Source: Phycisphaerales bacterium | GTDB taxonomy: Bacteria > Planctomycetota > Phycisphaerae > Phycisphaerales > UBA1924 | Assembly (NCBI GenBank): GCA_007694925.1 | Contig: REET01000158.1 | Location: forward strand, 1 to 40,783 | Length of the DNA stretch: 40,783 nucleotides | Direction: 5' to 3' | In this document: one piece after another, positions 1 to 40,783 of the stretch | How positions within the stretch are numbered: the stretch's first letter is position 1 | Layout of the letters: every line of letters starts with the position of its first letter | The notes under the pieces: model-generated | The model's database searches: none | The model's input: the letters and a program-made list of their open reading frames with translations, nothing else | Told to the model about the DNA's origin: nothing | Made by a program: the position numbers and the translations under genes

Positions 1-17
1 GGAATGGGTTCAGTTTT

Positions 18-251
18 CGCCCCGAAGGGGCGCAGGGTTGTAGCCACGGGTGGAAGTGTGCGCAGCACACTGGAACCCGTGGAAAGCTCGCGAAATATGG
101 GTCCGCCCTGAAGGGGCGGAGGAGGAGTTCGACACGAGGCACGCTGCGGTTCCTTCGCCCCTTCAGGGCGAAATCGTAACATGACACTTTCCACGGGTTG
201 CGCTCGTCCGACGCTGCGCGTCGGCCTGCGCTCCACCCGTGGCTACAACCC
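18..251. repeat. Nested imperfect palindrome (REP/MITE-like repeat element)
   Basis: Three nested perfect inverted repeats: GGGTTGTAGCCACGGGTGGA (35-54) / TCCACCCGTGGCTACAACCC (232-251); AACCCGTGGAAAG (74-86) / CTTTCCACGGGTT (187-199); CGCCCTGAAGGGGCG (104-118) / CGCCCCTTCAGGGCG (156-170). A small CGCCCCGAAGGGGCG hairpin lies at 18-32. No credible CDS. Confidence 0.8.
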
Positions 252-388
252 ATCGCTCGGAGCGACAGAAGGTGTCGCGCCAGGGCATGCTCGGGCTCGT
301 GGGCCGATCGTCTGGTCTTGAGCAGCGGGATCAACCGACTCCCGTGCCACGAGTGTCTGTGTGCTCGCTTGAGGACTTACCATCCGCC

Positions 389-805
389 ATGGCCGAATTT
401 ACAACATCCCTCCGCGTCCGCTACTGCGAGTGCGATCCGATGGGCGTCGCCCACCACGGCAGTTTCCCCGCGTGGCTCGAAGAGGCCCGCACCGAGATGC
501 TCCGGGGGCAGGGGCGCACCTACGCCCAGATGGAGGCCGACGGGCTGTTTCTCGTTGTCACCAAGCTGGAGCTGCAGTACCGGCGGCCCGCCCGCTACGA
601 CGATGTGCTCGACATCCGCGTGAAGCTCGCCTCGACGACGCGCGTCAAGCTCGTGCACGACTACGCCGTGATCCTCAAGGAACGCTCGCTGACGGAGAAC
701 TCGCCCAGCGTAAAAGGCGATGTGCTGGTGACGGGTTCGACGACGCTCGCCTGCGTCGGCCGCGACGGCAAGCTGACTGCTCTGCCCGAATGGCTGCAGG
801 GCTAG
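389..805 (+). CDS. Acyl-CoA thioesterase (YbgC/4-hydroxybenzoyl-CoA thioesterase, hotdog fold)
   Basis: MAEFTTSLRVRYCECDPMGVAHHGSFPAWLEEARTEMLR matches the YbgC-type D-x-G-x-x-x-H active-site region; ATG at 389 preferred over the longer ORF. Confidence 0.88.
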   Translation: MAEFTTSLRVRYCECDPMGVAHHGSFPAWLEEARTEMLRGQGRTYAQMEADGLFLVVTKLELQYRRPARYDDVLDIRVKLASTTRVKLVHDYAVILKERSLTENSPSVKGDVLVTGSTTLACVGRDGKLTALPEWLQG

Positions 806-2187
806 CCCAACTGCTGGATCGCCCCGTCGACATCCTTGACGCGTTCCAGCACGATCCCCGGCACGGGCTCTGGCTCCATGCCGGCCTTGGGGATGATCGC
901 CCGCTTGTACCCGAGCCTCGCGGCTTCGCGCAGGCGTTGTTCCAAGTGCCCCACCGGGCGCAGCTCGCCCGCCAGCCCGACCTCGCCGATCACGCACGAG
1001 GCGGGTTCGAGGGCTCGGCGGAGGTGGGCCCCGGCGATGGCGAGGAGCAGGGCGAGGTCGGCCGCGGGCTCGGCGACGCGTACGCCCCCGACCGCCTGGG
1101 TGAAGATGTCGCGGTCGGCGAGGCGCAGCTCGGCGTGCTGTTCGAGCACCGCGATGAGCACGGCGAGGCGGTTGGAGTCCAGGCCGCTGGCCTTGCGTTT
1201 GGCGGCTCCGAGGAAGCCGGTGGCGGTGAGGGCCTGGATCTCGACGAGCAGGCAACGAGACCCGTGCATCACCGGGCAGGCGACGGTGCCCGGGCGGGGC
1301 TCTGCCGAGGAGCTTGCGGGTGAGGCGAGGCCCTCGGGCGCTTCGCGCAGGCCTCTGCCGGTCATCTCGAAGAGGCCGATTTCGAGTGTGGCGCCGAAGC
1401 GGTTTTTGACCGCTCGCACAACGCGGTGGGCGTGGGCCCGGTCGCCCTCGAAGTTGACGACGGCGTCGACGAGGTGTTCGAGCAGGCGGGGCCCGGCGAG
1501 GCGGCCGTCCTTGGTCACATGCCCGACGAGCACCAGCGCGATCCCCGAGGCCTTGGCGAGGGCGACAAGCTCGCCGGCGCAGCGCCGGAGCTGCGTGATC
1601 GAGCCGGGCGGGGCGTCGAGGTCGCCCTTGTAGACCATCTGCACCGAGTCGATGACGATCGCGCGGGGCGAGGTCTTGCGAGCCTGTTCGGCGATGCGCG
1701 AGAGGTTGGTGTCGCTGAGCACGAGCAGCCCGGCGCGGGTGTCGAGCCCGAGGCGCTCGGCGCGGAGTCGCACCTGCTCGGCCGATTCCTCGCTGGAGAC
1801 ATACAGCACGGGCGTGCGCTCGCCCGCGAGCGCCCCGGCCGCCTGGAGCAGGAGTGTTGATTTTCCGATGCCCGGCTCACCCCCCAAGAGGACGGTCGAG
1901 CCGGGCACCAGCCCGCCCCCGAGCACCCTGTCAAGCTCGCCGATGCCGGTCGCCATGCGCGGGGTGGGGGGCGCGTCGGCGCCGACCTCGGCGATGGGGC
2001 GGGCCTCGGGGGCGGCGATCGCCTCGGTCCAGGCCCGGGCTTCCTCGTGGGGGTCGGCGGACGCCCCTTTGGAGACGGTCTGTTCCTCAAGGCTGTCCCA
2101 GGTCCCGCAGTCGGGGCATTTGCCGATCCAGCGGTGCTGGACCGACCCGCAGGATGCGCAGATATAGACCTTTCTCGCCTTGGCCAT
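802..2187 (-). CDS. radA: DNA repair protein RadA
   Basis: N-terminal zinc motif CASCGSVQHRWIGKCPDCGTW, Walker A GGEPGIGKSTLL, RadA KNRFG motif, C-terminal Lon-like domain. Confidence 0.96.
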   Translation of the reverse strand: MAKARKVYICASCGSVQHRWIGKCPDCGTWDSLEEQTVSKGASADPHEEARAWTEAIAAPEARPIAEVGADAPPTPRMATGIGELDRVLGGGLVPGSTVLLGGEPGIGKSTLLLQAAGALAGERTPVLYVSSEESAEQVRLRAERLGLDTRAGLLVLSDTNLSRIAEQARKTSPRAIVIDSVQMVYKGDLDAPPGSITQLRRCAGELVALAKASGIALVLVGHVTKDGRLAGPRLLEHLVDAVVNFEGDRAHAHRVVRAVKNRFGATLEIGLFEMTGRGLREAPEGLASPASSSAEPRPGTVACPVMHGSRCLLVEIQALTATGFLGAAKRKASGLDSNRLAVLIAVLEQHAELRLADRDIFTQAVGGVRVAEPAADLALLLAIAGAHLRRALEPASCVIGEVGLAGELRPVGHLEQRLREAARLGYKRAIIPKAGMEPEPVPGIVLERVKDVDGAIQQLG

Positions 2188-2237
2188 GGACCCGTTGCCT
2201 CCGCGTCACCCCCGCCGGGGGCCGATACCATCTTCCG

Positions 2238-5200
2238 ATGGCGGACGCGGACGATATCGCCGGCGGCGGGGGGAGCAAGCGTCCGGGCGAGCCCGGTCCG
2301 CCGAAGGGTGACCCTCCGCGCGGGCTGCTGCGGCGGAGGGGGCCGCTGCGCAGGACGATCTTCATCTGCATCCTGACGATCTGCGTGCTGCTGGGGGCGG
2401 TGTTCGTCTCGACGCGTGGGCCGATCGCGGCGAAGATCGCCGAGTCTCGGATCCGCGCGGCGCTGAATGTTGATGTGAAGGTCGATCGGGCGCGCATCGG
2501 GCTCGATGGGGCCGTGCATATGGTCGGTGTGACGCTGAGCGTGCCGGGGCACGCCGGGATCGCCGCGGATTTTCTCGAGGTGCCGCGGATCAGCGCGAGG
2601 ATCGGCGCCGGGCGGCTGACCTCGATGGACCTGTACGACCCGGTGGTCCGGATCAGCGAGTCGCTTGTCAACGGGACGCTGAACATCGAGTCGGTCCCCG
2701 TGCCGACACGCCGCGGGACGCCCGGCGTGTTCGAGATCCCGAGCGTCCGTGTGCACGGCGTGATGATCGAACTCGGCGAGCACGACGCGACACGCTACCG
2801 CTCGCTGGCGCGCGTGCTCGCGGATGGCGAGCTCACACGCGCCCCCGACGAGGGGTACACGATCTCGCTCATCGAGCGGGCGGGGGGGCGTTTGAGCCCG
2901 CTCCGCTTCGACGGGACCATCGTCGCCGAAGAACTGGAGATCCGGACCAGCTCGATCGACCTCTCGCGTTGGCCCGCGTCGTCGATGCCGCCCTCGATCC
3001 GCGGCGCGATGGAGCTGCTCTCGCTGGACGGCGTCGTGGACTCGGCGGAGTTCACCCTGACGCGTGAGGCCGGGCCGAACCTCAAGGCGAGCGTGGCGCG
3101 CGTGGGCGTGACGCTCCCGTTCGCGGCGACAGAGGGCGGGCCGTTGATCCGCATGCGCGATGTCAACGGGCGGATCGAGCTGCGCCCGCGCGGGGTGGAG
3201 GCGACGCTCGACGGGCTCTTTGAGGACCTGCGCTACACCGTCACGCTCAACTACGAAGGGATCGACGCCAACGCCCCGTTCCAGGCCGAGATGAGGGCGA
3301 CAAACTTCCGGCTCGAATCGCGTCCGGCGCTCCTCCCGTTCGTCCCGAGGCTGGTCGTCGAGCGGCTGGAGCTTTTCTCGAACCCGACGGCGGACCTCGA
3401 CGCGACGGTGACCATCCAGAGGCGGGTGGACGATCTGGGCGTGATCGGCCCGGTCGAGGTGGGCGGGTGGCTGCAGGTCCGCAACGGGACGGCGAGCTTC
3501 CGCGACTTCCCTTATCCGTTCGAGCGGATGGAGGGGATCGTGCTCTTTGACAGCGACCGCATCGAGATCCGCAGGCTCTCGGGGCGGTCGGCGAGCGGGG
3601 CGACGATGTTCGCCTCGGGGGTCATCGGCCCGCCGACGGACAGTGCGGAGGTGGACATCCGTGTCGAGGTCGAGCACGCGCCGCTGGACGACCTGATGAA
3701 GGAGGCGTTGGGAACGCGTGGCGACATCGTCTCGCAGCTCATCGATGACGAGCACGAGGCGGAGCTTCGCGCCAGGGGCCTGCTGGGCGAGGGCGAGGCG
3801 GCGTTCAGCACCGGGGGGGTCAGCGATATCGAGGTACGGGTGCGGCGCGAGCTCGGAAAGGAGTCGATCTGGACCACCGAGGTCAAGGTTCGGTTCGACG
3901 AGCTCCGGCTTGTGCCGCGTGCGTTCCCCATCCCGTTGATCGCCCGGGGCGTGCTGATCGATGTCTACAACAACGACGCACGCGTGACCGGCGAGCACTT
4001 TTCGAGCCTTGCGGGTGGGGATGCGCAGATCGCGATCGACCTGGATCTTTCCGATGGCGGCGCGTCGCCCGATGTCCGCGTGGGGGCGAGGGAGGTCCCG
4101 GCGGGGCCTTTGCTTGAGTACGCGGTGGTCCACTCCGGCGCCGCCCGGCCGGGCGCTGAGGAGGGCGAGCGGGCGGCCCTGGCCCGCCTGCTGCCGGGCA
4201 TGAATCTGCGTGGGCTGGTCGATGCGAGCGTGTCGGTCGGCGAGCGCGACGACGGATCGATCGGCGTCGACGCGTGGATTGATCTGGCCGGGCTCGTCGC
4301 GGAGGTCGGGCGCGCGGGGGCTCTCGCGGGCGTCGTTCTGCGCGAGGTGAACGGCTCGGTGGTCGTGACCGAGACCGACGCGACGGTCGATATCTTCGCC
4401 CGGGCGTTCAAGAACGAGGAGCCGGCGGGCGACCTCGACGCGAAGGCACTGGTCCGATTCCCGCGCGAACTGCCCGAAGCGCTGGTCGAGGCGCAGATGG
4501 ACGCGCGATCGCTCGAGCTTGGCCTGCCCCTCGACAGGGCGGCCCGCGTCTTTTCGCCGGAGGCGGGCGAGGCCCTGGCCGCGGCGATCGAACGCCTGCG
4601 CCCGAGCGGGCGCGCCGATGTGGCGCTGCGTTACCGCTCGGCGGACCCCGACACCCCGGAACTGAGCCTCAGCCGCCCGGAGGATGTCTCGATCCTGACG
4701 CCGTTCGGGCGGGTCGCCTTCAGCGGCGAGCGGGGCACGCTGCGCGTGCTGCCCGGGCAACTCCTCGGGTTCGAGGCTTTCGACGCGACCATCACGCACG
4801 ACGGCGAGATCGCGGCGGAGGTGCGCCTCGACGGGCGCTACCCGATGGGCGATCCCAACGGCGAAAGAGGCGAAGGGGTCAGCGCCCGCATCGCGGAGGC
4901 GAGGGTCGAGTCGGGGCTGTTCCGAGCGATCCTGCAGCGTGTGTTCGGGGCGCGTGCCGCCGAGCTGTACGACGCGCTCGACCCTGCGGGGCGGTTCAAC
5001 GGTCTCTTGCGGATCTCGCCCCCGAGCGATCCGGATGCGGATCCTGTCGTGACTGGTCGTGTCGAGCCGAAGCGGCTGGCGTTCGACCGCGAGGGGCGGC
5101 GGGTGATCCTGACGGAGATCGAAGGGGCGATCGAGCTCTTCGAACGCGGGCTGCGTCTGAGCGGGCTGGCGTTTCAGGGCGTGGGCTGGTCGGGCGAACT

Positions 5201-6437
5201 CGCCGGCGAGGTCCGTGCCGCCGAAGACGGGCCGACGCGCGCCGACGCGCGACTTCGGGTCGACGCCGAGAGCCTTTCGGGGGACCTGCTGGCGGTGGTC
5301 CCGGGGATGCTGCGCGAGAGGATCGACGCGATCGACGGCGTGATCGAGGGGCCGCTCTCGCTGGATCTTCAGGAGTTCGGCGTGGAGCTGGACGGCTCGG
5401 ACAGCCCGCCTTTCAGCGCCGCGGGCACGCTGGAGTTCGACCGCGCCCGGGCCGAGGTCGGCGTTGAGCTGCGCGAGGCGACGGGGCGCCTCGCCTTCGA
5501 GATCCGCGACGAGCGCGACGAACGGGGGAACCGGCGCGAGCGGTTCCAGATCGACGCATTTGCGCCGACGGCCCGTCTGTCTGGGATCGGGACCAGGAAC
5601 ATCAGCGCGCAGATCGTTTCGGGCTCGCGGCCGGGCTCGATCCGTCTGGAGCGGTTTTCGGCCGACTGTCATGGCGGGCGCATCGGTGCCGACGCGTTGA
5701 TCGAGACCTCCGATGGCGGAAGGCGGGCCTACACCGCCAGCATCCGCCTTTCGGATGTCCGCCTGGCGCCGGTGCTCGCGGATCTGGGGGCTGTCGGCGA
5801 GCCGCCCGAGAGCCTGACAGCGCAGCTCGGCGATCCGCCCGATGGCTCGCGCGGGCTGATCAGCGCGGAGCTTTCGCTCGGGGGCTGGGTCGGGACGACG
5901 CGGGGCAGGCGGGGTCGCGGGGTCGCCCAGGTCGGCGCCGGGCCCGTGCTCGAACTCCCGCTGCTGGGGCGCCTCATCGAGGTCAGCAACCTCCAGCTCC
6001 CAAGGTCCGGACGCTTCGACCTGGCGATCCTCGGCTTCTTCGTTGAGAACGACCGTGTCACCTTCGACGAGCTCTCGATCTTCACCGAGACGGTCGAAGT
6101 CTTCGGTTACGGCACGATGGACTGGCCGACCCGTGAGCTCGACCTCCGTCTCGCCTCGCGAGCTGTCCGCCCTATCCCGCTGTTGAGCCCGATCGTCGAG
6201 CAGTTCCGCGACGAGCTGATCGTGGCGCGCGTGGTCGGGCCGGTGGATTCGACGCGGATCGTCACCGAGCCGCTGCCGGGCACGCGGGATCTGATCCGTC
6301 GGCTTCTGGGGCGGGAGCCCAGCGCCGAGGAACGCCGCCTGCTGGACCTCCGAGAGCGGATGGAGCAGAACCGGGCCCTGGCCAGGCGTGTGGGCGACCG
6401 GGCCCGGCGGACCGAATCGTCCGACCCGGACCGATGA
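2238..6437 (+). CDS. Very large AsmA-like / YhdP-TamB-type protein with N-terminal TM anchor
   Basis: About 1399 aa; single N-terminal TM (RTIFICILTICVLLGAVFVS) followed by long beta-rich sequence and an AsmA-like C-terminal region (RFDLAILGFFVENDRVTFDELSIFTETVEVFGYGTMDWPTRELDLRL). Confidence 0.75.
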   Translation: MADADDIAGGGGSKRPGEPGPPKGDPPRGLLRRRGPLRRTIFICILTICVLLGAVFVSTRGPIAAKIAESRIRAALNVDVKVDRARIGLDGAVHMVGVTLSVPGHAGIAADFLEVPRISARIGAGRLTSMDLYDPVVRISESLVNGTLNIESVPVPTRRGTPGVFEIPSVRVHGVMIELGEHDATRYRSLARVLADGELTRAPDEGYTISLIERAGGRLSPLRFDGTIVAEELEIRTSSIDLSRWPASSMPPSIRGAMELLSLDGVVDSAEFTLTREAGPNLKASVARVGVTLPFAATEGGPLIRMRDVNGRIELRPRGVEATLDGLFEDLRYTVTLNYEGIDANAPFQAEMRATNFRLESRPALLPFVPRLVVERLELFSNPTADLDATVTIQRRVDDLGVIGPVEVGGWLQVRNGTASFRDFPYPFERMEGIVLFDSDRIEIRRLSGRSASGATMFASGVIGPPTDSAEVDIRVEVEHAPLDDLMKEALGTRGDIVSQLIDDEHEAELRARGLLGEGEAAFSTGGVSDIEVRVRRELGKESIWTTEVKVRFDELRLVPRAFPIPLIARGVLIDVYNNDARVTGEHFSSLAGGDAQIAIDLDLSDGGASPDVRVGAREVPAGPLLEYAVVHSGAARPGAEEGERAALARLLPGMNLRGLVDASVSVGERDDGSIGVDAWIDLAGLVAEVGRAGALAGVVLREVNGSVVVTETDATVDIFARAFKNEEPAGDLDAKALVRFPRELPEALVEAQMDARSLELGLPLDRAARVFSPEAGEALAAAIERLRPSGRADVALRYRSADPDTPELSLSRPEDVSILTPFGRVAFSGERGTLRVLPGQLLGFEAFDATITHDGEIAAEVRLDGRYPMGDPNGERGEGVSARIAEARVESGLFRAILQRVFGARAAELYDALDPAGRFNGLLRISPPSDPDADPVVTGRVEPKRLAFDREGRRVILTEIEGAIELFERGLRLSGLAFQGVGWSGELAGEVRAAEDGPTRADARLRVDAESLSGDLLAVVPGMLRERIDAIDGVIEGPLSLDLQEFGVELDGSDSPPFSAAGTLEFDRARAEVGVELREATGRLAFEIRDERDERGNRRERFQIDAFAPTARLSGIGTRNISAQIVSGSRPGSIRLERFSADCHGGRIGADALIETSDGGRRAYTASIRLSDVRLAPVLADLGAVGEPPESLTAQLGDPPDGSRGLISAELSLGGWVGTTRGRRGRGVAQVGAGPVLELPLLGRLIEVSNLQLPRSGRFDLAILGFFVENDRVTFDELSIFTETVEVFGYGTMDWPTRELDLRLASRAVRPIPLLSPIVEQFRDELIVARVVGPVDSTRIVTEPLPGTRDLIRRLLGREPSAEERRLLDLRERMEQNRALARRVGDRARRTESSDPDR

Positions 6438-6492
6438 GGCCGCCGGTCGGTCCTCCGACGGTCTCTCGTCGGGCCCCGTACCATCGCGGACA

Positions 6493-7611
6493 ATGAACGA
6501 CAAGCACCACAGACAAGAGCTCGACCCCGCCGCCTCGACCTCGCCCAAGGACGAGACGGCGGCGCCGCCGGAGCGGGCCGAACAGCTCCGGGCCGATTCT
6601 CCCGATATCGCCGAGGTGCTCAACGAGCTGATCTCCCGCGTCGGGGGCGACCCGACGACCTACGACGGGCGGCTTGTTCGTGAGCTGCTGGTGGCCGGCT
6701 TGAAGCTGATCCCAGACGGGCGGGACACGGGCGACCTGAAGCTCATGGCCGCGGCCCTGAAGGAGCTGCGCTACGCCTACCGCGTCTTCGGCCAGTACCC
6801 CGACCGGTACAAGGTGACGATCTTCGGCTCTGCGCGCACGCCCCCCGAACACCCCGACTACAAGGTGGCCGTCGACTTCGGGCGCATGATGGCCGAGAAC
6901 GACTGGATGTGCATCACCGGGGCGGGCGACGGGATCATGAAGGCCGGGCACGAGGGCCCGGGCGTCGAGGCGAGCTTCGGCGTCGCCATCCGCCTGCCCT
7001 TCGAGACCACCGCCAACACCATCATCACCGGCGACCAGAAGCTGATCCACTTCCGCTACTTCTTCACGCGAAAGCTGATGTTCCTGAGCCAGTGCGACGC
7101 CGTCGCCCTTTTCCCCGGGGGCTTCGGCACACTCGACGAGGCCTACGAAACCCTCACCCTCATCCAGACCGGAAAGGCGAGCATGATCCCGATCGTCATG
7201 CTCGAGGGCGAGGGCAACGCGTACTGGGAGCAGTGGCAGGACTTTGTGGAGGAGAAGCTGCTCGCGCGAGGCCTGATCAGCCCCGAAGACGAGTATCTGT
7301 ACTACATCGCCTCGTCGCCCAAGGACGCCGTCGAGCACATCAAGAAGTTCTACCGCAACTACCACTCATCGAGGTATGTGCGCGACGATCTGGTCATCCG
7401 CCTGAAGCGCAGGATCAGGGACGAGGATGTCGACCGGCTGACCGATGAGTTCTCGTCGCTGATCGCGCGGGGCTCGATCGTGCAGCGCGGGCCCTACGAG
7501 GTCGAGGACGACCACCTCGACCTGCCCCGCCTCGCCTTCACCCACACCCGCTACAACTACGGCCTCGTCCGGCGCCTGATCGACCGCATCAACGACTGCG
7601 ACCCCGCGTGA
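6493..7611 (+). CDS. LOG family protein (Rossmann-fold nucleotide-binding)
   Basis: VTIFGSARTPPEHPDY, MCITGAGDGIMKAGHEGP and FPGGFGTLDEAYETLTLIQTGK are LOG/lysine-decarboxylase-like motifs. Confidence 0.9.
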   Translation: MNDKHHRQELDPAASTSPKDETAAPPERAEQLRADSPDIAEVLNELISRVGGDPTTYDGRLVRELLVAGLKLIPDGRDTGDLKLMAAALKELRYAYRVFGQYPDRYKVTIFGSARTPPEHPDYKVAVDFGRMMAENDWMCITGAGDGIMKAGHEGPGVEASFGVAIRLPFETTANTIITGDQKLIHFRYFFTRKLMFLSQCDAVALFPGGFGTLDEAYETLTLIQTGKASMIPIVMLEGEGNAYWEQWQDFVEEKLLARGLISPEDEYLYYIASSPKDAVEHIKKFYRNYHSSRYVRDDLVIRLKRRIRDEDVDRLTDEFSSLIARGSIVQRGPYEVEDDHLDLPRLAFTHTRYNYGLVRRLIDRINDCDPA

Positions 7612-8483
7612 TGCGAGCAGGCGTTCTCCTGGTCCTCTCGATGATCGCGGCGTTCGGGAGCGCGTCTTGCACCCCCCAGCAGTATCGGGCCGACGCTCCC
7701 GACGCGTTGGACACACCGCTCCGGGGCGAGACGGGCGTCGAGGTCCAGATCTGGACGGTCACGCTCGACCCGCAGTTGATGCTCAACGCCCTCGCCGAGG
7801 CGCAGCGGGGCGATGAGGCGATCGCCAACGCCGAGGCGTGGCGGGCCAACGCGTTGCGCGTCTTCCGCGTCGACCGGGGACGCCTGCCAGAGCTCAGGGC
7901 CGCGATGCAGCGGACCGGGTCCGTCGAGCGGAGCTGGATCGCCCCCGACGGCGGGTGGCAGCGGCTGGCCGACTCGGGCTCGTCCCGCGAGCGGTTGATT
8001 CTCCTGGATTCGGGGCCATTGCCCCTTGCCGGCGAGCGTCCGGAGCTCCTGGTGCGGTGCTGGGTCGAGCCGCTGATCGCCGACGGCGGGGTAGGGGGCA
8101 GGATGCGGGTCGAGTTCTTGCCCCGGATCGCCGACGCGGGGCGGGCCCCTGTCGGCTTCAGGGTCGACCGGCCGGGCGAGGACGGGCTCCCGCTGGAGCG
8201 CCTTTCGGCGTCGCTTGCGGCTCTCTCGGGCGAGGCGTTCATCATCGCGCCGTTCGATCCGGATCTGCGTGTCCGGACAGAGGAGGAGGAGCGAACGGGC
8301 GAGGCGGATCAGCCCGTCGGTCCGCCGGCCCCGCCGAGGCCGCCGCACCTGGGCGAAACGGTCCTTCGGACGGGGATTTCCCCTCGGGGGAGCTATCCTC
8401 AGCGCCCCGCGGCGCGGGTGGTCGTGCTCATCCCGTCGATTCCGGAGCACTACTCGCTCCTGGGGCGTCGGGCGGAGCGTTAG
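7611..8483 (+). CDS. Hypothetical lipoprotein
   Basis: MRAGVLLVLSMIAAFGSASC lipobox-type signal peptide; same-strand neighbour of the LOG gene with no gap; no recognisable domain. Confidence 0.7.
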   Translation: MRAGVLLVLSMIAAFGSASCTPQQYRADAPDALDTPLRGETGVEVQIWTVTLDPQLMLNALAEAQRGDEAIANAEAWRANALRVFRVDRGRLPELRAAMQRTGSVERSWIAPDGGWQRLADSGSSRERLILLDSGPLPLAGERPELLVRCWVEPLIADGGVGGRMRVEFLPRIADAGRAPVGFRVDRPGEDGLPLERLSASLAALSGEAFIIAPFDPDLRVRTEEEERTGEADQPVGPPAPPRPPHLGETVLRTGISPRGSYPQRPAARVVVLIPSIPEHYSLLGRRAER

Positions 8484-8534
8484 CGTCCGGCGGACTCCGG
8501 ACTTTGCAGACCGGACGGAGACTCGGGCCGAGCA

Positions 8535-9578
8535 TTGGAACGGACGCAGTTCATCATCGCGGCGATCGGCCTTGCGCTCGGGGGCGCGCTGCTTCCGTTC
8601 TCGCCGGACTGGGCGGCGCTGGTGGTCGGGCTGACGCTGCTGGTGCTCGGGGCGGACTGGCTGGTCGACGGTTCGGCGCGTTTGGCGAGCCGTCTGGGCG
8701 TGAGCCACCTGGTGATCGGTCTGACGGTCGTCGCCTTCGGGACCAGCGCGCCCGAATTGGGCGCCAGCGTGCAGGCGACGCTCAAGGGCGAGGGGGCTCT
8801 GGCGATCGGCAATGTCGTCGGCTCGAACATCGCCAACATCTGTCTGATCCTCGGGCTGACGGCGCTTCTGCGTCCGGTGTCTTGCACGCCGCGCCTGGTA
8901 CGCGAGGATGTGCCCGCCATGATCGGCGTGACGGCGATCGGGATGCTGGCGATCGGGACGGGCGGGGTCGTCGGGCGCATCGAGGGCGTGGTGCTGACCC
9001 TTGGGATCTTCGGCTACACCTTCTGGCTCTACACCCGAGGGCGTCGCGAGGCGTCGAGCGGGCTGGAGGGGACGGTCGCGGCCAAGCTCGTCGAGGCGGT
9101 CGAGCCGCCCAGCGACGCGCCGCCGGAAGGGAAGAGGATCTGGCGCGAGGTGGTGCTCGTCGTCGTCGGGGCCGCGGCCTTGGGCGCGGGGGCGCAGATG
9201 CTCGTCTTCGGGGCGTCGTCGGTGGCCGTCTCGATGGGGGTCTCCGCCAGCGTGATCGGTCTGACGATCGTGGCGTTCGGGACCAGCGTGCCGGAGCTGG
9301 TGACCTGCCTGAACGCGGTGCTGAAGAAGGAGAGCGACATCGCGACGGGGAACATCCTCGGGTCGAATGTCTTCAACATCCTCTCGGTGTTGGGGGTGGC
9401 GTCGCTGGTGCGGCCGATGGATGTCCCGCCAGATATTGTCTCGCGCGACATCTGGGTGATGCTGGCGGCGGCGCTGGTCTGCCTGCCGCTGATGCGAAAA
9501 CGCGTGTCGAGGGTGGGGGGCGGATTTCTGTTCCTGTCGTATCTGTTGTACATGGTGTACCTGGGGCTTAAGGGGTAG
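8535..9578 (+). CDS. Calcium/sodium antiporter (YrbG/CaCA family)
   Basis: Two internal alpha repeats: VIGLTVVAFGTSAPELGAS...GNVVGSNIANI and VIGLTIVAFGTSVPELVTC...GNILGSNVFNI. TTG start assumed. Confidence 0.95.
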   Translation: MERTQFIIAAIGLALGGALLPFSPDWAALVVGLTLLVLGADWLVDGSARLASRLGVSHLVIGLTVVAFGTSAPELGASVQATLKGEGALAIGNVVGSNIANICLILGLTALLRPVSCTPRLVREDVPAMIGVTAIGMLAIGTGGVVGRIEGVVLTLGIFGYTFWLYTRGRREASSGLEGTVAAKLVEAVEPPSDAPPEGKRIWREVVLVVVGAAALGAGAQMLVFGASSVAVSMGVSASVIGLTIVAFGTSVPELVTCLNAVLKKESDIATGNILGSNVFNILSVLGVASLVRPMDVPPDIVSRDIWVMLAAALVCLPLMRKRVSRVGGGFLFLSYLLYMVYLGLKG

Positions 9579-9643
9579 TTATCGCTCCCCGGTGCTTTGC
9601 CCTGATTGCCGGATCCGGGCCATCGCCACTCCAGAACAGGGTT

Positions 9644-9695
9644 GGACGGGGTCTGGGCTGATGATCGAGGCTCGGCAAAGCCGATAGCGGCGTCC
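9644..9695 (+). promoter_or_regulatory. Candidate structured leader element upstream of HD-GYP gene
   Basis: GGACG (9644-9648) / CGTCC (9691-9695) closing stem around a segment containing ATCGA, GGCT and AAAGCCGATA-GCGG; the same word order occurs in the pilM leader (see findings). Confidence 0.35.
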
Positions 9696-9715
9696 GGACA
9701 GAAGGGAGCCGCCAG

Positions 9716-10963
9716 ATGCTGCGTGTCTCGCTGAGCCAGGCCAGGGCGGGGATGACGCTGGCGTTGCCGGTGCTGCACCCCGAACGCCCGGGCACGGTGC
9801 TGCTGCGTGACGGCGTTGAACTCCGCGCCCCTGCGATCGGCCGTCTGCGCCAGTTGCGGGTGTCGGAGTTGTGGATCCGCTACCCGAGGCTGGAGATGGT
9901 GGCCGACTGTCTGAACGCGGGCGCGATGAGGCTGCACGCGCAGTTGGTCGGGCAGTTGAACCAGGACTTCTCGGCGCTGAACGCCGGTGTGGACACGAGG
10001 CTGGACTACCCGAAGTACAGGCGGTCGGTCGGCGCGCTTGTCGACCAGTTGATCGCCAAGCCCGGCGCGTGCAGCTACATGTACGAACTGCTGACCGGCC
10101 CGCGCGAGCTGCTGACGCACTCGGCCAATGTCTGCATGCTGAGCCTGCTGGTGGGGTTGAAGCTGGAGTTCTACCTGGTGCGCGAGCGGGCGAGGCTGTC
10201 GGCGATCCACGCCCGCGATGTCACAAGCCTCGGCGTCGGCGCGATGCTGCACGACATCGGTATGACCCGGGTCGAAGACCAGCCCGAGAGTTGCTGGGGC
10301 GTCGAGGGCTGCCCGGACGACCCGCAGTGGCGGGGCCATGTCCAGGTCGGTTACGACATGGTCAAGGGCGAGATCGAGCCCGCGGCGGCTTCGGTCGTCC
10401 TGAACCACCACCAGCGCTACGACGGCTCGGGTTTCCCGAAGGGCAAGGGCGACGCCGGGACCGAGATCCATATCTTCGCGAGGGTGGCGGCGGCCACGGA
10501 TCTGTACGACCGCCTGCACCGGCACGGGGGTTCCGACGGCGGGCCGATTCCCGCGGTGCGTGCGTTGAGGCTGCTGCAGGAGCCGCCCTTCTGCCGCTGG
10601 GTCGACCCGGTGGTCCGGGCGGGGCTGATGACGGTGGTGCCTGCGTACCCGGCGGGCTCTGTGGTGCGTCTGAGCAACGGGATGACGGGCGTTGTCTCTT
10701 CGTGGTCGCCTCTGGACCCGTGCCGCCCGACGGTCGAGGTGCTGGGCGGGCCGGAGTTCGACCCGACCAGGGGCGAGCCGGACATCACCGGCGAGCAAGT
10801 CGACCTGCGCGAAGTGCCGGAGTTGCAGATCGAGTTTGCCGAGGGCCAGCCCGTCGGCGCAGACAATTTCTACCCCGCCACGCCCAACGAGTTCGACCTG
10901 AGCGCAACGGCACGACGCCAGGTCAACCGGGCTGAGGAGCTCCGGTCGCGACTGGCGTCGTGA
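9716..10963 (+). CDS. HD-GYP domain protein (putative c-di-GMP phosphodiesterase)
   Basis: HD-GYP signatures: HSANVCMLSLLVG, GAMLHDIGM, HVQVGYDMV, NHHQRYDGSGFPKG (GFP instead of GYP), FARVAAATDLYDRL. Confidence 0.92.
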   Translation: MLRVSLSQARAGMTLALPVLHPERPGTVLLRDGVELRAPAIGRLRQLRVSELWIRYPRLEMVADCLNAGAMRLHAQLVGQLNQDFSALNAGVDTRLDYPKYRRSVGALVDQLIAKPGACSYMYELLTGPRELLTHSANVCMLSLLVGLKLEFYLVRERARLSAIHARDVTSLGVGAMLHDIGMTRVEDQPESCWGVEGCPDDPQWRGHVQVGYDMVKGEIEPAAASVVLNHHQRYDGSGFPKGKGDAGTEIHIFARVAAATDLYDRLHRHGGSDGGPIPAVRALRLLQEPPFCRWVDPVVRAGLMTVVPAYPAGSVVRLSNGMTGVVSSWSPLDPCRPTVEVLGGPEFDPTRGEPDITGEQVDLREVPELQIEFAEGQPVGADNFYPATPNEFDLSATARRQVNRAEELRSRLAS

Positions 10964-10981
10964 GTTCAGGGGCGGGATTGT

Positions 10982-12739
10982 TCAGTTCGAGGGCGTGGAG
11001 GCCTGTTCTGCGGGGCGCCTGCGTTGACGCTGCTCGGCCTGGCCCGAGGCCTGCTGATCGCCTGACTGGGCGGAGGGTCTCTCGGCCGGCCGGGCGCCTG
11101 GCCCGGGTGCGGCTGCGGCCGCAGCGGGTGAGCCTCCGCGGCGGATGCCCCGCTTCTCGAAATCGGGGACGATCTCGCCCTCGTCGTTGATCAGGTAGGC
11201 GGCCTGGGCGAGCTGCTCGGGCGTCCAGTCACGGGACATGGCCTCGCCCGAACGGGGTTCGCGGAGGAGGACGGGCGTGCCGGGCTCGATGCCGCCGCGG
11301 ATCTCGGCGAAGGTGTCGGAGCGCCGTCCGACCCAGACGGGAACGGACCGGACCCTCTGGCCTTCGGGGACATAGACATACTGGACGGGCCCGCGTGAGA
11401 AGACGGCCTGGACGGGGATCGAGACTGTCTGTTCGACCTGACCGATGACGATGGTCGCGTCGCAGCGCATCGAGGGCTTGACGCGTTCGAGGTTGTTTTG
11501 TTCGCGGTCGATCGCGATGCGAACGGTGTACTCGCGCCGGTTGGGGTCGCGCCAGCCGCCGGTCTCGGCGAGCAGTCCGACAGAGCGGACGACGCCTGAG
11601 AACTCGGTGTCGACGGCGTCGACTCGGACGGTGGCCCTCTGGCCCGGGCGTACGCGCCCCTGGAGGCTCTCGTGGATTCTGACCGCGGCGACCATTTCAG
11701 TCGTGTCGGGCAGGAAGATCAGGGTCTCGCGCGGGCGGATCTGCTGGCCGACCGAGAGCGGGCCGTCGTTCATCGAGCGACGGCTGCTCTGCATGGTGCT
11801 CTCGTAGACGACCAGGCCGTCGGCGGGGGCGGTGATGATCGCGGCCTCGACCTGGGCGCGGAGCTTGTCGCGGTTCTCGATGCGCAGGCGGAGCTGCTCG
11901 CGTCTGGTCTCCAGCGCGGCCTGGCGGTTCAGGCGGTTGATCTCGTTCTGCTCGATGGTTCGGGCGAGGTTGTCCTCGGCGTTGGTGACATCGGCCATCC
12001 GGCTCTTCTCGGCCTCGGGATACTCGAAGTCCTCATAGATCTGTGTGTTGAGCTCGGCGATCTTGAGTGTGGCGATCGCTTCGAGGTGTGCGATCTCGTC
12101 GCGCTGGAGCTCGTCTGAGGAGAGGAAGCCGTCGGCGTGGAGGGTCTGGCTCCGCTCGAAGCGGTCGGAGAGTCGCTTGAGCTCGCGGGTGGCGCGCTCG
12201 TTGGCGATGCGGAGCTCTTCGCGGCGTTTGGAGACCTCGCCGTCCTTCCATCGTTGGAGGGCGAGCCTGGCGAGGTCGAGGCGGAGTTGGGCGTCGCGGA
12301 GTCGTGTGGCGTTTTCGGAGAGCTGGATCTTCAGGGCGCCGTCGGCCTGGTCGAAGTCGTTCTGGGCGTTGACGACCGCGAGCTCCTCCTGCTGGAGGCG
12401 GTTCTGGAGCTCTTCGGTGTTGAGCTTGACGAGCACATCGCCCCGGCGGACGAAGGTGCCTTCGGGGACCAGTTCCTCGATGGTCGAGGAGACATCCAGC
12501 GGGTTCTTGATCTCGATGGAGCGGGCGGCCTCGAGCTCGCCCGAGGCGAGGGCGGTGATCTCGAAGTCCATGATGCTGGCGGGGTGCAGCTCGGCGGTGA
12601 GGACACGCGAGTCGCTCTCGCCGCTCTGGGCGAGGTAGATGCCCCCGACCCCGGCGAGCGAGATGACCGCGAGGACGGTGATGATCTTGCCGGCGCCGAA
12701 GCCTCTGCCCTTACGCCGTGACTTTTCTTTGGTCTGCAT
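10982..12739 (-). CDS. HlyD/RND-type efflux periplasmic adaptor
   Basis: N-terminal TM, barrel-sandwich half EELVPEGTFVRRGDVLVKLN, long coiled coil, IITAPADGLVVYES, SIPVQAVF; Ala/Pro/Gln-rich C-terminal tail. Confidence 0.88.
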   Translation of the reverse strand: MQTKEKSRRKGRGFGAGKIITVLAVISLAGVGGIYLAQSGESDSRVLTAELHPASIMDFEITALASGELEAARSIEIKNPLDVSSTIEELVPEGTFVRRGDVLVKLNTEELQNRLQQEELAVVNAQNDFDQADGALKIQLSENATRLRDAQLRLDLARLALQRWKDGEVSKRREELRIANERATRELKRLSDRFERSQTLHADGFLSSDELQRDEIAHLEAIATLKIAELNTQIYEDFEYPEAEKSRMADVTNAEDNLARTIEQNEINRLNRQAALETRREQLRLRIENRDKLRAQVEAAIITAPADGLVVYESTMQSSRRSMNDGPLSVGQQIRPRETLIFLPDTTEMVAAVRIHESLQGRVRPGQRATVRVDAVDTEFSGVVRSVGLLAETGGWRDPNRREYTVRIAIDREQNNLERVKPSMRCDATIVIGQVEQTVSIPVQAVFSRGPVQYVYVPEGQRVRSVPVWVGRRSDTFAEIRGGIEPGTPVLLREPRSGEAMSRDWTPEQLAQAAYLINDEGEIVPDFEKRGIRRGGSPAAAAAAPGPGARPAERPSAQSGDQQASGQAEQRQRRRPAEQASTPSN

Positions 12740-12917
12740 GTGCGGTCCTGCCGTCGGTTTCTCCCCGGATCGAGCCGGGATGGTGTGGGCCGTCGCCGGT
12801 TGTACCGGCCGAGCCTCGCGGGGTTCTATGCGTTCTCGGGGATTCGAGGGGAATCTCCGGTGCGATGCCGAAATCAGCGCTTCGGGTCGGATTCCCGGTC
12901 CCGGCTATGCTCGGCTC

Positions 12918-13646
12918 GTGCTGACTACGAGGTTGAATCTGCCGAGTGACGGGCGCGTGCTGCTCGTCGTTGCCGCCAGGAATGAAGCCACCGCGCTGCT
13001 CTGCGGGTTAAACCCCGGGGTCGAACCGCCGGCGGAGTGGGAGATATTCCCGGTTGCGGACGATGTCGATCTGGTTCTGAGCGGTGTGGGGAAGGCGAAC
13101 GCGGCGGGCGCGACGGCGCTGGTGCTCGATCCCGGGGTGCACGGCGCGGTGCTGAATGTCGGGATCGGGGGCACGCTGGAGCGGGACGCCCCCGCAGAGC
13201 AGCTCGGGGTGGTGGTCGGAGCGAGCGAGTCGGTCTTTGCTGACGAAGGGGTCGCAGGCCCCGGCGGTTTTCGGTCTTTGGCTGAATTCGGGTTCCCGCC
13301 CGTCCCCGCGATGGGGGAGCGGGACGCCGGCGACGGGGTCGCGGGGGACCCGGTGCTGCTCAGGGCTCTGGCGGGGCTGGGGGTGATCGACCAGACCGGC
13401 GTGGTGGCGACGGTCTCGTCGTGCTCGGGGACGGACGCTGGGGCGGTCGGTGTGGCGGCCAGGACCGGAGCGATCGTCGAGGCGATGGAGGGGGCGGCGG
13501 TCGGGCTGACGGCGATGCGTCTGGGGACGCCCTTTGCAGAGGTCCGGGTGGTGAGCAACACCACGGGCGATCGCGACCGGCAGGTGTGGGACCTCCCCGG
13601 GGCGATGGCGGGGCTGGAGCGGATCGGGGCGATCCTGCGGGGCTGA
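12918..13646 (+). CDS. mqnB: Futalosine hydrolase (MqnB-like nucleosidase)
   Basis: VVAARNEATALLCGL, VDLVLSGVGKANAAGATALVL, VLNVGIGGTL, VEAMEGAAVGLTAMRLGTPFAEVRVVSNTTGDRD; phosphorylase/MTAN-like fold. GTG start at 12918. Confidence 0.85.
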   Translation: MLTTRLNLPSDGRVLLVVAARNEATALLCGLNPGVEPPAEWEIFPVADDVDLVLSGVGKANAAGATALVLDPGVHGAVLNVGIGGTLERDAPAEQLGVVVGASESVFADEGVAGPGGFRSLAEFGFPPVPAMGERDAGDGVAGDPVLLRALAGLGVIDQTGVVATVSSCSGTDAGAVGVAARTGAIVEAMEGAAVGLTAMRLGTPFAEVRVVSNTTGDRDRQVWDLPGAMAGLERIGAILRG

Positions 13647-13737
13647 GTTCCGAGCGTTGAGAGTGGTCCGAGAACGGGTCTGCCCCGGGGTGGGGTTGTG
13701 TCGCGTGCGCGGGTGGGTCGAGATGGAGAACGGGGAT

Positions 13738-13800
13738 CAATGGTGCGGGGCTGGACCGATCGACGCTGAAAGCCGACACCCTTTGCGGGCCCCGCCATTG
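13738..13800 (+). promoter_or_regulatory. Strong hairpin in pilM leader (candidate cis-regulatory RNA)
   Basis: CAATGG-[TG]-CGGGGC (13738-13751) pairs with GCCCCG-CCATTG (13789-13800), 12 bp with a 2-nt bulge; the 37-nt loop carries ATCGACGCT..AAAGCCGACA. No U-tract follows. Confidence 0.5.
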
Positions 13801-13859
13801 TGCTGGGCCAGAGGCGAACACCGAGCCCCGGCGCTCGGAGCCGGCAGGGAGTGTTGCAG

Positions 13860-15062
13860 ATGGCGTTGGGAGGCTTGTCTCTCTTCAAGCAGAAGGCTTC
13901 GGTGGGGCTTCTCCGCCAGGGGACGCTCCCGATCGCGGTCGACTTCGGGTCGACGGCGCTCAAGCTGCTGCAGGTGAGCGGGTCGGAGACGCCGACGCTG
14001 ATCGCCGCGGCGACGCTGCCGACCCCCGACACGATGCTGTACGACGAGGGCAAGCGTCTGGCGTACCAGATGGAGCAGCTCCCGTCGCTCTTGAAGTCGT
14101 CTGGGTTCAAGGGCAAGCGTGTTGTGGCGGTGGTGCCGGGGGGGCGGACTTTCTGCAAGCACCTGCAGATCCAGAAGACCGAGGGGGTGGCGCTGCGGTC
14201 GATGATCGACGCCCTGCTGCCCGAGCAGCTCGGCTGCCCGACGGCGGCGGTGGTGTACCGGCACACTGAGGTGGAGGGCGTGAGCGAGCAGCACCACAAG
14301 GCCGAGGTGATCTGCATGGCGACGCCCCGCGAGCTTGTTGCGAGGCTGATGACGCTGTTCCGGGGCTGCAAGCTCGAACCGGTGGGGATCCACAACGAGT
14401 TCGGGTCGCTGCTGCGGGCGTGCCGCGGGATCCGGGAGACGGGCGGGGAGGACGCGCGTCCGACGCTGTACATGGACCTGGGCTGGACGCGGACGAAGGT
14501 GGTGATCGCGCACGGCGACCGGATGGTGTTTGCCCGCCTGATCGACATCGGAGGGCGGGCGTTCGACGAGGCGGTCTGCGGGCAGACGAAGCTGCCGCTG
14601 TCGGAGGCTCGTCGCGAGCGTCTGGCGATGGAGCGGGTGACGCCCGGCGCCCAGGCCCCGGCGCCGGAGGGGGACGGGGGCGAGCAGATGGCGGTGCTGT
14701 CTGCGGGGATGGCCAAGGCGGGGGGCGGCGCGACGCGGGCGAAGACGAAGGCGGGGGTGAAGGCGGATCTGTCGGAGCCTCTTGAGATGCTCGTCGACGA
14801 GATCGGGCACTGCCTGCGGTACCACGAGTCGTTGTTCGGTGGGCGTCGCGTGGAGCGTGCGGTGCTGGTGGGGGGCGAGGCGCGTCACCGTGCTCTGGGC
14901 GAGTCGGTGGCCCGGGCGATCCGCGTGGAAGCGCAGATCGCCGATCCGATGGCGGGTGTTGCGAGGACGGGTCGTGAGCCCTCAACGGGCGTGGACTTTT
15001 CCCAGGCCCAACCGGGCTGGGCGCAGGCGCTCGGGGCGTGCCTGAGCCCGACGGACCTTTGA
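13860..15062 (+). CDS. pilM: Type IV pilus assembly protein PilM
   Basis: Actin-like ATPase: LPIAVDFGSTALKLLQVSG, LYMDLGWTRTKVVIAHGDRMVFAR, RAVLVGGEARHRALGESVA; followed by pilN/pilO-like genes. Confidence 0.88.
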   Translation: MALGGLSLFKQKASVGLLRQGTLPIAVDFGSTALKLLQVSGSETPTLIAAATLPTPDTMLYDEGKRLAYQMEQLPSLLKSSGFKGKRVVAVVPGGRTFCKHLQIQKTEGVALRSMIDALLPEQLGCPTAAVVYRHTEVEGVSEQHHKAEVICMATPRELVARLMTLFRGCKLEPVGIHNEFGSLLRACRGIRETGGEDARPTLYMDLGWTRTKVVIAHGDRMVFARLIDIGGRAFDEAVCGQTKLPLSEARRERLAMERVTPGAQAPAPEGDGGEQMAVLSAGMAKAGGGATRAKTKAGVKADLSEPLEMLVDEIGHCLRYHESLFGGRRVERAVLVGGEARHRALGESVARAIRVEAQIADPMAGVARTGREPSTGVDFSQAQPGWAQALGACLSPTDL

Positions 15063-15080
15063 CTCGGTTCGGGAGGCGCG

Positions 15081-15959
15081 ATGATGCTGAAGGACTTCGG
15101 CCAGGGACGCGAGAGCAAGGGCGGGACCTTCCTGCCCGAGGAGTATGTGCGCGGACGCGAGGATCTGCGCACAAACTTCATCGCGGTGCTGCTGTTTGTG
15201 GTTGTGATGTTCTGCGTGGTCAGCGCGTTCTGGATCACCAACCAGCGGTGGGTGGATGTGCGCGACCGCCAGGACCAGATCAACGAGGAGTTCAACCTCG
15301 TGAAGGTCGAGGAGGAGGAGCTGCGCCGTTTGGAGGCCAGCCGCAGGACGCTGATCGAGCGTCAGGCTGTGGCGACGGCTCTGCGCGACCCGACGCCGAG
15401 GCTTCTCTTGCTGCAGGCGCTCGACGAGGCGCGTCCTTCGGACCTGGAGCTCGGGCTGATCGAGCTGCGTGGGCGTCGTCTGCAGACGGCCCAGCAGCAG
15501 CAGCAGCCCCGCCAGGCGGGGCAGGTTCGTTCGCTGAGCCGCACGGCGAATGTGAACCAGCAGAACCAGCAGTCCCGCGAGGAGCGTCCCGCGATCGCGC
15601 CGCCCCGCTTCGAGTTCACGATGAACATCCAGGGCGTGAGCCCGACGAACACGGCGGTCGCGGACTACTACGCGGCGCTGCGTCGCTCGCCGATCCTGAA
15701 GGATGTGGAGCTCCGCCGGATCGCCGAGACGCGGCGTGACAATCGCGAGCTGCGTCGGTTCGAGATGACCGCGTCGCTGCGTGACGACGGGCCGTTGCTG
15801 CGCTCGCTGGCCCAGGCCCAGGGCGTTGTCGAGCCCGATGAGGCGGTGTCGGTCGAGGCCGTGCTGGAGGCGGCCGCGGCGGCGGGCGACACGCCCGAGG
15901 ACACAGAGAACACCGAACGCTCCGAGGTCGCCGGTGTCGACGCGGGCAAGGAGAACTGA
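15081..15959 (+). CDS. PilN-like type IV pilus inner-membrane assembly protein
   Basis: Single N-terminal TM (FIAVLLFVVVMFCVVSAFWITNQRW) then coiled coil; synteny between pilM and pilO-like gene; Gln-rich insert. Confidence 0.75.
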   Translation: MMLKDFGQGRESKGGTFLPEEYVRGREDLRTNFIAVLLFVVVMFCVVSAFWITNQRWVDVRDRQDQINEEFNLVKVEEEELRRLEASRRTLIERQAVATALRDPTPRLLLLQALDEARPSDLELGLIELRGRRLQTAQQQQQPRQAGQVRSLSRTANVNQQNQQSREERPAIAPPRFEFTMNIQGVSPTNTAVADYYAALRRSPILKDVELRRIAETRRDNRELRRFEMTASLRDDGPLLRSLAQAQGVVEPDEAVSVEAVLEAAAAAGDTPEDTENTERSEVAGVDAGKEN

Positions 15960-15962
15960 GCG

Positions 15963-16502
15963 ATGAGCTTCGGCGTGCGAGAACTTGTGCTGCTTGCTGT
16001 GCTCGTCGCGATGCCGATGGCGAGCTTCGTCCTGGTGTTCAAGCCGCAGAACGAGGCGATCGCCTCGGCGCGTGCGGAGATCGATCACCGCGAGAACCTG
16101 CTGCAGCGTCACCGCGAGGAGACGGCCAGGACGCACAACATCCGCGAGGAGAACGAGCGTCTTGAGGCGGAGATCGGTTCGCTGGAGGACATGCTGCCCA
16201 GCAACAAGGAGCTGTCGGCGGTGATCCGCCAGGTCTCGAACATCGCGGTGCGTGCGGGTCTGGCGGCGCCGGACATGGAGACGAACGAGCCGATCCGGGC
16301 CGCGCTCTACTGGGAGCAGCCGCTGAAGATGAAGACGACGGGCGAGTTCCTGGACTTCGTCGAGTTTGTGCGGAGCCTGGAGAACCTGCCCCGTCTGACG
16401 AGGATCCCCGATCTGAAGCTCCAGCGTCGCAAGGTCGACGAGCCGCTCGAGATCGAGTTCACCCTGAGCATCTACTTCATGCGTGAGGAGGGCGATCGAT
16501 GA
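15963..16502 (+). CDS. PilO-like type IV pilus assembly protein
   Basis: N-terminal TM, coiled coil LLQRHREETARTHNIREENERLEAEIGSLEDMLP, PilO fold region FLDFVEFVRSLENLPRLTRIPDLKL. Confidence 0.85.
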   Translation: MSFGVRELVLLAVLVAMPMASFVLVFKPQNEAIASARAEIDHRENLLQRHREETARTHNIREENERLEAEIGSLEDMLPSNKELSAVIRQVSNIAVRAGLAAPDMETNEPIRAALYWEQPLKMKTTGEFLDFVEFVRSLENLPRLTRIPDLKLQRRKVDEPLEIEFTLSIYFMREEGDR

Positions 16503-17179
16503 TCGAGGAACGCGACCAGATCAACCAGATGGGCGATGACGAGCTCGACCAGTCCCAGCCGTTCGCAGAGCCCGAGGGCGCGGCGCTGGCCAAGCGTGGC
16601 AAGCTGACCGGTTTCCAGATCGTGATGGGCGTCATCGCGTTGTGCGGCGCCGTGGGCGTGATCTGGATGCGCCAGGTCGGCACCGAGTCGGGGATGGACT
16701 TTCAGAGTGCGCCCACGGCGTTCGAGTCTTCGCTGAAGACACCGGCCGCCCAGGAGGAGTACGAGCGGGCGATCCAGGCGCTGGCGCACAGTCGCGCCCC
16801 GATCGAGGTTCCCGAGCACGCCTTCCGCCAGGACCCGTTCAAGGTGATGATGGCCGACAACTCCGAGGCGGACGCCCGCCAGCTCGCCGAGCTCGAGCGT
16901 CAGCGTCAGCGCGCGGCGCAGGAGGAGGAGCGGCGGATGACAGAGCGCCGGCGCGAGCTGCAGGTGCGCCTGTCGAGGCTGCGTCTGCAGAGCGCGATGG
17001 GCGGTCGGAACCCGATCGCGAATGTCAACGGCAGGCTCGTGCGAGTCGGCGAGAAGATCGACGACTTCTTCACGGTCGAGGAGATCGACGCGGGTCGTGT
17101 CGTGGTCAAGGCGAACGGTGAGCGTTACGAGCTGCGCATGGGGCGCGACATGGCGGTCGTCCCGCTGGGCAACGACTGA
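16499..17179 (+). CDS. PilP/GspC-like pilus assembly protein
   Basis: ATGA overlap with pilO; single TM; C-terminal small beta domain ANVNGRLVRVGEKIDDFFTVEEIDAGRVVVKANGERYELRMG. Confidence 0.65.
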   Translation: MIEERDQINQMGDDELDQSQPFAEPEGAALAKRGKLTGFQIVMGVIALCGAVGVIWMRQVGTESGMDFQSAPTAFESSLKTPAAQEEYERAIQALAHSRAPIEVPEHAFRQDPFKVMMADNSEADARQLAELERQRQRAAQEEERRMTERRRELQVRLSRLRLQSAMGGRNPIANVNGRLVRVGEKIDDFFTVEEIDAGRVVVKANGERYELRMGRDMAVVPLGND

Positions 17180-17209
17180 TCCGGAATCATCCGGGCGGAG
17201 AGCGGTCGC

Positions 17210-19243
17210 GTGGGCAAGTACAACATCGACGACATCCTGTCGCAGCTGGGCGCCGAGAACGAGGCCCCCAAGGCCGGCTCTGCGGCGCCGGGCCGCCCCG
17301 CGCCCAAGCCCCCGCGCCGGCTGGAAGACATGCAGTCGGCCAAGCGTCCGCACACGATCGACAAGGCCGAGTCCTCGTTCAGCCCGCTCCCGGCGATGCC
17401 ATCGGCCCAGCGTCGGAGGGACTCTGAGAACGATCCGGCGGTGAAGCAGAACTCGTCGGCCCCGACGACGCGGGTCGGCCAGGCGGTCAGCGACCTGTAC
17501 CGCCCCGAGGCGGGCGAGGGCGACAACAGCGGCGCCGCGACGGAGCTGGGCGAGGCGCTCCTGGCCGCCAAGGCCGTCACGCCAGAGCAGCTCACCACCG
17601 CGAAGAATGTCATCAAGCAGTCGCCCGGGCGCCGGCTCGTCGATGTGCTGATCGAGCAGGGGGCCGACGAGGCGCCGATCCAGGCGGTCGTCGCGCAGCT
17701 CGCCCATGTCCCTTTCGAGCGGATCGACCTCGAGAAGGGGCTCGACGGCGGGTTCGACGGCAAGCTGCTGCAGCGCCTCGGCTCGGACTTCTGCAAGAAG
17801 CACCTGGTCGTGCCGCTGCGCACCGAGGGCAAGCGGGCGGTGGTGGGGACGACGCGCCCCGACGATGTCTTCCTGCTCGACGAGATCCGGCGTCGTCTGG
17901 GCGTTCCGGCGGTGAAGCTGGTTCTGGTGACGGGGTTCGATGTCCGCGGCGCCCTGGAGATCCTCGGCGAGGACGACACCCAGCAAGAGGACCTCAACGA
18001 CATCCTCGCCGATGTGGACGAGGGCGATGTCGAGGTCCAGCAGAAGAGCTCCGAGGCGGTCGACCTCGAACAGCGGGCGGGCGAGAGCCCCGTCATCCGC
18101 TATGTGAACTACATCATCCAGACCGCCATCAAAGAAGGCGCGTCGGACATCCACATCGAGCCGGAGGAGAAGAAGCTCAAGGTCCGCTTCCGCATCGACG
18201 GCATCCTGTTCGAGATGATGAACCCGCCGGTGTCGATGGCCGCGGCGATCACCAGCCGCCTGAAGATCATGGCGAACCTGGACATCTCCGAGCGGCGCAT
18301 CCCCCAGGACGGGCGCATCCGCTGCACGGTGCAGGGCCGCAAGCTCGATCTTCGTATGTCGACTTTGCCGACGGCGGTGGGGGTCGAGAAGACGGTCATG
18401 CGTATCCTCGATACGCGGTCGATCAATGTGCAGCTTGAGGACCTGGGGTTCGAGGCGCGCACGCTGGAGCTGTGGAAGACGCAGGTGCAGGCGCCGCACG
18501 GGATCGTGCTGGTGACGGGCCCGACCGGCTCGGGTAAGACGACCACGCTGTACTCGTCGCTGCGCCAGCTCGACAAGAACAAGCTGAACATCTCGACGGT
18601 GGAAGACCCGGTCGAATACCACCTCGACGGGATCACCCAGACGCAGACGCACGACCGGATCGGGATGACCTTCGCGACTGCGCTCAAGGCCCTTCTGCGT
18701 CAGGACCCCGATGTGATCATGGTCGGTGAGATCCGCGACCACGACACAGCGCACACCGCGGTGCAGGCTGCGCTCACGGGCCACCTGGTGCTCTCGACCT
18801 TGCACACCAACGACGCGCCGGGTTCGGTGACGCGTCTGGTGAACATCGGGTTGGAGCCGTTCCTGGTGGGCGCGGCCCTCAACGGGGTGCTGGCCCAGCG
18901 CCTGGTGCGCCGCCTTTGCGCCGGGTGCAAGAAGCAGTCCGAGCCGAGCGAGGACATGGCCGAGTTCCTGCAGATGCAGGGGCTCGACAAGTCGCAGCAC
19001 TGGGTCGCCGAGGGGTGCGACAAGTGCCGCAACACGGGCTACGCGGGGCGTGTGGGCCTGTACGAGCTGCTGGTGGTCGACGACTACCTGCGCGATGTGA
19101 TCGCCCGCAACCCGAATGTCTCTGAGTTCCGGCGGATGTGCCTGGAGCGTGGGATGGTCAGCCTGCAGACCGACGGGATGGCCAAAGCCGCCAGCGGGCT
19201 CACGAGCGTCAAGGAAGTGCTCAGGGTGACCAAGGAGCACTGA
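17210..19243 (+). CDS. PilB/GspE-type secretion/pilus assembly ATPase
   Basis: Walker A GPTGSGKTTTLYSSL, Asp box EGASDIHIEPEEKKLKVRFRIDG, VGEIRDHDTAHTAVQAALTGHLVLSTLHTNDA, tetracysteine CAGCKK...CDKCRNTGYAGRVG. GTG start. Confidence 0.95.
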   Translation: MGKYNIDDILSQLGAENEAPKAGSAAPGRPAPKPPRRLEDMQSAKRPHTIDKAESSFSPLPAMPSAQRRRDSENDPAVKQNSSAPTTRVGQAVSDLYRPEAGEGDNSGAATELGEALLAAKAVTPEQLTTAKNVIKQSPGRRLVDVLIEQGADEAPIQAVVAQLAHVPFERIDLEKGLDGGFDGKLLQRLGSDFCKKHLVVPLRTEGKRAVVGTTRPDDVFLLDEIRRRLGVPAVKLVLVTGFDVRGALEILGEDDTQQEDLNDILADVDEGDVEVQQKSSEAVDLEQRAGESPVIRYVNYIIQTAIKEGASDIHIEPEEKKLKVRFRIDGILFEMMNPPVSMAAAITSRLKIMANLDISERRIPQDGRIRCTVQGRKLDLRMSTLPTAVGVEKTVMRILDTRSINVQLEDLGFEARTLELWKTQVQAPHGIVLVTGPTGSGKTTTLYSSLRQLDKNKLNISTVEDPVEYHLDGITQTQTHDRIGMTFATALKALLRQDPDVIMVGEIRDHDTAHTAVQAALTGHLVLSTLHTNDAPGSVTRLVNIGLEPFLVGAALNGVLAQRLVRRLCAGCKKQSEPSEDMAEFLQMQGLDKSQHWVAEGCDKCRNTGYAGRVGLYELLVVDDYLRDVIARNPNVSEFRRMCLERGMVSLQTDGMAKAASGLTSVKEVLRVTKEH

Positions 19244-19319
19244 GCGGGCCCCGGGACGGATCGGCGCAGCGCTACGCTCTGTTCGTGCCGGCGGCCGCCG
19301 GCGCCGATGGAGCACACCG

Positions 19320-20159
19320 ATGCGCAGCCTCATTGCGGCGTTTGTCGTCCTCTTGTTGTCCTCGTCGATCGCTTTCGGCTGGGGGCGCGACGGGCACGCG
19401 GTGATCTCCGAGATCGCGGATCGCGAGCTCTCGCCCGAGGTCCGCGAGCGGGTGACGGAGATCCTCGGCGGGCGGCACATGGTCGAGGTCGGCGCGTGGG
19501 CGGACGAGGTGCGGCGCCAGCCCGCGTACCGCTGGTCCGCCCCGCTGCACTACAGCAACATCCCGCCCGGCGAGCCCGCGTTCGTCTTCGAACGCCACAG
19601 CCCGCCGGAGGGGTGCGCCGTGGCTGCGATCAAACGGTTCAGCCAGGAACTGGTCGACCCCGAGCTCACCGACGAGCAGCGGCGCGAGGCGCTGAAGTTC
19701 CTCATCCACTTTGTGGGCGACATCCACCAGCCCCTGCACGCTGGTTTCGCCCACGATCGGGGCGGCAACGACATCCGGGTCGAGCTCCTGGGCCGGCCGT
19801 TCAACCTGCACGCGGTGTGGGATTCGGGGCTGATGCGTGCGGCGGAGGTCGGCCCGTGGCCGGAGTACGCCGACCGCCTGCACGCGCGGATCACCGACCA
19901 CCAGCGCGGCGCGTGGTCGAGCCTCGACCCCGAGGTCTGGACGACCGAGTCGTACCAGCTCGCGGTGACCTTCGCGTACGCGATCCCCGACGACGGCAAG
20001 CTCGACGAGGAGTATGTGCAGCGGAACATCGCGATCGTCGACGCGAGGCTCTCGATCGCGGGGGTGCGGTTGGCGCAGCTGCTCAACGAGTTGCTGGACG
20101 AGGGCGACGAACGCGACGCCGCGGTCGACGACGAGGCGGCGGTCCCTGTCGGCGGTTAA
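19320..20159 (+). CDS. S1/P1 nuclease family protein (secreted)
   Basis: Signal peptide ending ...SIAFG with mature N-terminus WGRDGHAVISEIA (zinc-binding Trp1/His of S1-P1), FLIHFVGDIHQPLHAGFAHDRGGNDI. Confidence 0.92.
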   Translation: MRSLIAAFVVLLLSSSIAFGWGRDGHAVISEIADRELSPEVRERVTEILGGRHMVEVGAWADEVRRQPAYRWSAPLHYSNIPPGEPAFVFERHSPPEGCAVAAIKRFSQELVDPELTDEQRREALKFLIHFVGDIHQPLHAGFAHDRGGNDIRVELLGRPFNLHAVWDSGLMRAAEVGPWPEYADRLHARITDHQRGAWSSLDPEVWTTESYQLAVTFAYAIPDDGKLDEEYVQRNIAIVDARLSIAGVRLAQLLNELLDEGDERDAAVDDEAAVPVGG

Positions 20160-21748
20160 TACGCGACGTAGTCGACGACCATCGGCAGGTGGTCGCTGGC
20201 TTCTGAGTCGGTCCGGTGCAGGCCCATGGTCTGCAGCGCCGTGTCGCTGAGGACGGTCGTGTCGAGCGTGAACGCGGCGCTGACGCGGGCGTTTGAGTTG
20301 CTGTAGAGGATGTAGTCGAGGCGTCCGGGCGAGAACGAGCTGCGGGCGCGAGCCCAAGTGTGCTGCGTCGCGTCCCCGAGCACTTCGGCGGGGGCGACGC
20401 TCAGCTCGCTGCCGTCGAGGTCGAGGCCCCGGGCGAGCGTGACGAGCGGGGCGGTCGAGCCGACGAGGTTGAGGTCGCCCCCGATGATCCTGGTGGTCTC
20501 GAAGCGTCGCGGGAGGCTGCCGATCATGGTGTTGAGGGCCGCGGCCTCGGCGACGCGGGTGTGGTCCTCGGCGCCCATGTAGCCGCCGCAGCACTTGAAG
20601 TGGACGCTGGTGACGACGGTGTCGCGGATGGGCGTCTGCAGCAGGGCGGTGACGCTGCGGACGGGGCGCTGGGGGGCATGCTCTTCGGCGTAGACGGGCT
20701 CGGTCACCGAGCGGACGACGGAGAAGCGGGTGATGATGGCGACGCCGCGGTCTGGGGCGCTGACGGCTTGCCACTCGCCTCCGACATGGCGCTGCATCCA
20801 CGAGACGAGGTCGGAGTCGGAGGCGCCGTCCCACTCCTGCACCAAGATGATGTCGGGTTCGAGAGCGGTGATGACGCGGGCGAAGGGCGCGGGGTTGTTG
20901 TTGGGCGCGGCCCGCTCGACATTGTAAGAGAGCACGCGCACCGCGTTGACGGCCTTTGGCGGCGCGATGAGGTCTGAGAGCGCGGGCTCTGCGGGCGCCG
21001 GCATGCGGAAGGCGAACGGATCCGACCAGCCGAGGAGCTCGCCCTGTTCGTCCTTGCTGAGGATGATGCCTGCGCCCCAGGCGAGCGGGGGGGTGCCTCC
21101 GGGGGTGATGTCCAGGGGCTGGCCCTGTGCGCCGGTGTCGGGCAGGGCGCCGCGCGAGGCTCGCTCGCGGTCGCGCTGGGCGGCCCGCTCTGCCCGCTCG
21201 GTCGGACCGCGGAGGTTCAGTGCCGAACGGGCGATGCGGGCCTCGTACCAGCCGGGCTCGCCGCGCTCGTCTGGTTCAACGGCGTGCGTCGGGGCGACGA
21301 TGAAGCCCGCGTCGGCGTGGGAGATGCGGGTCTCGCGCCCGTCGGCGGAGAAGACATGCACCTCGACCCCGCCCCGCAGCCCGTCGCGCCCGCGCGGGCT
21401 CAGGCGGATGCGGAGGTCGGCGCCGAGCTCGGCCGCGGCGGCGGGCTCGGGCAGCTGCAGGCCGGTCGCGGCGTTGCCGTCGAGGTCAAGCAGGATTGTG
21501 AGCGTTTCGTCGGCGGACTGAATGGCGCGGGGCGGGCCGTCGACGCGGAAGCGGATGTAAACGAAGGATTCGTCGGCCATCGCCACGACGCCCTCGGGCC
21601 ATTCGTCCACCGAGCCGTCGAGCATGACCGGGCGGGCGTCGCTGCGGACGGGGTAGAGCCCCGACCCTGGGCGGTCAGAAGCGGGTGCGAGCCCCGCGAG
21701 GAGGGCGAGGGCGAGTGTCGCGAGGGCTGCGGGGCGTGGTGGATTCAT
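20156..21748 (-). CDS. Endonuclease/exonuclease/phosphatase family protein (secreted)
   Basis: Signal peptide MNPPRPAALATLALALLAGLAPAS; NAVRVLSYNVERA, DIILVQEWDGA, RIIGGDLNLVGS, RLDYILYS, SDHLPMVVDY motifs. Confidence 0.92.
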   Translation of the reverse strand: MNPPRPAALATLALALLAGLAPASDRPGSGLYPVRSDARPVMLDGSVDEWPEGVVAMADESFVYIRFRVDGPPRAIQSADETLTILLDLDGNAATGLQLPEPAAAAELGADLRIRLSPRGRDGLRGGVEVHVFSADGRETRISHADAGFIVAPTHAVEPDERGEPGWYEARIARSALNLRGPTERAERAAQRDRERASRGALPDTGAQGQPLDITPGGTPPLAWGAGIILSKDEQGELLGWSDPFAFRMPAPAEPALSDLIAPPKAVNAVRVLSYNVERAAPNNNPAPFARVITALEPDIILVQEWDGASDSDLVSWMQRHVGGEWQAVSAPDRGVAIITRFSVVRSVTEPVYAEEHAPQRPVRSVTALLQTPIRDTVVTSVHFKCCGGYMGAEDHTRVAEAAALNTMIGSLPRRFETTRIIGGDLNLVGSTAPLVTLARGLDLDGSELSVAPAEVLGDATQHTWARARSSFSPGRLDYILYSNSNARVSAAFTLDTTVLSDTALQTMGLHRTDSEASDHLPMVVDYVAY

Positions 21749-21810
21749 GTGGCGAGTATTCGTCGCGCCCGCCCCCCGGGCAAATCGCCGGATCGGTGCG
21801 GCAGGCGCAG

Positions 21811-21850
21811 AAAACGCCCCCAGAGCGGCTGCGGGCCGCTTCGGGGGCGT
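21811..21850 (-). terminator. Intrinsic terminator downstream of KamA-like gene
   Basis: ACGCCCCC-AG-AGCGGC-TGCGG-GCCGCT-TC-GGGGGCGT, then TTTT in the minus-strand direction. Confidence 0.85.
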
Positions 21851-21874
21851 GCTGTTCTCTTGAGGCAACCCGGT

Positions 21875-23335
21875 TTACTGCGGGTCTTGGGAGCGGAGGG
21901 CGTCCTCGGGCACGCCGGCGTGTCGTCCGTTGGTATGGCCGTTCGCGTGCCCGTTGGTGTGCCCGTTCCGGTCGGCGTCGCGTCCGACGGTCACCTCGAC
22001 GGTGGGGCGGACCTGCTCGGGCTTGATGAAGAACTTGCGGTCCGAGGCCGTCAGCGGCTGGAGCTGGTCGTACCAGGTCGCGGTCGGGTCGAACTTGGCG
22101 AAGAAGGGGCGGCGGACGAGGTCGGGGTCGCGGGCCTGGAGGAATTCGAGGACGAACGCCTTCTGCCCGGCGACCTCGCTGACGCCCAGTACATGGCACT
22201 TGCCCGGGAAGCACGACATGCTCGGCCCGCGGACTGTTCTGCCCATGCCCGAGACCTGCTGGTAGGCCTTGCGAAAGATCTCCCAGCACTTGGCGAGCGG
22301 GAGTTCGAAGTAGCTGCGGGCGCCGGTGTCGCGCTCGACGAACATGTAGTAGGGGATCGCGCCGAGGCGGACGCCCCGCGACCAGAGCTCGGCCCACGCG
22401 TTCGCGTCGTCGTTGATGTGTCGGATCAGCGGGCTCTGCATGCGGACATTGGCGCCGGTAGAGCGGATGCGGCGCACGGCCTCTTCGGCGACACCCGTCG
22501 AGATCTCGACGGGGTGGTTGTAGTGGCCCATGATCGCAAGCTGCTTGCCGGCGTTTGTGACATCTTCGAACAGGCGCAGGGCGTCGTCGGCGTCGTTGTC
22601 GGTGACGAAGCGCTGGGGCCAGTACGCGACGCTCTTGGTGCCGATTCGAACGGTTTTGACCGACTCGACAGCGAGCACGGGCTCGATGTACTGGCGCAAA
22701 ACCTTCGACTTCATGATCATCGGGTCGCCGCCGGTGAAGAGCACATCGGTGACCTCGGGGTGCTGCTCCAGGTAGGCGACGAGCTGGTCGGCCTCCTTGT
22801 TAGCGAACCTGAGGTCTTCGAGGCCGACGAACTGCGCCCAGCGGAAACAGAAGGTGCAGTAGGCGTGGCAGGTCTGCCCGTGGCTGGGGAAGAAGAGCAG
22901 CGTCTCGCGGTACTTGTGCTGCACGCCCTGCACGGGCTCGACGGTCCCGTCGTCGAGGGCGATCGTCGGCACATTGTGGGTCATCTGCCCGGCGGGGTGG
23001 GGGTTGAGGCTCAGGCGGATGCGGTTGGCCTCGCGCTCGATCTCTTTCTTGTCCGCCCCATCGCGGATCATCTTGCGCACGGCGCGGTAGTCGTCCTCGT
23101 TGAGCATCCCGCGCTGCGGGAAGGTGAGCTGGAACATCGGGTCGTCGGGCACTTTGTCCCAGTCGATCAGCCGGTCAACGACATACGCGTTGGTCCGGAA
23201 CGGGAGCACGGCCGAGACCACCTCGACCGCCTCGCGGAGCTCGGGGTCGAGGGTCTCCCACTGCGGCAGCTTGGAGATGTTGTTGCGGGTGATGGCGCGG
23301 TACCGCTCGTTGGCGGCCGACTTGTCGGTCGTCAT
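21875..23335 (-). CDS. KamA-family radical SAM protein (lysine 2,3-aminomutase-like)
   Basis: Radical SAM cluster SHGQTCHAYCTFCFRW (CxxxCxxC), DVLFTGGDPMIMKSKVL, MQSPLIRHINDDANAWAELWSRGVRLGAIPYYMF; start MTTDK at 23335. Confidence 0.88.
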   Translation of the reverse strand: MTTDKSAANERYRAITRNNISKLPQWETLDPELREAVEVVSAVLPFRTNAYVVDRLIDWDKVPDDPMFQLTFPQRGMLNEDDYRAVRKMIRDGADKKEIEREANRIRLSLNPHPAGQMTHNVPTIALDDGTVEPVQGVQHKYRETLLFFPSHGQTCHAYCTFCFRWAQFVGLEDLRFANKEADQLVAYLEQHPEVTDVLFTGGDPMIMKSKVLRQYIEPVLAVESVKTVRIGTKSVAYWPQRFVTDNDADDALRLFEDVTNAGKQLAIMGHYNHPVEISTGVAEEAVRRIRSTGANVRMQSPLIRHINDDANAWAELWSRGVRLGAIPYYMFVERDTGARSYFELPLAKCWEIFRKAYQQVSGMGRTVRGPSMSCFPGKCHVLGVSEVAGQKAFVLEFLQARDPDLVRRPFFAKFDPTATWYDQLQPLTASDRKFFIKPEQVRPTVEVTVGRDADRNGHTNGHANGHTNGRHAGVPEDALRSQDPQ

Positions 23336-23560
23336 GGGCGTTCCTCCGCGTGGCGGGGCCCGGCCTGCGAACACACCGATTCAGTGAACGGCACGGACGG
23401 GGCCGAGCGATGAACATGGAGCAACGATTGCTGCTCGGAAGGGGGCCGCGGCTCATCGCCGCTGCAAACCCGGGGGCGGTTCGTCGGGCGTCCTCGAATG
23501 GACGCCCAGACCCGATCCACCAGTCAGTGCATGGTAACCGAAGCCATACGAGAGGGCCAG

Positions 23561-23576
23561 CAGTTTCAGAAAACTG
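23561..23576. repeat. Short perfect inverted repeat in divergent intergenic region (possible operator)
   Basis: CAGTTT-CAGA-AAACTG, adjacent to the AT-rich AATCAAAATACTAACAAAT stretch. Confidence 0.35.
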
Positions 23577-23698
23577 CAATCAAAATACTAACAAATGAAC
23601 TCCGAGAACCACTAAGCCAAAATACCCGCGAGGTCCGCTTGCATCCTGACAGAATCCGGGCTAATCTTGCCGCGAACGCAAGCAACGAGGAGAGGACC

Positions 23699-23752
23699 AT
23701 GATGCTCGCATACCCCCACACCACCGACTTTGCCTTGAGCAACGGCGGGTAA
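23699..23752 (+). CDS. Putative 17-aa leader peptide MMLAYPHTTDFALSNGG
   Basis: Strong SD (ACGAGGAGAGGACC-ATG); TAA stop immediately after GGCGGG; lies directly 5' of an intrinsic terminator in the leader of an ABC exporter operon. Confidence 0.6.
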   Translation: MMLAYPHTTDFALSNGG

Positions 23753-23783
23753 GAGCATCGGCGCACAGACCGTGCACTGCTGC

Positions 23784-23820
23784 CCCGCCTGAACTCAATC
23801 CGGGCGGGTTGTTGTTTTTG
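23784..23820 (+). terminator. Intrinsic terminator in leader (candidate attenuator)
   Basis: CCCGCC-TG (23784-23791) / C-G-GGCGGG (23801-23808) stem, loop AACTCAATC, then TTGTTGTTTTTG. It lies upstream of, and co-oriented with, the ABC operon. Confidence 0.85.
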
Positions 23821-24038
23821 CTGCATCCCGCCCCGTCGCCTTCCCAAATGACACCTTGAACACCGGTTCCTGCCGGCGCGGACATCTGCGCCGGCCAGCG
23901 GGCCGCGGCGTTCCGCGCAGCACCACCCCCGAACCCCTGAACCCCCAACGATCACGGCTGCGCGGCTGATCAGAACGAACCCCAGCGACCGCCCCGGCCC
24001 CCAAGCCGGGCGGGGCGTCATCGACGAGTGCTCCCACC

Positions 24039-25910
24039 ATGCACGCGCTGAAACCGATCTGGAAACTCATGCAGGGCCAGCGATTGCGCTACGCCTCTGC
24101 GCTCGTGGTGCTGGTCCTTGCGGCCGGCGTCTTGTACCTCGTGCCGCTCGTGCCCCAGGTGACCATCGACCGCGTCCTCGCCCCCGAGCACGACGCCGAC
24201 GGCGCCGGCCCGGGCGGGTGGCTGCTGAACCTGATGGGCGGCGAAGAACGGGTGCTAAACAACCTGTGGATCCCGGCGATCGCCATCGTCGGCTTCACGC
24301 TGCTCGCGGGCGGTCTGACCTACCTGCGCGACCGCTGGGCGGCGGGCGCGTCGGAAGGCATCGTCCGTCGCGTGCGCGACCGGTTGTACGACCACCTCCA
24401 GCGCCTGCCGATGCGCTACTACGACACCGCCGAGAGCGGCGACCTCGTGCAGCGCTGCACCTCCGATGTCGAGACGCTGCGGCTGTTCCTCTCCAGTCAT
24501 GTCATCGAGATCGGCCGGTGCGCGTTCATGCTGCTGCTGCCGATCCCGCTGATGGTGATGATCGACTGGCGCATGGCGATCGTCTCGCTGGTGCTGGTCC
24601 CGGTGATCGCGTTCTTCTCGGCGTACTACTTCTTCCGCATCCGCAGCGCGTTCAAGGAGAAGGACGAGGCGGAGGGCCGCCTGACGGCTTCGATTCAGGA
24701 GAACCTCTCGGGCATCCGCGTCGTTCGGGCCTTTGCTCGCCAGGACTTCGAGCGCGAGCGGTTCGACAAGGTCAACACCGACCACCGCGACCTCGACAAC
24801 CGCCTGTACGTGCTCATGGGCCGTTACTGGTCGACTTCCGACCTCCTCTGCCTGACGCAGAAGGGGCTGGTGATCGGCTTTGGGATCTACTGGCTGGCCG
24901 AGGGTTCGCTCGGCGTCGGCGCGTTCTACTTCTTCCTCTCGGTCGTGACGATGTTCATCTTCCCCGTCCGCATGATGGGGCGCGTGCTGACAGAGCTCGG
25001 CAAGGCGATGGTTGCGCTCGGGCGCCTCGAAGAGATCCTCGAACTGATCGAGGAAGACGCGTCCGACGAGCCGGCGATCGCTCTGCAAACCCCGATCCGG
25101 GGCGAGATCGAGTTCAGGGGCGTCGGCTGCGTGCACGGCACGCAGCGCGTGCTCGAAGATGTCTCCTTCAGGGTCGAGCCCGGGCAGACACTGGCGCTGA
25201 TGGGCCCGTCGGGCTCGGGCAAGTCGACGATCATCAACCTCCTGCTTCGCTTCTACGACGCCAGCGAGGGCGAGATTCTGATCGACGGGCGCCCGATCGA
25301 GCGCTACGACCGTCGCGAGCTGCGCCGGAGGATCGCCGTGGTGATGCAGGAGCCGTTCCTCTACTCCAAGACCATCCGCGACAACCTGCGCATCGCGAGG
25401 CCGGACGCGCCCGACTCCGTGGTGACCGAAGCGACGGGGCTCGCGGCGGTCCACGAGTCGATCGAGCGCTTCGAGCGCGGGTACGACACCGTTGTCGGCG
25501 AGCGGGGCGTGACGCTCTCGGGCGGGCAGCGCCAGCGCGTCGCCATCGCCCGCGCCCTCTTGCAGGACCCGCCGGTGCTCGTCCTCGACGACGCCCTGAG
25601 CGCCGTCGACATGGACACCGAGTCGGCCATCATCGACGCCCTCCGCCAGCGCCGTCACGAGCGAACCAGCATCGTGATCGCCCACCGTGTCTCCACCGTC
25701 ATGCACGCCGACACAATCGTCGTGCTCGACAAGGGACGCGTTGTGCAGACCGGCGACCACCGCACGCTGGTGAGCGATCCCGGCCTGTACCGCAGGCTCT
25801 GGAAGCTCCAGACCGCCGGCGACACAACGCAAGACCGGACGCCCACAGACGCCTACACACCCGACCCCGACCGCACCCCTGATTCAGACGAGGTCTCCGC
25901 CCATGGCTGA
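24039..25910 (+). CDS. ABC exporter half-transporter, degenerate-site subunit
   Basis: TM domain plus [29 protein letters not shown], Walker B followed by Asp (LVLDDALSAVD) instead of Glu, IVIAHRVSTV. Confidence 0.95.
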   Translation: MHALKPIWKLMQGQRLRYASALVVLVLAAGVLYLVPLVPQVTIDRVLAPEHDADGAGPGGWLLNLMGGEERVLNNLWIPAIAIVGFTLLAGGLTYLRDRWAAGASEGIVRRVRDRLYDHLQRLPMRYYDTAESGDLVQRCTSDVETLRLFLSSHVIEIGRCAFMLLLPIPLMVMIDWRMAIVSLVLVPVIAFFSAYYFFRIRSAFKEKDEAEGRLTASIQENLSGIRVVRAFARQDFERERFDKVNTDHRDLDNRLYVLMGRYWSTSDLLCLTQKGLVIGFGIYWLAEGSLGVGAFYFFLSVVTMFIFPVRMMGRVLTELGKAMVALGRLEEILELIEEDASDEPAIALQTPIRGEIEFRGVGCVHGTQRVLEDVSFRVEPGQTLALMGPSGSGKSTIINLLLRFYDASEGEILIDGRPIERYDRRELRRRIAVVMQEPFLYSKTIRDNLRIARPDAPDSVVTEATGLAAVHESIERFERGYDTVVGERGVTLSGGQRQRVAIARALLQDPPVLVLDDALSAVDMDTESAIIDALRQRRHERTSIVIAHRVSTVMHADTIVVLDKGRVVQTGDHRTLVSDPGLYRRLWKLQTAGDTTQDRTPTDAYTPDPDRTPDSDEVSAHG

Positions 25911-27756
25911 GCACGCACTCCACGACGACCACTACTCCGGACGCTTCGACCCGAAGCTCTGGATGCGCATCGTGCGCCACACGCTGCCATACCGATGGCT
26001 CATCGCCGGCATGGGGCTCAGCGGCCTGATCATCGCGGCGGTCGAGATCTCGATCCCCATCCTGACCGCACGCCTCGTCGATGGCGCCATCGCCGGCGCC
26101 GACCGTTCGTTGCTCGTCAACCTCGCGTTCGTCTACGCCTTCTGCATCGCGGTCTTCTGCGCCTGCGTGCTCTGGTTCATCGTGATGGCCGGGCGCATCG
26201 CCACCGGCATCGCGTACGACCTGCGCCGCGGCTCGTTCGACCGTCTGCAGGAGCTCTCGTTCTCTTACTACGACACCCGTCCCGTCGGCTGGCTGGTCTC
26301 GCGCCTGACCAGCGACTGCGACAAGATCAGCCGCATCATCCCCTGGTTCAGCCTCGATGTCGTCTGGGGCTCGTGCATGCTCGTGGGCATCTCGATCGCG
26401 ATGCTGATGCTCCACTGGCCCCTGGGGCTGACGGTCCTGCTGATTGTGCCGCCGCTGGTGCTCGTCACGGCGTACTTCCAGCGGCGCCTGCTCTCCAGCT
26501 CGCGCCAGATCCGGCGGACCAACTCGCAGATCACCGCCTCGTACTCCGAAGAGCTGATGGGCGTCAAGACGACCAAGAGCCTGGTGCGCGAAGAGGCCAA
26601 CCTCGGCGAGTTCCAGAGGCTCTCGGACACCATGCACGAGTGCTCGATGCGCAACCGGCTGCAGTCGGCGATCTACCTGCCCGCCGTGATCGTGCTCGGC
26701 TCCGTCGGCGCCGGCCTTGCGCTCTGGAAGGGCGGCGTCGAGGTCGCAAAGCCCGGGGGCGGGGCGCTGTCGGTCGGCGAGCTGATCGCCTTCATGCAGT
26801 TCACCGGCCTTTTCGCGATGCCGATCCAGGACCTCGCCGCGAGGTTCACCGACCTCCAGAGCGGCCAGGCCGCGGCCGAGCGCATCCAGTCCCTCCTCGA
26901 CACCGAGCCGGAGATATCCGACTCGCCGGAAGTGCAGAGCGCGATCGGCGCGCACGCTTCGAGCGATCGCGCCGATGATCCGGCTCTCGCCGAGGACGGC
27001 CTGCCCGCGAAGATCGACCGCGTCGAGTTCCGGCGCGTCTGGTTCGAGTACAAGCCGGGCGAGCCGGTGCTCAAGGACTTCAGCCTCACGGTCGACGCGG
27101 GGCACACGGTCGCGCTGGTCGGCCAGACCGGCGGGGGCAAGAGCACCATCGTCTCGCTGGCCGCACGATTTTATGAGCCCACGCGGGGCGAGATCCTCAT
27201 CGACGGCGTCGACTACCGCAAAAGAAGCCTCCGCTGGCTGCAGTCCAGCCTCGGCGTCGTGCAGCAGACCCCGCACCTGTTCTCGGGCACGGTCGGGGAC
27301 AACATCCGATACGGGAGGTTGGACGCGACCGACGAGGATCTGGTCCAGGCCGCGAAGGCCGCCAACGCCTGGGGCTTCATCGAGCGCCTCGAAGGCGGGC
27401 TGTCGTTCGAGGTCGGCGAGGGCGGCCAGCGTCTCTCGACGGGCCAGCGCCAGCTCGTCTCGCTCTCGCGCGCCCTGCTCGCCGACCCGCAGATCGTCAT
27501 CATGGACGAGGCGACCAGCTCGGTCGACACCGAGACCGAGCGCCTCGTGCAGGACGCGATCGAGACGCTGCTGCAGGGCCGCATCGCCTTCGTCATCGCC
27601 CACCGTCTGAGCACCATCCGCTCGGCCGACACGATCCTCGTCATCAACGAGGGCGTGATCACCGAGCGGGGCACCCACGACGAACTCATGGCCAAGCGCG
27701 GGCGCTACTTCAGCCTTTACAGAAACCAGTTCGCCCGGGAGCACTGGCGGAGGTAG
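25903..27756 (+). CDS. ABC exporter half-transporter, canonical-Walker B subunit
   Basis: VGQTGGGKST, non-canonical signature LSTGQRQLVSLSRALL, canonical VIMDEATSSVD; ATG overlaps the upstream gene's stop by 8 nt. Confidence 0.95.
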   Translation: MAEHALHDDHYSGRFDPKLWMRIVRHTLPYRWLIAGMGLSGLIIAAVEISIPILTARLVDGAIAGADRSLLVNLAFVYAFCIAVFCACVLWFIVMAGRIATGIAYDLRRGSFDRLQELSFSYYDTRPVGWLVSRLTSDCDKISRIIPWFSLDVVWGSCMLVGISIAMLMLHWPLGLTVLLIVPPLVLVTAYFQRRLLSSSRQIRRTNSQITASYSEELMGVKTTKSLVREEANLGEFQRLSDTMHECSMRNRLQSAIYLPAVIVLGSVGAGLALWKGGVEVAKPGGGALSVGELIAFMQFTGLFAMPIQDLAARFTDLQSGQAAAERIQSLLDTEPEISDSPEVQSAIGAHASSDRADDPALAEDGLPAKIDRVEFRRVWFEYKPGEPVLKDFSLTVDAGHTVALVGQTGGGKSTIVSLAARFYEPTRGEILIDGVDYRKRSLRWLQSSLGVVQQTPHLFSGTVGDNIRYGRLDATDEDLVQAAKAANAWGFIERLEGGLSFEVGEGGQRLSTGQRQLVSLSRALLADPQIVIMDEATSSVDTETERLVQDAIETLLQGRIAFVIAHRLSTIRSADTILVINEGVITERGTHDELMAKRGRYFSLYRNQFAREHWRR

Positions 27757-27801
27757 GCCCGGTCGGCGGCCCCGCCCCTCCGGCGGATACGCTTGACGGC
27801 T

Positions 27802-28575
27802 ATGGGAGGGCGCAACAACCACCGACCGACGGAAACAGCCGATCCCGCACAAGCGGACGGGCGGCGAGGGGGCGAGGCTGTCTTCAGCACGCGGGGCGTC
27901 ACCAAGGTCTACACCATGGGCGCTGTCGAGGTCCACGCCCTCCGGGGCGTCGACCTCGACCTGTACAGCGGCGAGTTCGTTGTGTTGCTCGGCCCCTCGG
28001 GAAGCGGCAAGTCCACCCTGCTGAACATCCTCGGCGGGCTCGATGTCCCCACCGCCGGGAGCGTCCGCTACATGGACGAGGATCTCTCGGGCGCCGGCGA
28101 CGCCGTGTTGACCCGCTACAGGCGCGACCATGTCGGCTTCGTCTTCCAGTTCTACAACCTCATCCCGAGCCTGACCGCCCGTGAGAATGTCGCGCTGGTG
28201 ACCGAGATCGCCCGCGACCCGATGACGCCCGAGGAAGCGCTCGAGATCGCCGGGCTCCCGGACCGGATGGACCACTTCCCCTCGCAGCTCTCGGGGGGCG
28301 AGCAGCAGCGGGTCGCGATCGCCCGCGCCATCGCCAAGCGTCCGCGGGTCCTCCTCTGCGACGAGCCGACGGGCGCGCTCGATGTCAAGACCGGGATCGT
28401 CGTGCTCGAAGCGCTCGACCGCGTCAACCGCGAGATCGGCGCGACGACCGCCGTCATCACCCACAATGTCTCCATCGCCGAGATGGCCGACCGCGTCGTG
28501 TCGATCTACGACGGACGCATCGCCGAGGTCCGGCGCAACGACCGAAAGGTCCCCGCCAGCGAGCTCCGGTGGTGA
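27802..28575 (+). CDS. ABC transporter ATP-binding protein (LolD/MacB type)
   Basis: [77 protein letters not shown]. Confidence 0.95.
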
Positions 28576-30935
28576 GGGCACTTGACAGAAAACTCCTCAG
28601 AGATCTCCGGGGCTCGTGGGCCCAGGCCCTGGCCATCAGCGTCGTGCTCGCCTGCGGCGTCGCCATGTACATCATGTCGATGACGACACTCGTCTCCGTC
28701 GAACGCTCGATGGAGAGCTACTACCGCGACCAGCGCTTCGCCGATGTGTTCGCCCATCTCAAGCGAGCGCCGGACTCGCTCCGCGAGCGGATCGTGTCGA
28801 TCCCCGGCGTTGCCCGGGCCGAGACGCGCGTCGTGGCGGATGTCAACCTGCTCATCGACACCCGGCCGGAGCCGGCCGTGGGGCGCCTCGTCTCTCTGCC
28901 CGAGCGGGGCGAGCCCGCCCTCAACGCGCCGTACCTCCGCCGCGGACGCTGGATCGAGCCCGACCGCCCCGGCGAGGCGCTCGTCAGCGAGGCGTTCGCC
29001 GAAGCCCATAGCCTCCGTCCGGGCGACAGCGTCAGGGCCGTCATCAACCAACGCCTGCGCGAGCTGACCATCGTCGGGATCGCGCTCTCGCCCGAGTATG
29101 TCTACGAGATCCGTCCGGGCGAGATGCTGCCCGACCCGCTCCGCTTCGGCGTCTTCTGGATGAGCAGGCGCGAGCTCGGCCCTGCCTACGACCTCGACGG
29201 CGCGTTCAATGATGTCTCGCTCGGCCTCATGCCCGGCGCCGCCAAAGCCGAGGTCATCGCCCGCCTCGACGAGCTCCTCGCGCCCTACGGCGGGCTCGGC
29301 GCCTACGGACGCGACGAGCAGATCTCCCACCAGGTCCTCGAAAGCGAGATCGATCAGCTCCGCGGCATGAGCCTGCTCATCCCCGCGATCTTCCTCGCCG
29401 TCACGGCCTTCCTCTTCAACATGGTCATCTCGCGCATGATCCGGTCGCAGCGCGAGCAGATCGCGGCGCTCAAGGCCTTCGGCTACTCGAACACGGAGAT
29501 CGGGGGCCACTACGCGGGCTTTGTCGGGCTCATCGTCTTCGCGGGTGTGCTGCTGGGCGCAATCGGCGGGTGGTGGCTCGGTGGCGCGATGGTCGACATG
29601 TATGTCCGTTTCTTCCGCTTCCCCCGCCTCGACTTGGTCTTCGATGTCGGGGCGGTCGCGGTCTCGGCGTTGCTGAGCCTGCTCGCCGCCGGCGCCGGGG
29701 CGTTCTGGGCCCTCCGTCGCGCCGTGCGCCTGCCCCCGGCCGAGGCGATGCGTCCCGAGCCGCCCCCGGACTTCCGCGCCACTGTCATCGAACGCCTCGG
29801 CCTGCAGCGTTCCCTCTCGCAGCCGGCGAGGATGGTCCTGCGGAACATCGAACGACAGCCGCTCCGCAGCTCGCTCACCTGTCTGGGCATGTCGCTGGCC
29901 GTCGCGATCATGGTGCTGGGCAACCTCAACGCCGAGATCATCGACCGGCTCATCAAGCACGAGTTCTTCTGGACGCAGCGCCAGGACATGACCGTCTCGT
30001 TTGTCGAGCCGACCTCGGGGCGTTCGCTGAGAGAGGTCGAACGCTTGCCCGGCGTGCTGTACGCCGAGCCGTTCAGAGCCGTCGCGGTCCGTGTCCGGTC
30101 CGGCCAGGTCTCGCGCCGTGTCGCGCTCATGGGCCTGCCCGAGCAGCGCGACCTGCGCCGCCTGCTCGACGAGGACGCGAGAGAGGTCGCCCTCCCGCCC
30201 GACGGCCTGCTGATCTCCGAGAGCCTCGCCGAGATCCTCGGCGCCCGTCCGGGCCAGAGCGTGCAGATCGAAGTCATGGAGGGCCGGCGTCCGGTCCGGG
30301 CCGTTCCCATCGCCGGCGTCATCGCCGACTACTCGGGGCAGTCGGTCTACATGAATATCAAGGCGCTGCACCGCCTCATGCGCGAGCAGGACGCGATCTC
30401 CGGCGCGTTCCTCAAGGTCGATCCCGACGGCGCCGAGGCGCTCTTCTCCGAGCTCCGCAGGACACCGGGCGTCGCCGGCGTCACCATCAAGGACGCGGCG
30501 ATCGACAGCTTCGAAGAGACCATCGCCGAAAGCCTGCTGCTGCTCCGAGCCTTTACGATCTCATTCGCGACGATCATCGCCTTCGGCGTGATCTACAACA
30601 GCGCCCGCATCTCCCTTTCTGAACGGGGCAGAGAGCTCGCCACGCTCCGCGTGATCGGGTTCACACGCGCCGAGATCTCACGCATCCTTCTGGGCGAGCT
30701 CGCCCTGCTCACCCTCATCGCCATCCCGGTCGGCCTCGTGATCGGGCGCGAGCTCGGCGCATTCGCGATGGAGGCCCTCCAGACCGAGCACCAACGCTTC
30801 CCCGTCGTCATCGGGCGTCAGACCTACGCCTACGCGGTCGCCGTGACCATCGTCGCGGCGACGCTCTCCGGCCTTATCGTCCGTCGGCGGCTCGACCGCC
30901 TCGACCTCATCGCAGTCCTTAAGTCGCAGGCATGA
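28569..30935 (+). CDS. ABC transporter permease with two FtsX-like domains
   Basis: About 788 aa; two FtsX-type blocks ([33 protein letters not shown] and [38 protein letters not shown]); overlaps the ATPase stop codon. Confidence 0.92.
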
Positions 30936-30939
30936 ATCC

Positions 30940-32145
30940 GTGAAACTCACGATCACCAGAATCCTGGGAGCGTCCGTCGGCGTCGCGGCAGTCGCCGGGC
31001 TCGTGTACGCCTTCATCCCCGCCCCCGTCATCGTTGACGCGGCCCAGGTCCGCGAGGGCCAGATGGTTGTGACTGTCGACGACGACGGGCGCACGCGCAT
31101 CCGCGACCGCTACATCGTCTCCTCGCCGCTGGCCGGCCGCGTGCAGCGCACCACCCTCCGCGCCGGCGATCCCGTCGAGGCGGGGACGACCCGTCTGACG
31201 ACCATCGCGCCGGCCGACCCCAGCCTGCTCGACGCCCGGGCCGTCGCCGAGGCCGAGGCGCGCGTGCGCCGCGCCGAGGCATCGCTGATGAGGGCCGGCC
31301 CCGAACGCGAACGGGCACGCGCCCAGTTCAACTACAGCGAGTCCGAGCTCGGCGCCGTCCGCGCCGCGTTCGACCGGGGCGTCGCCGGGCGCCTGGAGCT
31401 CGAAGCCGCCGAGCTCCAGCACCGCGCCGCGCTGGAGCTCCTCAACGCCGCGAAGTTCTCAGAAGAGATCGCCCGCTTCGAGCTCGACCTGGCGCGAGCA
31501 GCGCTGCTGCGCACAAGGCCGGATTCCGGCGACGACGCCGGAATCGAGCACATCGAGATCACCGCCCCCGTCGACGGGCGCGTGCTCCGCGTCTTCCAGG
31601 AGAGCATGGCGGTCGTCGCGCCGGGCGCGCCGCTGATCGAGATCGGCGACCCGACCGACCTCGAAGTCGAGATCGATGTCCTCTCGACCGACGCGGTGCG
31701 CGTCGTCCCCGGCGCACGGGTCTTCTTCGAGCGGTGGGGGGGCGACGGCGTGCTGGAGGGGCGCGTCAGGCTCATCGAGCCCCGCGCGTTCACCCACATC
31801 TCCGCGCTGGGCGTCGAGGAGCAACGCGTCTACATCATCGCCGACTTCATCGATCCGCCCGAGCAGCGCCCCTCGCTCGGCGACGCCTACCGCGTCGAGG
31901 CCCGCATCGTCGTCTGGGAAGAAGACGGCGTCGTCATCGCTCCGTCCAGCGCGCTCTTCCGCCACGAAGGAAGCTGGGCCGTCTACACCATCGACAACGG
32001 CCGAGCCCGCCGACGCGCCGTCGAGGTCGGCCAGATGTCCGGCATGGACGCCCAGATCATTGACGGCCTCCAGCCCGGCCAGACACTGATCGTGCACCCC
32101 GGCGACGACATCAAAGACGGGGCCCGTGTGCAGATCCGCCGCTGA
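30940..32145 (+). CDS. HlyD/MacA-like efflux adaptor
   Basis: N-terminal TM, SPLAGRVQRTTLRAGDPVEAGT, coiled coil, ITAPVDGRVLRVFQESMAVVAPGAPLIEIGDP; GTG start 4 nt after the permease stop. Confidence 0.92.
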   Translation: MKLTITRILGASVGVAAVAGLVYAFIPAPVIVDAAQVREGQMVVTVDDDGRTRIRDRYIVSSPLAGRVQRTTLRAGDPVEAGTTRLTTIAPADPSLLDARAVAEAEARVRRAEASLMRAGPERERARAQFNYSESELGAVRAAFDRGVAGRLELEAAELQHRAALELLNAAKFSEEIARFELDLARAALLRTRPDSGDDAGIEHIEITAPVDGRVLRVFQESMAVVAPGAPLIEIGDPTDLEVEIDVLSTDAVRVVPGARVFFERWGGDGVLEGRVRLIEPRAFTHISALGVEEQRVYIIADFIDPPEQRPSLGDAYRVEARIVVWEEDGVVIAPSSALFRHEGSWAVYTIDNGRARRRAVEVGQMSGMDAQIIDGLQPGQTLIVHPGDDIKDGARVQIRR

Positions 32146-32213
32146 CTCTCTCCGCTGCCCGGACAGCCGGAACCAAGCACCGCCCAACGCGGCTGGGCGA
32201 CTCGACTTCGCTC

Positions 32214-33539
32214 TTAGCTCTTCGCCTCTTCGGGGCGTGGCGGCTCAACAACCGGGACGCGCCCGCCGGGGTAGAACGCGAGGAGCGCCAAGAGGCAGCC
32301 GATCGCCAGCCACATGGGGACGCTGAAGAGGCGGGTGTAGTTCATCACGCCGTCGGTGCGGGCCCACTCGCCGATCTGTCCTGCAAAGACGCTGCCGACG
32401 ATGATGCCGACGCCGAAGATGATGGTGCCGAAGAGGGACTGGGCGCTGGCGCGCACGCCGGGCGAGGTTTGCTCGTCGACGACCATGAAGGCGATAAAGA
32501 CGAAGCAGCCGAAGCAGACGCCGTGGAGCGCGACGCCGAGCATCAGCGTCAGCACCGGCGGGAGCGGGATCGCGTCGACATAGGCGAAAAGGGCCATGCG
32601 TGCGGCGTAGGCCGAAACGCCGACGGCCAGCAGCGTCTTTCGAGAGAACTTCCGGGCGAACAGCGGGATGAGCGCGAGGACGAGGATCTCGGACATCTGC
32701 CCGATGGTCATCAGCCCGCCGCCCCCGACGCCGAAGACGCGGTTGATCGTCGCGGCGAGGTCGACATCGCCGAAACCAGCCTGGAAGGTGCCGAGGAACG
32801 CGCCGGTGTGCACGAAGTAGAACTGGTGGATGCACGAGATCGGCACGGCGATGAGGAAGAGCGTGACGAGCGGCTGGCGGCGCACCTCGCCGATCGCCTT
32901 GAGCGTCGCGTTGGACTTCTCGCCCCTGGCGGGCGGGGTCGCCGGGAGCGTGAGGCAGTAGAGCCCCAACGCGATACCGAGAACGGCGCTGAGGCGGAAG
33001 GCGTCTGCGATGCCGGCGGCCTGCGAAGCGAGCTGCTCGGCGTCCGTCGCCCCAGCGGGCGTGTGCCGGTGCAGGAGCCACTGCCCGATGCCGATGCCCA
33101 CTGCGATCCAGCCCAGCGTGCCCCAGACGCGGACCTTGCCGAACTGCTTGTCGCGGTCGGGCAGGTGATGGAAGGAGATCGAGTTGGTCAGGGCGAGGGT
33201 GGGGGAGTAGATGAGCGAGTAGAGGAGTGAGAACAGAAAGAACATCCAGTAGGCGTCGATCCACGCGAGCTGCCACACCAGCAGCCCGCCGGCGATGTGG
33301 CTGATGGCGAGGTAGCGTTCGGTGTTGAAGAAGCGGTCGGCGATCTGCCCGGCGATGAAGGGGGCAAAGACGGCGCCGATCCCGCCGATCATGAAGAGGT
33401 AGCCGATCTGGACATCGCCGAAGCCCCGGTGGCGGCTGAGGAAGAGGTACAAGAGCGGGAGCCAGGCGCCCCAGATCGCGTACTGCAGGAACATCATCAG
33501 CGAGAGCCGCGAGAGCAGGGCGGTCGGCAGCGGCTTCAT
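32214..33539 (-). CDS. MFS transporter, nucleoside:H+ symporter (NupG/XapB)-like
   Basis: 12-TM pattern; LMMFLQYAIWGAWLPLLYLFLSRHRGFGDVQIGYLF...FGKVRVWGTLGWIAVG matches the NupG-like subgroup. Confidence 0.85.
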   Translation of the reverse strand: MKPLPTALLSRLSLMMFLQYAIWGAWLPLLYLFLSRHRGFGDVQIGYLFMIGGIGAVFAPFIAGQIADRFFNTERYLAISHIAGGLLVWQLAWIDAYWMFFLFSLLYSLIYSPTLALTNSISFHHLPDRDKQFGKVRVWGTLGWIAVGIGIGQWLLHRHTPAGATDAEQLASQAAGIADAFRLSAVLGIALGLYCLTLPATPPARGEKSNATLKAIGEVRRQPLVTLFLIAVPISCIHQFYFVHTGAFLGTFQAGFGDVDLAATINRVFGVGGGGLMTIGQMSEILVLALIPLFARKFSRKTLLAVGVSAYAARMALFAYVDAIPLPPVLTLMLGVALHGVCFGCFVFIAFMVVDEQTSPGVRASAQSLFGTIIFGVGIIVGSVFAGQIGEWARTDGVMNYTRLFSVPMWLAIGCLLALLAFYPGGRVPVVEPPRPEEAKS

Positions 33540-33607
33540 GGACGCGGACTCCTGGGCGGGCGTTGGTGCGGCTCTGTCGCCCGAGCGGGCCGGCTCCGGC
33601 GGTCGTG

Positions 33608-33629
33608 TATAGTAAGGAAATCCTCACAC
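33608..33629. promoter_or_regulatory. Candidate promoter -10 / operator between divergent MFS and ThuA-DUF1080 genes
   Basis: TATAGT followed by dyad AGGA-AA-TCCT with partly matching flanks (TAGTAAGGAAATCCTCACA) in a 92-bp divergent gap. Confidence 0.3.
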
Positions 33630-33631
33630 AG

Positions 33632-35002
33632 ATGGAGCCGTCGATGAAGCAACAGCTGGCCGCGGGCCTGATCGTGCTGGGTTCGTGCTGCGGGACATGG
33701 GCTGATGGGGGGGCTCATGGGGGGGCCGACGCCGGGGTTGGCGCTGGCGAGGCCGCCGTCGATCCAGGGCCTGTTCGGGCGCTCGTGCTTTCCGCCGAGC
33801 GCACGGACGCGGACGGGTCGCTGTGGCAGAGGCTCGATGCGCTGAGGCCCGGTCGGTTCGAGTTCATCCACGCGACGCTCGGCGAGCGTGAGGGGCAGGC
33901 CGGGGGCGGAGGCGTCCTGCTCGACGGGCCGGACAGATTCACGGAGTTCGATGTCGTGATCGCGCACGGGCGGGCCTGGCTCGGGGCGCTCTCGCCCGAG
34001 TTACGGCATGGCTTGGTCGGGCGTGTGCGCAACGGCGGAGGCTTTGTGGGGATCGATGCGCCGGCCGGCGCCGTGTCGGGCGCGGGCTTCGAACACCTGA
34101 TCGGGGGCAGGCCCAGATCGGACGGAACTGTCGGCGATGTCGGCGTGCGGATCGCCGCGGCCGAGCACCCTGTCACGCGCGGGCTGCCCGGCGAGTGGAC
34201 GCTCAGTGGCGAACTGCACGGGCTGCGCGGGATCGATGAATCCGGCTCGCTGGTCCTCGCCAGAGGCTTGCCGATCATCGACGCCGACGACATCGCAAGG
34301 CACCCCGTCGCCTGGGAGAAGAACCTCGGGCGTGGGCGGGTCTTCTACACTGTGCTCGGGAGTGATGCTCGCACGCTCGAAGACGAACACTTCGTCGGCA
34401 TGATCTCAAACGCGATCGTCTGGGCATCCGATGCGCCACAGCCCGACGCCGACGGCGTGTACACGCTCTTCGACGGGATTTCGACCGACGGCTGGGCGAT
34501 GACCGGGCCTGGCGAGTTTGTCCACGAGAACCCCGGTGAAGACGGCGTGCTGCTGGCGACGGGCGGGATGGGCATGCTCTGGTACGAGCGCCGCCGGTTC
34601 CGCGATTTCGAGCTCACCCTCGAGTGGAAGAACGAGCAGGCGAGCGACAACTCCGGTGTCTTTGTCCGGTTCCACGAACCGCCGAACTCGCCATGGGACG
34701 CGGTGCGCAAGGGCCACGAGATCCAGATCTACGACATCGAGGAGGGCGAGCAGATGACCGGCGCGATCTACAACCACGCCCCGGCGACGAGACTCGCCTC
34801 GAACCCGCCCGGCGAGTGGAACACCTTCGTGATCTCGGTGGTCGGGCACGACTACACGGTCGTGCTCAACGGCGAGACCGTCTGCGAATGGACCTGCCCG
34901 CCCGAGCGTCACGGGCGTGAGGGCTACATCGGTCTGCAGAACCACAGCGGCCCGGTGCGCTTCCGCAACATCCGCGTGCGGGAGATCGGCTCGGATCGGT
35001 GA
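33632..35002 (+). CDS. ThuA-like domain fused to 3-keto-disaccharide hydrolase (DUF1080) domain
   Basis: ThuA half: FDVVIAHGRAWLGALSPELRHGLVGRVRNGGGFVGIDAPAGA...GRGRVFYTVLGSD. DUF1080 half: YTLFDGISTDGWAM...FRDFELTLEWKNEQASDNSGVFVRFHEPP...GEWNTFVISVVGHDYTVVLNGETV...GYIGLQNHSGPVRFRNIRVREI. Start 33632 or 33644. Confidence 0.9.
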   Translation: MEPSMKQQLAAGLIVLGSCCGTWADGGAHGGADAGVGAGEAAVDPGPVRALVLSAERTDADGSLWQRLDALRPGRFEFIHATLGEREGQAGGGGVLLDGPDRFTEFDVVIAHGRAWLGALSPELRHGLVGRVRNGGGFVGIDAPAGAVSGAGFEHLIGGRPRSDGTVGDVGVRIAAAEHPVTRGLPGEWTLSGELHGLRGIDESGSLVLARGLPIIDADDIARHPVAWEKNLGRGRVFYTVLGSDARTLEDEHFVGMISNAIVWASDAPQPDADGVYTLFDGISTDGWAMTGPGEFVHENPGEDGVLLATGGMGMLWYERRRFRDFELTLEWKNEQASDNSGVFVRFHEPPNSPWDAVRKGHEIQIYDIEEGEQMTGAIYNHAPATRLASNPPGEWNTFVISVVGHDYTVVLNGETVCEWTCPPERHGREGYIGLQNHSGPVRFRNIRVREIGSDR

Positions 35003-35009
35003 GTGTGCT

Positions 35010-35930
35010 TCAGCGCAGCACGCTGTCCATCCGCCGCTTGATCTCCTGCAGGCGGTCCTCGCCCCCGCCCCGCACCTCTGCGGTCGCCCAGCCCGAGTAG
35101 CCGATCTCGGCGAGCGCTTTCATAACGCCGGGCCAGTCCGAATCGCCCTCGCCGATCTCGACTGCGAACCCGCGCCAGAGCCCTTCCTCGTCGCGCTTCT
35201 TGCGGCTGAAGTCCTTGATGTCGAGTTTCAGGATGCGGTCGCCGAGCGTTCGGATCCAGTGCGTCGGCCAGCCGTAGTTGACGATGTTGCCGATGTCGAA
35301 GTACCAGCCGACGGCGTCGCTCTCGAACTCGTCGACATACCGGGCCGCTTCGAGGGGGCTGAGCAGGAAGTGGTTCCAGACATTCTCGATCGCCATGCGG
35401 ACGCCCAGTTGCTCGGCGAGCGGGATGAGGCGCCGGATCGCGCCCTGCGATCGCTCGTACGCGTCGGCGTAGGAGACCTCGGCGTTGACGACTGCGGGCA
35501 CGACGAGCACCGTGTTTCCCCCGTAGGCGACGCAGTCGTGCAGCGCCCTCTCGACGCCCGCGATCGCCTGCCTGCGGACATTCCCATCGGGATGGGAGAG
35601 CGGGAGTCTCCAGTGCGTCGAGCAGACGGTGCCGTGGATCTTCAGCCCGGTCTCGTCGCGGGCGTCGATGACTTCTTGCTGGTCGAGTTCGTTGGGGCTT
35701 GCGATCTCGACGCCGTCGTAGCCGAGGCGCTTGAGCAGTCGGAACTTGTCGAGCACCGAGCCGTCGTAGGCGACCATCTCGTACTTGACGGCGTGCCGGA
35801 GGGCGACGGGGCGTGCGTTCGGTTCTGCGCCGGCGGCGAGCAGACCGGGCAGCGCCGCGCCGGCCGCGGCTGCGAGTGTCATCGCGTGGAAGGTCCGCCT
35901 GTCGATCGGCTTCGGTGCGTCGCGGTCCAT
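35010..35930 (-). CDS. Sugar phosphate isomerase/epimerase (TIM barrel), Tat-type N-terminus
   Basis: DRRTFHAMTLAAAAGAALPGL; LKRLGYDGVEIASPNELDQQEVIDARDETGLKIHGTVCS; GWYFDIGNIVNYGWPTHWIRTLGDRILKLDIKD. Confidence 0.9.
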   Translation of the reverse strand: MDRDAPKPIDRRTFHAMTLAAAAGAALPGLLAAGAEPNARPVALRHAVKYEMVAYDGSVLDKFRLLKRLGYDGVEIASPNELDQQEVIDARDETGLKIHGTVCSTHWRLPLSHPDGNVRRQAIAGVERALHDCVAYGGNTVLVVPAVVNAEVSYADAYERSQGAIRRLIPLAEQLGVRMAIENVWNHFLLSPLEAARYVDEFESDAVGWYFDIGNIVNYGWPTHWIRTLGDRILKLDIKDFSRKKRDEEGLWRGFAVEIGEGDSDWPGVMKALAEIGYSGWATAEVRGGGEDRLQEIKRRMDSVLR

Positions 35931-35968
35931 GTTCGGCGCTCCTTCTTGGGCGTGGCGATGGGGGCGAT

Positions 35969-37270
35969 TCAGCGGAAGGGCGTGACGCCGGGAACCGGGA
36001 CGGGGGCCGTCTCGATGTCGCCGAACTCGTAGCGATCGGGCGTCAGGTCTTCCTTGGAGTTCATCGCCTGCTCCCAGGTGAGGGTCTGGCCGGTGTACGC
36101 GGCCATGCGCCCGGCGATGGACATCATGGTGCTGAGGGTCATCAGCTCGCCGTCGTCGATCGGCTTGCCGCTGCGGATCGAAGCGAAGAGCTCGTCGTGC
36201 TCGACCTGGTACATGTTGGGTCGGTCGCCCTTGTACTCCCAGGGCGTTTCGCCATCGATGCGGTGCGTCGGCGCCCAGCCGTTAACGAAGCATGTGCCCT
36301 TGGCGCCGATGATGTAGTCGGTGTTGTCGAAGGGGGTGTTGGCGACCTGGCGGCAGGTGTGGAAGCAGCGCTCGCCGGTCTCGTACTCGTAGATCACCGA
36401 GAAGTTGTCGTAGACATTGCCGAACCGCTCGGGCGGGCGGGCCTGGCGTCCGCCCAGCGCCGTGACTCGGGCCGGGACCTTGCCCCGCATCGCCCAGTTG
36501 ATCTTGTCGACACTGTGGCACGCCTGCTCGACGATGTGGTCGCCGCTGGCCCAGTTGTAATGCCACCAGTTGCGGATCTGCCACTCCATCTCCGACCACT
36601 CGGCCTTGCGCTCGGGCGGCCTGATCGGCGCGGCGTGATAAGTGGTGTGCACGGCGCGGACATCGCCGATCGCGCCCTCGTGGATCTTGGCGAAGGTCGC
36701 ACGCTCGGGGCTGCTGTACCGCCAGCAGAAGCCGGAGACGAGCGAGAGCTTCTTCTGCCGCGCAACCTCGGCGGATTCGATCACCGAGCGGACGCCCGGC
36801 GCGTCGACCGCCATCGGCTTCTCGCAGAAGATGTGCTTGCCGGCCGCGACCGCCGCCGCCAGGTGCGCCGGGCGGAAGTGCGACGGCGCGCACAGCAGCA
36901 CGACATCGACGCCGCTGTCGATCACGCGCTGGTGGTTGTCAAAGCCCGTGAACCTGCGGTCGTCGCCGACCTCGACGCGGTCGCCGAAATGTTCCTTCAG
37001 ACGCGAGAGGCTGCTGTCGAGCCGGTCGGCGAAGAGGTCGCCCATCGCGGTGATGACGACGCCGGGGTCGGCTCGGATCGCCTGCACCGCTGCGCCCGTT
37101 CCGCGCCCGCCGCAACCGATCAGCCCGACGCGGATGCGGTCGGCCCCGCCCGCTGCGCCCCACGCGGGGAAGGCGGCGGTCGCTGCGCCGGCGGCGGCGA
37201 CCTTGAGGAACTCACGCCGCCCGAGGCCGAGCCCCGACCGACGCACGGCATCTTTCTCGCTGTAGCTCAT
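35969..37270 (-). CDS. Gfo/Idh/MocA family oxidoreductase, Tat-exported
   Basis: GRREFLKVAAAGAATAAFP Tat signal; RIRVGLIGCGGRGTGA Rossmann motif; GKHIFCEKPMAVDAPGVRSV. Confidence 0.95.
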   Translation of the reverse strand: MSYSEKDAVRRSGLGLGRREFLKVAAAGAATAAFPAWGAAGGADRIRVGLIGCGGRGTGAAVQAIRADPGVVITAMGDLFADRLDSSLSRLKEHFGDRVEVGDDRRFTGFDNHQRVIDSGVDVVLLCAPSHFRPAHLAAAVAAGKHIFCEKPMAVDAPGVRSVIESAEVARQKKLSLVSGFCWRYSSPERATFAKIHEGAIGDVRAVHTTYHAAPIRPPERKAEWSEMEWQIRNWWHYNWASGDHIVEQACHSVDKINWAMRGKVPARVTALGGRQARPPERFGNVYDNFSVIYEYETGERCFHTCRQVANTPFDNTDYIIGAKGTCFVNGWAPTHRIDGETPWEYKGDRPNMYQVEHDELFASIRSGKPIDDGELMTLSTMMSIAGRMAAYTGQTLTWEQAMNSKEDLTPDRYEFGDIETAPVPVPGVTPFR

Positions 37271-38082
37271 GGTCTTTTCTTGTCCTGGCTTGCTGGCCGA
37301 GGGGTTGTGTCGCCGCCGGGTGATTTGGGGTTTTGTTCAAGCACGACGCGGAAGCCGACGAATCCCGCGTCGGCGAGCCACCATTCGCTGGGCGGAAACT
37401 GCGGGTCGCTGGCGTTCCAGTCCGGGCTGGGGCGCTGCTTGGCTTTGCAGCCGAGCTCGCTTGCGGGCGTGAGGTACGACCCGCCGAGAACGACGGGCTT
37501 GCCGTCCGGATCCGTCGCCCACTCCGCGGCGTTGCCCAGAAGATCGTAAAGCCCGTTGGCGTCGGCCTGTGTCGCGCCGACGGGCTGGGTCTTGGCGTTG
37601 CTGTTCCCGCGATGCCACGCGTGGTCGTCGAGATTGCGCTCGTCGATGCCTGAGGCGGCGCACGCGGCGAGCCACTCCTCGGCGGTCGGCAGGCGGTAGC
37701 GTTTGCCGGTGCGGGCGGAGAGCCACGCGCAGAACGCCTCGGCGTTCTTGTGGGTCATCGAGATCGCCGGAAAACCCGCGCGACCGAAGCCCCTGTCCAT
37801 CGCGATGTAAGGACGCGAGGGCATGGTCAGCGCGTCCGCGTCGTCCGCTTCCGCGTCGGCCTCGTCGAGCCCGTACACAAAGGCATCGAACCAGTCCCAG
37901 GTGACCTCGGTCGCGCCGATCCAGATCGTCTGCTTCTGCCCGGCTTCCGACCCCGGGACTTGCACCGGGACGAGACGCATCTCCAGCGTCGTGCCATCCA
38001 GCCGTTGCACGAACGGCTCGGGCGAGGCGGCCGCCGCGCTGACGGCCAGCGCCGAGCACGCGATCGAGAGCGTGAACAACAC
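37267..38082 (-). CDS. SUMF1/formylglycine-generating-enzyme-like domain protein (secreted)
   Basis: ATEVTWDWFDAF, NAEAFCAWLSARTGKRYRLPTAEEWLAAC, GLYDLLGNAAEWATD, GGSY, VGFRVVLE. Likely GTG start at 38082 behind GAGGAG, followed by a signal peptide; 4-nt overlap with the oxidoreductase. Confidence 0.82.
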   Translation of the reverse strand: MLFTLSIACSALAVSAAAASPEPFVQRLDGTTLEMRLVPVQVPGSEAGQKQTIWIGATEVTWDWFDAFVYGLDEADAEADDADALTMPSRPYIAMDRGFGRAGFPAISMTHKNAEAFCAWLSARTGKRYRLPTAEEWLAACAASGIDERNLDDHAWHRGNSNAKTQPVGATQADANGLYDLLGNAAEWATDPDGKPVVLGGSYLTPASELGCKAKQRPSPDWNASDPQFPPSEWWLADAGFVGFRVVLEQNPKSPGGDTTPRPASQDKKRP

Positions 38083-38116
38083 GGATGCAACTCCTCGGTG
38101 CAGGTAGCATGGGCCC

Positions 38117-39127
38117 ATGCACGCACCCGGGCCCGCTTTCACCATAACAGATCGGCTCCGGATCCGCGCCATCGCATGGTTGCTATTGGCGGTGTTTTCC
38201 TTGGCTGCAATCGCGTGCGCCGCCGGGCCGGATCAGGACCCCGAAGTCGGGTTGGAGCGGTTCGAGTTCCGCTCGATCATCATGGCGGCCGAGGCCTCGG
38301 TGGTGCTGTACGCACGGGACGAGGAGGCAGCGCGAGCACACGCCGCCGCCGCCTTCGACCGCATGAACCGGCTCGACGCCGTGATGAGCGACTACCGAGT
38401 GGACAGCGAACTCATGCGCCTCGCCGAGCTCCCCCACGCCAGGGCGAACGAGATCAGCGACGAACTCTTCCGCGTGCTCCTCGCCTCGATCGAAATCGCC
38501 GAGGCCTCCGCCGGCGCCTTCGACCCGACCATCGGCCCGCACACCTTGCTCTGGCGCGAGGCCCGAAGGCGGGGCGAGCCGCCCGCCGACGAGCGCCTCA
38601 ACGAAGCGGCGAAGGCGGTCGGATGGGGGGCCGTACGCCTCGACGCCCGCAGTCGCGAAGTCACCCTCGCAAAGCCGGGCATGCGGCTCGACCTCGGCGG
38701 CATCGGCAAGGGCTTCGCCGTCGACGAGGCGTTGGCCGAACTCACCGCCCGCGGCGTCGAGCGGGCGATGGTCCGCCTCGGGGGCGACATCGCCGTCGGC
38801 CGCGCCCCGCCCGGACGCCCCGGCTGGCGGATCGCACTTCCCGGCGACAACGCCGAACACCTCGACCTGCACCACGCCGGCGTCTCAACATCCGGCGACG
38901 CCCACCAGCACCTTGATGCCGGCGGCAAGCGCTACTCGCACATCATCGACCCGGAGACCGGCCGCGGACTCATCTTGAGCGACACCGTCACCATCGTCGC
39001 CCCCAACGCCACCACCGCCGACGCCCTCGCCACCGCGATCAGCGTCATCCTCGCCCGAGGCAAAGACCGCGCCGATCTCGCCACCCGCTTCCCCGGGGTG
39101 ACCGTCTACCTCACCCGGACCCGTTGA
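38117..39127 (+). CDS. apbE: FAD:protein FMN transferase (ApbE family lipoprotein)
   Basis: LLAVFSLAAIACAAG lipobox; FDRMNRLDAVMSDYRVDSELMRL, AFDPTIGP, LDLGGIGKGFAVDEA, GKRYSHIIDPETGRG. Confidence 0.93.
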   Translation: MHAPGPAFTITDRLRIRAIAWLLLAVFSLAAIACAAGPDQDPEVGLERFEFRSIIMAAEASVVLYARDEEAARAHAAAAFDRMNRLDAVMSDYRVDSELMRLAELPHARANEISDELFRVLLASIEIAEASAGAFDPTIGPHTLLWREARRRGEPPADERLNEAAKAVGWGAVRLDARSREVTLAKPGMRLDLGGIGKGFAVDEALAELTARGVERAMVRLGGDIAVGRAPPGRPGWRIALPGDNAEHLDLHHAGVSTSGDAHQHLDAGGKRYSHIIDPETGRGLILSDTVTIVAPNATTADALATAISVILARGKDRADLATRFPGVTVYLTRTR

Positions 39128-39131
39128 CAGC

Positions 39132-39178
39132 AAAAAAGAAAAAAGGCTCCGGCACGGTCTGGCACTCTCCAGCGCCAC
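39132..39178 (-). terminator. Probable intrinsic terminator downstream of tRNA-Glu
   Basis: Minus strand GGCGCTGG...CCGGAGCC imperfect stem then TTTTTTCTTTTTT. Confidence 0.6.
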
Positions 39179-39195
39179 CCTGCACGAAACCAAAG

Positions 39196-39270
39196 TGACC
39201 CCAACGGGATTCGAACCCGTGTCTCCACCTTGAAAGGGTGGCGTCCTGGACCAGGCTAGACGATGGGGCC
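39196..39270 (-). tRNA. tRNA-Glu(UUC)
   Basis: Minus strand GGCCCCATCGTCTAGCCTGGTCCAGGACGCCACCCTTTCAAGGTGGAGACACGGGTTCGAATCCCGTTGGGGTCA; 7-bp acceptor stem, anticodon loop CTTTCAA (TTC), T-loop TTCGAAT; no encoded CCA. Confidence 0.95.
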
Positions 39271-39444
39271 GGGACTCTGCCGGGCCCGATAGCCGCCCGG
39301 CCTGCTCGCTTGTGGGCCCATCATAGACCCCTCCATCCCCCGCATCCCTCGCCCCGTCCCCGCAGACCTCCCCTGCGCCCGCCCCCGGCTCCGGGTGCGC
39401 CCTTCGCGCTTGTTTCGACCTCCCGCACAACCGATATCCAGCAC

Positions 39445-39879
39445 ATGGAACGCGAAGGCAAGCACGACAACCCCATCACACGCCGCTCGGGGTACATCCT
39501 CGGCCTCGGGCTCATGGTCGCCTCGATCTCGACCGTCGCGATCCTCTCGGATCCGCGCGACTCGGCCGCACGAGACCAAGTCCCCGTCCATGACTCCATG
39601 GCCCCCGAGCTCAGCAATGAGCAGGGCGCCTACCTCGGCGAGCTCCGCGGGCGCACGCAGCGCCTCCGCATCCGCCTCACCCCCGACGGCCCGCGCTACA
39701 CCGTCCTCGACGCCCAGGGCTTCATCCTCGACACCAACCTCGACCGCGAGTCGCTCCACCGCCTCTACCCCGACCTCGACCCCGCCTCGATCGACGCCGG
39801 CTCGGAGCGCACCGGCCGCACGCCCGAGCTGAAGGAATCCCGCCAGCTCATGATCGCAGACGACCCCGGCGGGTGGTGA
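39445..39879 (+). CDS. Hypothetical membrane-anchored/secreted protein
   Basis: N-terminal hydrophobic segment GYILGLGLMVASISTVAIL; no recognisable domain; consistent high-GC coding frame. Confidence 0.6.
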   Translation: MEREGKHDNPITRRSGYILGLGLMVASISTVAILSDPRDSAARDQVPVHDSMAPELSNEQGAYLGELRGRTQRLRIRLTPDGPRYTVLDAQGFILDTNLDRESLHRLYPDLDPASIDAGSERTGRTPELKESRQLMIADDPGGW

Positions 39880-39955
39880 ATCCTCGGCCGCAGGCCCCTG
39901 TGCACAACCCTCGGGCCCGAGCGCACGCCCATCGGCGCGCCCATAGCATCGGCCG

Positions 39956-40660
39956 ATGCATGCCGCGCCGCCCGTCACACCGCTCACGCTCCCGCTCGAC
40001 GCGGACGACCTGATCCTCTACGGCGGCACCTTCGACCCGCCGACCCGCGCCCACATCGATCTGCCCGCCCTCGCTCGCGACGCCGTCCTGCCCGGCGCCG
40101 TGCTCGTCTACATCCCCGCCGCCCGCTCGCCCCACAAGCCCGGCGGCCCCGACGCCCCCGACGACGCCCGCGTCGAGATGCTCAAAGCCGCCATCGACGC
40201 GCGCACCCGCACCCTCATCTGGACCGACGAGATCGACCGCGCAAAGGCCTCCGGCGAGCCGAGCTACATGGTCGACACCCTCCGCCGCGCCCGCCAATCC
40301 CTCGGCGGCAAGCCCCGCATGCGCCTGCTGATCGGCGCCGACCAGGCCCTCGCCTTCCACCGCTGGAAAGACCACGCCGAGATCGCCCAGCTCGCAGAGC
40401 CGCTGGTCATGCTCAGAACGCCCAGCGAATCCGCCGAAGCCCTGCTGGATCAGCTCGCCGAAACCGGCGCGTGGAGCGACGCCGAGCTCGAACGCTGGCG
40501 CGCCCGCATCGCCCCCGTCCCCACCATGGGCGTCAGCGCCACCGACGCCAGAGAGATCCTCAAAAGCCGCGGCACAGACTCGGGCGCACTCGAAGCACTC
40601 CTCCCCGCCCCCGTGCTCGACATCATCCGCCGCCGAGGCCTCTACGGCATCAACTCCTAA
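39956..40660 (+). CDS. nadD: Nicotinate-nucleotide adenylyltransferase
   Basis: LILYGGTFDPPTRAHIDLPALARDA (NTP-transferase GGTFDPxHxxH variant), PAARSPHKPGG, MRLLIGADQALAFHRWKD, GVSATDAREILK. Confidence 0.92.
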   Translation: MHAAPPVTPLTLPLDADDLILYGGTFDPPTRAHIDLPALARDAVLPGAVLVYIPAARSPHKPGGPDAPDDARVEMLKAAIDARTRTLIWTDEIDRAKASGEPSYMVDTLRRARQSLGGKPRMRLLIGADQALAFHRWKDHAEIAQLAEPLVMLRTPSESAEALLDQLAETGAWSDAELERWRARIAPVPTMGVSATDAREILKSRGTDSGALEALLPAPVLDIIRRRGLYGINS

Positions 40661-40677
40661 ACACGGATCTCGGGCAG

Positions 40678-40696
40678 CCCGGCTCGCCGAGCCGGG
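40678..40696. repeat. Perfect hairpin downstream of nadD
   Basis: CCCGGCT-CGCCG-AGCCGGG; no convincing U-tract, so not called a terminator. Confidence 0.5.
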
Positions 40697-40783
40697 TTCG
40701 TCGCATGCCCGGACCCCGGACGCCGCCCTCTGAGCACAGCGAAGAGTCGGGTCGATCGGCCCTCGACAGGGAATATAGGTCAG

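Follow-up and report, generated by a model that had tools for sequence, protein, structure and literature searches.

The stretch of DNA between a radical SAM gene and an ABC exporter gene pair in an uncultured Phycisphaerales bacterium raises the question of whether a ribosome on a small leader open reading frame (ORF) decides if the exporter genes are transcribed. The locus lies on contig REET01000158.1 (assembly GCA_007694925.1), of which positions 1 to 40,783 were analysed; this whole stretch of 40,783 nucleotides is called the window. A sequence-only reading of the same DNA had claimed a leader ORF with mutually exclusive antiterminator and terminator, similar to the bmrB leader, and this core claim proved well supported by comparison with relatives. 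Taking the comparison and the folding models together, we consider it highly probable that the leader is a ribosome-mediated transcription attenuator of a heterodimeric ABC exporter operon, built of four RNA segments and working like bmrB-bmrCD.

Features of the leader and the exporter locus

The features of the locus, by position in the window, are listed below.

21875-23374, - strand: divergent neighbour, KamA-family radical SAM protein (homology; also matches EpmB, which acts on EF-P)
23639-23667, + strand: promoter-like site TTGCAT-17-TAATCT (sequence), with the predicted leader transcript start just 3' of it
23687-23695, + strand: Shine-Dalgarno (SD) sequence GAGGAGAGG of the leader ORF (sequence; identical in genus mates)
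23699-23752, + strand: leader ORF predicted from sequence, 17 codons, 54 bp, peptide MMLAYPHTTDFALSNGG, stop codon TAA at 23750-23752
23702, + strand: second in-frame ATG of the leader ORF (sequence)
23701-23715, + strand: segment 1', the protector arm (MFE fold of the naked leader and swap test)
23744-23749, + strand: region 1, GGCGGG, the last two sense codons of the leader ORF (sequence and folding)
23753-23783, + strand: linker, comprising the 3' arm of the protector (23753-23759) and an inner hairpin that extends the antiterminator (folding)
23784-23791, + strand: region 2, CCCGCCTG (CCCGCC at 23784-23789), common to antiterminator and terminator
23801-23820, + strand: region 3 and U-rich tract, TTGTTGTTTTTG, the 3' half of the terminator (region 3 is 23801-23808, with GGCGGG at 23803-23808)
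23784-23820, + strand: predicted intrinsic terminator (terminator scan and folding)
24039-25910, + strand: ABC1, exporter subunit (PF00664 and PF00005), degenerate Walker B VLVLDDALSAVD
25903-27756, + strand: ABC2, partner subunit (ABC_membrane and ABC_tran domains), LSTGQR signature, canonical DEAT Walker B
27793-28575, + strand: LolD/DevA-type ATPase (domain/homology search)
28569-30935, + strand: FtsX/MacB-type permease (domain/homology search)
30940-32145, + strand: HlyD-type adaptor (domain/homology search)

The SD, the leader ORF, regions 1, 2 and 3 and the terminator were found base for base where the sequence-only reading had placed them. The SD is strong, and the promoter-like site, identical in three genus members, lies about 20 nt 5' of it. 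The terminator starts 31 nt 3' of the leader stop codon and was the sole + strand match of the terminator scan in 22000-29000. No other likely gene that it could serve was seen on the + strand of 23375-23784 and, since the KamA-family neighbour lies on the opposite strand, the terminated transcript must begin within this interval. The leader had no Rfam match, and a tRNA was the only element in the whole window to pass the gathering score. The KamA/EpmB-like neighbour adjoins a leader that contains Pro.

In ABC1, LDD replaces the catalytic DE and the signature is LSGGQ; the start of ABC2 overlaps the end of ABC1 by 8 bases. A single degenerate site like this one is the mark of heterodimeric exporters, BmrCD and TM287/288 among them. 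Among the PDB relatives of ABC2 are TM0288, YheH/BmrD and chains 5mkk/6raf, and the split into one degenerate and one canonical subunit was seen in most leader-bearing relatives in which both genes were readable. ABC1 and ABC2 are predicted from these features to form a heterodimeric multidrug-type ABC exporter with one degenerate ATP site, like BmrCD. The genes at 27793-32145 possibly share one operon with them, judging co-transcription by spacing.

Predicted folding states of the leader

In the MFE fold of the naked leader from 23666, the terminator forms and, over the ORF, GATGCTC (23701-23707) pairs with GAGCATC (23753-23759), and TACCC (23711-23715) pairs with GGGTA (23747-23751), overlapping region 1. 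For the state model, the RNA left free by the ribosome was folded codon by codon at 37 °C, the ribosome being assumed to cover 15 nt counted from the start of the P-site codon. The equilibrium probability of the terminator, P(terminator), was 0.98 for the naked full leader, 0.01-0.06 with the ribosome on codons 1-5, 0.29-0.81 on codons 6-9, 0.08 on codon 10, 0.00 on codon 11 and 0.88-0.99 from codon 12 onward (0.88 with the stop codon in the A site). When the first codons were removed, region 1 paired with region 2 over the inner hairpin; when region 1 was removed, a check that the sequence-only reading had proposed, the terminator and the inner hairpin alone remained. In silico, antiterminator and terminator are mutually exclusive and the position of the ribosome sets the choice.

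The four segments would be 1' (codons 1-5), 1 (the last codons plus the bases that follow the stop), 2 and 3, which could form the trp-like alternative series 1':1, 1:2 and 2:3, with 2:3 as the terminator. With no ribosome loaded, 1':1 would form and 2:3 would terminate; a ribosome finishing the ORF would cover segment 1, and termination by 2:3 would again follow. If, for instance, an antibiotic that targets the 50S subunit stalled the ribosome within about the first five codons, the ribosome would displace 1', 1:2 would pair, and polymerase would read through into the pump genes. We infer that the leader is transcribed, translated and subject to termination, and that induction and control follow this scheme. 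The codons predicted to be sensitive to a stall are the first five. With several 50S inhibitors, ribosomes are arrested soon after the start of an ORF, and arrest by chloramphenicol or linezolid favours Ala next to last in the chain. Codon 4 of the leader ORF is Ala; our guess is that arrest there would put codon 5 in the P site, where P(terminator) is 0.06.

The attenuator core of the sequence-only mechanism stands, but its account of the untranslated state, which missed segment 1', does not. It had expected an absent ribosome to give read-through. This is probably wrong, because protector 1' hides region 1 and the terminator wins in the unread leader at equilibrium; it also disagrees with bmrB, in which abolishing leader translation lowered expression and prevented induction (PMC4191407). 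The untranslated state is nevertheless less certain than the others in the model: since region 2 is already paired upstream (0.77) in the naked RNA before region 3 is made, this state is kinetically ambiguous, and the co-transcriptional outcome would depend on kinetics. The naked, early-stall and stop states were retained in silico in both genus mates, and the low P(terminator) at codons 10-11 was missing in genome G002.

Taken alone, the three-way match in the window is improbable only to a modest degree. Of the shuffles of the window leader, 22% contained a 6-nt copy of region 1, the fold energy of the whole leader was ordinary (z -0.68), and 9 of 500 dinucleotide shuffles in which the terminator was kept switched as well as the real leader in silico, by P(terminator) of at least 0.9 naked, at least 0.85 at the stop and at most 0.05 at the lowest stall, all three being required. 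The window by itself gives moderate evidence for an attenuator; given the conservation in distant relatives described below, the layout is clearly more than chance.

Searches within the genus, family and class

The genus comparison covered three genomes, which are 94-98% identical and too alike for covariation. The linker was unchanged among them except for one inserted C in both relatives, and both substitutions in the leader ORF among the genus mates were non-synonymous; the substitution pattern among these three members does not support the coding status of the ORF. A nucleotide search of the family and order gave chance-level matches only outside the genus, the matches of a small-peptide pattern search were confined to the genus, and in a protein search of 100 family genomes, just one from outside the genus had a close relative of ABC1. 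A fixed pattern, AGCGGG/CCCGCT/AGCGGG, had 3 matches in 298 class genomes, none before a comparable gene, and these were taken as chance.

The same layout before distant ABC1 homologs

The loci of ABC1 homologs from other genomes were inspected by eye and then by script. The same layout, in different letters, was found 5' of homologs with 42-60% identity in Planctomycetota, Verrucomicrobiota, Eiseniibacteriota, Acidobacteriota and Bacillota, and a counterpart of region 1 was among the elements recovered. Just 5' of ABC1, many of these loci combine an SD-led small ORF with a promoter-like site and the three-way pairing. The leader peptides and DNA differ from locus to locus (MIMFTPKIDLSGKENPGG in L030, MNITIPVTYDGKTL in L039, MRVLMTPIYVLPTNVSEKVRLSG in L032, MHIRFLLQKDAGPNIGIPGERVWRQT in L037 and MFIHASPIVGLRR in L115), and the Clostridia locus L070 uses GTCCGC/GCGGAC/GTCCGC; across the relatives, no conserved primary-sequence core was seen beyond GCGGG pairing elements. 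The sequence of the leader, its pairing options and the conservation of its layout are matters of observation.

In the scripted terminator scan, a region-1 copy of at least 6 nt accompanied 23 of 35 ABC1 leaders and 61 of 266 other terminators in the same loci, and an SD-led small ORF accompanied 18/35 and 20/266, respectively. A terminator with both a region-1 copy and an SD-led small ORF ending at region 1 was found in 14/35 ABC1 leaders versus 1/266 other terminators (Fisher 8e-14), counts that are approximate, with close kin included (L030/L031) and the scripted ORF of L070 differing from the favoured one. Promoter-like sites of the form TTG...-16..18-.A...T stood 5' of 18 of 28 leader ORFs, against 4.2 expected from shuffles.

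Several loci depart from the common form. In L038, L052, L099 and L106, the small ORF and the three-way pairing are kept and the hairpin is without a clear U tract (e.g. GAGCGGGCACCC); intrinsic termination is therefore doubtful there, and another output is possible. The related leaders of L043, L058 and L108 end in the common peptide VAGDVLLNYG or a close variant, and their region 1 begins 30 nt before the end of the stop codon, beyond masking by a ribosome at the stop, so that the masking step must differ. The leader peptides of the verrucomicrobial loci L049, L056 and L057 have the C-terminal motif W.[PS]G[MT]G in common, whose coding sequence lies in a small hairpin (such as TCCTGG..CCAGGA), and region 1 is 28-44 nt past the stop; these may be a sub-type with a conserved arrest-like peptide. 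Two of the leader-bearing loci belong to organisms in culture, Luteolibacter pohnpeiensis (L049) and Roseibacillus persicicus (L045). L036 has a second, near-identical terminator after the first, 5' of ABC1, and tandem terminators of this kind can imitate a region-1 copy in automated scans.

About half of the ABC1 homologs are without a leader, including loci in which ABC1 directly follows another gene or a tRNA. In the leader-less L096 and L103, ABC1 is immediately preceded by a tRNA gene (CTT anticodon, by eye); their close relative L100 has a leader. In a tree of 78 ABC1 proteins, leader-bearing members fall on both sides of the midpoint root, interleaved with leader-less ones, and well supported branches force at least 13 leader changes; the tree would fit frequent loss and repeated gain of the leader alike.

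Specificity of the pairings

Swap tests were run on a curated leader set, partly picked by eye; in these and the other tests over leaders, the leaders were treated without correction for relatedness. The 1:2 duplex averaged -16.5 kcal/mol with own partners and -13.8 kcal/mol with swapped ones, and 0 of 20,000 permutations did as well. Full pairing of the 7-nt core (7/7) was seen in 62% with the own region 1, compared with 18% when region 1 came from a leader of another region 2, the leaders in this test having 15 different region-2 heptamers. Judged by these swaps, the 1:2 pairing is leader-specific and kept through sequence change. The 1':1 duplex behaved similarly (own -12.8, swapped -10.6 kcal/mol; permutation P 1e-4); examples of the protector are ACATCCGCTTTCTC with the stretch around GAGAGCGGGTGTG in L037 and TTCACCC with GGGTGAA in L030. 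The switch index exceeded all 60 shuffles in 9 of 22 leaders, and L038, L058, L083, L106 and L107 showed little equilibrium switching. The conservation of a plan rather than a sequence, spread over several phyla, is remarkable.

Alternative explanations

The same data were weighed against other accounts of the leader. A version with three segments and no working protector, in which transcription would run on through an untranslated leader and stop only after completed translation, is unlikely, although it draws on the early upstream pairing of region 2: fast folding could lock the antiterminator before region 3 appears, and in most other leaders, too, region 2 of the naked RNA is engaged upstream before polymerase reaches region 3. 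At equilibrium, however, the full naked leader forms the terminator, the protector pairing is leader-specific across relatives, and abolishing translation of the bmrB leader lowered rather than raised expression (PMC4191407). It is very improbable that the terminator belongs to an independent small RNA or is a plain upstream terminator, with the small ORF and region 1 coincidental. The frequency of region 1 alone in shuffles, the ordinary stability of the whole fold and the recurrence of GCGGG-type terminator stems in related genomes would fit such a coincidence, but the interval 23375-23784 offers the terminator no other likely gene, the combined layout is tied to the ABC family across phyla, and the pairing partners change together.

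Two further accounts keep the switch and change the signal. If the ORF were incidental, direct ligand sensing by a riboswitch or a protein-binding leader could also exchange terminator and antiterminator; this account is very improbable given that no Rfam family matched, that the relatives share no primary-sequence core beyond the pairing elements, and that an SD-led ORF ending at region 1 recurs. An amino-acid-starvation attenuator of the trp/his type would have the same four-segment topology, yet the leader peptide has no run of one codon type, its composition varies among relatives, and the genes encode a multidrug-type exporter rather than a biosynthetic pathway, making this account very improbable. 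The sequence-only reading had likewise favoured a general translation signal over a single amino acid. The four-segment attenuator responding to ribosome progress remains our preferred reading.

Relation to known attenuators

The bmrB leader controls bmrCD in Bacillus subtilis by ribosome-mediated attenuation, as proven by reporters, and chloramphenicol, erythromycin and lincomycin are inducers; an untranslatable bmrB leader gives lower, uninducible expression, and its predicted anti-antiterminator is without an assigned role (Reilman et al. 2014, PMC4191407). Both leaders place a small ORF, a terminator, an antiterminator and a predicted anti-antiterminator 5' of a heterodimeric multidrug ABC exporter, and in both (in silico for the window leader) control would follow ribosome progress and not one amino acid. 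They differ in that bmrB is 162 bp long with the terminator inside the coding region, whereas the window ORF is 54 bp long with the terminator 31 nt after the stop, and in that the window leader is known from sequence and folding. The conserved segment 1' suggests a role for the bmrB anti-antiterminator, namely keeping the pump off while the leader is unread.

The PatAB exporter pair of Streptococcus pneumoniae likewise has a terminator upstream, for which an antiterminator and an anti-antiterminator are predicted (PMC4319486), although it belongs to another phylum and a leader ORF or ribosome role is not demonstrated for it. The Escherichia coli trp attenuator shares the four-segment choice of protector, antiterminator and terminator by ribosome position; in contrast, the window leader has no Trp-like codon run, precedes an exporter and probably responds to ribosome inhibition. 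Upstream attenuators termed ABC-leaders have been predicted for ABC operons, among them a multidrug export operon of lactobacilli, and the main text of that work gives an example from neither Planctomycetota nor Verrucomicrobiota (Naville and Gautheret 2010, PMC2965389). The sequence-only reading knew of no such system in this lineage, and our search of open-access papers found no report for Planctomycetota or Verrucomicrobiota. The attenuator mechanism itself is already known; by this literature search, the example in these phyla is new.

Implications

In the literature searched, a ribosome-stalling sensor before such pumps has so far been described only in Bacillota. As a tentative extension, to which we give somewhat less than an even chance, one heterodimeric ABC exporter family may carry such a sensor in at least five phyla, with the four-segment pairing plan conserved and not the sequence; it would be an alarm for translation stress that is either ancient or was rebuilt repeatedly. 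The occurrence of a single pairing plan in differing letters would let inheritance and rebuilding of attenuators be tested against each other. If the reading is true, coupled transcription and translation would be implied at the exporter locus, and the leader could be used as a reporter of natural ribosome inhibitors in communities of this kind. Planctomycetes and several other little-studied phyla would then detect ribosome inhibitors as bmrB does and respond with a multidrug-type pump.
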